Source: Alteromonadales bacterium alter-6D02 (GTDB lineage Bacteria; Pseudomonadota; Gammaproteobacteria; Enterobacterales; Psychrobiaceae). Taken from it: a stretch of DNA of 64,000 bases. Shown piece after piece: positions 1 through 64,000 of this stretch. Below the pieces are notes generated by a model. The model made no database searches. It was not told where the DNA came from and worked only from the letters and a program-made list of their open reading frames with translations. A program made the position numbers and the translations under genes. Location of the stretch: contig PIZK01000006.1 in the NCBI GenBank assembly GCA_002835545.1, positions 1 through 64,000 of the forward strand, given 5' to 3'. Position 1 is the stretch's first letter. Every line of letters begins with the position of its first letter.

Positions 1-71
1 TGCTAGTGCCTTTCAAGTTACTTCGACTCTTAGTGTCTTAGCGCTCTCGCAGTTGCTTCCCCGTGTCAGTG

Positions 72-106
72 GATGCGCATTATAGGGATCTTCTGACACA
101 TGGCAA
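72..106 (-). promoter_or_regulatory. rRNA operon P1-type promoter, firing off the left edge
   Basis: On the minus strand there is a -35 box TTGCCA (101-106), a 16-base spacer and a perfect -10 box TATAAT (79-84), followed directly by a GCGC discriminator (75-78). The sequence upstream of the -35 box is A/T-rich, like an UP element. A strong core with a 16-base spacer and a GC-rich discriminator is the hallmark of stringently controlled stable-RNA promoters. Bases 1-71 would be the transcribed leader, so the 16S gene should lie just outside the window. The neighbouring yrdA-aroE-yrdB genes also flank an rRNA operon in E. coli. The rRNA itself is not visible here. Confidence 0.72.
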
Positions 107-221
107 GGGCTTTTTTGATTATTTATTTTAACTGTTCAAATAGCACACGAACTGCAAGATATTTACCCATAATTCCATTATTATTAGTTCAATTACCCTC
201 TATATATAAAAGGAAGTCATC

Positions 222-776
222 ATGACTCAGCAGTTAACCTCTTTTAAAGGTATCTTTCCAACACTAGGTAATAGTAATTATGTCGATCCTACCGCCGTTG
301 TTTGTGGTGATGTCCAGCTCGGTGATGATTGTAGTGTTTGGCCATTTGTTGCCATTAGAGGTGATGTAAACACTATTCGCATTGGCCACCGCACCAATAT
401 TCAAGACGGTAGTGTGTTACATGTAACTCGCGCAAGTGAGTACAACCCCAAAGGTAATCCACTTATAATTGGTGACGACGTAACGCTTGGTCATAAAGTC
501 ATGCTTCATGGTTGTGAACTGGGTTCAAGAATCTTAGTTGGCATGGGAACAATTATTATGGATGGTGTCGTTGTTGAAGATGATGTCTTTATTGGTGCAG
601 GAACATTAGTGCCACCCAATAAACGTTTAGAGTCTGGTTACCTTTATGTCGGTAACCCAATGCGTAAGGCACGGAAGTTAACTTTAGCAGAGTCAGCGTT
701 TTTGAAGCAATCAGCTGATAATTATGTCATTACTAAAAATGACTACCTAAATGAAGCACAATTTAATAGTAAGTAG
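222..776 (+). CDS. yrdA: Gamma-class carbonic anhydrase family protein YrdA
   Basis: This is a left-handed beta-helix protein of 184 residues built from hexapeptide repeats. It carries the three metal-ligand histidines of gamma carbonic anhydrases (about H67, H91 and H96, with the usual five-residue step between the last two) and the conserved R-G-D near residues 46-48. The family forms trimers with zinc or iron at the subunit interfaces; YrdA members are often weakly active or of unknown substrate, so the enzymatic role is inferred. The ATG follows AAAGGAAG at good spacing. It converges on yrdB with one base between them, and this neighbourhood with aroE is conserved in E. coli. Confidence 0.9.
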   Translation: MTQQLTSFKGIFPTLGNSNYVDPTAVVCGDVQLGDDCSVWPFVAIRGDVNTIRIGHRTNIQDGSVLHVTRASEYNPKGNPLIIGDDVTLGHKVMLHGCELGSRILVGMGTIIMDGVVVEDDVFIGAGTLVPPNKRLESGYLYVGNPMRKARKLTLAESAFLKQSADNYVITKNDYLNEAQFNSK

Positions 777-777
777 A

Positions 778-1062
778 CTAGTCGAGGAGAGTCAACAATA
801 ACTCGTTATTATCAGATAGGCGCTCATCCTCTAAAGCTATTTGGGCGTCTTCTTCAACATCAAACTGGTTGTCACTTGTCAATTTAACTAATTGCTGTGG
901 TAACAATGACTCGATAACGGTGCCCAACGATACAAACTTTGTTAAATAGTCAGAGCTTAAAACACAAGTAATTAAGCAACCACTATATTGAGCCGTTAAC
1001 ACAATACTCTGTCTATCCTTACACCAATGTATGTCATCATTGAATATAATTGCTTGATTCAT
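778..1062 (-). CDS. yrdB: DUF1488 family protein YrdB
   Basis: This is a small acidic protein of 94 residues that matches the YrdB/DUF1488 family in length, in the N-terminal pattern with I-x-F-x-D and a central W, and in its position downstream of aroE. Its function is unknown. It has no signal peptide or membrane segment and should be cytosolic. It lies 11 bases after the aroE stop on the same strand, so it is probably the last gene of a ubiK-aroE-yrdB transcript. Its stop abuts the stop of convergent yrdA. Confidence 0.8.
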   Translation of the reverse strand: MNQAIIFNDDIHWCKDRQSIVLTAQYSGCLITCVLSSDYLTKFVSLGTVIESLLPQQLVKLTSDNQFDVEEDAQIALEDERLSDNNELLLTLLD

Positions 1063-1073
1063 TTATTTTCAGC

Positions 1074-1892
1074 CTATAGTTGTGATCTTATCGTTTGCAG
1101 TATGTCTTCCGTCGCTGGCGTTACATTTCGCCATAAACGAAAGCTTTCTGCCGCTTGCCCAACTAACATACCAAGCCCATCTATCGTTTGTTTAACACCA
1201 AGGTCTTTCGCCCATATCATAAAGCACGTTTCACTATCACCATACGCCATATCATAACAACACTTAGCAGAACCGATAACCTCACTGCATATTGCAGGTA
1301 AGTGATTAGACAAACTTGCCGAAGTTGAATTAATAATCACATCAAATGTTCCGGAAACATCAGATAAAGCACAACTGGATAATGGAATGTCGATATGAGA
1401 GTCAAGATCGGTCACTATCTGCTGTGCTTTTTCTACTGTGCGATTACAAATAACTATTTCTTTGGGCTTTAATTTAGCTAATGGTAAAATACAGCCTCGT
1501 GCGGCACCGCCGGCACCAATAATCAAAATACGTTGATTAGTGATTTCAACTTGATGATTTTGTAAATCACCAACTAAGCCCTGACCATCGGTATTATCCC
1601 CTATTATAGAACCGTCTTCATTTAAGATCAGTGTATTCACTGCACCAGCAGCTTTAGCACGGTCTGACAGTTCATCGGCGAGCTTAAATGCGACCTCTTT
1701 AAATGGCACAGTGATATTGCAACCTTTACCACCGTCACGTTGAAACATTTTAATAAATGAAGCAAATTCTTCCAGCTCTAGCTTTTTTTTACCATAGCTA
1801 ATGACCTGGTTGCTAGCTTGCGCAAATTGCTGATGGATAAATGGGGACTTGCTATGTTCAATCGGGTTACCAATTACTAAATACTTATCCAT
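1074..1892 (-). CDS. aroE: Shikimate dehydrogenase (NADP+)
   Basis: AroE reduces 3-dehydroshikimate to shikimate with NADPH, the fourth step of the shikimate pathway. The shikimate-binding N-P-I-E-H-S-K-S-P (S14, S16), catalytic K65 in N-I-T-V-P-F-K and catalytic D102 in N-T-D-G all fall at the E. coli positions. A nucleotide-binding G-A-G-G-A-A-R-G and the N-R-T phosphate site follow. I chose the ATG at 1890-1892, eight bases after AGGA, over the in-frame GTG one codon upstream; the product is 272 residues. It lies 13 bases after ubiK. Other shikimate genes in the window are aroK, aroB and aroG. Confidence 0.95.
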   Translation of the reverse strand: MDKYLVIGNPIEHSKSPFIHQQFAQASNQVISYGKKKLELEEFASFIKMFQRDGGKGCNITVPFKEVAFKLADELSDRAKAAGAVNTLILNEDGSIIGDNTDGQGLVGDLQNHQVEITNQRILIIGAGGAARGCILPLAKLKPKEIVICNRTVEKAQQIVTDLDSHIDIPLSSCALSDVSGTFDVIINSTSASLSNHLPAICSEVIGSAKCCYDMAYGDSETCFMIWAKDLGVKQTIDGLGMLVGQAAESFRLWRNVTPATEDILQTIRSQL

Positions 1893-1905
1893 CACTCAAT
1901 TCCTT

Positions 1906-2181
1906 TTACTGTTGTTTATCAGCTGTTTCTTGTTGGCTAGCTTGTTGTTTAATTAACTCTGCGACCTGCTGTTCAAGTAACACGAGTTTTTCACGTGTTT
2001 TTAATAGTACTTGGGTTTGTACTTCAAATTCTTCACGTGATACTACGTCTAGTTTTGACACCTGTGCTTGTAAGATTTGTTTCGTTTTATTTTCAAACTC
2101 ATCAGCAATATTTTTTAAACCCGGCGGCAGTGCCCCCGCAACTTGTTGCGCTATATCTTCTAATTTTTTTGGGTTGATCAT
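1906..2181 (-). CDS. ubiK: Ubiquinone biosynthesis accessory factor UbiK
   Basis: This is a BMFP/YqiC-type protein of 91 residues. It begins M-I-N-P-K-K-L-E-D-I-A and has the conserved A-L-P-P-G segment, then a long C-terminal coiled coil ending in a Q-rich tail. UbiK trimerises through the coiled coil and, with UbiJ, supports the ubiquinone hydroxylase complex at the membrane surface; this comes from the family. The reading frame is open further upstream, but the ATG at 2179-2181 is preceded by AAGGAG at the right distance and gives the family N-terminus. It is the first gene of the operon with aroE and yrdB, divergent from rep. Confidence 0.88.
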   Translation of the reverse strand: MINPKKLEDIAQQVAGALPPGLKNIADEFENKTKQILQAQVSKLDVVSREEFEVQTQVLLKTREKLVLLEQQVAELIKQQASQQETADKQQ

Positions 2182-2291
2182 TAAATTGCTCCTTATATTT
2201 AGCCCTATTGTACCCAAATTCAGGTAAAATCTACCAGTCAAAGTTTTCATAACTTAGACACCGAAATCAGCTTATGTATGACGAGTAACTT

Positions 2292-4301
2292 ATGAAATTA
2301 AATCCACAGCAAAACGATGCAGTTCATTATATTGATGGACCTTGCTTAGTTCTCGCTGGTGCAGGCAGTGGTAAAACACGAGTAATCATTAATAAAATCG
2401 CTTATTTAGTGCAAACTTGTGGTTATAAGCCACGAAATATTGCCGCGGTTACTTTCACCAATAAAGCAGCTCGAGAGATGAAAGAGCGTTTAAGTCAAGA
2501 TTTAGGCAGTAAAGAAACTCGGGGGCTAACGGTCTCGACATTCCACACCCTAGGTCTGACGATCATCAAGAAGGAATATAAAACGTTAGGTATTAAACCG
2601 GGTTTTACCTTGTTTGATGGCCAAGACACCTTAAGTCTATTAAAGGAACTGACTGAAAAAGAGCTCGATGAAGATAAAGATCAACTCAATCTATTACAGA
2701 ACATGATTTCAAACTGTAAAAATGATTTGATCACGCCTGAACAAGCAATTGCACAAGCACAATCAGGGAAAGAAGTATTACTGGCGCAGCTCTATCAACG
2801 TTATCAGCAACAGTTAACCGCCTACAATGCCCTCGATTTTGATGACCTGATTATGGTGCCAACGTTATTATTACTGAATAACAAAGACGCACGAGAACGC
2901 TGGCAAAATCGTTTTCACTATTTATTGGTCGATGAATATCAAGATACTAATACCAGCCAATATGAGTTAGTTAAATTGTTAACAGGCACTCGTGGGCGTT
3001 TCACAGTTGTTGGCGATGACGATCAATCCATTTACTCATGGCGTGGTGCAAAGCCACAAAACTTAGTTCTGTTAAAAACAGACTTCCCTAGTTTAAAGCT
3101 AATAAAGCTGGAGCAAAATTACCGCTCTAGTAGCCGCATACTTCGTAGTGCCAATATTCTCATTGCGAATAATCCGCACGTTTACGACAAAGCGCTGTTT
3201 AGTCAACTCGGTGATGGTGCAATGCTCAGAGTCATGTATGGCAAAAATGAAGAGCATGAAGCTGAGCGTGTTGTTGCTGAAATTATTCGTCATAAATTCA
3301 TGAATAAAACGGCTTATAGTGAGTTTGCTATTTTATATCGCGGTAATTTCCAGTCTCGTATATTTGAAAAAGCATTAATGACCAACCGCATTCCCTATAA
3401 AATAAGTGGTGGAACGTCTTTTTTCTCTCGTAGTGAAATAAAGGATGTCATGGCTTACCTCAAATTGTTAGTCAACCCAGATGACGACACATCATTTTTA
3501 CGTGTCGTTAATGTGCCAAAGCGTGGCATTGGACCAGCGACACTAGAAAAACTAGGTAACTACGCCAACATGCGCCAGCAAAGTTTATTCGCCGCTAGTT
3601 TTGAGCTGGGCCTTGAACAAACGCTGCAAGGGGAAAAGCTGCATACACTACGTCAGTTTACTCGTTGGTTAGTCGAGTTAGATGATCAATCAAGGCGTGG
3701 CGACCCCTTAGAGGCAGTTCGTCAGATTATCCGAGACATTAATTACGAAGATTGGCTTTACGAGACAAGTCCAAGCCCTAAAGCTGCAGAAATGCGAATG
3801 AAAAACGTCAGTCAGTTATTTACCTGGGTTAGTGGCATGCTCGATGGTGATGACTTAGATGAAGCAATGACACTTCCAGAGGTCGTTACTCGTTTAACGT
3901 TGCGCGATATGATGGAACGTGGCGAGGAAGAAGAGCAAGCAGACCAAGTGCAACTGATGACGCTTCACGCATCAAAAGGATTAGAATTTCCGATTGTATT
4001 TATGGTTGGGATGGAAGAAGGGTTGCTGCCACATCAAACCAGTATTGATGAAGATAATATCGAAGAGGAACGCCGTTTAGCTTATGTAGGGATCACCCGA
4101 GCACAACGCGAACTTATTTTCACCCAAGCAAAAGAGCGTCGCCAGTATGGTGAAGTCTTTAAACCTCAAGCAAGTCGCTTTTTAGATGAATTACCTCAAG
4201 ATGATATTGAGTGGGAACGTCGACAGCCACCCAAAACAGCAGAGCAACGTAAAAAGACCGCAACCTCAGCCATTGCAAATTTGCGTGACATGCTAAAATA
4301 A
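2292..4301 (+). CDS. rep: ATP-dependent DNA helicase Rep
   Basis: Rep is a superfamily 1A 3'-5' helicase that clears proteins ahead of the replisome and aids restart. At 669 residues it is close to E. coli Rep (673). The order is canonical: Walker A A-G-A-G-S-G-K-T at 22-29, DEXX box V-D-E-Y-Q-D-T near residue 215, [17 protein letters not shown], and near the C-terminus the [10 protein letters not shown] and Y-V-G-I-T-R-A motifs. The N-terminal [16 protein letters not shown] separates Rep from UvrD. The gene is monocistronic and ends at a strong bidirectional terminator. Confidence 0.95.
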
Positions 4302-4321
4302 CGAACTGAATATCTAGCATC

Positions 4322-4360
4322 AAAAAAGGCCAGCTTACAAAATGTAAGCTGGCCTTTTTT
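4322..4360. terminator. Bidirectional intrinsic terminator between rep and cytochrome c5
   Basis: A perfect 17-bp inverted repeat (4322-4338 and 4344-4360) has a five-base AAAAT loop and A6/T6 ends. It can terminate rep on the plus strand and the convergent cytochrome gene on the minus strand. Confidence 0.92.
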
Positions 4361-4383
4361 ATTAAAAACTTACTTAGCTGAAA

Positions 4384-4794
4384 TTATAAACCTTCAACCA
4401 TAAAGTCAATTGCTGCTTGTAGCTCTTCTTTCGAACAGTTCATACAAGTACCTTTTGGAGGCATTGCATTGAAACCATCCCAAGCGTGAGCAAATAATTT
4501 AGCTTCACCTTGAGCTAGACGAGGAGCCCAAGCATCAGCATCACCTTTTTTAGGTGCGCCAGCAGCGCCTGTGCCATGACAACCGAAACATGTTGTTTGA
4601 TAAACATCTTTACCCGAACGAGGTCCCGCTGGTACTTCAGGCTTAGCTGGTTCAGCACCGGCCAAGTAAACATTGCCAATAGGGGCAATGCGCTTTTTAA
4701 TTGCATCTTCTGATAAATCCGATGCGCTTACACCAACTGATAAAGTTAATGCAGCGGTAACGCCTAAAACTAATTTAGATACACCTGCTTTCAT
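4384..4794 (-). CDS. Cytochrome c5 family protein
   Basis: This is a periplasmic monohaem class I cytochrome c of 136 residues. A Sec signal peptide ends at about residue 24 (V-S-A). A linker leads to the haem-binding C-F-G-C-H near residue 70, a methionine ligand in A-M-P-P-K-G, and the cytochrome c5-specific disulfide pair C-M-N-C close to the C-terminus. Cytochrome c5 carries electrons to terminal oxidases or other periplasmic reductases in marine gammaproteobacteria; the partner here is not shown. It is convergent with rep, an arrangement I associate with Shewanella/Colwellia relatives. Confidence 0.88.
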   Translation of the reverse strand: MKAGVSKLVLGVTAALTLSVGVSASDLSEDAIKKRIAPIGNVYLAGAEPAKPEVPAGPRSGKDVYQTTCFGCHGTGAAGAPKKGDADAWAPRLAQGEAKLFAHAWDGFNAMPPKGTCMNCSKEELQAAIDFMVEGL

Positions 4795-4957
4795 GTGTAA
4801 AACCCCTGACTAGTAATTATAGAAATATTTTTTGCACATTATAAACAGATCTCTATAGATGAAAACCAAAACTATCGCCGTTTTATTGATTTACTAGACT
4901 AAAATACGCTTTTTTGCCCATAATTCAGACAAATGATCATTTTTTTTAAATTTTTGC

Positions 4958-4986
4958 TAGACGTAAGAAAATAATATCCTTACTAT
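4958..4986 (+). promoter_or_regulatory. Probable promoter of the tRNA operon
   Basis: A TAGACG box (4958-4963) lies 17 bases before TACTAT (4981-4986), followed by a GC-rich GCCCCGC stretch typical of stable-RNA discriminators. Each hexamer matches four of six consensus bases. The first tRNA begins 19 bases after the -10 box. Confidence 0.5.
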
Positions 4987-5005
4987 ATGCCCCGCAATAT
5001 GGATT

Positions 5006-5082
5006 GCGCCCATAGCTCAGCTGGATAGAGCGTACCCCTCCGGAGGGTGAGGCCGGGGGTTCGAATCCTCCTGGGCGCGCCA
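5006..5082 (+). tRNA. tRNA-Arg (anticodon CCG)
   Basis: This is a 77-base cloverleaf. The acceptor GCGCCCA pairs with TGGGCGC. The anticodon loop C-T-C-C-G-G-A reads CCG, the T-loop is GGTTCGAATCC, and an encoded CCA ends at 5082. It closely resembles E. coli argX and is first in the Arg-His-Pro cluster. Confidence 0.97.
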
Positions 5083-5112
5083 GTCGTGTTTAGGGATTCA
5101 AGAAAAATTAGT

Positions 5113-5189
5113 GGTGACTATAGCTCAGTTGGTAGAGCCCCGGATTGTGATTCCGGTTGTCGTGGGTTCGAGCCCCATTAGTCACCCCA
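5113..5189 (+). tRNA. tRNA-His (anticodon GTG)
   Basis: This cloverleaf has the extra G(-1) at 5113 opposite discriminator C73, the identity feature of tRNA-His. The anticodon loop T-T-G-T-G-A-T reads GTG, and the T-arm GTGGGTTCGAGCCCC and encoded CCA are present. It lies 30 bases after tRNA-Arg and should be co-transcribed with it. Confidence 0.97.
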
Positions 5190-5235
5190 TTTTTTTCTCA
5201 CTTAACCAACACTCAATTGGTTAAACAAAATATGT

Positions 5236-5312
<77 letters not shown>

Positions 5313-5393
5313 CTTCTTTTTATTATCTATACACCAAACAAAAATCTACAGTGTTACTATTAAAGTCAATCTACTCTCTTTATATCTGCTCCG

Positions 5394-5497
5394 TTAATTA
5401 AGCGAAGAAATTTGTACCGAAGATAAACAGATTAAAGCACAGGCTCTTAGTTCCAAACAGAACCTAAGTACCGACATCCTTGTCGGCAAAGCATTTA
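5394..5497. repeat. Interspersed intergenic repeat, copy 1
   Basis: This stretch of about 104 bases aligns without gaps to 52293-52396, matching roughly four bases in five. It contains two small hairpins: CTTAG-TTC around a CAAACA loop (5446-5468), and the perfect CCGACA-TCCT-TGTCGG (5471-5486). It lies between tRNA-Pro and the OsmC gene and has no reading frame of note. It may act as the 3' end of either transcript. It is probably a lineage-specific repeat family, since two copies occur in 64 kb. Confidence 0.7.
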
Positions 5498-5504
5498 AAT
5501 TAGA

Positions 5505-5912
5505 CTAAGCCTCCACCGCTTCGAAGCTATGAGTGATTTCTACCGCCTTTTCTAGCATCAGTGCCACAGAACAATATTTATCTGCTGATAACGCTACAGC
5601 ACGCTCTAAGTGTTTTTCATTGATTGCAGTGCCTGTCGCAATAAAGTGCAAATGAATCTTCGTGAAATAACGAGGAGCCTCTTCGCGGCGCTCTGCAGAA
5701 AGCTCCACTTTTACGCCGTCAACTTGTTGGCGTGCTTTTTTTAAGATACTAACAACATCAACTGAACTACAACCACCCACCGACATCAATACCATTTCCA
5801 TTGGGCTTGGCGCTTTTGAGTCTTGGCTATTACCATCCATAATAATAGTATGACCCGAGCCTGACTCACCAATAAACGTTTCGTTCGCGACCCAATCTAC
5901 TGTTGCTTTCAT
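5505..5912 (-). CDS. OsmC family protein (YhfA-like)
   Basis: This is an OsmC/Ohr-fold protein of 135 residues. It has the two conserved cysteines of the fold, C48 in S-V-G-G-C-S-S and C114 in A-D-K-Y-C-S-V, and the P-x-x-M-V-L-M helix before the first. OsmC/Ohr members reduce organic hydroperoxides, but the YhfA branch is uncharacterised, so the substrate is not assigned. I prefer the internal ATG at 5910-5912, after AAGAGA, to the upstream ATG at 5954, which lacks a ribosome site and extends the protein past the family N-terminus. In E. coli yhfA neighbours crp; here crp lies about 38 kb away. Confidence 0.85.
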   Translation of the reverse strand: MKATVDWVANETFIGESGSGHTIIMDGNSQDSKAPSPMEMVLMSVGGCSSVDVVSILKKARQQVDGVKVELSAERREEAPRYFTKIHLHFIATGTAINEKHLERAVALSADKYCSVALMLEKAVEITHSFEAVEA

Positions 5913-5992
5913 TTTATAATCTCTTATAGTTTTTATTAAACTGAACCTTACCATTTTTTATTAAAACTAGACCACAAAGATCGCACAATAAC

Positions 5993-6021
5993 TAGCCAAA
6001 TAAAGTTTACTTAGTTATAAT
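5993..6021 (+). promoter_or_regulatory. Probable sigma-70 promoter of the small exported-protein gene
   Basis: TAGCCA (5993-5998) and a perfect TATAAT (6016-6021) are separated by 17 bases. The expected start, near 6028, leaves a 30-base leader before the ATG at 6058. This supports the small gene downstream being real. Confidence 0.55.
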
Positions 6022-6057
6022 CGAGGAGTTATCATTTAAATCAAGACAGGGAATAGT

Positions 6058-6321
6058 ATGAATAGTTACAAAAAACGCTTACTCGCATTAGTTCCTGTAG
6101 TAATGCTTACGAGTATTGCTTCGACCTCTTATTTAGATGAGCAGTCACTATTCAACAGCTGTAAAGCGCAATATGCTAACCCAACGGCTAATAACAACTG
6201 TCAACTCGTCGCTGATACCGTCGATTGGTTTGATTGGTTAACCGGTAGTTCATCCAGCCAATTTCACTTTATCGATCTACTCGAGCTAATCACACCAGTG
6301 CATAGCAGCGAAGACGAATAA
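6058..6321 (+). CDS. Small exported protein of unknown function
   Basis: I do not recognise this 87-residue protein. It starts with a basic n-region (K-K-R) and a hydrophobic core up to about residue 23 that looks like a Sec signal peptide. The mature part is acidic, about 60 residues, with two cysteines (about C35 and C48) that could form one disulfide, and a W-F-D-W motif. An AGGGA ribosome site and a good promoter upstream support expression. It converges on dam with 27 bases between stops. Its composition is unlike the flanking enzymes, and it is probably lineage-restricted. Confidence 0.6.
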   Translation: MNSYKKRLLALVPVVMLTSIASTSYLDEQSLFNSCKAQYANPTANNNCQLVADTVDWFDWLTGSSSSQFHFIDLLELITPVHSSEDE

Positions 6322-6348
6322 CCTTTAGTTTACTTTCCGTTAATCATA

Positions 6349-7170
6349 CTATTTATATAGCGCTAGGATTTCTTGTACCTTTACTCGTCCCTTGCCTTTT
6401 TGGCTAATAGAACGTTGCACTTGGAAGAGCTTCTTCTTCGCCGCATTTGCATATAGTTCACGTGTAAAGTCAACATAGTGATTAGATATCAAAGTTGGTA
6501 TACCTTGAGCTTTTACACTTTCTGCGCACTCAACTAGTCGCTGTTGATCTTCATCAGTAAACGAGTTTCCAGCATAAGCGGTAAAATTAGAAGTACGATT
6601 AATCGGTGAATATGGTGGATCACAATAAATCACATCTCCCGCTTTCGCTTCAGAAAAGGCCAGCTCAAAGTCTCCCTGAACAAACGTTGCCTTTTTTGCT
6701 TTTTCCGCAAAAAACTCTAACTCAGCTTGTGGAAAATAAGGATGTTTGTAGCGACCAAATGGCACATTATAGCCACCACTTTTGTTATAACGGCATAAGC
6801 CATTATAGCCATGACGGTTCATGTATAAGAAAATCAAAGAACGGAGTTCTGTATCAGATGTCCCGTTAAATTCTTTCCTCAATTCGTAATACCGCTCTGG
6901 TGTATTATGTTCTTGATTAAAATAGCACTGGGCTTGAGCAATAAACTGTTGTGGGTTAGCTTTAATAAGGTTGAACAAGTTGATCAGATCTTGATTCATA
7001 TCTACTAAGAAATACTCATCAAAGTCTAGATTTAAAAAAACAGACCCACCACCAACAAAAGGCTCAATTAAGCGAGTCTTACCTTTTGTAGGTAAAACGG
7101 ATTTAATATCATCAATGACTTTTTTCTTCCCTCCAGCCCATTTTAAGGCGGAGCGCATGCTATTTGGCAC
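6349..7170 (-). CDS. dam: DNA adenine methylase (GATC-specific)
   Basis: Dam methylates adenine N6 in GATC and directs mismatch repair, replication timing and phase control. The D12-class order is clear: A-L-K-W-A-G-G-K near the N-terminus, SAM-binding F-V-G-G-G-S-V-F at about 38-45 and catalytic D-P-P-Y at about 184. With 273 residues it matches E. coli Dam (278). The reading frame begins with GTG at 7168-7170, which has GAG eight bases upstream; an ATG four codons later lacks a ribosome site. It is the last gene of the aroK-aroB-damX-dam block, so rpe, gph and trpS do not follow as they do in E. coli. Confidence 0.95.
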   Translation of the reverse strand: MPNSMRSALKWAGGKKKVIDDIKSVLPTKGKTRLIEPFVGGGSVFLNLDFDEYFLVDMNQDLINLFNLIKANPQQFIAQAQCYFNQEHNTPERYYELRKEFNGTSDTELRSLIFLYMNRHGYNGLCRYNKSGGYNVPFGRYKHPYFPQAELEFFAEKAKKATFVQGDFELAFSEAKAGDVIYCDPPYSPINRTSNFTAYAGNSFTDEDQQRLVECAESVKAQGIPTLISNHYVDFTRELYANAAKKKLFQVQRSISQKGKGRVKVQEILALYK

Positions 7171-7283
7171 TTGTGATCACTCTATGTCTTCTTATATGTG
7201 AGCTCATGAGCCACAAGCACATCTGAAGGGATTAATTCGAACCGCAGATCTTAACAGGAATAATAAGGCTAAGTCTATTTTCA

Positions 7284-8825
7284 TCAGGGTTTACTCTCAC
7301 TAATCGCAAACAATTCAACTTTTCTTATTTCCTGCTGTACAGCCTTTATTGGTTTAGCCCAGGGAGAAAACTTGTTTAAGTGACTCGGCAGTGCACTAAG
7401 TTGTTCTCTAGCCGCTCCAATTGAATCAAAATTACCATATAGTAAGACATACCAATCGCCGCCATTTCGTACCGTATAATATCGATACAGCAGCTCCTTA
7501 CGAGAGATTTCAGAAACAACCTGATTCAAAACCAACTCTGAGCTGAAGCCTCCTAGCATTAAACTAAAATTAACTTCAGACAACGACAATAAATAGTGTT
7601 CATCAAAAGCATAGCTAGGTTTAATGACGGACAATTGATCTTCGCCATTAGAGCCCAATATGACGTTATCAGTTTTTACTGGCTGAGTAACCAATGTAGG
7701 ACTTTCAAATACTTGCTGTGTCGACTCACGTTCCTCTGCATCCTCAATGGGCTTGGGTTCTGTTGCGGGGTTATTTACTGTCGAATCAACACTATCAGAA
7801 GATGGCTGAACCGTTGCTTTAACCACGGAAGAAGTAGCTAACTCCACTGCAACATTAGCTTCTTCAAACTCATTAACCACGACATCTAGTGACTGCTTTT
7901 GCTCATTGTTCGGCTTGATATTACTAGTAAGCTCTCCGCCAGCAGATACCACACCGACTTCCATCTCGCTCAAGTCTTCAGTCTCAACAATAGCTAAAGG
8001 CTCACTTTCTGCGCTCACTGTTGTAGGAGAGCTATCATTATCAACGTCGCGATTGATTGCAATGTAACCTACCGCAACTGCAATCAAAATAAACACACAA
8101 AAACCAATCACTCCTTTTAATAGTAGCGATGTTTTTGATTGAGTTAACACTGACTCCTCAGCATAAATTAGCTGCTTAGGTAGTAAGTATTGCTCGGGAA
8201 TTTTATGAATAAATGTTTTTATTTTTTCATCTGACCAATGCGTATGGATAGCTAGCATAAAATCAGTCGCTTGTTCTTGGTTCAACGGCAATAGATTAAA
8301 TTCTGATGTTAAACTATCCGTTGACTTATCCAATGCTTTAAACAATGGCATAGCCCAAGATGTATCGCCAACTAATAATATATTAAATTGATTCCGTCGC
8401 CCTGCGATACGGTTAAACTCATTGACCGACTGCCATAGCATCCCTAAAGCGCCATGATTTAGTTCATGAGCATTATCAATCACGATTAATAATGACTGAC
8501 CAAGAAACTTGATTCGACTATTAACAATCTGGGATAAAGGAAGGCTGGTATCTAAGAAGTCGTCTGTTGCTATCTCACAAGCTATTTGCTGCTTTAGTTC
8601 AGCCTCTGAGACCGCAGACTTATAATTGAGATGTATTACCTGTGAATTTAACTGGCTATTTTGTAATTGCGCACAAAGATAGCTTTTACCGACACCGCTT
8701 GGTCCATGCAAAAAAGACATCAAGCTGTAGTTTGAAAACGCAAGTTCTAAACGTGATAACAACTGCACCTGCGTTTCCACAGTTACATCCATCGCTGAGA
8801 CTTTGCTATGAGATACAGCCGTCAT
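7284..8825 (-). CDS. damX: DamX, cell-division SPOR-domain protein with an AAA ATPase region
   Basis: This protein of 513 residues has a cytoplasmic AAA-type module with Walker A G-P-S-G-V-G-K-S (about 41-48) and Walker B L-L-I-V-I-D-N near residue 120. One transmembrane helix lies at about 231-256, followed by a long acidic, low-complexity periplasmic linker and a C-terminal SPOR domain from about 410. SPOR domains bind denuded peptidoglycan glycans at the septum, where DamX modulates division. It is longer than E. coli DamX (428), mainly in the linker. It is 25 bases from aroB and 113 bases ahead of dam. Confidence 0.88.
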   Translation of the reverse strand: MTAVSHSKVSAMDVTVETQVQLLSRLELAFSNYSLMSFLHGPSGVGKSYLCAQLQNSQLNSQVIHLNYKSAVSEAELKQQIACEIATDDFLDTSLPLSQIVNSRIKFLGQSLLIVIDNAHELNHGALGMLWQSVNEFNRIAGRRNQFNILLVGDTSWAMPLFKALDKSTDSLTSEFNLLPLNQEQATDFMLAIHTHWSDEKIKTFIHKIPEQYLLPKQLIYAEESVLTQSKTSLLLKGVIGFCVFILIAVAVGYIAINRDVDNDSSPTTVSAESEPLAIVETEDLSEMEVGVVSAGGELTSNIKPNNEQKQSLDVVVNEFEEANVAVELATSSVVKATVQPSSDSVDSTVNNPATEPKPIEDAEERESTQQVFESPTLVTQPVKTDNVILGSNGEDQLSVIKPSYAFDEHYLLSLSEVNFSLMLGGFSSELVLNQVVSEISRKELLYRYYTVRNGGDWYVLLYGNFDSIGAAREQLSALPSHLNKFSPWAKPIKAVQQEIRKVELFAISESKP

Positions 8826-8850
8826 TAGTTAATAATACTGATAAGCTTTA

Positions 8851-9930
8851 CTAGTGTGACTCAATTGCAGAACTTAGAATAGAGTCACTAATATTAGAAA
8901 CCAATTCAGCACTGCCTATTGATGTAGGTAGAATAAAGCGCAACTGCCCTGCCAAGACTTTTTTATCCACCGACATATGCTCAATAAATGAAGCAAAGTC
9001 CATACCCTTAGGTTTGGTAACAGGTAGGTTATATTGCTCAAAAATAGCTTTGATATCCTTATTTTCCTGTTCTGTTATTAGACCTAATAATAGCGCCGTC
9101 TTAGCAGCAATTACGGTTCCCGCAGCCACTGCTTCACCATGTAACCACTGACCGTATCCTTGCTCAGATTCAATGGCGTGGCCAAAGGTATGACCTAAGT
9201 TTAACAGGGCTCTGACACCATTCTCACGTTCATCTTGCGCAACAACATCAGCTTTAATTTGACAGCATCGTGCAATCATATGAATTAGAGCACTAGTATC
9301 TAAACTTTCGATTGCACGGTTATTTTCTTGAAGCCATTCAAAAAAAGTTTTATCCCATATGATTCCATATTTAATCACCTCAGCCATACCAGCAGCAAAC
9401 TCTTGCGCCGGTAAAGTTTGTAAGCAATCAATATCAATAAATACAGCATGAGGTTGGTAAAAAGCACCTATCATGTTTTTACCTAAGGGGTGGTTAACTG
9501 CTGTTTTACCACCAACACTAGAATCAACTTGCGACAATAATGTCGTCGGGATCTGGATAAAAGCGACACCGCGCTGATAACACGCAGCAGCAAACCCGGC
9601 CATGTCACCTATCACACCACCGCCTAAAGCAACAATACAGGTATCACGCCCATGCTTACCGCCAAGTAAGCCATCAAAAATTAAGTTAAGCGTTTCTAAG
9701 GTTTTATAAGATTCTCCATCAGGTAACACAACCTGATCTACGATTCTATCAGCTTGGGTCAAACTGCTAATAGTTTGCTCTAAGTACAATTCAGCAACAG
9801 TAGTATTAGTGATAACCATGACTTTTTTAGCCTTAATATGGCGTGTTAGTAATTCACTATTACTTAGAAGTTGTTGGCCAATATAAATTGGGTAACTACG
9901 TTCACCTAACTGTACATTGAGCTGTTTCAT
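8851..9930 (-). CDS. aroB: 3-dehydroquinate synthase
   Basis: AroB converts DAHP to 3-dehydroquinate, the second shikimate step, using NAD and a divalent metal. The 359-residue length fits E. coli AroB (362). Visible landmarks are the NAD-binding [13 protein letters not shown], the substrate segment [17 protein letters not shown], and metal-ligand histidines in [11 protein letters not shown] and W-L-H-G-E-A-V. It follows aroK by only four bases and precedes damX by 25, so the three are probably co-transcribed. Confidence 0.96.
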
Positions 9931-9934
9931 AGAA

Positions 9935-10450
9935 TTAAAAACCTAATTTTTCAATAATTTCTTTAGCAACCAATTTTGCACTTTGATCATCAGTACGGAC
10001 AGTTAAATCAGCAATCTCTTCGTATAAAGGATTACGCTTAGCTGCCAGATCTTCCAATACTTGTCGTGGGTTCTCAGTTTGTAATAACGGTCGACGCTTA
10101 TCACGCTGAGTGCGCGCTAATTGCTTTTCAATCGTCGTTTCAAGGTAAACAACGAAACCACGAGCAGAAAGCTTGTTACGAACATCTTTGGTGATGATTG
10201 AACCGCCGCCCGTTGCCAAAACAACGCCTTGCTTTTCTGTTAAATCTTCGATAACTGCCGCTTCACGTACGCGAAAACCATCTTCGCCTTCAACATCAAA
10301 TACCCAAGCAATTTCAGCACCAGTACGACGCTCAATTTCGCTATCAGAGTCAAAAAACTCTAAGTGAAGTTGTTGTGCAATCTGTCTACCAATTGTGCTT
10401 TTGCCGGCGCCCATTGGCCCGACAATATAAATATTTCTTTTTTCAGCCAT
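9935..10450 (-). CDS. aroK: Shikimate kinase I
   Basis: AroK phosphorylates shikimate at the 3-OH. The 171 residues start M-A-E-K-R-N-I-Y like E. coli AroK. They contain the P-loop G-P-M-G-A-G-K-S-T (11-19), the shikimate-binding D-S-D and R-R-T-G, the A-T-G-G-G motif near residue 80, and a lid arginine in R-D-K-R-R-P-L-L. An in-frame GTG two codons upstream exists, but the family N-terminus starts at the ATG of 10448-10450. No strong ribosome site is visible at either. It leads the aroK-aroB-damX set, and its upstream region contains two hairpins. Confidence 0.95.
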
Positions 10451-10477
10451 TATCACTAATCTATATAATTAAGCTTC

Positions 10478-10543
10478 AGTAAGGTTTGTCCTTACCCCTC
10501 GAGCCTTGAGCTAACCCCTTTATCTTTTTAAGGTGTCGCACCT
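10478..10543. other. Two small hairpins ahead of aroK in a 310-base gene-free stretch
   Basis: The gap 10451-10766 between aroK and pilQ holds no gene I can support. It contains GTAAGG-TTTGT-CCTTAC in the aroK leader (about 10479-10495), and AAGGTG-TCG-CACCTT followed by T6 on the plus strand near 10530-10547. Nothing on the plus strand needs terminating here, so the second is of unclear meaning. The aroK promoter is presumably within this gap, but I cannot place it. Confidence 0.4.
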
Positions 10544-10693
10544 TTTTTAGCGTTCACAACCACTAAAATCGAACCCAGTATTTTTACATTAAAAAAGTAC
10601 TCGGCAATCATTTCAAGGCAAATTTAGCGAAGCATTATCTCAATAACCGAGCAGTAAAGGCAATAGCTCAAGTCGAAGTTTTAGAGTTTCAAT

Positions 10694-10732
10694 AAAAAAA
10701 GCTAGAGCCCTTAGCGGTAACTCTAGCTTTTT
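10694..10732 (-). terminator. Intrinsic terminator of the pilMNOPQ operon
   Basis: On the minus strand GCTAGAG and CTCTAGC pair around a 13-base loop and are followed by T7. The mirror A/T run on the other side could let it act in both directions. It lies 35 bases after the pilQ stop. Confidence 0.8.
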
Positions 10733-10766
10733 AAACTATATAATAGTAAATCGCAATTAGCTAAAA

Positions 10767-12908
10767 CTACGACTTAACATCGTTTAATATTCTCGGTGTA
10801 ACAAATATTAGTAACTCACGGCGTTCGGTAAACTCTTTTTGTGTTCTAAACAACCAACCAAGTAGAGGTACGTCACCTAGCACAGGTACCTTAGTTACCG
10901 CATTAATCAACTGCTGTTGATAAATACCGCCTAAGACAACGGTTTGCCCGTTATTAACTAATACCTGTGTACCAATTTTTTGTGTATTGATCGCGACGGC
11001 TTCACCGATTGCCGTTTTAACCGTATCACCACGTGCATCTTGGGTGATCAACAAATCAAGAATAACGCGACCGTCAGGTGTAATATGGGGAGTTACGCGT
11101 AACGATAATACAGCAGGTTTAAAGGTTACCGTTGTCGCACCACTTGAAGCAGCAGAAACATAAGGGATTTCTGTACCTTGTTCAATAAATGCAGGCTTTT
11201 GGTTTGCAGTGGTAATGCTTGGGCGAGCAATGATTTCACTCTTGTTTTCTCGCTCTAATGCAGAAAGCTCTAAATCTAAAATTAGCCCGTCCGCTAGCTT
11301 TGCAATTTGAAAAGCAATTGTCCCTGCAGGCTCAGCTACTGGTAAGTTAACATTTAAACGGTCACTTAAACTAGGGATCACACCGCCACCTGCGCTGCCA
11401 GCACCCGTTAAATTCCCCGAAGAAGCGCCATCACTAAAGGTATCTGTTACTCCCCAGCGAATACCGAACTCTTCATTGACATTGTCACTAACCGTCACAA
11501 TTCGTGCTTCAATCACAACTTGCTTCACCGCCACATCCACAACTTCGATTAAGCGACGCACATCATCAAGCTTTTTAGCAGTATCTTGTACTAACAATGT
11601 ATTGGTTCGCTCATCAACCGCCACAGAGCCACGCTCAGATAAAAGCTGACTTTCACCACCATCGAGTAATAAAGCAACGTCTCTCGCTTTAGCATAGTTA
11701 ATTTGAATATACTCAGAATACACAGGGACAAGTTGTTCAACATCTTGATTTGCTTTTAATTCTGCTGCTTCCCTAAGAGCTAACTCTTCAGCTGGAGCAA
11801 CTAATAATATATTACCTTCAATTCGTTTATCTAAGCCTTGCATCTTCAAAATCATATCAAGGGCTTGATCCCAAGGCACATCTTCTAGTCTTAATGTCAC
11901 ATCACCATCAACACTGTCACCAGTGACTAGGTTAAAATTATTGAAGTCAGCAATAATTTGTAACGCTGTTCTCACAGCCACACTTTGAAAGTTTAGCGTC
12001 ATGACTTTGCCTTTATAGACAACTTTCTTCACTCTTTCACTTGGACGAGTAACTTTCTTCGGCGGCTCTTTAACCGTTAAAATAAGTTCACTACCAATTT
12101 GTTCATGTTCAAATGAGAATGGCTTCATCGTTTCAATGATGACCTTAGCCCCTTCACCATCTCTAAATGTCTCAAAGCTCCTAACAGGAGTCGCAAAATC
12201 AACAACATCCATCGTATAAAGGTCGGCTTCAGAGATTTCAGAACCAAGTAGATCAATTTCTATCCGACTTCCATTTTGCTTAACGTTAGCGGCTAGAGAT
12301 TCATTATTAAACGTGATTCTTAACTGTCCTGCTTTATCTTCATTTAATCTAAAATCAAGTGAATCAATCTTATTAATATAGCTACTGTCAGGAGCCTCTG
12401 TTTGTTGTTCGGCCAGAGGGGTAGGCGTCGGTTCTGCTTTCGTTGCTATCGCCGCGGTAGCTTCGACAGGAGCGATGGTAGCAGGGGTGTTTTTACCTAA
12501 GATTAAGGTGTAATTCCCACCCGTTATACTATGCTCATATTTAACAACCTCCTCAAGGGCAATCGTTAAATTCAATGCGTCATTAATATTCTTTGGCGTA
12601 ATCGATATAATACCCGCAGCGTTATCGGGAAATGTATTAAGCTCTAAGGCATTACTAGCACCAGGGAATTTCACCACTAATTGGGCAGGTTCAATACTGA
12701 AATCAGTGCTGCTTGCGTTGATATTCTCATCAAAGACAAACTCAAGCTTAACTCGCTTATTAGCGACATCTGTATAACGAACGTCTATCAATTCTGCTGC
12801 ATTGGCCATAAATGGTAAGGCTAATATCAGCATCAAACACTTTTTCATCGTAAAATTACATGCCACTGTCAATCTCCTTGGCAATTTTTTATTTATATCT
12901 AATCGCAT
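10767..12908 (-). CDS. pilQ: Type IV pilus secretin PilQ
   Basis: PilQ forms the outer-membrane gate for type IV pili. Its 713 residues hold a Sec signal peptide ending near A-N-A (about 37), two AMIN peptidoglycan-binding domains (about 40-115 and 190-280), an STN/N0 domain (about 310-360), an N1 secretin domain (about 395-460) and the C-terminal secretin core, including the V-P-V-L-G-D-V-P-L-L-G-W-L-F signature. The longest frame starts at the ATG of 12906-12908. An in-frame GTG at 12864-12866 has a stronger AAGGAG seven bases upstream and gives a cleaner signal peptide, so the true start is open. It is the last gene of pilMNOPQ. Confidence 0.94.
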   Translation of the reverse strand: MRLDINKKLPRRLTVACNFTMKKCLMLILALPFMANAAELIDVRYTDVANKRVKLEFVFDENINASSTDFSIEPAQLVVKFPGASNALELNTFPDNAAGIISITPKNINDALNLTIALEEVVKYEHSITGGNYTLILGKNTPATIAPVEATAAIATKAEPTPTPLAEQQTEAPDSSYINKIDSLDFRLNEDKAGQLRITFNNESLAANVKQNGSRIEIDLLGSEISEADLYTMDVVDFATPVRSFETFRDGEGAKVIIETMKPFSFEHEQIGSELILTVKEPPKKVTRPSERVKKVVYKGKVMTLNFQSVAVRTALQIIADFNNFNLVTGDSVDGDVTLRLEDVPWDQALDMILKMQGLDKRIEGNILLVAPAEELALREAAELKANQDVEQLVPVYSEYIQINYAKARDVALLLDGGESQLLSERGSVAVDERTNTLLVQDTAKKLDDVRRLIEVVDVAVKQVVIEARIVTVSDNVNEEFGIRWGVTDTFSDGASSGNLTGAGSAGGGVIPSLSDRLNVNLPVAEPAGTIAFQIAKLADGLILDLELSALERENKSEIIARPSITTANQKPAFIEQGTEIPYVSAASSGATTVTFKPAVLSLRVTPHITPDGRVILDLLITQDARGDTVKTAIGEAVAINTQKIGTQVLVNNGQTVVLGGIYQQQLINAVTKVPVLGDVPLLGWLFRTQKEFTERRELLIFVTPRILNDVKS

Positions 12909-12916
12909 AAGTACGC

Positions 12917-13438
12917 CTACTCTTCAACATTTAAAGCGAGAGAATTATTTCGTTCTACCCAACAGCCCGATCCATCGGGCACGATTTCAATTATCTCAAT
13001 TTGTTGCTCACTAACTTGAGTAATTTGTCCATGGAATAGGCCTATATAGTGCCCTGTTCCCACTTTATATACATCACCATCATTTGTTTGAATAAGTGCC
13101 CATAATTCACCATCAAAGCCTATGGAGCCTCGCATTGACAAACTATCTAGGGCGTAGGCTTCTAATAATGACTTGTTACGATTAATATCTGGTTGTAAAC
13201 AATCTCTCGATTGTGAAATGATATCTAAGGTCAGTTCTTGTTGAGGTCCTACAAAAGGGCTCCTCAAGAAACTTGCACTATACTCGAAATGCTTGAATGG
13301 TAACGGTTCAGGCATTGGTTCGATCGCAATTCCTTCCGTTTGTTTTACCGCAGCGACGAATTGTTGGACCTCAGTCATATCATCATTACACGCAGTCAAG
13401 AGAGGAGCCAATAATAATAAACTTAATAATCGTTTCAT
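12917..13438 (-). CDS. pilP: Type IV pilus assembly lipoprotein PilP
   Basis: PilP links the inner-membrane PilMNO complex to the PilQ secretin. The 173-residue precursor has a lipoprotein signal with lipobox L-L-T-A-C, so the mature protein should be anchored by Cys17. A disordered proline-rich linker (P-M-P-E-P-L-P-F) and the compact beta-domain with G-x-I-G-F-x-G-E-x-W-A-L-I follow. Its ATG overlaps the pilO stop by one base (TAATG), indicating translational coupling. The linker region of PilP homologues contacts PilN and PilO, and the C-terminal domain binds PilQ. Confidence 0.92.
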   Translation of the reverse strand: MKRLLSLLLLAPLLTACNDDMTEVQQFVAAVKQTEGIAIEPMPEPLPFKHFEYSASFLRSPFVGPQQELTLDIISQSRDCLQPDINRNKSLLEAYALDSLSMRGSIGFDGELWALIQTNDGDVYKVGTGHYIGLFHGQITQVSEQQIEIIEIVPDGSGCWVERNNSLALNVEE

Positions 13439-14040
13439 TATTGCCCCTTATAGCGATAAGTCTTCGCTACAACGTTAAAGTCCAAACTCTCTATTTGAAT
13501 ACCCGCTTGTTTCTCTTTGACGATTGCAAATTCATGTAGACTTACAATTCGTGGCAATTTAGCAACTTCACTAACAAACTTGCCAAACTGATGATAATCA
13601 CCGGTCACATCGATATGTAAAGGTAGCTCAGTATAAAACTCCTTTTCTACCTCATCGCCCCACTTTATTAGGGTGATTTTTAGCCCGGCAGATGTAGCAA
13701 TAAACGTTATATCATCAAGTAAACCTGGAGTTTCATGAGTCGCAGGTAGCTTTTTTAACATTTGTGCTAACTGCACTTCCATCTGAATCATTTGTTCTTG
13801 ATACGCGCCCAAATTAAACGCTAATCGATGTTTGTTTTCATATTCGTAACGTAGCTTACTCTCTTGCTCAGAGCCACGATCTAAATCATCCAACAAATCA
13901 CTTATTACAAAGAAATAGCAGGCAAAAAGCGTTAAAACAAATACTAAAGCAATAGCAACCATTTTAACCGATTGGGGCCAAGAGCCTGAGTATTTTAAGT
14001 CTAGATCCACATCTCTAAATTCAGATAGATCGAATGACAT
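13438..14040 (-). CDS. pilO: Type IV pilus inner-membrane protein PilO
   Basis: PilO is a bitopic inner-membrane protein that heterodimerises with PilN. Its 200 residues have a short cytoplasmic N-terminus, one transmembrane helix at about 27-48, a coiled coil and a ferredoxin-like periplasmic domain. The start at 14038-14040 follows AAGGAGG by eight bases and sits one base after the pilN stop; the longer in-frame start seven codons upstream would overlap pilN and is less likely. The conserved L-x-D-I-T segment and the D-V-T-G-D-Y-H-Q-F-G-K-F motif are typical of the family. Confidence 0.92.
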   Translation of the reverse strand: MSFDLSEFRDVDLDLKYSGSWPQSVKMVAIALVFVLTLFACYFFVISDLLDDLDRGSEQESKLRYEYENKHRLAFNLGAYQEQMIQMEVQLAQMLKKLPATHETPGLLDDITFIATSAGLKITLIKWGDEVEKEFYTELPLHIDVTGDYHQFGKFVSEVAKLPRIVSLHEFAIVKEKQAGIQIESLDFNVVAKTYRYKGQ

Positions 14041-14041
14041 T

Positions 14042-14602
14042 CTACTGCCCTCCTTCATCAATCGTTGAGTTTATGTCAACGCGCAAATAGAAAGCATTAA
14101 GCTGTCTCAATGAAGTATCTTCAGTATTTATTTGTTGCACTAAAGGGTCTTTATACCACTGAGAATTCTCAATATTACGCAGCATATTCGCTAAGTGGTT
14201 ATTCGATTCCGTTAGGCCCTCAATCCACAGTGAGTTACCCTTACGTTCAACCTTGGTGAGATAAACCCCTGATGAAGTGACAGCTGCCAAGCTATCTAAT
14301 AAGTGAGTAGATAAGTTACGAGTATTCTGGAGGCGCTCAATTAAGTCCATGCGTTTGCGAAGGCTATCCTTGGCGCGTCTGAGCTCCTTTATTTCAACAA
14401 TTTTATCATCTAATAATGAAATTTCACTTTGTAGGTAACGGTTCTTACTGTCTTGTAGTGTAATTTTACTGGAAATGAAATAAATCACTAATAGAGAGAT
14501 CGCTATAGCTACAAGCAAAGACGCTCCAGCCATCAAATTAAATTGGTTTTGCCGTTGCTTTTTTGCTTCTTCACGCCATGGTAGTAGATTAATTGCAACC
14601 AT
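14042..14602 (-). CDS. pilN: Type IV pilus inner-membrane protein PilN
   Basis: PilN starts M-V-A-I-N-L-L-P-W-R-E-E, and the I-N-L-L-P motif docks into cytoplasmic PilM. It continues with one transmembrane helix (about 22-45), a coiled coil (about 50-90) and a periplasmic ferredoxin-like domain, 186 residues in all. I use the ATG at 14600-14602, which has GAGGAG upstream and overlaps the pilM stop as TAATG. The reading frame also allows a TTG two codons earlier, which would add residues ahead of the docking motif. Confidence 0.93.
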   Translation of the reverse strand: MVAINLLPWREEAKKQRQNQFNLMAGASLLVAIAISLLVIYFISSKITLQDSKNRYLQSEISLLDDKIVEIKELRRAKDSLRKRMDLIERLQNTRNLSTHLLDSLAAVTSSGVYLTKVERKGNSLWIEGLTESNNHLANMLRNIENSQWYKDPLVQQINTEDTSLRQLNAFYLRVDINSTIDEGGQ

Positions 14603-15669
14603 TAACAAAAACTCCTCAGTGCTAAGCCACTAGCCACCATATACAATGCACCTTCCTTGTTTAAGCGATCAAAATCAATTGAACTATCAACTTCACATTG
14701 AACAAATGGCTGAGCAATCACGGCTGGAATATTAAGCTCTTCACTCAACACATTATCTATCCCCGCAATTTCAGAACAACCACCAGAAAGAATCAATCGA
14801 GCAACATCAGTACTATTCTTTGATGTTGAATAAATTTGTAGTGTGCGACGAATCTGTTGAATCATTGCAGTTTGAAAAGGTGCAAGTACTTCAAAAACAT
14901 AATTTCTCGGCAACTCATCATTAACCTTTGCTAACTCTGCGTCCTTAGAGTCCATTCCATAATAGGACACTATCGATTGTGTAAATTGATCGCCGCCAAA
15001 CGCCTGCTCTTTAACAAAAATGGTTTCACCGTTATGTACCACCGCCATAGTCAACATAGACGCCCCGATATCAACTAAAGCGATCGGTTTATCGGCATCA
15101 GCCTCTGGTACTTGATGTTTCACAAGTTCAAAAGCACGCCCTAATGCATAACCTTCAACATCCATCACTTTCGCCTGTAACTTGCCACCTTCAATAGCAG
15201 AAACACGAGCTTCAACTAACTCGGTTCGTGAAGCAATGAGTAATACATCAATCTTTTCAGGGTTATTTTCATTTTGCTGGATAATTTCAAAGTCTAGACT
15301 AACTTCGTCAAGTGGGTAAGGAATCAAATTTTCGGCTTCAATCTCAATTTGAGCCTCAAGTTCATCTTCATTCTGAACTGCGTTCATATAAATTGTCTTG
15401 CTGATAACGCCTGAACCAGAAACGGCTGCAGCAACCAAGCTTTGATTCTTTGGTAGTTTTCCTTTAATTTTCCCTATAACCGATGCCACAGTTTGTACAT
15501 CAGCGATAGCGTTATCAACGATAGCCCCTTGGGGTAATGGAAGAGAAGTAACAGATTCTACTTTGTAACCGTTTGATGACTTACTCAACAGAATCGACTT
15601 TACTGCGTAAGAGCCAATATCCATGCCAATAAGTTTAGAGTTTTGAGCCTTCATCAAACTAGCAAACAT
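14602..15669 (-). CDS. pilM: Type IV pilus assembly ATPase-fold protein PilM
   Basis: PilM is an actin/FtsA-fold cytoplasmic protein that binds ATP and the PilN tail, helping to connect the motor to the alignment complex. Evidence is the phosphate-1 motif L-I-G-M-D-I-G-S-Y-A-V-K, phosphate-2 A-L-V-D-I-G-A-S-M-L-T, and the late adenosine motif I-L-S-G-G-C-S-E-I. The start at 15667-15669 gives the usual short lead-in (M-F-A-S-L); the frame runs 14 codons further upstream into the intergenic spacer. It is the first gene of pilMNOPQ, divergent from mrcA, with the promoter in the A/T-rich gap 15670-15840. Confidence 0.92.
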   Translation of the reverse strand: MFASLMKAQNSKLIGMDIGSYAVKSILLSKSSNGYKVESVTSLPLPQGAIVDNAIADVQTVASVIGKIKGKLPKNQSLVAAAVSGSGVISKTIYMNAVQNEDELEAQIEIEAENLIPYPLDEVSLDFEIIQQNENNPEKIDVLLIASRTELVEARVSAIEGGKLQAKVMDVEGYALGRAFELVKHQVPEADADKPIALVDIGASMLTMAVVHNGETIFVKEQAFGGDQFTQSIVSYYGMDSKDAELAKVNDELPRNYVFEVLAPFQTAMIQQIRRTLQIYSTSKNSTDVARLILSGGCSEIAGIDNVLSEELNIPAVIAQPFVQCEVDSSIDFDRLNKEGALYMVASGLALRSFC

Positions 15670-15882
15670 ATCTATAGATCCATCTAAAATTAAAGTAACG
15701 TAATATAACAACCTACGTACATTTTAATCAATATTCAACTTAAACACAGCATTATTGTTATATTTATTAAGATAATATTAATCATTAGTCGACTATTATT
15801 AAAAATATTCTTACTGATTTTATTTAATAGCACTTATAATAGCCACAAAATGCACACCTCTCCAAAACTTAGGGTTAATTCA

Positions 15883-18387
15883 TTGAAATTTATAAAATGG
15901 ATATTAAAAGCTTCAATCATTCTGACCATTGTCGGCTGTGTTTCATTGGTAGGTCTCTATAAATACCTTTCGCCAGACTTACCTGATGTAAAAAGCTTAA
16001 AACAAATTGAATTACAAATTCCACTTCGAGTGTTTACTGAGGATGGCTTGTTAATATCTCAATATGGTGAAAAGCGACGTATACCATTAACTTTAGACCA
16101 AATTCCGCAAGATATGCTAAATGCATTCTTAGCCATTGAAGATTCTAGATTTTATCAACATCCAGGCATTGACCCTATTGGTATTACTCGAGCAGCGATC
16201 AGCTTAATTGTCACTGGGGAGAAAAAGCAAGGGGCAAGTACCATTACTCAGCAAGTTGCTCGAAATTACTTTTTAACTCGAAAGAAGACATTCACGCGAA
16301 AAATAAAAGAAGTGTTTCTCGCTTGGAATATAGAACAAGAACTAACCAAGGATGAAATATTTTTACTTTATTTAAATAAAATTGCCCTTGGTCATCGTTC
16401 ATTCGGTGTTGGTGCTGCCGCCCAGGTTTATTACGGCAAGGAAGTCCACGAATTAACCCTAGCCCAAATGGCTGTCATTGCAGGTCTGCCAAAGGCACCA
16501 TCTGCATTGAACCCAATTCGCTCACCAGAACGTTCTCGCGCGCGCCGTAACTTAGTTTTGGCCCGGATGTTGGATCTAAAATTTATTTCTCAAGAACAAT
16601 ATGACGAAGCGAGAAATGCGCCCACAACAGCTAAACGACACGGTGCGCAAATTGATTTATATGCTCCGTATTTAGGTGAAATGGTTCGCTCTTATATGGT
16701 TGAAAAATATGGGTTAGAAGCAGCTTATTCAAAAGGTTTCAATGTCTACACAACCGTACCGTCACATCTTCAATTAGCGGCACAACAGGCCGTTAAAAAG
16801 AACATTGTTAGCTATGACGAACGTCACGGCTATCGTGGCCCAGAAGCTCAACTATGGCAAGCTGAACCACAAAAGCAATCAGAAATACCCGTAGAGCCAC
16901 CAGCACGAGAAAATGTATTAGCTCATTTAGCAGGCATCAAGACTTTTAAAGGCTTACTGCCCGCGGTAGTTGTTGAAACTGAAGAGCAACAACTTAACGC
17001 TATTCTCGCTTCAGGCGAAGTCATCACAATTAATTGGAACGGTTTAAAGTGGGCAAGACCTTATATCAGCGACGACAGTCAAGGTAAAGCACCAAAAATT
17101 GCCAGTGATATAGTGACACCTGGTGCCGTTGTCCGGGTCAAAAAAATAGCAGACCAATGGCAACTGTCTCAAATTCCAGAAGTCAGTAGTGCATTTGTTT
17201 CTCTTGACCCAAATGATGGGGCCATAAAGTCAATTGTTGGTGGGTATGATTTTGCTAAGAGTCAATTTAATCGCGTCACTCAAGCAAAGCGTCAAATCGG
17301 ATCTAACATTAAACCATTCATCTACTCACACGCAATGGAGCGCGGCTATACTCTGGCAAGCATCGTTAATGATGTTCCAATTACCAAGTGGGATAAATCT
17401 CAAGGATCGGCATGGCGTCCTAAGAACTCACCACCGGTTTACAACGGTCCAACTCGTTTACGTTTAGGATTAGCTCAATCAAAAAACGTCATGTCAGTTA
17501 AATTGATCCAGCAATTAGGCATTAAACAAACAATTGATTATTTAACTAAGTTTGGTTTTGGTCGTGGTGACCTTCCTTATGGCGAATCACTTGCGTTAGG
17601 CTCTGCGTCCGTTAGCCCATTGAGTGCAGCGGTAGGTTACGCCACGTTCGCCAACGGTGGCTTTAAGATTACCCCTTACTTTATCGACCGTATCGAAGAT
17701 CAATCTGACACTCCTGTCTTTATATCGAACCCTGCTGTGGCTTGCCCAAGCTGTCAATCAACAGCTACAGCTAACTCCGCAGACTTAGAAGATAGCAGTG
17801 CGATCAAACTAGCCCCTCGTGTCATCTCTGAACACAATGCATTTTTAGTATCTCAAATGATGCGGAGCGTTGTTACTGGTGGTGGAAGCTGGAAAAATGG
17901 TACAGGTTGGGCCGGTACGGGGTGGCGCGCAGGTGTATTAAAACGCCGTGACTTAGGTGGAAAAACGGGAACAACTAATGATTCGAAAGATACTTGGTTT
18001 TCAGGTGTTACCCCCAGCTTAGTCGCGACATCTTGGGTTGGGTTTGATAACCCATCACGCGCATTAGGCCGAGTATTTCGCAATAAAAATTTAGGTAAGA
18101 AACAAATTACAGGTAAAGAAGCTGGCGCTAAGACAGCGCTACCAGCATGGGTTGACTACATGCGTGTCGCTTTAAAAGATTACCCTCAACGAATTACCCC
18201 TGTACCACAAGGTATTAAAACAGTCCGTATTGATCGAGCAACCGGTTTACTCACAACCAAGGTTGATCATACATCTCGTTTCGAGTATTTCATTGCAGGA
18301 ACTGAACCGAAAAAACACGTGAAACAACCTGAAGTTTTCGTTGATAGCCCAGAGAAAAAATCTCACTTTGACGACGATATCTTTTAG
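15883..18387 (+). CDS. mrcA: Penicillin-binding protein 1A, probable TTG start
   Basis: PBP1A is a bifunctional peptidoglycan glycosyltransferase and transpeptidase. A single N-terminal membrane helix precedes the GT51 domain (E-D-S-R-F-Y-x-H-P-G, Q-G-A-S-T-I-T-Q-Q-V-A-R-N). An OB-like insert follows, then the transpeptidase with S-N-I-K, S-K-N and K-T-G-T. The longest frame starts at ATG 15850, but that codon is only ten bases past a TATAAT (15835-15840). A TTG at 15883, eight bases after AGGG, gives M-K-F-I-K-W, matching the E. coli N-terminus M-K-F-V-K-Y. I therefore use the TTG. The gene is divergent from pilMNOPQ, as in related genomes. Confidence 0.95.
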   Translation: MKFIKWILKASIILTIVGCVSLVGLYKYLSPDLPDVKSLKQIELQIPLRVFTEDGLLISQYGEKRRIPLTLDQIPQDMLNAFLAIEDSRFYQHPGIDPIGITRAAISLIVTGEKKQGASTITQQVARNYFLTRKKTFTRKIKEVFLAWNIEQELTKDEIFLLYLNKIALGHRSFGVGAAAQVYYGKEVHELTLAQMAVIAGLPKAPSALNPIRSPERSRARRNLVLARMLDLKFISQEQYDEARNAPTTAKRHGAQIDLYAPYLGEMVRSYMVEKYGLEAAYSKGFNVYTTVPSHLQLAAQQAVKKNIVSYDERHGYRGPEAQLWQAEPQKQSEIPVEPPARENVLAHLAGIKTFKGLLPAVVVETEEQQLNAILASGEVITINWNGLKWARPYISDDSQGKAPKIASDIVTPGAVVRVKKIADQWQLSQIPEVSSAFVSLDPNDGAIKSIVGGYDFAKSQFNRVTQAKRQIGSNIKPFIYSHAMERGYTLASIVNDVPITKWDKSQGSAWRPKNSPPVYNGPTRLRLGLAQSKNVMSVKLIQQLGIKQTIDYLTKFGFGRGDLPYGESLALGSASVSPLSAAVGYATFANGGFKITPYFIDRIEDQSDTPVFISNPAVACPSCQSTATANSADLEDSSAIKLAPRVISEHNAFLVSQMMRSVVTGGGSWKNGTGWAGTGWRAGVLKRRDLGGKTGTTNDSKDTWFSGVTPSLVATSWVGFDNPSRALGRVFRNKNLGKKQITGKEAGAKTALPAWVDYMRVALKDYPQRITPVPQGIKTVRIDRATGLLTTKVDHTSRFEYFIAGTEPKKHVKQPEVFVDSPEKKSHFDDDIF

Positions 18388-18411
18388 CGCATTTAGTACT
18401 TTAAGTAACAT

Positions 18412-18444
18412 AAAAAACGGTGTCGATTGACACCGCTTTTATTT
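18412..18444 (+). terminator. Intrinsic terminator after mrcA
   Basis: CGGTGTC (18418-18424) pairs with GACACCG (18429-18435) around GATT. It is flanked by A6 before and by CTTTTATTTT after. It separates mrcA from the convergent arg genes and could act on both strands. Confidence 0.85.
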
Positions 18445-18516
18445 TAACTACCGTTACTATTAATTCCGTTAATTAAGTGACTAATTAATGAAATTTCTAT
18501 AACTAATAACTACCTA

Positions 18517-20451
18517 TTAGGTAATTATAAATTCCATGGCTATCTCATCACAAGCCATCTTTTTCGGACAACCTTCACAGTCTTTAATGACTTTCTCTGG
18601 CAGAGTTTCTTTTTCCAGCTCTGTGAAGCCATGCTTCTCGAAGAACTGTGGTACTCGTGTTAATACAATTACACGCTGAATTTCAAGGTCTCTAGCACGT
18701 TGTAGCATATGATCAACTAGTGCTTTGCCCTGTCCAACACCTTGATGGTCAGTATTAATACCTACCGAGCGAATCTCTGCTAAGCCTGTTCCGTAAATAT
18801 AGAGAGAAGCACAACCGACAACAGACTCTTCATCTACTGCAACCGAGAAATCTAAAATACTATTAAGCACATCAAAGCGGCTACGTGGTAATGTTTCACC
18901 AACTTCAGACCAGTGTGCAATAATCTCAGTGATGGCATCAACATCGGTTAACTTGGCATGACGAACATTCATCAGCTCAGCTTTATGCGCATTGAGACGT
19001 TGTTGCATATTACCCATCGCATTTTGAACTTGCTCTTCGCTACTGCCACCAACCACTTCTGCAGAGCTAATCTCTTGCTTGACCTCAATGCGTTGCTCAT
19101 CTAATGCCGACATCACACTTGTTAATGATGTACCACCAAGGACTTCACGTTTTGCTAGGCAAGCATCAATAGTTAAATGCTGATAAACATCTGACTCAAT
19201 CACTTCCGAGAACTCTTTGAGCTGCTCTAAAGTAAAGTCCTCTAATGGAAGTTGACGTGAGATAGCTGACACTACAACTTCACCAACAATATGGTGCGCT
19301 TCTCTAAATGGAATATCTTTAGATACTAAGTAATCTGCTAATTCCGTCGCGTTTGCGTATCCTTGCTGTGCAGCTGCTAACATTCTTGGTTTATTCGTTT
19401 TCAACCCTTCAAGAACCATCGCCGCCATTTCAAGACAATCGCCCCAGTTATCAAGAGCGTCAAATAACCCTTCTTTGTCTTCTTGCATGTCTTTGTTATA
19501 AGCAAGAGGCAAGGCTTTGAGTGTCATCATAATTGCGCTGAGTGAACCATAGACACGGCCAGTTTTACCACGGATAAGCTCTAAAGCATCTGGGTTTTTC
19601 TTCTGTGGCATTAATGACGAACCAGAGGTCACATTATCAGCAAGTTCAATGAACCCAGCCTCCCCAGAGTTATAGAAAATTAAATCTTCTGCCATACGTG
19701 ACAGATGCATCATCGAGATACTAGCATCTGCTAGCAGCTCTAAAACATGATCACGGTCGGACACTGAATCTAAACTGTTTTGGGTCGCTTGCTTAAAACC
19801 AAGATCTCGCGCTAAAGCGTGACGATCGATAGGGTAAGCAGTTCCAGCTAAAGCACCGGAGCCCAGAGGGCATCGGTCAAGACGATCGGCAGTATCTCTC
19901 ATTCTACTTAGATCACGCTCAAACATTTCAACATAAGCTAAGCACCAGTGGCCAAAACTAATTGGTTGAGCACGTTGTAAATGCGTGTAACCTGGCATCA
20001 CTGTATCTTGTTCACGCACCGCTAGATCTAATAGCGCTTGTTGTAACTTAACCAACAGTTCACATAGTTCTACCGATTGCTCTTTACACCAAAGTTTTAA
20101 ATCAGTAGCTACTTGATCATTACGGCTACGACCAGTATGAAGTTTTTTACCTAAATCACCGACTTTTTCAATTAATTTAGACTCAACCCAGCTATGAATA
20201 TCTTCAGCATCACTTTGCAGGATTTTACTAGGGTCTTGCGATACCTCTTCCGCTAATTCATTAAGTGCACGCTCAAGATCTTGCTGCTCTTGCGAAGTCA
20301 ATACATTCACTTGCTCGAGCGCACGCGACCAACTAATTGAACCAGTGATATCTTGCTTTGCTAAACGGTAGTCAAACCGTAGTGAATCATTAAATAATTT
20401 AAATCTATCATCTGCGGCTTGTGTAAACCTTCCGCCCCATAGTGCTGCCAT
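18517..20451 (-). CDS. argH: Argininosuccinate lyase fused to an ArgA-like N-acetyltransferase, ArgH(A)
   Basis: Residues 1 to about 460 are a full argininosuccinate lyase, with the S-S-x-M-P-Q-K-K-N-P-D signature loop near residue 280 and H-T-G-R-S-R-N-D-Q near 108. From about 495 a GNAT domain follows, with the acetyl-CoA loop Q-G-V-G-Q-G-K-A-L, resembling N-acetylglutamate synthase. It ends in a C-x2-C-P-K-K-x3-C cluster. Such argH(A) fusions are known from Vibrio and Moritella relatives, where the added domain can supply the first step of arginine synthesis; activity here is inferred. The protein has 644 residues. It is last in the cluster, 73 bases after argF. Confidence 0.95.
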
Positions 20452-20524
20452 TGCCCTACCCTCACTAAACTGCTATTTATTTATATTTTTTATAATTAAC
20501 TTAATTTAAAGTCGAAACTAAACG

Positions 20525-21439
20525 TTAAGCTAATAATGTAATTAACACTGCGTTTTGAGCATGCATTCTATTTTCTGCTTGCTGCAGTACTAGGGACTTG
20601 TCCCCATCAAACACTTCTTGAGTAACCTCTTGGCCAATATGTGCCGGTTGACAATGCATAAAGTAACCAATTTCTAATGAATCCATCATCTGTTGATTCA
20701 CTTGATAAGGAGCAAATTTATCTTTGATATCTTCATAACTAACATCATCACCCATTGAAATCCACGTATCAGCATAAACAGCATCAGCGTTCTGAGCCGC
20801 TTTAGGGTCTGTTGACAACTCAAGCGATCCACCATAGTGCGCAGCTAATGCCTGAGCTTCCAACACAACTTTACCATCTGGGAAACAACCTTCCGGACAT
20901 ATCACCACCATCTCAGCACCCGTAATGGCTGCAGCAAACATTAATGAGTGAGTCACATTGTTACCGTCACCGATATAGGCAAGTTTAACGTTAGATAAAT
21001 CGTCAAACTGCTCACTTAATGCTAAAAAGTCAGCTAAGCCCTGACAGGGGTGATACATATCACTTAATGAGTTAACCACAGGAACGCGACCATGCTCAGC
21101 AAGCTCTTCAACAGTTTTATGACTGAAGGTGCGAGCGACAATACCGTCAGCCCAACATGAAATATTTTTAGCAAAATCCGCCACTGATTCACGCTTGCCT
21201 AATGCGCCATTATTTTGATCAAGATAAACCGTATGACCACCCAACTTAGCAATACCAATATCAAAAGTAACACGAGTTCGTAATGATGGTTTTTCATATA
21301 GCGTTACGATACTCTTACCAGCAAGTGCTTGGCTAAACTCACTTGGATTCGCTTTAACTTGCTTAGCTAGCTCTAGGAGGCCGAGCAGTTGCTCTTGGCT
21401 TAAATCTTTTAGGGTCAATAAATGTTGTAACTTTTCCAT
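20525..21439 (-). CDS. argF: Ornithine carbamoyltransferase
   Basis: ArgF makes citrulline from ornithine and carbamoyl phosphate. Its 304 residues show the carbamoyl-phosphate site P-S-L-R-T-R-V-T-F, the second half H-P-C-Q-x-L-A-D, the D-G-N-N-V-T-H-S segment, and the ornithine loop W-I-S-M-G-D-D. The catalytic cysteine loop reads H-C-Q-P-A-H rather than the common H-C-L-P. This may be a lineage variant; I would still call ornithine as substrate, with acetylornithine as the alternative. It lies 11 bases after argB and is followed directly by argH, with no argG between. Confidence 0.92.
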   Translation of the reverse strand: MEKLQHLLTLKDLSQEQLLGLLELAKQVKANPSEFSQALAGKSIVTLYEKPSLRTRVTFDIGIAKLGGHTVYLDQNNGALGKRESVADFAKNISCWADGIVARTFSHKTVEELAEHGRVPVVNSLSDMYHPCQGLADFLALSEQFDDLSNVKLAYIGDGNNVTHSLMFAAAITGAEMVVICPEGCFPDGKVVLEAQALAAHYGGSLELSTDPKAAQNADAVYADTWISMGDDVSYEDIKDKFAPYQVNQQMMDSLEIGYFMHCQPAHIGQEVTQEVFDGDKSLVLQQAENRMHAQNAVLITLLA

Positions 21440-21450
21440 AATCTTTCTCT

Positions 21451-22233
21451 TTAAACCGCGTTACTTTCAATTAAGGTGCCGCACACACCACCGTCTACTA
21501 AGGCTAATAATTGTTGTGGCTCTTGCCAGCTGGCAATCACAATAGAATCACCAAGAGCGTTTGCTGTTGCGAAAGCTGTATCAACCTTTACTTTCATACC
21601 GCCAACAATCACATCATCAGCAACTAATTGCTGAGCTAGTTCTGGCGATAATTTACTAATTAGCTGCTTATCACCATCTAATACACCGGGAACATCGGAT
21701 AATAAAATCAGCTTTGCATTTAATAACTGAGCAATCACTTGCGCGGCTTGATCTGCATTAACATTTAGTAAGTTACCTGCTCCATCATCAGCAATTGAGC
21801 TAATTACCGGTACAAAGCCACTGGCTAACAACGAGATAAGCAAACTACGCTCATGGGCTTGGCACTGACCAACCTGACCTAAACGGCTATCAAGGTAGTC
21901 ACTGGTGACTATGTCACCATCAGCTAAACTTAAACCGACTGTCTTTAGACCCGTTGATTTAGCACACGCAACTAACTTTTTATTTGCAGCACCGGCAAGT
22001 GCACCAGCAACTAGATCAATTTGGCTTTGGGGCGTAACTCGAAGGCCATCAAGCTTTTCACTTTTCATACCAGCTTGGCTCAGCCACTCTTCAACTAAGC
22101 AACCCCCCCCATGCACTAAAACGACATGAATATCTTGCTCTGTTAATTGTGCAATCGTCGTAAAAAGTGCCTGCTGACCACTGGTTGATTCAAGTAATGC
22201 ACCACCAACTTTAATAACTAACGGTTGTTTCAT
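21451..22233 (-). CDS. argB: Acetylglutamate kinase
   Basis: ArgB phosphorylates N-acetylglutamate, the second step of arginine synthesis. It belongs to the amino-acid kinase fold: N-terminal K-V-G-G-A-L-L, the substrate loop V-H-G-G-G, the L-N-V-N-A-D-Q-A-A segment and G-G-M-x-x-K-V near the C-terminus. The start at 22231-22233 overlaps the argC stop as ATGA and has GGAGG four bases upstream, giving 260 residues, close to E. coli ArgB (258). Being the short enteric type, it is probably not feedback-inhibited by arginine. Confidence 0.95.
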
Positions 22234-23234
22234 GCTACCTCCGTCAAGCCAAAGTGAATTAAGATACATTGTAAGCCCTGACCAGCAGCACCTTTAAGTA
22301 GGTTATCAATGGCTGAAGCCACCACTAAGTGACCACTCTGAGCATCATATTTCCAAGCGATATCGCAAAATGGTGTTCCTGCCACTTGGTCAATTTTAGG
22401 CCAACTATCATCTCTCACTCGAACTAATGGTTTATCTTCGTAAACCCCATAAGCAGCTGCTAGTTGCTCTGCTGTAACCTTATCGTTTAATTTGACGGTA
22501 ATGGTTGCCAAAATTCCACGTTTAAAATTACCTAAATGAGGTGTAAAAATAACAGGGCAACCCAGTTGCGTTGTTATTTCAGGTTGATGGCGGTGGCCAA
22601 GCACGCCATACGGAGTTAAGCTGACTTCACAAAAGCTATTTACCATGCTCGCTTTACGACCAGCACCTGTGACACCACTCACAGCATTAATCACCGGCCA
22701 CTGATTACTATCTAACAGGTTATTTTCAAATAAAGGTTTAAGTGCAAGCAAGGATGCTGTTGGGTAACAACCAGGTACCGCAATTAACTTAGACGTTCTG
22801 ATGGCTTGTGCATTCCACTCCGCTAACCCATAAACCGCTTCGCTTAATAACTCAGGGTGTTGATGATTGAAACCATAATACTCATCAATGTAGCTACCCT
22901 CTTTAAAACGGTATGCGCCCGATAAGTCAAAGACACTTAAGCCCGCTTGATAGAACTCAGCTGCAAGTGCATGACTTACTTCATGGCTTGTAGCAAGTAC
23001 AACTGCATCATTATTTTCTTTAATTGCAGCCATTGCTTCATTTGTTAAAGGCTGCAACTGATGTGAAAAACGCCCACTAAATTGCGGATAAAGTGCATTA
23101 ATATCTCGGCCTTTATCTTCGCTATTTTCTGAAACATATAAACCACTAACTTTCAATTGTGGATGCTGTTCTACTAATTGACACATTTCAGCACCGGTGT
23201 ATCCACTAGCGCCAACAATAGCTATACTAATCAT
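22230..23234 (-). CDS. argC: N-acetyl-gamma-glutamyl-phosphate reductase
   Basis: ArgC reduces N-acetylglutamyl phosphate to the semialdehyde with NADPH, the third step. Its 334 residues equal E. coli ArgC in length. They contain the nucleotide-binding G-A-S-G-Y-T-G-A-E, catalytic cysteine in V-P-G-C-Y-P-T-A, and the conserved histidine in G-H-R-H-Q-P-E. It is the first structural gene of argC-B-F-H. The 241-base region ahead of it carries a candidate leader peptide, attenuator hairpins and an operator-like palindrome. Confidence 0.96.
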
Positions 23235-23279
23235 AATATTAAAATCACTTAAATAGGGTTAACTTAAATAAATAGAAAT

Positions 23280-23332
23280 GTCGGTAACGCGAAAAGACCG
23301 ACGCAATAAACAATGTGTTTATCGTCGTCGGT
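23280..23332 (-). promoter_or_regulatory. Candidate arginine attenuator ahead of argC
   Basis: Read on the minus strand, three complementary segments occur in order: A ACCGACG (23332-23326), B CGTCGGT (23303-23297) and C ACCGAC (23285-23280). A and B close a long hairpin that also has a perfect inner stem ATAAACA/TGTTTAT around a three-base loop, and B is followed by CTTTTC. B can instead pair with C, so the two structures exclude each other. Arm A contains the three CGA codons of the leader frame. A ribosome stalled there would block the A-B terminator and allow transcription into argC. The run of four U is short, so termination strength is uncertain. Confidence 0.6.
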
Positions 23333-23369
23333 TAAAGGTGTGTTTACTTAAAGAGATAAAATGGCTCAT
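23319..23369 (-). CDS. Candidate arginine leader peptide, 16 residues ending Arg-Arg-Arg
   Basis: The frame is ATG, 12 codons, CGA CGA CGA, TAA, giving MSHFISLSKHTFNRRR. It ends 84 bases before the argC ATG. Three adjacent arginine codons just before the stop, inside the 5' arm of a terminator-like hairpin and upstream of arginine biosynthesis genes, is the signature of a control peptide like LeuL or HisL. The weak point is the ribosome site: only AGAAAAG precedes the ATG. I know of no standard named arginine leader peptide of this kind in gammaproteobacteria, so no symbol is given. Confidence 0.6.
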   Translation of the reverse strand: MSHFISLSKHTFNRRR

Positions 23370-23395
23370 TGCACTTTTCTAACTAAAACTATTAA

Positions 23396-23457
23396 GGCAA
23401 TATTGCCAACAACCTCAGTATAACGACAACATATAATTATGCAACTAAAATGCATAA
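23396..23457 (-). promoter_or_regulatory. Probable argC promoter with overlapping operator-like palindrome
   Basis: On the minus strand TTGCAT (23439-23444) and TATACT (23417-23422) are separated by 16 bases, placing the transcript start near 23410. A perfect palindrome, TTATGCA-N7-TGCATAA (23437-23457), overlaps the -35 box, where a repressor would act. ArgR boxes are A/T-rich with TGAAT and ATTCA half-sites; TGCAT is one base off, so ArgR is plausible but unproven. GGCAATATTGCC (23396-23407) forms a self-complementary site in the early leader. Confidence 0.45.
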
Positions 23458-23475
23458 CTATTTATTAACTACATT

Positions 23476-24303
23476 ATGAATAAAAATATTATCGTGATTG
23501 GTAGTGGATGGCTAGGTAGCCCTTTGTCTAAAGCCCTTGCACAATCAGGCCATAAAGTCACAGCAACGACCACCAGTACAGACAAACTCGCGCCGCTGAA
23601 TGAGCAAGGTTTTGATTTAATTTTACTTAATAGCCAAAAGCTCATACAGCAAGATCAAGCCATGTGGCCACAAATAAATGCTGACTTAATGATCATCACC
23701 ATACCACCACAGCGAGGGCAGACTGATTATTTCGAACAACTCAAAGTGTTGGCACAACTTGCTTTAAATAATAAGGTCAGGCAATTATTATTTATTAGCT
23801 CCTCATCTGTCTGGGCAAATTGTCACGGCATGATTACCGAGCAAACAACTGCCAACCCTATGACTGCCACGGGGCAAGCTATGGTTAATTTCTCTCAATG
23901 GCTGCACCAGTCAGCACTCGACGCGACAACTCTTCATTTAACAGGATTAATTAACGAACAACGCCATCCCGGGCATTTCCTTGCAGGTAAATCCGCTTTA
24001 TCACAAGCCAACGCAGCAGTTAACTTAATTCATCAGCAAGACTGTATCGGTTTAATAGAAAGGATTATTGATAAACAATACTGGGGACACCAAGCCATTG
24101 GCTGTGCTCCTAGTCATCCATCACGAAGAGAGTTTTATATTAAAGCCGCTCAAAGGTTAGGGTTAGAGCCTCCTACATTTAATGACGCAGGAATCGTTCA
24201 ACAAGAAAACGATACAAAAATCATTAACGCTCAAGCTACTGCGACGGCACTTGATTATCACTATCAGATCAGCGATTTAATAAAGTGGCTTCACTCCACC
24301 TAG
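23476..24303 (+). CDS. NAD(P)-dependent epimerase/dehydratase-like protein, YeeZ-type
   Basis: This is an extended SDR-type protein of 275 residues. A Rossmann G-S-G-W-L-G-S-P motif lies at residues 8-15, an acidic-poor second strand T-A-T-T-T-S suggests NADP preference, and S-S-S-S-V-W-A marks the catalytic strand, but the usual Y-x-x-x-K is not evident. It resembles E. coli YeeZ, whose substrate is unknown, so I assign no reaction. It is divergent from argC, occupying the place where argE is often found in related arg clusters. It ends at a terminator shared with gppA. Confidence 0.72.
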   Translation: MNKNIIVIGSGWLGSPLSKALAQSGHKVTATTTSTDKLAPLNEQGFDLILLNSQKLIQQDQAMWPQINADLMIITIPPQRGQTDYFEQLKVLAQLALNNKVRQLLFISSSSVWANCHGMITEQTTANPMTATGQAMVNFSQWLHQSALDATTLHLTGLINEQRHPGHFLAGKSALSQANAAVNLIHQQDCIGLIERIIDKQYWGHQAIGCAPSHPSRREFYIKAAQRLGLEPPTFNDAGIVQQENDTKIINAQATATALDYHYQISDLIKWLHST

Positions 24304-24360
24304 CACTTTAAGCACCCGCTCAATTGTAATCATAATGTTGAACGATGTAATGGAAAGATA

Positions 24361-24392
24361 AAAAAACCGAGACTATTCAATCTCGGTTTTTC
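24361..24392. terminator. Bidirectional terminator between the YeeZ-like gene and gppA
   Basis: ACCGAGA (24366-24372) pairs with TCTCGGT (24381-24387) around an eight-base loop. Flanking A6 and T5 runs let it serve both convergent genes. Confidence 0.88.
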
Positions 24393-24418
24393 TTGTTCCA
24401 ACAACGTTATTCATTTAA

Positions 24419-25882
24419 TTAAGCTAAAAACACCCGAGGGTTAAGTTCAACCTCTGTTGTTAATTCAGCCAATAATAATGGCGCTGTTGCTGCCAGGCTT
24501 TTTTTTACATTTACCACGAGCCCATTAACCTGCTTGCTGATAACTATTTGCTCTGCACGCTGCCCTTGATAACGGCCACTAATGATCACAGCCAAACGTA
24601 AACAGCTAATCAGATCATGCACTCTCTCAGCATTACAGCACGCTTGCTGTTCGAGTAAACCTGAATTAAGTGGATTCTTGTAATTACCGACCAATGCCAC
24701 CACAAGCTTTTTTTGCTCTGTCGTAAAGCCAGGCATTACTAAATTTGCTAGCAAATAAGCACCATGACGCTGACCTTGTAAAAACTCCACGCTTAAGCCC
24801 ACCTCGTGCAACTGCGCCGCACAACTTAACATCGCCAGTTCGATCGTATCAAAGCCAAATGGCGTAGCAATATTTACCGCAAGTTCAGCCACATTCTGCG
24901 CATGCAGTGTATCAACCTGAAAGCGTTGCTGCAGATGCTGACAAGTACGTGCTGTAACATCATGCTCAGTCAATGCGTCGCTACCACTAAGCAATTGGGC
25001 AATAAGCCCTTCGCGTAACGCCCCCCCAGAAGCAACCATGGTCTCTATAGAAAGGTTTCTAAAAAGCATGATCAATATCGCCACACCGCTAGCAAAAACC
25101 GGTGCACGTTCAGGTTGCAAGCCAACGAGTGCTAATTTATCAACGGAACCGCACGCAATGACTTGTACCATTAATGCTTCAAGCTTAGCTAAAGTGACCT
25201 GTTCGGTTTCACCTTGAGCTATTAAAACTTCTTGTACCGCTTGTACAGAACCCGAAGCACCTAGCGTTAACTGCCATTGATGATTCAGGTAGTCCTGCTT
25301 AACTGAGGCTAACACTTGCGCAGCCTGTTCGATGGCGACCTCAAAATTAGCCTGAGTTAATAAGCCACCGCTAAAGTAACGTTCGATCCACGTCACGCAG
25401 CCCATGTTCAAACTATTGAGTACAATAGGCGATAAGCCTTGCCCAAGAATAAGCTCAGTACTTGCACCGCCAATATCAATAATTAAACGCTTATCGGCAC
25501 TGTTACTTGAAACCGCCATCCCATGATATATCAGGGCAGCCTCTTGCTCGCCGCTGATCACGTCGATACGCTGGCCAAGAATCTGTTGACCTTTTTCGCA
25601 AAAAATCTCTGAGTTTTTTGCTAAGCGTAAAGTCGCTGTAGACACGACACGGATATTTTCTTTTGGAATATGAGCCAAACGTTCAGCGAACAACTCAAGG
25701 CATTGCCAGCCGCGCTCCATCGCTTCTAGACTTAGATTACTATCGTGGTCCAGCCCCGAAGCTAGGCGTACCTTACGCTTAACTTTTGAAATGATTCGTG
25801 GGGAGCCAGCAACTTGCTGTACTAGCAACATATGAAAACTATTAGAGCCTAAATCGATGGCTGCGTAAAAATCATCATGCAT
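24419..25882 (-). CDS. gppA: Guanosine pentaphosphatase/exopolyphosphatase GppA
   Basis: GppA hydrolyses pppGpp to ppGpp and can trim polyphosphate, tying it to the stringent response. Its 487 residues match E. coli GppA (494). The ASKHA-fold motifs are present: A-I-D-L-G-S-N-S-F-H at the N-terminus, the catalytic-glutamate region V-I-S-G-E-Q-E-A, I-D-I-G-G-A-S-T-E phosphate 2, and A-S-G-G-A-L-R-E-G. The C-terminal HD-like domain carries L-H-E-V-G. Its distinction from Ppx rests on length and on the gppA-rhlB | trxA-rho neighbourhood, conserved with E. coli. Confidence 0.9.
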   Translation of the reverse strand: MHDDFYAAIDLGSNSFHMLLVQQVAGSPRIISKVKRKVRLASGLDHDSNLSLEAMERGWQCLELFAERLAHIPKENIRVVSTATLRLAKNSEIFCEKGQQILGQRIDVISGEQEAALIYHGMAVSSNSADKRLIIDIGGASTELILGQGLSPIVLNSLNMGCVTWIERYFSGGLLTQANFEVAIEQAAQVLASVKQDYLNHQWQLTLGASGSVQAVQEVLIAQGETEQVTLAKLEALMVQVIACGSVDKLALVGLQPERAPVFASGVAILIMLFRNLSIETMVASGGALREGLIAQLLSGSDALTEHDVTARTCQHLQQRFQVDTLHAQNVAELAVNIATPFGFDTIELAMLSCAAQLHEVGLSVEFLQGQRHGAYLLANLVMPGFTTEQKKLVVALVGNYKNPLNSGLLEQQACCNAERVHDLISCLRLAVIISGRYQGQRAEQIVISKQVNGLVVNVKKSLAATAPLLLAELTTEVELNPRVFLA

Positions 25883-25957
25883 TCTAAAACTACTTCCTTT
25901 ATCACCTAAACAACTGTGCTTTGGCTAATAGCGATAAGGCTATTAGCCATAGTAACC

Positions 25958-27250
25958 TTAGTGACGACGTGGGCGGTCGTTACGGTGCTGCTTGTTTGGG
26001 CCATTGTGTCGCTTAGGGTAATCTTTATTGTTTCTATCTTTATGTGGGCGAGCAATACGCTTTGGTGGTGCAATATCCGTAATCAGCGCATCTTTCTCAT
26101 AATTGCTCACGGGAATTTGATGCTCAATATACTCTTCAATTGCCGGTAAATTTAATGCAAATTGCTCACATGCAAAGCTGATTGAATGTCCTTTAGCACC
26201 TGCACGACCAGTACGACCGATACGGTGAACATAGTCTTGCGCATCGTCAGGTAAATCGAAGTTAAACACATAATCAACATCAGAAATATGCAAACCTCGT
26301 GCAGCAACATCAGTCGCAACTAACACATCCAGTGCACCGGATGTGAATTGCTCTAAGATTCTTAAGCGTTTCTTCTGTGGTACATCACCCGTTAGTAGTC
26401 CAACACGATGACCATCAGCAGCCAAAAAGCCCCACACTTCTTCACACTTATGCTTCATGTTAGAAAAGACAATGGCTTTATCAGGCCACTCTTCTTCCAT
26501 TAGCGTTAATAACAATGGAATTTTATCTTCATTGGCAGGATAGAAGATTTCTTCTTTAACATTAGTTGAGGTTTTCTGCGTAGGCTCAATTTCAATATGC
26601 TCAGGCTCATTCATATTATCATAAGCTAGTTCTCGTACTTTATATGATAACGTCGCTGAAAATAACATATTCAAACGTTCGTTAGCTTCTGGCATACGGC
26701 GGAAGATATAACGAATATCTTTAATGAAGCCTAAATCAAACATCCGATCTGCTTCATCTAATACAGCAGCTTGTACCGAACGTAAATCAATGAAACCTTG
26801 CTTCATAAAGTCAATTAAACGACCGGTCGTAGCAACAACAATATCAGCCCCTTTCTCTAGTTCAGCAACCTGCTTATCATAAGATTCACCACCATAAACT
26901 AACGCTAGTTTTATCCCCGTGCTTTGGGCTAATGGCTTAGCATCATTATAAATCTGAATCGCCAATTCACGCGTAGGAGCCATAATCACTGAGCGCACTT
27001 GATTTGCTTTGCGTGGCTCAGTCACAGGGTTCTTCAATAAGTGGTTGAACGTCGCAACTAAGAACGCCAGCGTTTTGCCAGTGCCCGTTTGAGCCTGACC
27101 TGCGATATCTTTGCCTTGCAATAAGTGTGGTAACGCCATTGCTTGAATGGGAGTACATTGCGTATAGCCAACACTGACTAGCGCTTGATGCAGCGTTTCA
27201 ACAAGACCAAGCTGTTGAAACGTCTTTTCTGTTAAGTGTGTATTTTTCAT
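25958..27250 (-). CDS. rhlB: ATP-dependent RNA helicase RhlB
   Basis: RhlB is the DEAD-box helicase of the RNA degradosome. Its 430 residues hold the Q motif (Y-T-Q-C-T-P-I-Q), [26 protein letters not shown] and H-R-I-G-R-T-G-R motifs in order. A basic C-terminal tail rich in R, K, H, N and P should bind RNA or RNase E. It is divergent from trxA and upstream of gppA, as in E. coli. The tail is slightly longer than in E. coli RhlB (421). Confidence 0.95.
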
Positions 27251-27402
27251 CTCGTTAGCATATCAGTTCTAATTATAAAAAGCTGGAACGTTTCAAATAT
27301 CTTAATTAAAAATTAAATTAGGGGTTGAAGTATCGCAACAATACCCTCATATTTGCGTTAAGGGAACATTTTCCCCTCATTAATAATCTTACGGAGAAAA
27401 TC

Positions 27403-27729
27403 ATGAGCGACACTATTATTCAGCTAACTGACGGCAATTTCGAACAAGACGTTATCAACGCAGACCGTCCTGTCATTGTTGATTTTTGGGCTGAATGGTG
27501 CGGACCATGTAAAATGATTGCGCCGATCCTTGAAGAAGTAGCAAAAGAATATGCTGACAAGGTGACCATTGGTAAACTGAACGTGGATCAAAATACAGAA
27601 ACAGCACCAAAATACGGCATCCGCGGTATCCCAACACTACTATTATTCAAAGATGGTAATGTTGTAGCAACGAAAGTTGGCGCACTATCAAAAACTCAAC
27701 TAATCGAGTTTATCGACGAGAACGCTTAA
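27403..27729 (+). CDS. trxA: Thioredoxin 1
   Basis: This is a cytosolic thiol-disulfide reductant of 108 residues, the exact thioredoxin length. The active site is W-C-G-P-C-K (C33 and C36), with the buried aspartate at D27 (V-D-F-W) and cis-proline in G-I-P-T-L. The frame extends 26 codons upstream, but the ATG at 27403 follows ACGGAG and gives the conserved [10 protein letters not shown] start. It is followed by a long hairpin and then rho, the E. coli order. Confidence 0.97.
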
Positions 27730-27744
27730 TCAGCCTCCCGTTTA

Positions 27745-27781
27745 AAGGCACATTTTAGAGATATATTTCAAAATGTGCCTT
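27745..27781 (+). terminator. Strong hairpin after trxA, terminator-like without a clear T tract
   Basis: AAGGCACATTTT (27745-27756) pairs perfectly over 12 bp with AAAATGTGCCTT (27770-27781). The bases after it are ATATTGCTTT, so intrinsic termination is doubtful. It may instead protect the 3' end of trxA mRNA or regulate read-through into rho. Confidence 0.5.
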
Positions 27782-27923
27782 ATATTGCTTTACCCCGCCA
27801 AAAAATAATGCTAATTTATTGAGCGATTTTTATCGCGTCTGCCAAAACTGACCCAAGTTTTGTCACTCCTTTTTTCAACAACTAATCTTAAGTCAACAGA
27901 CTTATTTGCAAAGACCCTTCAAT

Positions 27924-29195
27924 ATGAATCTAACCGAACTGAAGCAAAAGACGATTTCCGAGCTTTTCTCAATTGCCGAATCGATGGGGCTTGATCATTT
28001 AGCCCGAGCACGTAAACAGGATATTATTTTTGCCATCCTAAAATCTCACGCCAAAAGCGGTGAAGATATCTTTGGTGATGGTGTATTAGAAATCTTACAA
28101 GATGGTTTTGGCTTCTTGCGTAGCGCTGACGCCTCTTACCTTGCTGGCCCTGACGACATTTATGTCTCACCAAGTCAAATTCGTCGTTTTAATATGCGTA
28201 CGGGTGACACCATTGCCGGAAAAATTCGTCCACCTAAAGATGGCGAACGTTATTTTGCTTTATTAAAAGTTCGTGAAGTAAACTTTGATACGCCTGAAAA
28301 TGCGCGTAATAAGATTTTATTTGAAAACTTAACGGCAATTCACCCGAAAGAACGTTTTCGTTTAGAACGTGGTAATGGTGCGACTGAAGACTTAACAGCA
28401 CGTATCATCGACTTATCAGCACCGATTGGTAAAGGCCAACGTGGTTTAATCGTAGCACCTCCGAAAGCTGGTAAAACGATGCTACTACAAAGCATCGCGC
28501 AATCGATTGCGATTAATAACCCAGAAGCTCACTTAATGGTTCTATTAATCGATGAGCGTCCGGAAGAAGTTACCGAGATGCGCCGCTTAGTTAAAGGCGA
28601 AGTTATCGCATCTACGTTTGATGAACCAGCAAACCGTCACGTTCAAGTGGCAGAAATGGTTATCGAAAAAGCGAAAAGTATCGTTGAACACAAAAAAGAT
28701 GTCGTAATCTTACTTGATTCGATTACACGTTTAGCTCGTGCCTACAACACCGTAATTCCATCATCAGGTAAAGTATTAACCGGTGGTGTTGATGCCAACG
28801 CACTGCATCGTCCTAAACGTTTCTTTGGTGCTGCACGTAACATCGAGGAAGGTGGTAGCTTAACAATTATCGCAACTGCGCTTGTTGATACTGGCTCAAA
28901 AATGGATGAAGTTATCTATGAAGAGTTTAAAGGTACCGGTAACATGGAGCTTCACTTAAGCCGTAAGATTTCTGAAAAACGTGTTTACCCTGCGATTGAT
29001 ATTACTCGTTCTGGCACACGTCGTGAAGAATTACTCACAGGCCCAGCTGAACTACAAAAGAACTGGATTTTACGTAAAATTGTTCACCCGATGGGTGAAG
29101 TTGATGCGGCAGAGTTCTTAATTGACCGTCTAGCAATGACTAAGACTAACGATGAGTTCTTCGACTCAATGAAGCAAGCAAAGCCTAAGAAGTAA
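27924..29195 (+). CDS. rho: Transcription termination factor Rho
   Basis: Rho is a hexameric RNA-dependent ATPase that terminates transcription. The 423 residues align closely with E. coli Rho (419): N-terminal helical domain, cold-shock RNA-binding domain with G-F-G-F-L-R-S, Walker A A-P-P-K-A-G-K-T, Walker B V-I-L-L-D-S-I-T, the Q-loop [10 protein letters not shown] and the R-loop G-T-G-N-M-E. The ATG at 27924 gives the standard M-N-L-T-E-L-K start; the TTG 18 bases upstream is unlikely. In E. coli a leader ahead of rho autoregulates it; I see no clear leader peptide here. Confidence 0.97.
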
Positions 29196-29217
29196 CTAAG
29201 TTATTCAACGTTACTTC

Positions 29218-29246
29218 AAAAAGCCGCAATGATGCGGCTTTTTTTT
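29218..29246 (+). terminator. Intrinsic terminator after rho
   Basis: AAGCCGCA (29221-29228) pairs with TGCGGCTT (29233-29240) around ATGA and runs into eight Ts. It ends close to the stop of the convergent membrane-protein gene. Confidence 0.92.
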
Positions 29247-29250
29247 CGGC

Positions 29251-29637
29251 TCAACCAATGCCAACAAGGCTGTCATAAAGCCCGCCCCCCATCAAACACA
29301 CAATGATAATAAGAATGATGGCGCTGATGCCAGCCGTCACGCACACGGGAGTTAGCCCAAGGTAAAAGCCAAACTTAAAGTTGGTACTTTTTAACCAAGG
29401 GTTTAATAAAAGAAAGGTAAAGCTAGAGAGAAAAACGATGATAAAGTGAATTAAAAAAGCAACGGTACTACTGTCAGGTATGATATCAACAAGAGTGGTG
29501 ATGGGCTGATTGCCAATATCTGGCATAATAAGGATATGAAACATAAATGGAACAATGCACAGCGCAGTAACATTAAACAACGAGCATAGCCACGCGATTG
29601 CAAGATATCGCTCTTGATTGACGATCAAGCGATGCAT
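29251..29637 (-). CDS. Small multi-pass membrane protein of unknown function
   Basis: I do not recognise this 128-residue protein. It has a short basic N-terminus (M-H-R-L-I-V-N-Q-E-R), then about four hydrophobic helices: A-I-A-W-L-C-S-L-F-N, A-F-L-I-H-F-I-I-V-F-L, a Y-L-G-L-T-P-V-C-V stretch, and I-S-A-I-I-L-I-I-I-V-C. The architecture resembles small four-helix DUF4870-like membrane proteins, but I cannot confirm a family. The ATG at 29635-29637 has AGAGG seven bases upstream; the frame stays open 13 codons further. The broken small-membrane-protein frame just upstream may have been its operon partner. Confidence 0.6.
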   Translation of the reverse strand: MHRLIVNQERYLAIAWLCSLFNVTALCIVPFMFHILIMPDIGNQPITTLVDIIPDSSTVAFLIHFIIVFLSSFTFLLLNPWLKSTNFKFGFYLGLTPVCVTAGISAIILIIIVCLMGGGLYDSLVGIG

Positions 29638-29690
29638 AATACTGACCTCTTTAACGAATAATTCATACCTATTCAAGCCGCGAAATTAGT

Positions 29691-29892
29691 CTAACCGTCA
29701 TTTACTTGCTGCTTTTTTACCACTGAAAAATAAAAAATTAAAAAGCCCAACCAACTAAAACACAATGATAAAAGCGCCCAAATTAACTTATGATAGCCAC
29801 GGGCCTTATTTGAGCACAACACGATAATTATTGGGACAAGAAAAAAATAAGAAGCTAATATCTGATACTAGCAATTGCAGGTTCATATTCAT
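29691..29892 (-). pseudogene. Small two-helix membrane protein split by a frameshift at a T7 run
   Basis: From ATG 29890-29892 a frame reads M-N-M-N-L-Q-L-L-V-S-D-I-S-F-L-F-F and leaves phase at seven Ts (plus-strand A7 at 29841-29847). One base shorter, the frame continues through L-V-P-I-I-I-V-L-C-S, a basic loop K-A-R-G-Y-H-K, a second helix L-G-F-L-I-F-Y-F-S-V-V and a K-K-Q-Q tail to a TAG at 29691-29693. The rejoined product is about 66 residues with two membrane helices and a positive-inside loop, which is unlikely by chance. It may be a mutation, a sequencing slip, or slippage at the T run. Confidence 0.5.
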
Positions 29893-30058
29893 TTTAATAT
29901 ATTCATCCTTGATTTATATTGAAAAAATATTAGCTTTAATCGCTTGAAAAAGCAATCGCTTATCCAAGCACCTCTCCATTCTTACGTTAAGCCCATAACA
30001 CCTTGGCACAATTCAAGCATATTTAATCATTCACTTAGTTCGGTTAGTAGAAATTTAT

Positions 30059-30409
30059 ATGACGTCATGCTCGTTAGTGCAGCACCTTAAACTATTACAG
30101 TTGCCAATTAGAGCAATAGTAATCATCTTATTTGTTGGCTTATATAGTACAGGTGGTTGGGCGAATGGCTATAGTAAAGCGACTGAATATAAAGAGAAAT
30201 ATGCCAAATCGCTGCAAAATAGCAAACTCTCACTTCGGCCATTACAGCCGTTAAAGACAAAGCCCAAAGTCAATAATCTCAAACCACTCCACCTTGCGCC
30301 ACGCCCAAACCTTGACGGTCATTATTTTCAATACCATCACTATAAGGCGGCACAAAATATCCGCTCACTGCAGCCAAAAACGCCTAATCAACAAAAGCCA
30401 TATCGTTAA
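30059..30409 (+). CDS. Putative small basic exported protein of unknown function
   Basis: This is a 116-residue frame I do not recognise. A hydrophobic segment ([11 protein letters not shown]) at about 19-33, followed by T-G-G-W-A-N-G, looks like a signal peptide with a possible cut near residue 36. The rest is basic, rich in K, P, L and Q, with loosely repeated L-x-P-L-x-P-L-K-x-K units and no cysteines. There is no convincing ribosome site at the ATG. Its last four bases overlap the convergent msrB stop. Signal-like start and biased composition favour a real gene, but support is moderate. Confidence 0.45.
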
Positions 30410-30783
30410 TCAGGTTGATAATCGATCGCTACCGAGTTTATGCAATAGCGCAACCCCGTTGCTGTTGGTCCATCATTAAATACATGCCCCAGGTGTGCAT
30501 CACAATTAGCACAACAAACCTCGGTCCGCTCCATTCCATGAGTTGAGTCTCGGTGCAGCGTTACGGCTTTATTACCCGCCACATCATCAAAGCTAGGCCA
30601 ACCACAGCCACTATCAAACTGACTACCAGCTTCAAATAACACACTGTCACAGCAGATACATTTATATTGCCCACTCTCTTTACAGGTGAGCCACTGCCCT
30701 GTAAAAGGACGCTCAGTGCCCTTTTCACGACAGACGTAATATTGTTCTGGAGTGAGCTTCTCACGCCATTGTTGATCTTTCAT
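30406..30783 (-). CDS. msrB: Peptide-methionine (R)-S-oxide reductase MsrB
   Basis: MsrB reduces the R epimer of methionine sulfoxide in proteins. The 125 residues contain the structural zinc site (C42, C45, C91 and C94), the substrate loop [17 protein letters not shown], and the catalytic cysteine C114 in L-R-Y-C-I-N-S-V-A. No signal peptide is present, so it acts in the cytosol. It appears to be a single-gene unit; the inverted repeat at 30868-30901 lies upstream. Confidence 0.95.
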
Positions 30784-30867
30784 TTTGTTTTCCTATTCAA
30801 ACTACCACCACATACTAAGCACAACCTGAAGCATGAATTAGCAGAGTTACGGGACGCCTTTCTTTTG

Positions 30868-30901
30868 GTTACTTTTCTTTGGCGAAGCAAAGAAAAGTAA
30901 C
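30868..30901. repeat. Perfect 14-bp palindromic element upstream of msrB
   Basis: GTTACTTTTCTTTG (30868-30881) and its exact complement (30888-30901) flank a GCGAAG loop. I recall very similar palindromes as dispersed intergenic repeats in marine gammaproteobacteria; that recollection needs a search. There is no T tract of the terminator type. The rest of 30784-31112 shows no gene. Confidence 0.7.
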
Positions 30902-31112
30902 TGGTGTGCTAAAGCAACCCTTACAGTATTTAACCCCTCTCAATAGCACATCAAATCTCTGTAAATATTAACATGCAGAACACAGATTAAAACAAGTCAA
31001 CAAAACACTCAGCTACTACCTTAAGCTAATGTCCATAACCTGTCCGCTAGGCTATATTGAGGCTTACTTGGAGTCAATCGGCATTCTTTACAACCTTTGA
31101 CTAAAAAAAGCA

Positions 31113-31141
31113 TTGACTCACACCGTAACTCACGGTAGAAA
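31113..31141 (+). promoter_or_regulatory. Probable promoter of the leu operon
   Basis: TTGACT (31113-31118), a 17-base spacer and TAGAAA (31136-31141) lie about 70 bases ahead of the leader-peptide ATG. The -35 box matches five of six consensus bases and the -10 box four of six. Confidence 0.45.
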
Positions 31142-31211
31142 TATACATCGTTGAAACATATCACCAACGAAAAATTAACGATAAACTTTAAGCGCAACAC
31201 TAAGAGTAATA

Positions 31212-31277
31212 ATGAATTATAGCAAACGTATCCTAAGCCTTTTACTTCTCCTGCCAGATTCTGCTGCGGGCGCTTAG
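31212..31277 (+). CDS. leuL: leu operon leader peptide
   Basis: This is a 21-codon frame that starts M-N-Y-S-K-R-I-L-S and runs through five consecutive leucine codons (CTT TTA CTT CTC CTG), with a further CTA just before, then ends in TAG. Position upstream of leuA, the leucine run and the following antiterminator/terminator structures make it a LeuL control peptide. When charged tRNA-Leu is scarce, the ribosome stalls on these codons and the downstream terminator does not form. A weak AAGAG ribosome site lies upstream. Confidence 0.85.
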   Translation: MNYSKRILSLLLLLPDSAAGA

Positions 31278-31329
31278 TGCTATAGTTAACAAACTGAACA
31301 CTAAAACCCGCACCTGATGCGGGTTTTTT
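31265..31329 (+). terminator. leu attenuator: antiterminator and intrinsic terminator
   Basis: The terminator is AACCCGCA (31305-31312), loop CCTGA, TGCGGGTT and six Ts ending at 31329. The upstream segment TGCGGG-CGC-TTAGTG (31265-31279) is complementary to CACTAA-AA-CCCGCA (about 31299-31312), giving the alternative antiterminator that uses the 5' arm of the terminator. This is the classic 2:3 versus 3:4 arrangement. Confidence 0.85.
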
Positions 31330-31400
31330 CGTATTTAACAGCAAATATTTGCGAGCTATCAAAGTAAAAGCTGGCGATACATTAAATAAAGGAACGGATA

Positions 31401-32963
31401 ATGTCTGATCAAGTCATCATATTTGACACCACCTTACGCGACGGCGAGCAAGCGTTAGCGGCGAGTTTAACCGTTAAAGAAAAGTTACAAATCGCCCTAG
31501 CCCTCGAACGTCTGGGTGTTGATGTGATGGAAGTCGGTTTTCCGGTCTCATCACCAGGCGATTTTGAATCGGTTCAAACTATCGCAAGTACAGTAAAGAA
31601 CAGTGTTTGTGCCGGTTTATCTCGAGCCGTTAAAGCGGATATCGATGCTTGTGCTAATGCATTAAAAGTCGCTGAACGATTTCGTATTCACACCTTTATT
31701 TCAACCTCGACTATCCATGTTGAAAGTAAGTTGAAACGAAGTTTCGATGATGTATTAGATATGGCTGTGGGCGCGGTAAAATACGCACGTAACTTTACTG
31801 ACGACGTTGAATTTTCATGTGAAGATGCAGGCCGTACCCCAATTGATAATTTATGCCGCATGGTTGAATCAGCGATTAATGCTGGGGCAACCACTATTAA
31901 TATTCCTGATACGGTCGGTTATACCATTCCCAGTGAGTTTGGCGGTATCATCAAAACCTTATATAACCGCGTTCCAAATATCGACAAAGCGATTATCTCG
32001 GTGCATTGCCATAACGATTTAGGCATGTCCGTAGCAAATTCAATTAGCGCAATTGAGATGGGGGCACGTCAAGTTGAGTGTACCATCAACGGTATTGGTG
32101 AGCGCGCAGGTAACGCTTCACTAGAAGAAATCGCAATGATCTTACAATTACGTAAAGATATCTTAGGTGTTGAAACAAATATTAACAGTCAAGAAATTTA
32201 TCGTACGTCTCAGTTAGTCAGCAACCTTTGTAACATGGTCGTTCAGCCTAATAAGGCAATCGTGGGTAGTAATGCCTTCTCACACTCATCAGGCATTCAC
32301 CAAGATGGCATGTTAAAGGCCGAAAATACCTATGAAATCATGACCGCAGACTCTATTGGCCAACCTAAGAAATCATTAAACATGACTTCACGTTCAGGCC
32401 GCCATGTAATTAAGCACCGTATGGAAGAGCTAGGCTATCAAGAGCAAGATTTTAACCTAGATGAGCTATATGATTCATTCTTACGTCTAGCAGACAAAAA
32501 AGGTCAAGTGTTCGATTATGACCTAGAAGCCTTATTGTTCTTCAATCAGCAAAAAGATGACAATGACCATTACAAGCTAGCATACCTAAGTGCACACGCG
32601 GGCTCAGGTATGATGTCAACTGCCAGTGTTAAGTTAAATGTCGGCGATAAAGAGTTTATTGAAGCAGCGACAGGTAATGGTCCTGTTGAGGCAGCTTTTA
32701 ACGCTGTTAGCCAAATATCGAAAGTAGACTTAGAGATTGTTGATTATTCATTGAAAGCCAAAGGCGAAGGTGAAAATGCATTAGGGCAAGTCGACATTGT
32801 GGCGAAGTATAACGGCCAAAATTTCCATGGCATGGGTCTGGCAACCGATGTAGTACACGCATCAGTACGCGCCTTATTGCATGTATTAAACCTTGTTCAT
32901 CGTGCAGACTTAGTCGCAGACAAGAAACAGCAAATAAAACAACAACAGGTAGCAGGCGTTTAA
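31401..32963 (+). CDS. leuA: 2-isopropylmalate synthase
   Basis: LeuA condenses 2-ketoisovalerate with acetyl-CoA, the first committed leucine step. The 520 residues start with the HMGL-like barrel ([11 protein letters not shown]), have metal-binding H-C-H-N-D-L-G and the G-N-A-S-L-E-E segment, and end in the LeuA dimer domain that binds leucine for feedback inhibition. AAAGGAACGG precedes the ATG. It is the first structural gene after the leuL attenuator and 53 bases ahead of leuB. Confidence 0.96.
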
Positions 32964-32986
32964 GCCCGCAAACCTCAATAAATTAG

Positions 32987-34113
<1,127 letters not shown>

Positions 34114-34114
<1 letters not shown>

Positions 34115-35514
34115 TGGCCAGCACGTTATACGATAAAATTTGGCAAGAGCATATTGTGCGCGATGAGGCGAATGAAACGCCATTAATTTACATCGATCGT
34201 CACTTAGTGCATGAAGTAACCTCACCACAAGCATTTTCAGGCTTAAAAGCCAATGAGCGCCCATTACGTCAAGTCGGTAAAACATTTGCGACAATGGATC
34301 ACAATACCTCGACAAAATCGCGCTCACTAGACGCTTGTAGCGATCAGGCCCGAATCCAAATTGAAACGCTAACAGAAAACTGTGATGACTTTGGTGTCCA
34401 GCTTTACGATATTCACAATATCAACCAAGGCATTGTTCATGTCATGGGCCCAGAACAAGGCATGACCTTACCTGGCACAACCATTGTTTGTGGTGATTCA
34501 CACACAGCAACACATGGTGCATTTGGTGCTCTGGCTTTCGGTATTGGTACCTCTGAAGTTGAGCACGTGATGGCAACTCAGACCTTAAAACAAAGCAAAG
34601 CTAAATCGATGAAAATCGAAATCACCGGAACCATTGGCCAAGGTATCAGCGCTAAAGATATTATCTTAGCCATTATCGGAAAAATTGGTGCGGCAGGTGG
34701 CACGGGTTATATCCTTGAATATTGTGGTAGTGCGATTGAGCAGTTGTCGATGGAAGCGCGTATGACCATCTGTAATATGAGTATCGAATGTGGCGCTAAA
34801 GCAGGTATGGTCGCACCGGATCAAATTACCTTTGACTACCTTGAGGGGCGACCATTTGCACCAAAAGGTCAGGATTGGTTAGACGCCATCGATTATTGGA
34901 AAACATTAAAATCCGATGAGAATGCCGAGTTTGATGCCGTAGTAACCTTAAAAGGTGAAGACATTGCTCCGCAATTAACTTGGGGAACCAACCCGGGACA
35001 AGTGATTGCAATCGATCAACAAGTACCAACACCAAGTGACTTTAGCGATGATGTCGAATCAGAGTCAGCACAGCAAGCCCTCGATTACATGGCATTACAA
35101 GCAGGCCAGTTATTAACTGATGTTAGCGTTGATAAAGTGTTTATTGGCTCTTGCACCAATAGCCGTATTGAAGACTTACGTGCCGCTGCGGCAATTGCCG
35201 AAGGTAAAACAGTCGCTAGCAATGTTGTTGCTATCGTCGTACCGGGTTCAGGCTTAGTGAAAGCTCAAGCGGAAGAGGAAGGCTTAGATAAGATTTTCTT
35301 AAACGCTGGCTTTGAATGGCGCTTACCAGGTTGCTCGATGTGCTTAGCGATGAATGATGACCGTTTAGAGCCATACGAGCGCTGTGCATCCACCAGTAAC
35401 CGTAACTTTGAAGGTCGCCAAGGCCGCCTTAGTCGCACCCACTTAGTGAGCCCAGCAATGGCCGCCGCAGCCGCTTGTGCTGGTCACTTCGTTGATATCC
35501 GTGATTTAACTTAG
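34114..35514 (+). CDS. leuC: 3-isopropylmalate dehydratase large subunit
   Basis: LeuC is the aconitase-family [4Fe-4S] subunit that isomerises 2- to 3-isopropylmalate with LeuD. Its 466 residues equal E. coli LeuC in length. Cluster cysteines lie in F-I-G-S-C-T-N-S-R and in [11 protein letters not shown], and early motifs include [13 protein letters not shown]. It is coupled to leuB by TAATG and followed by leuD after 13 bases. Confidence 0.96.
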
Positions 35515-35527
35515 GGAATAAGCAACA

Positions 35528-36127
35528 ATGAGTAAATTTATCCAACACCAAGGCTTAGTGATCCCATTAGATGTCGCCAATATCGACACTGACCAAATCA
35601 TTCCTAAGCAATTTTTATCGAAAGTAACCCGCGATGGTTTCGGCATACACTTATTCCATGATTGGCGTTACCTTGATGAAGCTGGCGATCAACCAAATCC
35701 TGAATTTAACCTCAATAAACCTCAGTATCAGGGCGGTAGTATTCTACTCACTCGTGAAAACTTTGGTTGTGGATCCAGTCGTGAACATGCGCCTTGGGCA
35801 CTCGCAGACTTTGGTTTTAAAGCAGTTATCGCTTCAAGTTTTGCTGATATCTTTTACGGAAATGCAATTAATAACGGCCTAGTGCCAGTTAAACTAACCG
35901 AACAAGAGATTGATCAGTTATTTAGCCAAATGAGTGATGGCGCACAAATCACGGTTGACTTAGAAACGCTCGAAGTTATTGCACCGAACAATGACCGCTT
36001 TAGCTTCCATATCAGCGAGTTTCAGCGGGAATGTTTATTAAAAGGGTTAGACTCTATTGGTTGGACATTGCAACACCTTGATGCGATTAAAGCATATGAA
36101 TCGAATATCCCAGCTTGGCGTAGATAG
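35528..36127 (+). CDS. leuD: 3-isopropylmalate dehydratase small subunit
   Basis: LeuD is the swivel-domain partner of LeuC. The 199 residues include [13 protein letters not shown] and the substrate-binding [13 protein letters not shown] motif. It has the expected length (E. coli 201) and closes the leuABCD operon, which ends in a strong terminator 15 bases downstream. Confidence 0.96.
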
Positions 36128-36141
36128 GCGATGATACAACG

Positions 36142-36170
36142 AAAAAAGCGGCGAATACGCCGCTTTTTTT
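36142..36170. terminator. Bidirectional terminator after leuD
   Basis: AAAAAAGCGGCG (36142-36153) and CGCCGCTTTTTT (36158-36169) pair perfectly around AATA. It ends leuABCD and, read on the minus strand, the convergent cytochrome gene. Confidence 0.93.
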
Positions 36171-36191
36171 ATGGCTTTAACACCCACAAAT

Positions 36192-36491
36192 CTACTTTAA
36201 ACTTGCATAATAAGCTGCAAGATTTGCAATATCATCGTCACTTAATGATTTGGTTAACGGTGCCATCACTGGAGACGGACGTGAACCGTCACGATATTTT
36301 TTCATTTGCTGTGCTAAATATAGCTCCTTTTGCCCAGCCAGGTTTGGGTATATAGGTACGCTCGAGATACCTTGCTCCCCATGACAATTAGCACACATAA
36401 TCGCTTTATGCTTGCCCGCTTCGATGTCTGCGGCCTGTACGTTAGCAAAGCCGCTAACGAGTAATATAGATAGAACAACTTTTTTAAACAC
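36192..36491 (-). CDS. Small periplasmic monohaem cytochrome c (c553/c4-half type)
   Basis: The 99-residue precursor has a signal peptide ending in V-Q-A (about residue 20), one haem site C-A-N-C-H, the G-x-x-G-x-x-x-x-x-x-Y-P-x-L-A-G-Q segment typical of half a cytochrome c4, and a methionine ligand in P-V-M-A-P-L. It should shuttle electrons in the periplasm; the partner is unknown. It starts three bases after the stop of the PAS/GGDEF/EAL-like gene on the same strand, so the two are almost certainly co-transcribed, an unusual pairing. Confidence 0.88.
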
Positions 36492-36494
36492 GTA

Positions 36495-39230
36495 CTACTC
36501 CCACTCTTCTTGTTGTAAGCCTGTTTGTTGCAATAAAAATACTTCAACATCATCACGCTTGAGATATTCGGTTAAGAGCTCACCCTGAGCATAATGACAG
36601 CCCATATCCTGCAGCTGTAGCATCTGATTTAAATTATTAACCCCTACAGCAGTGACTTCTAAATTAAGGGAAAGGGCCATCGCCACAATTCCTTCGACTA
36701 AATTAGCAGAATTTGGATCTGAGTTAATCATTTGAATATAGTTTTGGGTCAATTTAATCCCATTAAAAGGGAAGTGGCGTAAGTCAGAGATATAAGCACC
36801 ACGATCACCAAATTTATCATAGAGAAGATTAACACCCAATAGTGATAGCTCTTGTAGTATTGACTCCAAATCTAGCCATTGTGCAGCAATATAACTTAAT
36901 GGAATCTCTAGAGATAAGCGCTCTGGTGGCATTTGATAACGCCCTAAAACTTTCTCAACTTTACTCGCAAACTTATAATCACGTAGCTGGCCATGTGACA
37001 AATTAATTGCCACACAAAAACCATCATGTCCTTGAGCCTGCCAAGCTTGCAAGTCCTGACAGACCCGTTCAATTAAAATAAAGCCCATCTCTTGTACACA
37101 ACCACTCGCTTCAGCGACCGTATAAACTTCATCATTATTAATTAAACCAAATTGTGGATGCTGCCAGTGAATATGCGCTTCAAATGAGTGAACTTCGTTA
37201 GTCACTAAATTTATAATGGGTTGATAAACCACTTCAAAGTCTTTCGACGCCAGTAACGTCACAAGCTCTTTGCGCAACTGAAAATGCATCAATGCTTGTG
37301 CATTTTGCTCTTTACCAAAACAAGCAATAGGCGCATTGGCTTGCCATGCTTTTTGCAACGAAGCTTCTGCATTATTTAATAACGACTCAGCATCTAAACC
37401 TTGCTCAGGAAAATAGGCCATGCCTTGCTTCACGTCGAGTACTAACCTTAATTCGCCAATTTCTATCGGTTGTTGGTTCACTTTATCAACTTTTGCTGAT
37501 ACCACTTCTAGAGCATCTGTCGATGGCAAATCCGGAAGCAAGATGGCTAAGCGGCTTTTAGACATCCGCGCGACGCCATCTTCTGCACGGAGCGCTTTTT
37601 GTAGCCGGGTGCAATAAATCATCAAGGCACTACTAGCCTTGGCAGCACCGTATTTTTTCTCTAATTGCTCAATCTTGCCAATATCTAACGCAATCGCTGC
37701 CACGATATTCTTACGACGACGAGCACGGCCAATCATTCGCTCTAAACGATCTCTAGCTAATACGTCATTAGCCAAACCCGTGGCGACATCATAATTGGCC
37801 ATAAAGGTACCCGACTTTTGGGTCTCTTTTTGTAATGTAATATCTTGACTTAATGCAACAAAACATTCCAAGTCACCATATTCATCAATCAATGGATTAA
37901 TGGTTAAGTCACACCAATAATTCATTTTTGATTGTTTAGTATGCTTTAAAATGCCTCGCCACATTTCTTTGCGCTTTATCGCCTGCCACATCAACTTTTC
38001 AAGTTGTTGATCATTTGTTTTACTGTTGAGAATTGAAATGTTATGACCGACAATATCATGAGAACAATAGCCAGTCTGATGCTCGAATGCTTCATTGGCG
38101 TAAAGGATCTGACCATCGTTATCAAAGGTAAAAACAGCATAGTTACCCATTTGGGTTGCCGATTGTAATGCTCGCTCTTTTAAGGTCGTACGATCATTAC
38201 AACTAATCACTTCAACTAAAAGTCCAACAACAGAATCTTCATGATCTCTTAATGGTTGTTGTTTTATAATAGATTTAAAACTACCTGATTTTCCTAAACG
38301 AACCCTGTGTTCTGACTCTTCCATCGCCGATATAATAGATGCTAAAGATTGTGGTAATATATCTGACGCACGGCGACCAACAGCTTCTAAGCGATTGGTC
38401 TCAATCACATCACACATGTATTGATTGATTTGCGTGATAACACCAAAATTATCTATTAATAATGCCGCATTTGGATTTATTGAAATTAAGTTATTAACGA
38501 TTGACGAAAAATTCTGCTGTGTTGACTCATGTTCAGATAAAACGACCACATCGAGCAACTCAAAATGGAAATATTCAGGCGAACCTCTTCGCGTCGCCTT
38601 TAAGGTCATCGCCAGGTTTTCACCCGCAGCTCCAATAAAGTTAACATCGATATCACGGTATTCTAGCTCAGAAACCAAACCTAATTGGTGTTCGATTTCC
38701 TGAAGAGGCATATTAAGCAAGTCACTAAAAGACATGAATGATAATCGCTCTAGCTCTATCCCTGTCACTTTCTCGGCTACTTGATTAGCTTTTAAAATAC
38801 GTAAACTTTTCGGCTCAACCACAAATTGTGCCACCGCAGAGCCGTTAAAGTAGTCATTATCTTTAACACAACAACGCTTCACGATAACCCACTGTGAGTC
38901 ATCCATAACTAAATGCTCTACAGTCAACTCGTATTCTTTATTCGGGATGGGACCATGAGGAAAAGTAACCTCCATGGAAAAGCCTGAACCTTGATATTCA
39001 GCTGCATTATCAAGTAACTGTTGATAATCGGCTGTTGTTAAGACTTCACTTAAGCTTAAATCCACCAGCGAGCTATGGTTATCACTCGCCACTGCAGTAA
39101 AATGAGTCGAGGCATGGCAAATTAATTGCTGACTATCAATCACCAGCTCACTGAGTTCCAGCAGCTTGGATAAAATAGTTAAGGTATTCTCTTTAGTACC
39201 TTGAGTTTCATGGCGCAAATTTATTTTCAT
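36495..39230 (-). CDS. PAS-domain protein with degenerate GGDEF and EAL domains
   Basis: The protein has 911 residues and no membrane segment. Two or three PAS-like domains span about 1-470 (one with L-Y-A-N-E-A-F-E-H-Q-T-G-Y). A GGDEF fold follows (about 475-640) in which the signature is replaced by S-K-S-R-L, then an EAL fold (about 650-895). The EAL motif reads E-A-H; the D-D-F-G loop reads Y-D-K-F-G; the late K-I-D reads K-L-T; and the E-G-V-E loop reads V-G-V-N. Several metal ligands are therefore missing and neither c-di-GMP synthesis nor hydrolysis is expected. It may bind c-di-GMP or act through protein contacts. Confidence 0.88.
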   Translation of the reverse strand: MKINLRHETQGTKENTLTILSKLLELSELVIDSQQLICHASTHFTAVASDNHSSLVDLSLSEVLTTADYQQLLDNAAEYQGSGFSMEVTFPHGPIPNKEYELTVEHLVMDDSQWVIVKRCCVKDNDYFNGSAVAQFVVEPKSLRILKANQVAEKVTGIELERLSFMSFSDLLNMPLQEIEHQLGLVSELEYRDIDVNFIGAAGENLAMTLKATRRGSPEYFHFELLDVVVLSEHESTQQNFSSIVNNLISINPNAALLIDNFGVITQINQYMCDVIETNRLEAVGRRASDILPQSLASIISAMEESEHRVRLGKSGSFKSIIKQQPLRDHEDSVVGLLVEVISCNDRTTLKERALQSATQMGNYAVFTFDNDGQILYANEAFEHQTGYCSHDIVGHNISILNSKTNDQQLEKLMWQAIKRKEMWRGILKHTKQSKMNYWCDLTINPLIDEYGDLECFVALSQDITLQKETQKSGTFMANYDVATGLANDVLARDRLERMIGRARRRKNIVAAIALDIGKIEQLEKKYGAAKASSALMIYCTRLQKALRAEDGVARMSKSRLAILLPDLPSTDALEVVSAKVDKVNQQPIEIGELRLVLDVKQGMAYFPEQGLDAESLLNNAEASLQKAWQANAPIACFGKEQNAQALMHFQLRKELVTLLASKDFEVVYQPIINLVTNEVHSFEAHIHWQHPQFGLINNDEVYTVAEASGCVQEMGFILIERVCQDLQAWQAQGHDGFCVAINLSHGQLRDYKFASKVEKVLGRYQMPPERLSLEIPLSYIAAQWLDLESILQELSLLGVNLLYDKFGDRGAYISDLRHFPFNGIKLTQNYIQMINSDPNSANLVEGIVAMALSLNLEVTAVGVNNLNQMLQLQDMGCHYAQGELLTEYLKRDDVEVFLLQQTGLQQEEWE

Positions 39231-39349
39231 TGGTACAAACCAATCCTAAAAATGACACAGTCAATCGATTTGCAGAGAGTGTCCATAGACTTGCTCCATT
39301 TGAAGTTGCTACTATAGTGATCAGACATCATCAATAACTCGCGAATGCT

Positions 39350-39673
39350 ATGCTCGAAAAAAACTTTTCATTTAACACAAACTCTACCGCAGCCCAGCCG
39401 ATCAAGCAACAAGGGAGTTTATATATTAATCTCTCTATTGATTGGGATCAGTTCGATCAAGTTGCATCGCAACTCATTGAAAAATTAGACATGACGGTCA
39501 AAACGAAAGAGATTGGGGCCGACCTGCACCGCTGGACCGTCGACTTTGAAGGCACTCGATTATACCTAACGTACGAAGAGACCAGTAATAGCTTATGGTT
39601 TGAGCTAGATCGAGCAGAAGATCAGGAAATATTAGACTTTATTGCCACCTTATTACAGAAGCAGTCATCATGA
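39350..39673 (+). CDS. DUF3630 family protein
   Basis: This small acidic cytosolic protein of 107 residues has a W-x-Q-F-D-Q-V pattern, a central D-L-H-R-W-T-V-D-F-E-G-T and a C-terminal S-L-W-F-E-L-D motif. I assign it to DUF3630 from these features and from its place directly ahead of srkA in Alteromonadales; function is unknown. Its stop overlaps the srkA ATG by four bases, so the two are translationally coupled. No ribosome site is obvious at its own ATG. Confidence 0.65.
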   Translation: MLEKNFSFNTNSTAAQPIKQQGSLYINLSIDWDQFDQVASQLIEKLDMTVKTKEIGADLHRWTVDFEGTRLYLTYEETSNSLWFELDRAEDQEILDFIATLLQKQSS

Positions 39674-40674
39674 ACATACTGCATAGCACCAACCAAGACT
39701 ACCAACTACTAACACCTGACTTTATGCTTGATGCTATTGAGTCTCTCGATATTTTTCCAAGCTCAGGTTTATTAGCGCTAAATAGCTACGAAAATCGTGT
39801 TTATCAGTTTAGCTGTGATGATGGCCAGCGCTACGTGGTGAAATTTTATCGCCCTGGACGCTGGACAACCGAACAGATTATTGAAGAACATCAATTTAGC
39901 ATTGAGCTAGCTGATCAAGAAATTCCTGTCGTTGCACCAAGTAAAATAGGTGGACAAACATTACATCAATACCAAGGGTTTCTATTTGCCTTATTTCCAT
40001 GCCAAGGGGGGCGCCAATTTGAAGTCGACAACCTCGACCATCTTGAATGGGTTGGGCGCTTTATTGGTCGTATCCATCAAGTCGGTCAACAGCAGCCTTT
40101 TCAACAACGACTCACTTTAGATACTGAAACCTTTTTACACCAGCCGAGCCGTCACCTTGAGGTCTACCATGGTGTTCCAGAATATCTCAAAACGCCATTT
40201 AATACCGTGTTAGAGCAGCTTAAACAACAAGTTGAACAAAACCTCAAACGATGCGCTGGGGTGAAAAATTTACGAATTTTTGGTGACTGCCACCCGGGAA
40301 ATATTTTATGGACAGATCACGGCCCGCACTTTGTTGACCTTGATGATAGTGTTAACGGCCCTGCCATCCAAGATTTATGGATGATGCTTAATGGCGATCG
40401 TGCTAATCAGCTACTACAACTTGATGTACTTCTTGAAGGCTATCAGGAGTTCTGTGATTTTGATGCTAAGGAATTACAGTTAATAGAACCTCTACGAGCA
40501 ATGCGTATGATTAATTATATGCATTGGTTAGCAAAACGTTGGGATGATCCGGCCTTTCCACATAATTTCCCTTGGTTTAATACAGATAATTACTGGGAAC
40601 AGCAAGTACTCGCTTTAAAAGAGCAACTCGCTCAATTACAACAACCATGCTTACAGTTACCTGGACAATTCTAA
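39670..40674 (+). CDS. srkA: Stress response kinase A (SrkA/YihE)
   Basis: SrkA is a Ser/Thr protein kinase with an aminoglycoside-phosphotransferase-like fold that protects stressed cells. The 334 residues (E. coli 328) show N-S-Y-E-N-R-V-Y-Q and V-V-K-F-Y-R-P-x-R-W with the ATP-binding lysine, catalytic H-x-D-type loop I-F-G-D-C-H-P-G-N-I-L-W, and metal site V-D-L-D-D. In E. coli it lies directly upstream of dsbA under Cpx control; that order is kept here with a 124-base gap. Confidence 0.93.
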   Translation: MNILHSTNQDYQLLTPDFMLDAIESLDIFPSSGLLALNSYENRVYQFSCDDGQRYVVKFYRPGRWTTEQIIEEHQFSIELADQEIPVVAPSKIGGQTLHQYQGFLFALFPCQGGRQFEVDNLDHLEWVGRFIGRIHQVGQQQPFQQRLTLDTETFLHQPSRHLEVYHGVPEYLKTPFNTVLEQLKQQVEQNLKRCAGVKNLRIFGDCHPGNILWTDHGPHFVDLDDSVNGPAIQDLWMMLNGDRANQLLQLDVLLEGYQEFCDFDAKELQLIEPLRAMRMINYMHWLAKRWDDPAFPHNFPWFNTDNYWEQQVLALKEQLAQLQQPCLQLPGQF

Positions 40675-40798
40675 GTGCTGGTCTTAGCAAGGTAAACACA
40701 TCTTGTTAAGATTAGATTCAGCGAATTCTTTTATCATTGATGTAAATAATTAACGACAATGATAAGCTATCGCAAAATTTTTAGGAGTTAAAAACAAA

Positions 40799-41407
40799 AT
40801 GAAAAAAATTGCCTTAGTGCTGTTTGCACTACTTTTAAGCCCATTAACGCTGGCAGCCGACTTCGTTGAAGGAACACATTACACTGTTGTTTCTAAATCT
40901 AGTCCAACAAAATCACCTGAAATCGTTGAGTTTTTCTCTTTCCTTTGTCCCGCATGTTACCGCTTTGAGCCATTAGTTGCTGACTTAAAGAAAAACATTC
41001 CAAGCAATGTAAAGTTTAATAAAAGTCACGTCGACTTTTTAGGTGGTGATACAGGTAAAGCTTTAAGCCGTGCATTTGCCGTTGCAAGCTTATTGAAAGT
41101 TGAAGACACAATTAACCCAGCTATTTTTAACGCAGTACACGTACAACGCCGTAATTACGCTAATTTAGACCAATTACGTCAGTTGTTCATTGATAACGGT
41201 GTTTCAGCTAAGAAATTTGATGGTGCAGTGAAGAGTTTCATGATCAATGCAAAAGTATCGAAGATGGCTAATAACACTCAAAAGTTTGCTATCAATGGTG
41301 TCCCGACATTTATTATTAACGGTAAATATCAAATCAATAATAAGTCGATTGCTAGTGCAGAAATGTTCCAAGAGTTAGTCACATACCTGACTAACAAAAA
41401 AGGCTAA
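40799..41407 (+). CDS. dsbA: Periplasmic thiol:disulfide oxidoreductase DsbA
   Basis: DsbA oxidises cysteines of exported proteins. The 202-residue precursor has a signal peptide ending in T-L-A (about residue 19), a thioredoxin fold with helical insert, active-site C50-P-A-C53 in F-F-S-F-L-C-P-A-C-Y, and cis-proline in G-V-P-T-F. The dipeptide is P-A, where E. coli has P-H; that His strongly raises oxidising power, so the redox potential here may differ. TTAGGAG precedes the ATG, and it ends in a strong terminator. Confidence 0.94.
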   Translation: MKKIALVLFALLLSPLTLAADFVEGTHYTVVSKSSPTKSPEIVEFFSFLCPACYRFEPLVADLKKNIPSNVKFNKSHVDFLGGDTGKALSRAFAVASLLKVEDTINPAIFNAVHVQRRNYANLDQLRQLFIDNGVSAKKFDGAVKSFMINAKVSKMANNTQKFAINGVPTFIINGKYQINNKSIASAEMFQELVTYLTNKKG

Positions 41408-41426
41408 TCAACTCTTAGCCCAAACT

Positions 41427-41453
41427 AAAAAGCCGCTATCAAGCGGCTTTTTT
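41427..41453. terminator. Terminator between dsbA and trpS
   Basis: AAAAGCCGCT and AGCGGCTTTTTT pair around ATCA. With A and T runs on either side it can serve both convergent genes. Confidence 0.92.
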
Positions 41454-41476
41454 GATCCATCAACGGTTATTGATAG

Positions 41477-42496
41477 TTATGGTTTGGCGATTAAACCAAC
41501 AGCATCCATGGCTTTTGCTAATGTCACTGACGCTTTTTCAGAAGCACGCTCCGCTGAGTCTTTCATAATTGCTAATAATGCTGACTCATCTTGGCGTAGC
41601 TCATGATATCTCGTTTGGACGGGCTCAATAAATGAAAGTACCGCATCAGCTGTATCTTTCTTCAAGTGCCCATACATTTTATCTTCGTACTCAGGCACCA
41701 AATCACTGATCGAGCGACCTGTAGAGCAAGAAAGTAATGTCAGTAAATTAGAAACCCCTGGCTTTTCTACCGTATCAAAGTAGATACGCGCCTGTTCATC
41801 TGAGTCCGTCACCGAACGTTTAAGTTTCTTTTCAATTTTCTTTGGCTCATCAAGCAACATAATAAAATTATTGATGTTGTCATCCGATTTAGACATCTTC
41901 TTCGTCGGATCCTGCAAGCTCATTACTCGTGCGCCCACTTGAGGAATAAAGGGTTCAGGCACCTTAAATACTTCCCCGTATAAATTATTAAAGCGGGTTG
42001 CAATGTCTCGAGTTAACTCAATGTGCTGCTTTTGGTCCTCCCCGACAGGCACGCGGTCTGCTTGATATAATAAGATATCAGCGGCCTGCAATACCGGATA
42101 ACCGTATAAGCCAACATTAATGTTCGTCTCAAAACGTTTTGACTTATCTTTAAACTGGGTCATACGATTAAGCTCACCCATTTGCGCGTAACAGTTTAGG
42201 AGCCAACCAAGCTGAGCATGCTCAGGTACTTGTGACTGAACAAAGATAGTGCTTTTTTTAGGGTCTAAACCACAAGCAATATACATCGCTAAACATTCTA
42301 AAACACGTTCACGTAGCTGCTTTGGATCTTGGCGTACCGTGATGGTGTGCAGGTCAGCCAACATAAAGAAACAGTCATTATTTTCTTGCATCGGCAGCCA
42401 TTGGCTAATCGCACCAATGTAGTTACCAATAGTTAAACCACCTGATGGTTGAATACCACTTAATACCGTAGGCTTCTGCCCTGCCTGAATTGACAT
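41477..42496 (-). CDS. trpS: Tryptophanyl-tRNA synthetase
   Basis: TrpS charges tRNA-Trp. The class I signatures are present: the HIGH-equivalent [12 protein letters not shown] at about 17-28 and K-M-S-K-S-D-D near residue 200. The 339 residues compare with 334 in E. coli. It follows rpe by 10 bases on the same strand. The usual gph (phosphoglycolate phosphatase) between rpe and trpS is absent. Confidence 0.96.
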
Positions 42497-42506
42497 AATC
42501 TCTCTC

Positions 42507-43181
42507 TTACTTGTTTACGCTCGCAAGCTGCTGACGCATTTGATCAACAACTTCTTTATAATCTGGTTGGTTAAATATCGCTGAGCCAGCTACAAACATA
42601 TCGGCCCCAGCTTCGGCTATTTCAGCAATATTATCAACTTTAACGCCGCCGTCCACTTCTAAACGAATATCAAATCCACTTTCATCAATTAATTGACGTA
42701 CTTGGCGTAGCTTAGTCAACGTTGATGGAATAAAACTTTGTCCGCCATAACCTGGGTTAACTGACATTAATAAAATAACATCAAGCTTATCCATCACATA
42801 TTCAAGACAACTTAATGGTGTGCCTGGATTTAATACCACGCCCGCCTGACAGCCCTGCTCTTTTATTAGTTGTAATGTACGATCTAGATGCTGTGTTGCT
42901 TCAGGATGAAAAGTAATAATTGACGCGCCAGCTTTAGCGAATTCAGGCACCAGTGAATCAACTGGAGTCACCATCAAATGTACATCAATCGGAGCTGTAA
43001 TACCGTAATCACGTAACGCCTGACACACAGCCGGACCAAACGTTAAGTTAGGGACGTAATGGTTATCCATCACATCAAAATGCACTACATCAGCGCCAGC
43101 GGCTAATACATTTTCAACATCTTCACCTAAACGTGCAAAGTCAGCCGAAAGGATAGAAGGAGCTATGAGGTAATCAGTCAT
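42507..43181 (-). CDS. rpe: Ribulose-phosphate 3-epimerase
   Basis: Rpe interconverts ribulose 5-phosphate and xylulose 5-phosphate in the pentose phosphate pathway. It is a TIM barrel of 224 residues (E. coli 225) with I-A-P-S-I-L-S-A-D at the start, the [13 protein letters not shown] metal site, I-D-V-H-L-M-V, and the G-Y-G-G-Q phosphate loop. It leads the rpe-trpS pair. In E. coli this pair continues the dam operon; here dam is about 36 kb away. Confidence 0.96.
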
Positions 43182-43250
43182 TGCGATTCCAGTTTAATTG
43201 AAAAGCGCAATTCTACAGGATGCAAGGGGGATGGGCTAGTTTTTGTGCTA

Positions 43251-43279
43251 AAACAAAAGCGGCAACCTAAGTCGCCGCG
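43251..43279 (-). terminator. Terminator of the TorF-like porin gene
   Basis: On the minus strand GCGGC and GCCGC pair around a 10-base loop, followed by TTTTGTTT. It lies 20 bases after the porin stop and ahead of rpe. Confidence 0.75.
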
Positions 43280-43297
43280 TTTAAAGAAAAGTTTACT

Positions 43298-43954
43298 CTA
43301 GAGATCAAACTCAACGGAGTATGACACCGCCACTAAAAAGTTTGACTCAACAGTATTTTCATCAACGTCGGTAATCGCTAACGTGAAGTTATCTTTACTT
43401 AAGCTAATACCATAGTCACTGTAATCACCACCACCGTCAAAGTTAGAGACACCATAATGAAAACCTAACTCTAAGCCATCAGCCACTTCAAAAGCTAAGT
43501 CCGCATAAAGGTAATCACTATCCCCGAAATCACTATCCCAGTCGGAATCAGCTAAGGTGTGATAGCCTACAGTTAAAAACTCCCAACCCACGCTGGCATA
43601 AATCTCACTAAAATCAAGTGAATCACCGCCCGGATAACCGTAAAATAAGTAGCCTACATCAAAAGCTAATTCACCCGCTTCAAATGAATAGCCGGCATAT
43701 AAATCAACTTCCGCACTAGTATCATCACCCCAATCAACATTCGACGCCCATGTACCTACGTAGAAACCGTTACTGGCAGCATAATCAACCCCGCCAGAAA
43801 TAGCAGCTTGATCACTAGTTTGAGAGATGCCACGCCATACATAGTTGTTACTGACACCGACATTAGCCGTTAAGCCATCAACCGCTTGGGCTTGCTCGGT
43901 ATAAAGTGTTGTCATTGTTAGTGCAGCAGATAAAATCATTATCGTTTTTTTCAT
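43298..43954 (-). CDS. TorF family putative outer-membrane porin
   Basis: The 218-residue precursor has a signal peptide ending near A-Q-A (about 24). The mature protein is acidic and aromatic-rich, with alternating strands typical of a small beta-barrel and the opening L-T-A-N-V-G-V-S-N-N-Y-V-W-R-G-I-S-Q-T, the hallmark of the TIGR02001/Gcw_chp family. It ends in a hydrophobic strand closing F-D-L. Transport substrate is unknown. The start at 43952-43954 follows AGGGG; the frame extends 14 codons upstream without a ribosome site. Confidence 0.85.
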   Translation of the reverse strand: MKKTIMILSAALTMTTLYTEQAQAVDGLTANVGVSNNYVWRGISQTSDQAAISGGVDYAASNGFYVGTWASNVDWGDDTSAEVDLYAGYSFEAGELAFDVGYLFYGYPGGDSLDFSEIYASVGWEFLTVGYHTLADSDWDSDFGDSDYLYADLAFEVADGLELGFHYGVSNFDGGGDYSDYGISLSKDNFTLAITDVDENTVESNFLVAVSYSVEFDL

Positions 43955-44072
43955 AATAACCCCTAAAAATATTAAAAGTATTGCTGAATGTTGCAATGCA
44001 CTAACTAGACCAAATCAATTACCTGTTGATTTATTGAGCCTTTTTTAATTTAGTCCAATTTAAAAACTTTCT

Positions 44073-44093
44073 ACTGCACTAACAATGTGCAGT
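44073..44093. promoter_or_regulatory. Palindrome in the porin-crp intergenic region
   Basis: ACTGCAC and GTGCAGT form perfect 7-bp arms around TAACAAT. It lies in the 341-base divergent spacer 43955-44295, about 120 bases upstream of the porin start and 200 upstream of crp, where a regulator of either gene could bind. I do not recognise the site, and I cannot place the crp promoter. Confidence 0.35.
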
Positions 44094-44295
44094 TATAGTT
44101 TTATTTTGGTGCATCAAATCACTGTTTTAAAATAATTAATTTTACCAAACATCAGATAATCATTAGACTGCCTGAATTGAGTGACTATACTTAATATTAG
44201 TTGAAATTAGCGTTAAAGATATTGTAATTGATAGTAAAGTAATACTTAATCAGCTAAGATTTATTCATCCATTTATCTAACTATTTAGAGGGCTT

Positions 44296-44931
44296 ATGTC
44301 AATAATACAAAAACCTCAGCAAGACCCAGTCATCGATTGGTTTCTTTCACAATGTCATTTACATAAGTACCCTAAAAAAAGCACCTTGATTCACCGCGGT
44401 GATGTTGCTGATACTTTATATTATATTGTCGAAGGTTCGGTTGCGGTATTAATTAAAGATGAGCAAGGTAAAGAAATGATCTTATCTTATTTATCTAAAG
44501 GTGATTTTGTTGGTGAGCTGGCCCTATTTGAAGATGAACCCGAACGTACCGCATGGGTAAAAACACGTGCACCTTGTGTCATTGCGGAAATATCTTTCAC
44601 TCGCTTTAAGCAACTAGTGCAAACAACCCCTGAAATTCTAATGCGTCTATCTAAACAAATGGCGGACCGCTTACAATCGACCAGTGAAAAAGTCGGTGAT
44701 TTAGCATTTTTAGATGTAACAGGCCGTATCGCACAAACGCTACTCAACCTGTGTAAACAACCAGACGCAATGACGCACCCCGATGGTATGCAAATAAAAA
44801 TAACCCGACAAGAGATTGGGCAAATTGTTAGCTGCTCACGTGAAACTGTAGGTCGCGTATTAAAACTACTTGAAGAGCAAGGCCTTATTTCGGCTCATGG
44901 TAAAACAATAGTCGTCTTTGGCACTCGCTAG
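44296..44931 (+). CDS. crp: cAMP receptor protein CRP
   Basis: CRP is the global cAMP-dependent activator. The 211 residues (E. coli 210) keep the cAMP pocket F-V-G-E-L-A-L-F and E-R-T-A-W, the dimer helix with V-T-G-R-I-A-Q-T-L, and the recognition helix [11 protein letters not shown], so its DNA site should be the enteric TGTGA-N6-TCACA. AGAGGG precedes the ATG. It is monocistronic with its own terminator. Confidence 0.97.
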
Positions 44932-44961
44932 CCTCTCTATTTTACCACCACCTCTTCCAAG

Positions 44962-44998
44962 GCCCCGCTATGCTGTGAAATGCTAGCGGGGCTTTTTT
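44962..44998 (+). terminator. Intrinsic terminator after crp
   Basis: GCCCCGCTA (44962-44970) pairs over nine bases with TAGCGGGGC (44984-44992), followed by six Ts. Confidence 0.93.
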
Positions 44999-45134
44999 GT
45001 TTGTTTTTTGCACCATTTTGAGTAAAAGCTCTATACTCATAATTAACTTACTGCTAGTATCGAAACTAACAAACGTTTCAAACAATCGTTTACAACAAGA
45101 TCGTCAATTAAAAAAACAATAAACTGAGGTCAAC

Positions 45135-46937
45135 ATGCCTGAATATAAAGCCCCGCTTAAAGACATCGAATTTGTCATGAATGACGTGTTAGCATTTGAG
45201 CAACACTACGCTAATTTACCCGGAGGGGAAGAAGCCTCCCCCGACCTAGTCAGTGCAATCTTAAATGAGGCCGCAAAGTTTTCTGAAGAAGTATTAGCCC
45301 CCTTAAATCAAATAGGCGATCAACAAGGCTGTACTCGACACGAAGATGGTAGCGTCACCACGCCATCAGGCTTTAAGGAAGCTTACCAGCAATATGTTGA
45401 AGGTGGCTGGCCATCCTTACCCAATGCTGTTGAGTTTGGTGGCCAAGGCTTACCCGAATCATTAAGTTCAGTGATTAGTGAAATGGTCGGCAGTGCTAAC
45501 TGGTCCTGGGGCATGTACCCTGGACTCAGTCATGGCTGTATGAATACTTTAACAAGCCACGGCACTCAACAACAAAAAGAAACATACTTGCCAAAGCTAA
45601 TTAGCGGTGAATGGACAGGAACCATGTGCCTGACCGAACCTCATGCGGGAACCGACTTAGGTTTACTTCGAACCAAAGCGGAACATAACCCTGACGGCAG
45701 CTATAACATTACGGGAACCAAAATTTTCATTTCATCGGGCGAGCATGATATGGCTGAGAATATCATTCATATCGTATTAGCCCGACTACCGGGCGCACCT
45801 GAAGGTACCAAAGGGATCTCTTTATTTATTGTGCCTAAATTCAATGTTGATCAGCAAGGCAATTTATTGGAGGCTAACGCAGTTAGTTGTGGCTCTTTAG
45901 AACACAAAATGGGTATTCACGGTAACTCAACTTGTGTAATGAACTTTGATGGCGCCACTGGCTTTCTAATAGGTGCTGAAAACCGCGGTTTAAACTGCAT
46001 GTTCACCTTTATGAATAGCGCTAGACTAGGTACTGCTATTCAAGGCATCGCTGCAGCAGAGTCCTCCTATCAAGGAGCATTAGCTTACGCTAAAGATCGC
46101 TTACAAATGCGTTCGCTCAGCGGTGCAACAAACCCTCAGGGTAAAGCCGATCCTATTATTGTTCATCCTGATGTTCGCCGTATGTTGCTGACTCAAAAAG
46201 CATTTGCAGAAGGTAATCGCGCGATGCTCTATTTCGGCGCTCAACAAAATGATATAGCCCATCGCAGTCAAGATAGCCAAGAACGGCAGGCCGCAAGTGA
46301 CTTATTGTCATTTCTAACCCCTATCATGAAAGCCTTTATGACGGAAACAGGGTACGAGTCAGCAAACCACGGAGTTCAAGTGTTTGGCGGTCATGGTTTT
46401 ATAGCGGAGTGGGGGATGGAACAAATCGTTCGCGATACAAGGATTTCAATGCTTTATGAGGGAACCACAGGTATTCAAGCATTAGACCTATTAGGGCGAA
46501 AAGTGTTAATGAGTCAAGGCACACTTCTTAAAAACTTTACTAAGATTATTCATCAATTTATTCAATCTCAGGCTCATAATGATTTAATGCAAGAATTTAT
46601 TGCACCACTAACCTTACTCAATAAAGAATGGGGTGAGCTAACAATGGAAGTGGGTATGAAAGCCATGAAAGACCAAGATGAAGTAGGTGCAGCATCTGTT
46701 GATTATTTGATGTATTCAGGTTACGTATCTCTGGCTTATTTCTGGGCAAAAATGGCACAAGTCGCACAGATTAAGTTAGCAGAAAACCCAGATAACGGTG
46801 ACTTTTACCAAGCGAAAATCGATACTGCTCGCTTTTATTATGCCCGAATTTTACCGCGTACATTATCTCATGCAGCAATGATAAGCGCAGGAAATGCTTC
46901 ACTCGCTGCTATCGATGAGTCTCATTTCAGCTTTTAA
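45135..46937 (+). CDS. Acyl-CoA dehydrogenase of the 600-residue type
   Basis: This is an FAD-dependent acyl-CoA dehydrogenase with an extra C-terminal domain. The order is an N-terminal helical domain, the FAD/substrate segment M-C-L-T-E-P-H-A-G-T-D-L-G, beta-domain G-T-K-I-F-I-S-S-G-E-H, the late F-G-G-H-G-F-I segment and the active-site region M-L-Y-E-G-T-T-G-I-Q-A with its probable catalytic glutamate. Proteins of this length include broad-range FadE-like enzymes and DmdC, which acts on methylthiopropionyl-CoA in DMSP breakdown; I cannot separate these from sequence alone. It has its own terminator. Confidence 0.88.
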   Translation: MPEYKAPLKDIEFVMNDVLAFEQHYANLPGGEEASPDLVSAILNEAAKFSEEVLAPLNQIGDQQGCTRHEDGSVTTPSGFKEAYQQYVEGGWPSLPNAVEFGGQGLPESLSSVISEMVGSANWSWGMYPGLSHGCMNTLTSHGTQQQKETYLPKLISGEWTGTMCLTEPHAGTDLGLLRTKAEHNPDGSYNITGTKIFISSGEHDMAENIIHIVLARLPGAPEGTKGISLFIVPKFNVDQQGNLLEANAVSCGSLEHKMGIHGNSTCVMNFDGATGFLIGAENRGLNCMFTFMNSARLGTAIQGIAAAESSYQGALAYAKDRLQMRSLSGATNPQGKADPIIVHPDVRRMLLTQKAFAEGNRAMLYFGAQQNDIAHRSQDSQERQAASDLLSFLTPIMKAFMTETGYESANHGVQVFGGHGFIAEWGMEQIVRDTRISMLYEGTTGIQALDLLGRKVLMSQGTLLKNFTKIIHQFIQSQAHNDLMQEFIAPLTLLNKEWGELTMEVGMKAMKDQDEVGAASVDYLMYSGYVSLAYFWAKMAQVAQIKLAENPDNGDFYQAKIDTARFYYARILPRTLSHAAMISAGNASLAAIDESHFSF

Positions 46938-46962
46938 TCCACCACCCTGAATGTCAATCTTC

Positions 46963-46986
46963 AGCCCCTAATCTAGGGGCTTTTTT
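46963..46986 (+). terminator. Intrinsic terminator after the acyl-CoA dehydrogenase
   Basis: AGCCCCTA (46963-46970) pairs with TAGGGGCT (46974-46981) around ATC and runs into Ts. Confidence 0.9.
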
Positions 46987-47140
46987 ATCCCCGTATAATT
47001 CTGCTCCCCAGACTCAAATTTCAATCTATAATTTAGAAGTTACGTTTTAGTAGCTTAGTCATACGATTAATAAGATTGCGTATTTAAGGCCCCCTAAGCT
47101 AGCTGAGCCCGTTTCATATTCGAAGTTTAAGGGTATTAAT

Positions 47141-49465
47141 ATGAACATAAAACAAAAGATGCTGCTGGGCGCTGCGCTACTTGTCGCCATTCCAGTAATC
47201 ATCTCTTCAAGCATTATTGGGTATACATCTTCCACCAACGCATACAGCGCCTTAGAAGAATCAAGTAAATCGCGTTTAGTAGCTGTCAAAAACATCACTA
47301 AACGTCGTATTGAAGATTACATCTCAAACATCGAGAAACAAATAAAGACTCTCGCTCATGATCCAATGGCTGTCGATGCAATGAAACAATTTAGCCGAGC
47401 CTATAGGGACTACAGTCAACAGTCAATGACACCCGTTAATCAAGCAAAAAGTGAATTAGCTCAATATTATAAGCTAAAGTTTAATCCGGTTTATCAAAAA
47501 ACCAATAATGGTCGCTCCGCCGATATTGACCGTTGGCTCAATAACCTATCGAATGACTCAATCTTACTACAGCATAAACTTATCACTGCAAACCCAAACC
47601 CTCTCGGCGAAAAGCATAAACTAACGAGCCTTGGGGATAGCTCAAGCTACGACAATGCCCATCAGCTCTATCACCCGCCACTACGTGAATACCTTGAAAC
47701 GTTTGATTACTACGATATCTTTTTAGTCGACATAGAGACGGACAATGTTGTTTACTCTGTGTTCAAGGAGCTAGATTTTGCGACATCGTTAACTCAAGGT
47801 AGTTTTAATAACTCAGGTATAGCTAAAGCCTATATTCGCGCTAAAAATTCTTCTGACGTTACGGCTTCAATTATGGAAGATTTTTCAAGCTATGCCCCTT
47901 CTTATCAAGCACCTGCTGCTTTCGTAGCGACCCCAATTATTGACCATGGTAAAAAGATTGGCGTCCTAATATTCCAGTTTCCAATCAGTCAAATAAACCG
48001 GATTATGACTCATGATGCAAAATGGAAATCTGTAGGCCTTGGCGAATCAGGAGAAACCTACTTAGTCGGTGATGACTTAACTTTACGCTCACAAAGCCGC
48101 TTTTTAATCGAGGACAAAGCCGCTTACCTTAACGCCATTAAAAAAGCAGGAATGAACAGTGACATCATCAACTCAATCAACGATAAAGATACCGCAATTA
48201 GTCTACAGAAAGTGACGACAATTACGGCCCAAGACGCGATTGCAGGTGAAGAAGGCATAAAACTAGTCAACGATTACCGTAATGTAAGTGTTTTATCTGC
48301 TTATGCTCATATCGACATTAAAGGGCTCAATTGGGCAATTCTAGCTGAGATCGATGAAGCAGAAGCCTTTGCCAGTGCTCAAGAAATGAGTAAAGAGATT
48401 CAAACTTATGCCATTATCATCGGCATTGTACTTATCGCCGTGGGTTGTTTTGGCGGGTTGATTTTTGCTCGAACCATTAGCCAGCCAATAGCGTACCTCA
48501 ATGAAAGCATTAATCGAGTAGAAGCAAATTCCGACCTCACCTACCGACTTACTATCAATAGTAACGATGAGATAGGCCAAGCATCAGCAGCATTAAACTC
48601 AATGCTTGAAAAATTTCATCAAAGTATTTCTGATGTTGCACAAAGCGCAGGTCGAATAGCCACAGCTTCTGAGCAAACGTCCGTTATCACAGAACAGAAC
48701 AGCAGAAACCTTGATGAGCAACAAAGCCAAACCACACAGGTAGCTACAGCGATGGAACAGATGACTATTACTGTAGAGTCCGTTGCAGAAAACCTTAATG
48801 AGACGGTTGAAGCTGTAAACTCCGCAGACTCACTAAGCCGTCAAGGTCACGGTACCATGCAAGAAACTATCACCTCGGTTGAACAGCTAGTCACTCAAAT
48901 TCAACAAGCATCACAGGTCATTCAAGAGTTTGAAGAACACAGTAATGAAATTGTCACTGTGCTTGATGTAATAAAAGGTGTTGCGGAGCAAACAAACCTA
49001 TTAGCACTCAATGCCGCAATTGAGGCAGCTCGAGCTGGGGAACAAGGTCGTGGTTTTGCTGTTGTTGCAGACGAAGTTCGAGGTTTAGCAGGCCGAACGC
49101 AAACTTCCACTAGCGAAATTAATGATGTGATCTTAAAGCTAAAACAGAGCTCAGAGCTTGCAGTTCAATCAATGGAAAGAAGTCAAAGTGTCACCGACTC
49201 GGTCGCCGCACAAGCAACTATTGCCGAACAATCATTTGCCGATGTCGCAGCAGCAGTTGCCGCAATTGCGCAAATGAATACTCAAATAGCCAGTGCTGTG
49301 GACCAACAACGTGCAACCTCTGTCGATATTAATAAAAACATAAATAGCATTTCGACTATTACAGACCAAAGTGCAACAGGCTCTTCTCAAACAGCCCAAG
49401 CTGCCCAAGAATTAGCAACGCTGGCTGTGACATTACGAAATTTAGTCAATGAGTTTAAAATTTAA
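47141..49465 (+). CDS. Methyl-accepting chemotaxis protein with a large periplasmic sensor
   Basis: This 774-residue transmembrane chemoreceptor has TM1 at about 8-29, a periplasmic region of some 370 residues consistent with a double-Cache sensor (Y-L-V-G-D-D near its end), TM2 at about 425-447 and a HAMP domain. The signalling coiled coil has the invariant tip E-Q-T-N-L-L-A-L-N-A-A-I-E-A-A-R-A-G-E. The ligand is unknown. There is no C-terminal CheR-docking pentapeptide. It is monocistronic and its stop overlaps the convergent methyltransferase stop by four bases. Confidence 0.92.
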   Translation: MNIKQKMLLGAALLVAIPVIISSSIIGYTSSTNAYSALEESSKSRLVAVKNITKRRIEDYISNIEKQIKTLAHDPMAVDAMKQFSRAYRDYSQQSMTPVNQAKSELAQYYKLKFNPVYQKTNNGRSADIDRWLNNLSNDSILLQHKLITANPNPLGEKHKLTSLGDSSSYDNAHQLYHPPLREYLETFDYYDIFLVDIETDNVVYSVFKELDFATSLTQGSFNNSGIAKAYIRAKNSSDVTASIMEDFSSYAPSYQAPAAFVATPIIDHGKKIGVLIFQFPISQINRIMTHDAKWKSVGLGESGETYLVGDDLTLRSQSRFLIEDKAAYLNAIKKAGMNSDIINSINDKDTAISLQKVTTITAQDAIAGEEGIKLVNDYRNVSVLSAYAHIDIKGLNWAILAEIDEAEAFASAQEMSKEIQTYAIIIGIVLIAVGCFGGLIFARTISQPIAYLNESINRVEANSDLTYRLTINSNDEIGQASAALNSMLEKFHQSISDVAQSAGRIATASEQTSVITEQNSRNLDEQQSQTTQVATAMEQMTITVESVAENLNETVEAVNSADSLSRQGHGTMQETITSVEQLVTQIQQASQVIQEFEEHSNEIVTVLDVIKGVAEQTNLLALNAAIEAARAGEQGRGFAVVADEVRGLAGRTQTSTSEINDVILKLKQSSELAVQSMERSQSVTDSVAAQATIAEQSFADVAAAVAAIAQMNTQIASAVDQQRATSVDINKNINSISTITDQSATGSSQTAQAAQELATLAVTLRNLVNEFKI

Positions 49466-50670
49466 TGAGGTTTAAGCAACTTAGCGCTAATCAAGGTATT
49501 TCGAGGAGTGACTTCAGTGGGGCAAAAAAGACTTAACTTAGCCTCGTAACCTTGTTGCTGTAAAAACAGAACGCGGTCTAATAACAACCACCGTTCCAAT
49601 AGCTGGCGAAAGCCATGAGTGACCAGTTCTATTTTGGTATTTAACGCTCGGCGCTCCCAGCCTGCTTGCTCTAAAGTATTAAAGTCAACCTCGTCCTTAT
49701 CAAGAGCCAAGCCTTTTTTGTCACATGCCCACTGACAAAATACCTCAAAAGACCCTGTCAGCATTGATTGTTTAATGGACGGCAATGGTAAATAGCTTTC
49801 CACTTGCCGTAACCGGCGTTGAAGCAGATCAAAAGCGAGGCGCCACGCTACCTCGACGCGACGATGGTGCTTCTCTCTTGTTGTTGCCACCACGGTCTGC
49901 TGCATCGATAGATTTAAGTCGCGAATGCTCAAACGCAACGAACTTTGTTGGGCTAGAGTAGATAATGGTTGGTAGACTTGGTGCTGTATCAAATGATAAC
50001 AACAAGGCACAACAGATAAGTGCTCTACTCGCTTCTTTGACGCTCGCTGCAGTAAACTACTGTGCAAATCACCACAGGCATGTAAAGCTATTGCATGTTG
50101 TTTTGGCATTAAATATTGAGTAACGTCTTCGGAAAAGACATCACTTTGATAGAATTGTTGTTCTACATTATGTTTTTTAGAGAGCTCAGCCCCGTGTTGG
50201 CACAGAGATTGTTGCCACTCAAGACTTGTCACTTGCCGTTGCTGGGTAAAACCAATTAATCGCCCTAAATGGCCTTTGCCGGCACACCACTCTAAAACAG
50301 GCAATTTATCGGAATTTAATAAAGAAGAAAATTTTTCTATTTGTTGCCACTTACGCCCTTTGATTCCCGCTTTTAACCACGGAGGAACATTAACCTCAGG
50401 CTGCTGCTCCAAAGAGAGCGGAGCTAAAATATCCAGCTCATAGTCGAGGTAGCGGCTAAGAGCGGAACGTAATGCCAAATCATCGGCATCTAAGGCTTCT
50501 AACTCTTGGCTAGATAATGAATTAACAAAATCCACTAGCTCAGAATTATCAGCCCAAGGAAAGCTTAAATGCTCAAACGGCAGGAGCTGCCAATAATGTT
50601 TAGTTTGCTGTAACAGCGTATCTATTTGTACAAACTGCTGGCTAAAACTATTCGTCGATGCCATCTTCAT
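49462..50670 (-). CDS. SAM-dependent methyltransferase (Methyltransf_32-like)
   Basis: This is a protein of about 402 residues. The SAM-binding motif [13 protein letters not shown] lies in the middle, followed by A-L-H-A-C-G-D-L-H and V-P-C-C-Y-H, which match the METTL25/Methyltransf_32 group of predicted RNA or protein methyltransferases. The substrate is unknown. The frame opens at 50700 inside engB; I prefer the ATG near 50670 (M-K-M-A-S-T), which still overlaps the engB end by about 23 bases and suggests coupled translation. The overlap with convergent chemoreceptor DNA is four bases. Confidence 0.75.
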
Positions 50671-51310
50671 TGAGCTCAGTTGAGTCGACAAGTTCTTCAT
50701 CTTGCTGTAGCCATTTGTTCATTACAGCAATTGCTTCCGACTTACCTATAACCTTTAATGATGAAAACGCTTGAATCGTAATATCTCCACCGTAAGCCTC
50801 ACAATCTTTACGTGCTTTCAAAACTGCCGCTTTACGCGCACCAGACTTTAATTTATCACACTTCGTTAATAAGCCTAAAACGGGCAAGTCACTTTCGACA
50901 GCCCAGCGTATCATATTGACATCTAAGTCTTTTAATGGATGGCGGATATCCATCATAATAACCAAACCACGTAAACAGTCACGGCTTTGTAAATACTCAC
51001 TTAACGACTTTTGCCATTTAAGCTTCATGTCTAATGGAACTTTCGCAAAACCATACCCTGGTAAGTCAATTAGTCTACGTTGAGGATCGAGAGAAAAGAT
51101 GTTAATCAGCTGAGTACGACCAGGCGTTTTACTGGTTCGAGCTAAGTTTTTTTGACGGGTGATTGTGTTTAAAGCACTTGACTTACCTGCATTTGAGCGG
51201 CCTGCAAAAGCTATTTCATAACCTAGATCCGCAGGCATGTGCATATGTGAAATATTAGGGGCACTTGTTAAGAAAGTAGCCGCTTCAAAGTTAATTTTTA
51301 GGTCAGACAC
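50648..51310 (-). CDS. yihA: Ribosome biogenesis GTPase YihA/EngB
   Basis: This is an essential GTPase for large-subunit assembly (EngB/YsxC). Its 220 residues have G1 [10 protein letters not shown]3 D-L-P-G-Y-G-F-A, and G4 T-K-C-D-K, with the family N-terminus F-x-x-S-A-P. It is divergent from cytochrome c4, a pairing common in gammaproteobacteria, and lies on the far side of a long gap from yihI. In E. coli the csrC small RNA separates yihA and yihI. Confidence 0.95.
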
Positions 51311-51466
51311 GTTTTTTGCTCCAAAACTTAAGTCAATCAGCCATTGATCTGATTACTTTTTATTTTTTTCATGTAGAATATGGCGAAATATAAGTAGAAG
51401 TTTAACATGCCTCGTAAGCATGTGAGTAATAGCAATCACAATAAATCCGTAAAAAGTTGAGACGCC

Positions 51467-52069
51467 ATGAAAAAAGTAGCAATAGCATTAACACTTTTAG
51501 CAAGTTTGGTTGGTACTGCCAATGCAGCTGGCAATGCCGAAGCTGGTAAACAAAAAGCAGGTGCCTGTGTCGCATGTCATGGTGCAGATGGTAACGCACC
51601 CGTAGCAATGTACCCAAAACTTGCTGGTCAACATGCTGATTATATCGTAAAACAATTAGCTGATTTCAAATCAGGGGCTCGTAAAGACCCTATTATGATG
51701 GGAATGGCTATGGCTTTATCTGAGCAAGATATGGCTGATATCGCAGCGTTCTATCAATCACAACAAGTTACTGAAGGAACAACTCCAGAAAATGTTGTTC
51801 AAGTCGCCAAAAACCTATTCTTAGGTGGTGATATGGAACGTAATATCGCAGCATGTATCGCTTGTCACGGCCCTCGTGGTAATGGTAGTGGTTTGGCTAA
51901 ATTCCCTAAGATTTCAAGCCAAAACGAAGCATACACTATCGCTCAACTTAAAAAGTTCCGTAGCGGTGAGCGTGCAAACGACCCTCAAGGTATGATGGGT
52001 GATACGACTAAGCACTTAACTGATAGTGAAATTGAAGCACTGGCGAAATACTTAGTTGGTCTACACTAG
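51467..52069 (+). CDS. Dihaem cytochrome c4
   Basis: The 200-residue precursor has a signal peptide ending in A-N-A (about 20) and two homologous cytochrome domains, each with a C-x-x-C-H site (C-V-A-C-H near 34 and C-I-A-C-H near 129) and a methionine ligand (P-I-M-M-G-M; P-Q-G-M-M-G). Cytochrome c4 donates electrons to cbb3-type oxidases, usually at the outer face of the inner membrane. It is monocistronic and divergent from engB. Confidence 0.93.
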   Translation: MKKVAIALTLLASLVGTANAAGNAEAGKQKAGACVACHGADGNAPVAMYPKLAGQHADYIVKQLADFKSGARKDPIMMGMAMALSEQDMADIAAFYQSQQVTEGTTPENVVQVAKNLFLGGDMERNIAACIACHGPRGNGSGLAKFPKISSQNEAYTIAQLKKFRSGERANDPQGMMGDTTKHLTDSEIEALAKYLVGLH

Positions 52070-52089
52070 GCAACTTGTTAGCTAGCTTT

Positions 52090-52122
52090 AAAAAAGCTTA
52101 ACCTGCGGGTTAGGCTTTTTTT
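52090..52122 (+). terminator. Terminator after cytochrome c4
   Basis: AAAAAGCTTAACC (52091-52103) pairs with GGTTAGGCTTTTT, with one mismatch, around TGCG and ends in T7. Confidence 0.88.
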
Positions 52123-52292
52123 ATGCCTCATTTTCCCTTCTATAAATGATTCTTATAAGTCACGAACCCTCCACGCCCAATATCGTATTTAAAACATAAA
52201 TAGGCTACTTGGCAGCATATTCATTCAAGTGGACCTTGTAATAATGCGATGTGTCAACGCACACCAACAAATCAAACGTGATGCCAACTCTA

Positions 52293-52396
52293 TTAATTAA
52301 GTGATCTATTTTGTAACGAGGATAAACGGATTAAAGCTCAGACTTGACGCTCCAAACAGAACCTAGGTACCGACATCCATCTCTGCAAGGCATTCA
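52293..52396. repeat. Interspersed intergenic repeat, copy 2
   Basis: This aligns without gaps to 5394-5497 at about four bases in five. The best-kept block is TCCAAACAGAACCT followed by GGTACCGACATCC. The terminal hairpin that is perfect in copy 1 (CCGACA-TCCT-TGTCGG) is broken here, so this copy looks decayed. Confidence 0.7.
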
Positions 52397-53125
52397 TTAG
52401 CGTATGTAGTTATTCTACATAGACAAGAAATAACGTAACTACCATTTGTTTAGGCCCTGCAAAATGATCAGGTTATTAGTGGAGTATGGTATAAGAGATC
52501 TTGCTGCCTATTGATATCAAATTAATGTAATAAGGTAACGCACTATACCCCTGTATTACACAAACAAAAAAGCAGATAAAACGCTGAATTGAAACGCAAG
52601 TTTAGAACATTTGTATTGCCCAGTCCCCTATTGAATATTCACTCTCTTTGCATATTTTTTCATTAAAGCAGCAATAACGATTTGCAATAAAACAGTTTCA
52701 ACAAAAGATAAACGCCATCACGACAATGAGAAACAAACCATTAAACCTGTAAGACATAAGCCATTACGTAAACGTAAGCTTAGGCTTTACTGCCATTTTA
52801 ACAACAACTTAACAAAACCATAAAAAACGCATGGTAAAAAAAATAGTAAATAATACTTGTGAATAATATTAGCCCCAGTAAAGTATCCCCCAAGTTGAAC
52901 GCACACAACAAAACGTAATTTAAATTACATAATAATAAGTGTTTGACTACAGCTGAGGTAAATCAGCTTTTTAGAATAAGAATATTATCGGTACTTTGTA
53001 CCTTGTACTTAAATTGATTTAGATTGAGTACCTTTTACATGTTAGGTTTAGCATGTCCAGATAGTTTTTGACTTGCTGGTAAAATAATAAAAAAGCCTTT
53101 GGCTCAGGGCCTTGCCCATTTGTTG
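52397..53125. other. Gene-free stretch, no feature identified with confidence
   Basis: No reading frame with protein-like character is visible on either strand. The region is A/T-rich. It contains AGCTGA-GGTAAA-TCAGCT with trailing Ts (52951-52972), which could be a weak plus-strand terminator; GGTAC-TTT-GTACC near 52990; and GGC/GCC-rich small hairpins at 53094-53117. It may hold decayed genes, another small RNA, or far-upstream control DNA for the candidate RNA next to it. Confidence 0.4.
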
Positions 53126-53158
53126 CCTTACTGTAAGGAAACAGCTTACTGTGTAAGC
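53126..53158 (+). promoter_or_regulatory. Interleaved GTAAG/CTTAC half-sites, GacA/UvrY-box-like
   Basis: Four half-sites alternate: CTTAC (53127), GTAAG (53133), CTTAC (53145) and GTAAG (53153). They build the palindromes CCTTAC-T-GTAAGG and GCTTAC-TGT-GTAAGC, and a TGTAAG-N7-CTTAC pair. The GacA/UvrY/VarA consensus is TGTAAG-N6-CTTACA, so the main pair has one extra spacer base. It lies about 60-90 bases upstream of the presumed start of the GGA-rich transcript. Confidence 0.45.
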
Positions 53159-53217
53159 AAGCTAATTATTGATGTTGTTGTCTGATTACCCTTTTTAATC
53201 AGCCGTATCATAAAGCT

Positions 53218-53387
53218 AAATAATAACAATTAGACTTAACGCACCTCACTATCATGGAAGATGGAACAAAAATAGGAATGTGCAACTAAGGAATAACCCT
53301 TTCTTTTATCTTTGAAGGAGAGCTCAAATATAAAAGTAGTGTCTATATTCACGTAAGCGGCCGAGTTTTACTTAGCCGCTTTTTTTA
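53218..53387 (+). ncRNA. Candidate Csr/Rsm-antagonist small RNA (CsrB/CsrC type)
   Basis: Between about 53250 and 53320 five GGA motifs occur within 70 bases, four of them as A-N-GGA, the core bound by CsrA/RsmA. An intrinsic terminator ends at 53387. TATCAT (53206-53211) is a possible -10 box, giving an RNA of about 170 bases, and GacA-like boxes lie upstream. The locus lies between the engB side and yihI, where E. coli has csrC. Fewer GGA repeats than in CsrB and no verified stem-loop presentation are the weak points. Both ends are estimates. Confidence 0.45.
53354..53387 (+). terminator. Intrinsic terminator ahead of yihI
   Basis: AAGCGGC (53355-53361) pairs with GCCGCTT (53375-53381) around a 13-base loop, with T8 at 53380-53387. 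No protein gene lies upstream on this strand within 1.2 kb, so it must end an untranslated transcript. Confidence 0.85.
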
Positions 53388-53482
53388 TTTGCGCTTTTAG
53401 TGCACATTTTTTACCCTTTCTGCTGAAACCCTCCTTTAAATCTGGTATAAAGCGCACTAGATAAACTTTATGCAAGCTCGCT

Positions 53483-54037
53483 ATGACACGTAAGAAAAAA
53501 ACCCGTACTGAAAAATCTATTGGTGCTGCTAAAAAGCCGCTTTTAAAGCAAGCAGAACGAATGAAGCCAAATACCAAGAAAAAAGGTAAAGGCCGCCCAT
53601 CGGGTGCCAAGGCTAATATTGATGGTGCAGCCAAAAACAGCAAACGCACTCACACTAAATCAAATGAGCCTGCGGATAACCGTGTTGGTAGTAAAAAAGC
53701 GATAGCACTAGTTGTTGAGCAACCAAGTAAGCAATTACAACCGCGCGCTTCTGTTAAGAAGCATCAACCGCAATCGCAGCTTTCATTAACTCAGCAGCTC
53801 GAAAAATTAGAAAACGATGAGCGCCTGAATCGTTTACTCGATCTACTTGATACCGACGCAGAAATATCAGCAAAGGATCAAGCTTATCTTGAACATCAAA
53901 CGGCTCGACACCAAAAGCTGTTAATCGAGCTTGGTATTGTTGCCGATGAAGACGAGGATGAAGCAGCAGATGACCATGAAGCACTTGAGCCGTGGGAACA
54001 ATTAGACAGCTCTGAATTTGATGGATTTAAAGACTAA
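53483..54037 (+). CDS. yihI: Der GTPase-activating protein YihI
   Basis: YihI stimulates the ribosome-assembly GTPase Der. Its 184 residues begin with a highly basic, K/R/T-rich segment (about 1-75), pass through a Q-rich linker and reach the conserved L-x-x-L-E-N-D-E-R-L-N-R-L-L-D-x-L-D helix near 105-122. They end in an acidic tail (D-E-D-E-D-E-A). This layout matches E. coli YihI. The stop overlaps the next ATG (TAATG). Confidence 0.88.
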   Translation: MTRKKKTRTEKSIGAAKKPLLKQAERMKPNTKKKGKGRPSGAKANIDGAAKNSKRTHTKSNEPADNRVGSKKAIALVVEQPSKQLQPRASVKKHQPQSQLSLTQQLEKLENDERLNRLLDLLDTDAEISAKDQAYLEHQTARHQKLLIELGIVADEDEDEAADDHEALEPWEQLDSSEFDGFKD

Positions 54038-54507
54038 TGGATAGCACCATAATTGTTTTGCTGGTGATCGGCAGCTTAATTATTGCCGGTCTAGCTTTCT
54101 ATGCTGGCAAGTTATTAGCTAAGCTAAAAAGCCAGCAAACAGAAATAGCTGTTAAACAACAGCAACACCAACAAAAAATCAAAGCGCATAACGACAAACT
54201 TGTTGACAGTATTCAATTAATTGCAAAAGCAGTTATTGAACAACAATGTGAGCTATCAGAGGCAGCTATTCGTATCTGTCGTCTACTCGAAAAGGTTTAC
54301 CTTGAACATGATGCTCATTACCCAACGACTTTTCCCGCATTACATGAATTAGATAGCTTATTAGCCGACTACCCTACTCATGCCGGTTACAAAGAGCTAA
54401 AGCGCCAAGAACGTATGCGCTTTGATGTAAAACGTGCCCAATGGGAAGAACGCTTAAAAGGGGCTATCGAAGCTGAGTGTGAACAACTTAGAGCCTTTAC
54501 TCCTTAA
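54037..54507 (+). CDS. DUF2489 family membrane-anchored protein
   Basis: This 156-residue protein has one N-terminal transmembrane helix (about 4-26) followed by a coiled coil (about 30-70) and a helical soluble part with conserved C-E-L-S-E-A-A-I-R-I and P-A-L-H-E-L-D. It fits DUF2489, commonly found directly after yihI in Vibrio and Shewanella relatives. Function is unknown. It is coupled to yihI by TAATG. Confidence 0.78.
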   Translation: MDSTIIVLLVIGSLIIAGLAFYAGKLLAKLKSQQTEIAVKQQQHQQKIKAHNDKLVDSIQLIAKAVIEQQCELSEAAIRICRLLEKVYLEHDAHYPTTFPALHELDSLLADYPTHAGYKELKRQERMRFDVKRAQWEERLKGAIEAECEQLRAFTP

Positions 54508-54527
54508 CTTTTATGCAGCTTTCAGGT

Positions 54528-54567
54528 TAGGAACACAGCATAGCGGCTAACGTTACTGTGTTTCCTA
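54528..54567 (+). other. Hairpin after the DUF2489 gene
   Basis: TAGGAACACAG (54528-54538) pairs with CTGTGTTTCCTA (54556-54567), with one bulged base. It is followed by CCCACCTTCTCCC rather than a T run. It could be a weak terminator or a leader structure for aroG downstream. Confidence 0.4.
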
Positions 54568-54701
54568 CCCACCTTCTCCCTTTTCAGCCTCATCTATTAT
54601 ACCTTTGCCTATATTGGCCAATCAGCTATTGCTAAACACTCCTTGCTTAAGTTAACGTGAAGCTTCAGCCCACGCTGAGGACAACTAAGGAAGAGATAGA
54701 G

Positions 54702-55757
54702 ATGTATTACCAAACTGACGACGTTAACATAGATCAAATTAAAGAATTACTACCACCAGTTGCTTTATTAGAGCGATTTCCATTGAGCCAAGTGGCATCA
54801 AAAACTGTATTTGACGCGCGTCAGGCAACTCATAACATTTTAAGCGGTAAAGATGACCGATTATTAGTGGTTATTGGCCCATGTTCCATCCATGACCCTA
54901 AAGCAGCTTTAGAGTATGCCAATCGTTTAGCAACCCTTCGCGATGAGTTAAAAGCGGATCTTGAAATCGTAATGCGTGTCTATTTCGAAAAGCCTCGTAC
55001 GACCGTTGGCTGGAAAGGAATGATCAATGACCCTTATATGGATAATAGCTGTAAGCTCAATGATGGCTTACGAATGGCTCGCGAACTATTACTGAATGTA
55101 AATGAATTAGGGTTACCAACTGCTGGTGAGTTTTTAGATATGATCACACCACAATATTACGGTGATCTGATGAGCTGGGGTGCAATCGGCGCACGAACAA
55201 CAGAATCACAGGTCCACCGAGAACTAGCTTCAGGCATGTCATGCCCTGTTGGTTTTAAAAATGGTACTGACGGTACGATTAAAGTTGCCATTGACGCTGT
55301 TGGTGCCGCCAGTGCACCACACAACTTCTTATCAGTCACTAAATATGGTCACTCAGCAATCGTTCAAACCGCAGGTAATGAAGACTGTCATGTCATTCTG
55401 CGTGGCGGAAAAGAGCCCAATTACTCAAGCAGTCATGTAAAAAGCGTGAATGAGCAGCTAACCGCAGCAAAACTGCCAAATAACATCATGATTGACTTTA
55501 GCCATGCCAATAGTTCAAAGCAGTTTAAGCGTCAATTGGACGTTGCTACTGACGTCAGTGCACAAATGAGTGCCGGTGATAAATCTATCTTTGGTGTAAT
55601 GATTGAGAGCCACTTAGTTGAAGGCCGTCAAGATATCATCGATGGTAGCGCTGCAGTTTACGGACAAAGTGTTACTGATGCATGTATCGGATGGAGTGAT
55701 ACCGAGCAAGTGTTGCGTCAACTAGCAGCTGCGGTACAGGCAAGACGCAAGGCCTAA
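54702..55757 (+). CDS. aroG: 3-deoxy-7-phosphoheptulonate synthase, AroG type
   Basis: This is the first shikimate step, condensing PEP and erythrose 4-phosphate. The 351 residues closely follow E. coli AroG (350), including the N-terminal Y-x-T-D-D-V-N-I-D-Q-I-K-E-L-L-P-P, metal cysteine in G-P-C-S-I-H-D-P, K-P-R-T-T-V-G-W-K-G and D-F-S-H-A-N-S-S-K. The start at 54702 gives the AroG-like M-Y-Y-Q-T-D-D; the frame extends 15 codons upstream. AroG is the phenylalanine-sensitive isozyme in E. coli; the same sensitivity is inferred. I see no clear TyrR box or leader peptide. Confidence 0.93.
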   Translation: MYYQTDDVNIDQIKELLPPVALLERFPLSQVASKTVFDARQATHNILSGKDDRLLVVIGPCSIHDPKAALEYANRLATLRDELKADLEIVMRVYFEKPRTTVGWKGMINDPYMDNSCKLNDGLRMARELLLNVNELGLPTAGEFLDMITPQYYGDLMSWGAIGARTTESQVHRELASGMSCPVGFKNGTDGTIKVAIDAVGAASAPHNFLSVTKYGHSAIVQTAGNEDCHVILRGGKEPNYSSSHVKSVNEQLTAAKLPNNIMIDFSHANSSKQFKRQLDVATDVSAQMSAGDKSIFGVMIESHLVEGRQDIIDGSAAVYGQSVTDACIGWSDTEQVLRQLAAAVQARRKA

Positions 55758-55864
55758 CCAAACCCTTTGTGATGACTCAACTTAGTGGGTCATCACAAAC
55801 AAACCCTTCCGCGTCCGTGGAACTGTGGTAAAATTCATCCTCTTTTACCAGCAAGCTAAAAACC

Positions 55865-56770
55865 ATGTCACAACAAAACGAATCATCAGGTATCCGAGTT
55901 AATAAGTTTCTCAGTGAGGTAGGCTACTGCTCACGCCGCGAAGCGGATAAGTTTATTGACTTAGGGATAATCACAATTAATGGTGAAAAAGTGGTGATGG
56001 GCATGAAAGTTCAGCCCGGTGATGAAGTTCGGGTTAGCGGCAAGCTAGTTGGCTCAAAAGCCAAGCCGGTGTATTTAGCACTAAATAAACCGCAAGGCAT
56101 CACCTGTACCACCGATCAGCACATTGATGGCAACATTGTCGATTTTGTTAACTTTCCAGAACGAATATTTCCAATAGGCCGCTTAGATAAGCCTTCTGAA
56201 GGGCTTATTTTATTAACTAATGATGGTGACATCGTTAATAAAATCTTACGTGCTGGTAACAACCACGAAAAAGAATATGTAGTCACTGTCGATAAAGCTA
56301 TCGATAGCCGCTTTATTGCCGGAATGAGTAATGGTGTGCCCATTCTCGATACAGTCACCAATAAATGTAAAGTCGAGCAAACAGGCCCACGTAGTTTTAA
56401 TATAATTCTGACGCAAGGTCTTAACCGCCAAATTCGCCGCATGTGTGAACATTTTGGTTTTCGGGTGCGTAAGCTAAAGCGTATGCGAATCATGAATATT
56501 TCGGTGGATAATATCGCCACTGGCCAATGGCGTCACCTCACGAAATCTGAAATGCGTGAGTTGAATATGCTGATTGCCGATTCGAAGAAGACTGCCGAAT
56601 GTAGTGATGCTAAACCTAAACAGGCTCAAGCGACAACTACTCCTTATAACGATAAGAGAAAGTCATTTTCAAAATCGCGCAGTGGCGATAAACGCCCACG
56701 CTCAGATAGCTTCAAAAAGCGTACTCCGAAGAAAGAGAAATACGCTTATACACCAAAAAAGAAAGATTAA
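55865..56770 (+). CDS. rluF: 23S rRNA pseudouridine(2604) synthase RluF
   Basis: This 301-residue RsuA/RluB/E/F-type synthase has an N-terminal S4 domain (R-V-N-K-F-L-S-E-V-G-Y-C-S-R-R-E-A-D), catalytic aspartate in F-P-I-G-R-L-D-K, and Q-G-L-N-R-Q-I-R-R-M-C-E-H-F-G. It ends in a basic K/R/S-rich tail of about 65 residues. Similarity to E. coli RluF (I-V-D-F-V-N, G-V-P-I-L, R-I-M-N) is close. It modifies U2604 of 23S rRNA. It converges on the LysE gene with 12 bases between stops. Confidence 0.92.
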   Translation: MSQQNESSGIRVNKFLSEVGYCSRREADKFIDLGIITINGEKVVMGMKVQPGDEVRVSGKLVGSKAKPVYLALNKPQGITCTTDQHIDGNIVDFVNFPERIFPIGRLDKPSEGLILLTNDGDIVNKILRAGNNHEKEYVVTVDKAIDSRFIAGMSNGVPILDTVTNKCKVEQTGPRSFNIILTQGLNRQIRRMCEHFGFRVRKLKRMRIMNISVDNIATGQWRHLTKSEMRELNMLIADSKKTAECSDAKPKQAQATTTPYNDKRKSFSKSRSGDKRPRSDSFKKRTPKKEKYAYTPKKKD

Positions 56771-56782
56771 TCGCTATGGGTT

Positions 56783-57409
56783 TTACAGCAATAACGAACA
56801 GGCAAGACTAATAAAGATAACGCCACTAATGCGGTCTAACCAAAGCTGAGCACTGGGGTGGTGCCTGAAGTAGCCCGCAATTTTATCGCCAAAGTGAACA
56901 TAACTTAAGTCAATTGGCAGTGCAAATATAGGGTAAAGCAAACCAAAAATCGCCATTTGTACCATACTTGGCGTATCCAAAGATGGGTCAACGAATTGCG
57001 GAATAAACGCAATAAAGAATAATGCGACTTTCGGGTTCAGCACTTCAGTTAATAACGCTTGTGAAAAGACACTTTTTGACTTTTTATCAACCGTCACCGT
57101 GTCTGAATCAACGGTCTGCGTAAAGCTGTCCTTAATAGCCATCACACCAAGATAAACAAGATAGGCCGCCCCTAGATATAATACGGCTTGATAAGCTTGT
57201 GGCGAGGTCTTGAGTATCGCCGATAACCCTAGTACTGCGAAGATGGTATGAATAACGCCAGCAGTAGCAAAGCCTGCAGCACTGGCGATGCCCGCACTTT
57301 TCCCTTTAGCAAAAGTCTGAGCCATCAAAAACGCATTGGAAGGCCCCGGACTCACCGCCAAGATAATACTAATAGTAAAAAATGAAATCAGCGATTCAAT
57401 ACTAATCAT
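56783..57409 (-). CDS. LysE family amino-acid exporter
   Basis: This 208-residue inner-membrane protein has about six hydrophobic helices and the RhtB/LysE signature S-P-G-P-S-N-A-F near residue 22, with the basic loop after TM3 (Y-L-G-V-M-A-I-K-D). Members export threonine, homoserine or similar amino acids; the substrate here is unknown. It begins four bases after the stop of the FAD-dependent gene, so the two probably share a transcript. Confidence 0.9.
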   Translation of the reverse strand: MISIESLISFFTISIILAVSPGPSNAFLMAQTFAKGKSAGIASAAGFATAGVIHTIFAVLGLSAILKTSPQAYQAVLYLGAAYLVYLGVMAIKDSFTQTVDSDTVTVDKKSKSVFSQALLTEVLNPKVALFFIAFIPQFVDPSLDTPSMVQMAIFGLLYPIFALPIDLSYVHFGDKIAGYFRHHPSAQLWLDRISGVIFISLACSLLL

Positions 57410-57412
57410 TGC

Positions 57413-59041
57413 TTATGACGCTCTTGTTCCACCATCAACTTCTTCACCATTAATCGATAAGGCAATAGCTTCTGCAACCTTTATCCCATCAATCGCCGCA
57501 GACAGAATACCTCCGGCATAACCCGCACCTTCACCAGCAGGGAATAACCCTTGCGTGTTCAAGCTTTGGAAGGTGTTATCACGCTTAATACAAACCGGTG
57601 AAGAGGTACGTGTTTCAACGGCAGTTAGGGTTGCATCATCCATAGCAAAACCATGGATTTTCCGATTAAACGCAGGAATTGCTTCACGCAATGCTTCATT
57701 ACAATACTCAGGTAGTAATCCAGTTAAATCAGTTAATTTAACCCCAGGCTTATATGAAGGTTCAACCTCACCAACAGCCTCAGTGCTTTTTCCTTTCAGG
57801 AAATCACCCACTAATTGCATCGGCGCCTCATAAGTTTCACCACCTAACTTATAAGCAGCACTTTCAAGCTGACGCTGGAAATCGATACCTGCCAGAGGGC
57901 TGCCAGGGTAATCAGACGGGTCAATACCAACAACAATGGCGCTATTGGCATTCATTTCATTACGCGAATACTGACTCATGCCGTTAGTTACCACACGATT
58001 CTCTTCTGAGGTCGCCGCCACAACAGTGCCACCAGGGCACATACAGAAGCTGTACACCGAACGTCCATTTTTACAGTGATGTACCAATTTATAATCTGCA
58101 GCCCCTAGAATAGGATGCCCCGCATTTTTACCGAACAATGCTTGGTCAATGAGAGATTGACGGTGCTCCACACGAAAACCAACAGAAAACGGCTTAGCTT
58201 CAATATAAACGCCCTTATCATGAATCATTTGGAAGGTATCACGAGCGCTGTGACCAACCGCTAATGCAACGTGTTTAGATTTTAATACTTCACCACAAGC
58301 AAGTGTTACACCTTGGATTTGACCATCTACAATATCTAAATCATCAACACGAGCACTAAAGCGGATTTCACCGCCTAATTCAATGATCTTTGCGCGCATC
58401 TTTTCAACCATAGTCACCAGTTTAAAAGTTCCAATATGCGGTTTACTCACATATAGAATCTCTTCTGGAGCACCAGCTTCAACAAACTCATTAAGCACTT
58501 TACGACCATAATGTTTCTTATCTTTTACTTGGCTATAAAGCTTACCGTCTGAGAAAGTCCCTGCACCACCTTCACCGTATTGCACGTTTGATTCAGTATT
58601 GAGGGTTTTCTTTCGCCAGAAACCAAAAGTATCTTTAGTACGCTCGCGCACTTCCTTACCACGGTCTAAGATGATTGGTCGGTAGCCCATTTGGGCTAAC
58701 ACTAACCCAGTAAAGATACCACAAGGACCAAAACCAATAACAATAGGTCGTTCACCTAAGTCTTGTGGTGCTTGCGCCACGAACTTGTAAGTCATATCAG
58801 GACTACGTTTAATCGACGAGTTTTTTTCGAACTGTTGTAGCAGCGACTCATCATCTGTCGTTTTCACATCAACAGTGTATAACAACACAATGTTACGCTT
58901 TTTACGTGCATCGATACCACGACGGAAGACTGTTGTTTCTAGCAATTGCTCACCACGAATTTTTAAAGTGAACATAATAAGATTGGTTAAATCTTCTTCG
59001 GTGTGATCTAACGCTAATTTAAGGTTTGATAGACGAATCAT
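57413..59041 (-). CDS. FAD-dependent dehydrogenase, COG2509 type
   Basis: This 542-residue cytosolic flavoprotein has an N-terminal RNA-binding-like or ferredoxin-like domain (about 1-90), the FAD motif I-G-F-G-P-C-G-I-F-T-G near 100, a G-E-G-G-A-G-T-F-S-D-G-K-L segment, S-F-C-M-C-P-G-G-T-V, and a C-terminal G-E-G-A-G-Y-A-G-G-I. It belongs to an uncharacterised family related to thiazole-synthase and HI0933-like flavoproteins; the reaction is unknown. The ATG at 59039-59041 has GGAAG upstream; the frame extends 17 more codons. It precedes the LysE gene by three bases. Confidence 0.85.
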   Translation of the reverse strand: MIRLSNLKLALDHTEEDLTNLIMFTLKIRGEQLLETTVFRRGIDARKKRNIVLLYTVDVKTTDDESLLQQFEKNSSIKRSPDMTYKFVAQAPQDLGERPIVIGFGPCGIFTGLVLAQMGYRPIILDRGKEVRERTKDTFGFWRKKTLNTESNVQYGEGGAGTFSDGKLYSQVKDKKHYGRKVLNEFVEAGAPEEILYVSKPHIGTFKLVTMVEKMRAKIIELGGEIRFSARVDDLDIVDGQIQGVTLACGEVLKSKHVALAVGHSARDTFQMIHDKGVYIEAKPFSVGFRVEHRQSLIDQALFGKNAGHPILGAADYKLVHHCKNGRSVYSFCMCPGGTVVAATSEENRVVTNGMSQYSRNEMNANSAIVVGIDPSDYPGSPLAGIDFQRQLESAAYKLGGETYEAPMQLVGDFLKGKSTEAVGEVEPSYKPGVKLTDLTGLLPEYCNEALREAIPAFNRKIHGFAMDDATLTAVETRTSSPVCIKRDNTFQSLNTQGLFPAGEGAGYAGGILSAAIDGIKVAEAIALSINGEEVDGGTRAS

Positions 59042-59301
59042 GGTGGCTTCCAAAGTAACTAATATCGATAGCAAGACGAGTAGCTTGCTCAAGTATCTGA
59101 GTCAATTTTGCTATAGTAAAACGAGATGGCGCTATTGTACGTTATTTTATCGGCAACCGTGATCAAATTGCAGGGTCTAGTTGGCAGATTTTTAATTATT
59201 CACGGAAGGGAATTGAAATAACGGCCACACAAGGTATGATCGCGCTCCTTAATCAATCGAATGAAATGAGTTCAACTGACTCATTCACAGCGGAGGCACT
59301 T

Positions 59302-59628
59302 ATGGCATTTGTCGTTACAGATAACTGTATTCAATGTAAATATACTGACTGCGTTGCTGTTTGTCCTGCTGACGCCTTTCATGAAGGACCAAACTTTCTG
59401 GCGATCAATCCGGTTGACTGCATAGACTGTGAATTATGTGTTCCAGAGTGCCCTGCTAATGCCATCTTTCAAGAAGACGAATTACCTGCCGACCAGCAAC
59501 AATACCTAGAGCTTAATGCAGAGCTGTCTGAAGTATGGCCTAAAATCACCGAAGTGATTGCGCCTTTAGAAGACGCAGACCAACATAATGGCACACCAAA
59601 TAAGATCGAAAAACTTATTATCGAATAG
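59302..59628 (+). CDS. fdxA: Seven-iron ferredoxin FdxA
   Basis: This 108-residue ferredoxin has the FdI pattern: C9, C17 and C50 for the [3Fe-4S] cluster and C21, C40, C43 and C46 for the [4Fe-4S] cluster, plus the long C-terminal extension with L[11 protein letters not shown]. It is a low-potential cytosolic electron carrier; its partner is unknown, though the divergent FAD enzyme is a candidate. The ATG at 59302 has a strong GGAGG five bases upstream. The frame runs 22 codons further but lacks family similarity. Confidence 0.94.
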
Positions 59629-59669
59629 CTTTCTAGCCTCCTTTGGCTAACAAAAGTTAATAATAAGCT

Positions 59670-61181
59670 CTAGTGCTTATCTTTAAAATTATTTGCAATA
59701 TCAATAAATATTTCTTCGCAAGCAAGAAATGCTTCAACTACACGAGGGTCAAAGTGCTGACCATCACCTTTTAAAATAATCTCTTTTGCTTGCAGATGAC
59801 TAAATGCAGGCTTGTAAACACGCTTACTTAATAATGCGTCATAAACATCAGCTAATGCCATTAGACGACCCGATAATGGAATATCGTCCCCACGCAAGCC
59901 ATTCGGATAACCAGAACCGTCCCATTTCTCATGATGCGAAACTGCTATTTCTCGTGCATAACGTAAAAATGAATTAGATCCCATTTGTTGTTCCGCCACT
60001 TGCAAAGCATCTGACCCTAACTGAGCATGTGTTTTCATGATGGTAAACTCTTCATCAGTTAACTTACCCGGCTTCAATAAAATACTATCAACGATACCCA
60101 CTTTACCGACGTCATGTAATGGTGCAGATTTATAGAGTAGGTCAATTACTTCATCATCGAGGTCAGCACTAAAGTCGGGGTGATGCTGTAAGTACTCTGC
60201 AAGCACTTTGACATAGCGTTGGGTTCTTAAAATGTGTGCTCCAGTTTCATTATCACGAGTTTCAGCCAATGAAGCTAACGCCAAAATTGACGCATCACGG
60301 GTAAGCTTTAACTCATCCTGCGAAGCTTGAAGTCCAGCAATCATTTGGTTGGTACCTTGAGCCATCAAGCCAAACTCATCAACGCTAACCACAGGTACTC
60401 GCTGGGTTAGATCGCCTTGCCCGACAGCTGACATCACTTGCGTTTGCTGTGAGAAATACAAGTTGAGGTTCTTAGTGTAAGAGAAGATGATTCGCACTGT
60501 ATAAAGCAACATGGTAGTAATAATCACAGCAACTTCGAGTAAAATACTCATGCTAGCTTGTTTTTGTGTTAAACGAGAGCCCTCTCCATAGAGCCAATAC
60601 AAGTCTTTATTAATTACTAGAAAAATCACCACACCCAGTGACACTAAAATAGTAATCGCCATCGCGCTAAATTTTTTAGCAAAGGATAATAAACCGCCAT
60701 TAAGATTCAATTGCTGGTCATTAGCAATCAAATACTTAACCAGCTGTCGCTCACTGTTCAGTGCTAAATCACTGGCGACAAATAAACCTAATAACAAAAT
60801 ACCTATCAAACTTTTGCCACTGCTATGCCAGGGCGCATCATACGTTAAGATATTTGCGAGGGTAAAACCAACAGCCGCTAGTGCAAATAAAGCGATATCA
60901 AGATTAAATTGTTGACGAACCCGCGATTGAAACGGAGAATTATTAATGACTCTAGCAAAGAGCACTAATCGAATCGGGTAAACCAGTATTATTGGTAAGG
61001 CGAGGTGCAAGGGAGTCAATGACGCTAGTAAAGGACAAACTTGATAAGCATAAACAGCAAATAACAACGCAGCAATAGCATAATGAAGCAATGGAAAATA
61101 CTGTGAATTGACCGTATTAAGAGACTCTCTATTGCTCAGTTGTTTTTCAATAGTAAGCGATTGTTGCGCTTGCATAGGCAC
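59670..61181 (-). CDS. Membrane-anchored HD-GYP c-di-GMP phosphodiesterase
   Basis: The 503 residues hold about six transmembrane helices (about 30-235), a HAMP domain (Q-V-M-S-A-V-G-Q-G-D-L-T-Q-R-V) and an HD-GYP domain (about 295-490). The catalytic residues are intact: H-D-V-G-K-V-G-I, H-H-E-K-W-D-G-S-G-Y-P and the late L-A-D-V-Y-D-A-L. It should hydrolyse c-di-GMP in response to a membrane or periplasmic signal. This contrasts with the degenerate GGDEF/EAL protein at 36495-39230. It is a single-gene unit convergent with fdxA. Confidence 0.9.
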   Translation of the reverse strand: MPMQAQQSLTIEKQLSNRESLNTVNSQYFPLLHYAIAALLFAVYAYQVCPLLASLTPLHLALPIILVYPIRLVLFARVINNSPFQSRVRQQFNLDIALFALAAVGFTLANILTYDAPWHSSGKSLIGILLLGLFVASDLALNSERQLVKYLIANDQQLNLNGGLLSFAKKFSAMAITILVSLGVVIFLVINKDLYWLYGEGSRLTQKQASMSILLEVAVIITTMLLYTVRIIFSYTKNLNLYFSQQTQVMSAVGQGDLTQRVPVVSVDEFGLMAQGTNQMIAGLQASQDELKLTRDASILALASLAETRDNETGAHILRTQRYVKVLAEYLQHHPDFSADLDDEVIDLLYKSAPLHDVGKVGIVDSILLKPGKLTDEEFTIMKTHAQLGSDALQVAEQQMGSNSFLRYAREIAVSHHEKWDGSGYPNGLRGDDIPLSGRLMALADVYDALLSKRVYKPAFSHLQAKEIILKGDGQHFDPRVVEAFLACEEIFIDIANNFKDKH

Positions 61182-61310
61182 TCCTTAGCGATTATCCAGT
61201 GAACTATTTATTTATAAATAGTAATCATTTCGTATTAAACTTTTTAGATTACTTCACTAGACCGACCTTAGTCTATTAATCTTTCCGAGATGGATATTTT
61301 TTTCAGATAA

Positions 61311-61336
61311 AAAAAAGGCTGTCGATGAGACAGCCC
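61311..61336 (-). terminator. Intrinsic terminator after typA
   Basis: On the minus strand GGCTGTC (61336-61330) pairs with GACAGCC (61324-61318) around a five-base loop and runs into seven Ts. Confidence 0.9.
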
Positions 61337-61367
61337 TTAATAGTAGTGCGTATGAGCAACGTTATTA

Positions 61368-63194
61368 TTAACGTGCTGCGCGCTTACGTTCGTTTTCTTT
61401 CAGCAATTTCTTACGGATACGAATGCTTGCAGGTGTTACTTCTACTAACTCATCATCATCGATGAACTCAAGTGCTTGCTCAAGTGTATAGATGATTGGC
61501 GGCGTTAATACTTGCGCTTCATCAGTACCTGATGAACGAACGTTAGTTAACTGCTTACCTTTAAGTGCGTTAACTGTTAAGTCGTTATCACGGCTATGAA
61601 TACCTAACACTTGGCCTTCATAAATTTCTTCAGCATGACTTGTGAATAAACGACCACGTTGTTGTAAGTTAAATAATGCGTAAGTTAATGCTTTACCCGT
61701 TGCATTAGAAATCAATACACCGTTAGAACGTTGACCGATGTCGCCGCCTTTATGCTCAGCATACTCTTCAAACGTATGGTATAGAAGACCAGAACCAGAA
61801 GTCATTGACATGAACTCTGTTTGGAAACCAATTAAACCACGAGAAGGCATATCGAAGTCGATACGTACACGGCCTTTTCCGTCAAGCTGCATGTCACACA
61901 TTACCGCTTTACGTAAACCTAACTTCTCCATTACTGTACCTTGATGCTCTTCTTCAACATCAACAGTAACTTTTTCCATTGGCTCCATTAGTACGCCATC
62001 AACTTCTTTGATGATTACTTCTGGACGAGAGATTGCTAACTCGAAACCTTCACGACGCATTGTTTCAATTAAAACACCTAGATGAAGCTCACCACGACCC
62101 GATACACGGAACTTATCAGGATCATCACCCTCTTCAACACGTAAAGCTACGTTATGTACTAACTCTTGCTCTAAACGCTCGTGGATATTACGTGAAGTAA
62201 CAAACTTACCTTCTTTACCAGCAAATGGAGAATTGTTTACTTGGAAAGTCATGGTTACTGTTGGTTCATCAACGCTTAGTGCTGGTAATGGCTCTACATT
62301 GTCTACCGCACAAATTGTGTCAGAGATTTTTAATTCGCCTAAACCGGTGATTGCAACGATGTTACCCGCATGCGCCTCATCAACTTCATCACGATCTAAA
62401 CCTAAGTAACCTAGCACCGTACCGACTTTACCTTTACGCACAGAACCGTCAGCCATAGAGATAGATACTTGTTGGTTTGGCTTAACCACACCGCGTTTGA
62501 TACGACCAACACCGATTACACCAACGTATGAGTTATAATCTAGCTGTGAGATTTGCATCTGGAAATCGCCATCTGAGTTAGCATCAGGAGATGATACATT
62601 CTCTAAGATAGCTTCAAATAATGGTTCCATGTTATCTGTTTGAACGTCAGCATCCATAGAAGCCCAACCGTTTAAAGCTGAAGCATAAACAACAGTAAAG
62701 TCTAACTGCTCATCTGTTGCACCAAGATTGTCAAATAAATCGAAGATTTGATCCATAACCCAATCAGGACGAGCGCCAGGGCGATCAATCTTATTAATTA
62801 CAACGATTGGCTTAAGGCCTTGAGCAAATGCTTTTTGTGTTACGAAGCGTGTTTGAGGCATTGGACCATCAACAGCATCTACTAGTAATAGTACCGAATC
62901 AACCATCGACATAATACGTTCTACTTCACCACCGAAATCGGCGTGTCCAGGAGTATCTACGATGTTAATACGGTGGCCATCCCAGTTAATGGCAGTTGGT
63001 TTTGCCAAAATGGTAATGCCGCGCTCTTTTTCAAGATCGTTTGAATCCATTACACGCTCTTCAGCTTCGCCGCGTGATTCAACCGTACCAGATTGTGCTA
63101 GCAATTTGTCAACCAGAGTTGTTTTACCATGGTCAACGTGAGCAATGATTGCAACGTTACGCAACTTGCTGATATCAGTAATATTATTTGACAT
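61368..63194 (-). CDS. typA: Translational GTPase TypA/BipA
   Basis: This is a ribosome-binding GTPase of the EF-G family needed for growth in cold and stress and for 50S assembly. Its 608 residues (E. coli 607) show G1 A-H-V-D-H-G-K-T-T (18-26), G2 with R-G-I-T-I-L, G3 [12 protein letters not shown]4 N-K-I-D, and the BipA-specific C-terminal domain. It is divergent from glnA, as in E. coli. AGGCGAAAAGT precedes the ATG, just below a stable leader hairpin. Confidence 0.97.
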
Positions 63195-63211
63195 ACTTTT
63201 CGCCTAAACGG

Positions 63212-63237
63212 GAATAACCAGCAACACGCTGTTATTC
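63212..63237 (-). promoter_or_regulatory. Hairpin in the typA leader
   Basis: GAATAACAGC and GCTG-G-TTATTC pair around GTGTT on the minus strand, with one bulged base. The hairpin ends 17 bases before the typA ATG, beside the ribosome site. A TATAAT on this strand at 63372-63377 is a possible promoter, which would give a leader of about 170 bases. Confidence 0.4.
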
Positions 63238-63538
63238 TAGGGTGAACACCAACAGCATTAAGCCCAATTAACTATCTAAATATTGATCAAAAATAACCTC
63301 TAAGTAATCACTACACATCATACTGAGCAATATGTGACCACAAGATTAAATACACCCTATTAAAATTGCTAATTATACCCTTTTGCTATTGGTACAAAAA
63401 TTAGGCGGCAAATTCTACAGACTTGTAGCAGTAAAAGCTATCTATTTAGTCTTAGCGGATCGATGATTGTAGAAAAAATTAGCAATAGTTAGAGCCAAAG
63501 CACACAAGATTTACATCTTGGGGCATGAAATGATTCAA

Positions 63539-63596
63539 ATGCACCAATTAGAGATACGCACCAAACTGGTGCGACACTAGGATCTATTTGGTGCAT
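63539..63596 (+). promoter_or_regulatory. NtrC-type enhancer sites upstream of glnA
   Basis: A perfect palindrome, CGCACCA-AAC-TGGTGCG (63557-63573), matches the NtrC consensus TGCACY-N5-RGTGCA. It is flanked symmetrically by the half-sites ATGCACCAA (63539-63547) and TTGGTGCAT (63588-63596), themselves exact complements. The centre is about 95 bases upstream of the sigma-54 promoter, typical enhancer distance. The rest of 63238-63538 shows no gene. Confidence 0.75.
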
Positions 63597-63657
63597 TGCA
63601 TCGATTTAAAAAATAAACAGATTAAACATTAGCCATAGAATCAAACCCTTACATTAA

Positions 63658-63673
63658 TGGCATGGTTCTGGCT
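63658..63673 (+). promoter_or_regulatory. Sigma-54 promoter of glnA
   Basis: TGGCATGGTTCTGGCT has the GG and GC elements 12 bases apart, as required for -24/-12 promoters, and differs from TGGCAC-N5-TTGCW at two positions. It lies about 50 bases ahead of the glnA ATG, downstream of the NtrC sites. Confidence 0.7.
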
Positions 63674-63723
63674 TTACGTTAAACAATTAAAGTTTGTATT
63701 ACCTAAATTTGAAGGAAACAAAG

Positions 63724-64000
63724 ATGTCTATAGAGAATGTTCTAGAGTTAATTAAAGAGAATGACGTAAAGTTTGTTGATTTACGTTTTACTGACACTAA
63801 AGGTAAAGAGCAGCACATTAGTATCCCATCTCACCAAATCGACGAAGACTTCTTCGAAGATGGTAAAATGTTTGATGGTTCTTCAATCGCTGGTTGGAAA
63901 TCAATCAACGATTCAGACATGGTAATGATGCCTGATCCTGCGACTGCTGTTTTATGTCCATTCACTGACATCCCTACTCTAAACATCCGTTGTGACATCT
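63724..64000 (+). CDS. glnA: Glutamine synthetase type I, N-terminal part (cut by the window edge)
   Basis: The frame opens at ATG 63724 after GAAGGAAACAAAG and is still open at base 64000, so only 92 residues are seen. They read S[29 protein letters not shown], the GlnA beta-grasp domain, then [11 protein letters not shown]-x-I-N-x-S-D-M, which includes the conserved active-site aspartate loop. GlnA assimilates ammonium into glutamine. NtrC sites and a sigma-54 promoter upstream indicate nitrogen control. glnL and glnG probably follow outside the window. Confidence 0.95.

Follow-up and report, generated by a model that had tools for sequence, protein, structure and literature searches.

In Gammaproteobacteria, transcription attenuators of the trp, his, leu, thr, phe and ilv type combine a short open reading frame (ORF) containing codons for the operon's own amino acid with a terminator-like hairpin ahead of the operon, and they can be stacked upon repression, as in the case of trpL, whose attenuation operates beside the TrpR repressor. 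The pyrBI and pyrE attenuators are likewise ribosome-coupled and sense UTP through polymerase pausing. T-box leaders bind tRNA directly and have no leader ORF. Bacterial arginine operons are, to our knowledge, usually described as ArgR-controlled, and ArgR acts on transcription start. Surveys of attenuation have reportedly been made by Merino and Yanofsky, by Lopatovskaya in 2010 and by Vitreschak in 2004. For control of arginine at the RNA level, T-boxes are named in a survey of Actinobacteria (PMC1262725). argC is absent from the main text of a survey of regulatory RNAs in Shewanella, which cites 449 attenuators predicted in S. oneidensis by others (PMC2659441). Our search of the literature returned no bacterial operon for arginine biosynthesis under attenuation by a leader peptide; argC may nevertheless figure in an earlier computed prediction. 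Nor was a description found of the compact layout reported here, which is most likely that of an arginine attenuator and part of a wider pattern of CGA-containing leaders before argC.

The locus lies on the minus strand of the window, i.e., the whole 64,000-nt stretch analysed (positions 1 to 64,000 of contig PIZK01000006.1 from Alteromonadales bacterium alter-6D02). Profile matches place argC, argB, argF and argH consecutively on this strand: argC, the first gene of the operon (22230..23234; TIGR01850, 375.9 bits against a cut-off of 233.6), argB (21451..22269; TIGR00761, above cut-off), argF (20525..21439; NF011380 and TIGR00658, both above cut-off) and argH with an acetyltransferase-like tail (18517..20451; NF008964, 1089.2 bits). 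The C-terminal residues 494-639 of the latter match the NF005840 N-acetyltransferase model, and this domain suggests a putative argH(A)-type fusion at 18517-20451.

A putative promoter, recognized by reading the sequence, comprises TTGCAT and TATACT separated by 16 nt (23417..23444, minus strand); the -10 element is TATACT or TATATT in the relatives, and transcription would start near 23410. Its -35 region is overlapped by an ARG-box-like palindrome, TTATGCA...TGCATAA (23437..23457, minus strand), and like palindromes occur at the same place in the genus relatives and in family group f6, all as judged by eye. From its likeness to an ARG box, we take this palindrome to be a candidate ArgR operator; argR itself is represented by one match in the genome (142.2 bits, above cut-off). 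A small conserved hairpin, TTGGCAATATTGCC (23396..23409, minus strand), lies close to where the leader RNA is predicted to begin, and variants of it are present in all ten genus species, 23-27 nt upstream of the leader ATG. It may alternatively pair with the start-codon region of the leader; for this pairing the mean z was -1.35, with P <= 0.05 in four of the ten species.

The leader ORF (MSHFISLSKHTFNRRR*; 23369..23319, minus strand) contains 16 codons and ends in three control codons, CGA CGA CGA (23330..23322), followed by the stop TAA (23321..23319), as the initial annotation had described. Folding yields a terminator-like hairpin (23332..23297, minus strand) with the Arg and stop codons inside its 5' arm; it has 16 base pairs, a lone A being bulged out, and an energy of -20 kcal/mol (z = -6.5; none of 200 dinucleotide shuffles was as stable). 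The hairpin had been located correctly in that annotation, but the inner stem, given there as 7 bp, really consists of nine pairs, one of them G-U. It is followed by a short U-tract, CTTTTC (23296..23291, minus strand), and by ACCGAC (23285..23280, minus strand), which can pair with the hairpin 3' arm; both were found at the positions originally assigned to them. A simple scan reported neither a terminator at the 23332..23297 hairpin nor a promoter at 23417..23444, and its sole minus-strand promoter-like site (23262-23233) overlaps the start of argC; we attribute the two misses to the bulged hairpin stem, the brevity of the T-run and a weak -35 element. An Rfam cmscan of 23150-23520 at E <= 10 produced two matches, both far below gathering scores, and at the gathering threshold the whole window yielded only three tRNAs, with no T-box or known riboswitch. 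In the 4.0 Mb genome, CGNCGNCGNTAR occurs 46 times and the backwards-read pattern 140 times. The string CGACGACGATAR has four genomic sites, and the leader is the sole one situated in a short ORF that begins with ATG and precedes an arg gene. Of the remaining three, two lack such an ORF altogether and the third is a short ORF lying opposite a long frame on the other strand.

Conservation was assessed within the genus, which is Psychrobium-like and does not belong to the Colwelliaceae, the group initially suggested; NCBI assigns Psychrobium to the Shewanellaceae. The set consisted of nine genomes including that of the window, all nine with argC, and one additional species from contigs (L011). 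Loci L012-L015, whose contigs equal those of L004-L007 in length and were regarded as duplicates of them, were left out, as was L143, which could not be oriented. The leader is real and conserved: in all ten species it is exactly 16 codons long with the Arg run at the stop, which is either TAA or TAG and lies 76-112 nt from argC. Nine leaders end in CGA CGA CGA, and the tenth (L007, whose genome completeness is put at 82%) in CGA CAA CGA. Short Arg-Arg ORFs precede argC in nine of the ten species, whereas 40 shuffles average 0.65 such species and never exceed 3. The rest of the peptide appears only weakly constrained, pN/pS for codons 2-13 being 0.78 in frame, with values of 1.02 and 1.23 when the two alternative frames are read.

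Hairpin energies in the genus range from -7.1 to -21.0 kcal/mol, with z <= -3.9 in eight of the ten species; the weak hairpins are those of L003 (-11.7 kcal/mol, z -2.0, no T-tract) and L007 (-7.1 kcal/mol, z -1.0). A T-tract follows the hairpin in every species except L003 and is the short CTTTTC in seven and CTTTTTT in two. The core of the 3' arm, GTCGG, on which the alignment was anchored, is identical in all ten species, with many bases on either side varying, and since this arm is non-coding, such invariance is evidence that it pairs with the arm carrying the codons. In the outer stem, the two outermost pairs are lost in L003, L004 and L005, and no covariation was seen; covariation is uninformative here because one arm is fixed by the CGA codons. 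No recognizable Shine-Dalgarno sequence precedes the ten leaders, as judged from pairing energies: the best value is -1.7 and the mean -0.3 kcal/mol, compared to -2.4 for argC, and none reaches -4.

The initial proposal of an arginine leader and attenuating hairpin ahead of argCBFH thus fared well in several comparative tests. The Arg codons, the frame, the length, the stop and the non-coding 3' arm are all kept in the genus, similar leaders occur in other families (see below), and the two weak points that had been conceded, a short U run and a poor ribosome site, are both evident. The expected covariation did not appear in the outer stem, and mutually exclusive pairing of the 3' arm with ACCGAC was not borne out, as CCGAC lies within 45 nt after the hairpin in only two of the ten species. 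We consequently dropped ACCGAC as a general antiterminator and do not class the locus as a classical multi-hairpin attenuator.

We consider it probable, from the comparative sequence evidence, that the leader is an arginine-responsive, ribosome-mediated transcription attenuator of argCBFH, forming a second layer of control beside ArgR. RNA polymerase would transcribe the 16-codon leader ending CGA CGA CGA UAA, the Arg and stop codons of which make up part of the 5' arm. When arginine is scarce, a ribosome halted on CGA would mask this arm, the hairpin could not form and transcription would read through into argC. When arginine is ample, the ribosome would reach the stop and depart, the hairpin would close and transcription would terminate, leaving a leader RNA of about 120 bases. 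In such a two-state design a separate antiterminator would be unnecessary. A ribosome-free transcript would also terminate, as would suit a leader that is seldom translated and takes effect only through a stalled ribosome. The missing Shine-Dalgarno sequence would then cap the largest possible induction, and it is the chief weakness of the attenuator reading.

Read as an attenuator, the locus resembles the trp, his, leu, thr, phe and ilv systems in having a short ORF with codons for its own amino acid, a terminator-like hairpin and a biosynthetic operon. It differs from them in the amino acid concerned, in the position of the control and stop codons within the hairpin 5' arm, in having no conserved antiterminator and, in the genus, in a leader that is devoid of a Shine-Dalgarno sequence. 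The same window contains an element of more classical appearance, namely a leuL-type leader (MNYSKRILSLLLLLPDSAAGA*; 31212-31277, plus strand) followed, as seen by eye, by a G+C-rich hairpin with a T-run and then, at 31401, by a gene resembling leuA; this classical-looking attenuator had already been noted as leuL. There is a parallel in design with pyrBI and pyrE, in which the ribosome itself prevents the terminator hairpin and an antiterminator is unneeded; unlike these UTP-sensing systems, the arg leader would sense the decoding of CGA. With operons under ArgR and ARG-box control it shares the palindrome at the promoter and the single argR gene, although such control leaves the leader and hairpin unexplained. 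As in T-boxes, charging of tRNA-Arg would be sensed by an mRNA leader (PMC1262725), whereas a T-box dispenses with a leader ORF, and the window holds no Rfam match to one. The speF leader of Salmonella also provides arginine-linked premature termination through an mRNA leader, but it is reported to control ornithine decarboxylase rather than arginine synthesis (PMC6386406).

The distribution of such leaders was examined across the order, where argC is present in 363 of 394 genomes, six of the 363 belonging to the genus. Upstream regions were obtained from 153 of the 357 argC-containing genomes outside the genus and, together with the ten genus regions, the total is 163 in 22 numbered family groups. 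The sample is non-random (the 30 best matches minus the genus, plus choice by family), and the argC start was defined as the nearest in-frame ATG, which is possibly wrong in some loci. A set of 75 named loci (L016-L090), mostly from Vibrio, Aliivibrio and enterobacteria, was treated separately.

CGACGA is found 55-200 nt upstream of argC in 75 of the 163 regions, spanning nine family groups: f1 (9/10), f6 (30/34), f7 (19/35), f13 (4/4), f16 (3/3), f2 (2/3), f25 (6/10), f11 (1/1) and f21 (1/7). It is absent from f12 (0/15), f3 (0/9), f10 (0/7), f18 (0/5), f20 (0/5), f27 (0/4), f9 (0/4) and from six groups of one or two regions each. Within short ATG ORFs with a nearby stop, the motif is in frame in 70 of the 75 regions, the other two frames accounting for 4 and 1. 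Control hexamers in the 163 regions gave 8 for TCGTCG (6 of them in f1, where the other arm of the hairpin sits), 4 each for AGCAGC and CAGCAG, 2 each for CGCCGC, AGACGA and CGAAGA, and 1 each for CGTCGT and GCGGCG; GACGAC and ACGACG, which occur in 30 and 33 regions, both overlap CGACGA. Short Arg-Arg ORFs exceed all 40 shuffles in f1, f6 (30/34 versus a shuffle mean of 2.95), f7 (17/35 versus 2.7), f25 (6/10 versus 1.4) and the combined f13, f16 and f2 (9/10 versus 1.35). They do not exceed the shuffles in f12 (0/15), in the remaining families together (8/49; shuffles averaging 4.45 and reaching 8) or in the named set (5/75; mean 7.5), although two Enterovibrio loci (MDKFSTPLLQRRRRR) and Vibrio sp. 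Of7-15 (MNQAKHIALYSLRRRRI) among the latter do have such leaders. The shuffles ignore kinship, and short Lys-Lys ORFs appear in 38 of the 75 named loci; kinship alone can thus repeat a pair, and close relatives that share one do not count as independent observations.

Group f6 looks like the Shewanellaceae; OmcA/MtrC-type decahaem cytochromes scored above cut-off in all nine f6 genomes tested and in neither of two f1 genomes. argC is retained without CGACGA in 4 f6 regions, 16 f7 regions and all 15 f12 regions. The f6 loci L093, L094, L110 and L112 keep argC and an ARG-box-like palindrome and are missing CGACGA, an apparent loss of the motif. Six other f6 loci (L091, L092, L100, L103, L108 and L111) show a second hairpin just past the leader stop, with a C-rich loop and no T-tract; its stem is TTAGACG...CGTCTAA or elsewhere TTAGGC...GCCTAA, and by eye it seems to covary.

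Terminators are distributed differently from the leaders. Terminator-like hairpins with dG <= -12 were identified in only 4 of the 30 motif-bearing f6 regions and 1 of 6 in f25. In f7, strong ones are present in 12 of 19 regions with the motif versus 7 of 16 without it, some having T-tracts (e.g., L120, L175, L181, L186 and L188). Motif-less regions of f3 (4/9) and f25 (3/4) also contain strong terminator-like hairpins with T-tracts before argC, perhaps attenuators using other codons. A terminator is therefore at best a partial mark of leader-bearing regions, given the strong ones in motif-less f7, f25 and f3, and was rejected as such. The rarity of terminators in f6 and their frequency in f7 without the motif indicate that the leader is more widespread than any single read-out observed here. 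The few intrinsic terminators in the leader-keeping f6 and f25 favour a different arrangement, in which translation of the leader governs either termination by Rho or translation initiation at argC, the genus hairpin being secondary; the want of a conserved antiterminator points the same way. We regard this as unlikely, since in the genus the non-coding hairpin arm is kept in ten of ten species and the T-tract in nine, and the 76-112 nt between leader stop and argC is far for reinitiation.

The choice of Arg codon is strongly biased. CGA accounts for 166 of the 185 codons in the Arg runs of all groups: f1 (27/27), f6 (65/66), f7 (30/33), f13 (11/11), f25 (12/15), f16 (6/7), f2 (4/4), three named loci (8/14), f21 (2/3), f14 (1/2) and f15 (0/3). 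Its share of the Arg codons in argC is 12% in f1 (n=74), 3% in f6 (n=154) and 6% in f7 (n=296), and it is absent from the small argC samples of f13 (6), f16 (21), f25 (18) and f2 (18). Seven of the f7 regions examined have a hairpin at least as stable as -13.8 kcal/mol; in five of them it begins past the leader stop, and pairing cannot explain the choice of CGA in those five. By the usual decoding rule, CGA is read by inosine tRNA. The tRNA-Arg genes among the 82 tRNAs found in the genome are ACG (four copies), CCG, TCT and CCT, with none bearing UCG, and CGA would thus be read by the inosine tRNA here too; this set of 82 is incomplete, tRNA-Ile being missing from it. Three tRNA genes lie in the window at 5006-5309 (plus strand), the first of which is the sole tRNA-Arg(CCG) among the 82. 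CGA would be the sensor codon, and we infer that it was chosen since it is poorly read by inosine tRNA. Leaders have been proposed to prefer whichever codon is decoded with the greatest sensitivity to starvation (PMC1183508), and in his-leader constructs of Salmonella, Arg-Arg pairs of CGA, AGA or AGG led to high de-attenuation (PMC4046918).

The preference for CGA over its synonyms also bears on the possibility of an arrest peptide, in which the nascent chain and free arginine in the ribosome tunnel would stall the ribosome; it points to decoding and not to the peptide. Leaders of the arrest type include SpeFL, TnaC and the fungal arginine attenuator peptide. The Arg run of f1 and f6 does end at the stop, where such peptides can stall. 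Apart from this run, the families share little by eye (outside f1 and f6, the run and the residues after it read RRS, RRH, RRK, RRRTNA, RRRQLA or RRRSHL), and conserved residues beyond the control codons were not found, the genus pN/pS over codons 2-13 agreeing with this. Furthermore, a stall at high arginine would hold the hairpin open and turn the operon on, which would be the wrong sign for biosynthesis. An arrest peptide is in our opinion decidedly improbable.

Two further explanations are weaker still. The argR gene, the ARG-box-like palindrome and a leader without a Shine-Dalgarno sequence are compatible with a plain terminator or RNA-stabilising hairpin beside an incidental ORF, with ArgR as the sole control by arginine, but the in-frame CGA runs (70 of 75, over nine family groups) and a codon choice unlike that of argC make this very hard to credit. 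That CGACGA is a protein-binding DNA or RNA motif, as the nucleotide constancy of the runs might suggest, is equally implausible in view of the 70:4:1 frame test, the exact 16-codon length in ten of ten genus species and the runs that include CGC and CGT, e.g., in the two Enterovibrio.

The attenuator reading can be extended beyond the genus, and on balance we favour an old second layer of control over much of the order, in which leaders with CGA runs before argC would sense charging of the inosine tRNA-Arg and the read-out would be lineage-specific. In Psychrobium the read-out would be a terminator of which the control codons are themselves a part, in parts of f7 a separate strong terminator, and in f6 and f25 a mechanism mostly without an intrinsic terminator. 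The genus version, with its control codons within the terminator arm, would be a very compact two-state design. With CGA employed almost to the exclusion of its synonyms, the proposal of starvation-sensitive codons (PMC1183508) becomes directly testable for arginine. The sequence comparisons suggest that these bacteria may sense arginine shortage via a slowed ribosome as well as via the repressor. If this is true, arginine is one more amino acid monitored through a leader peptide, and attenuation is layered upon ArgR control just as it is upon the repressor in trp.
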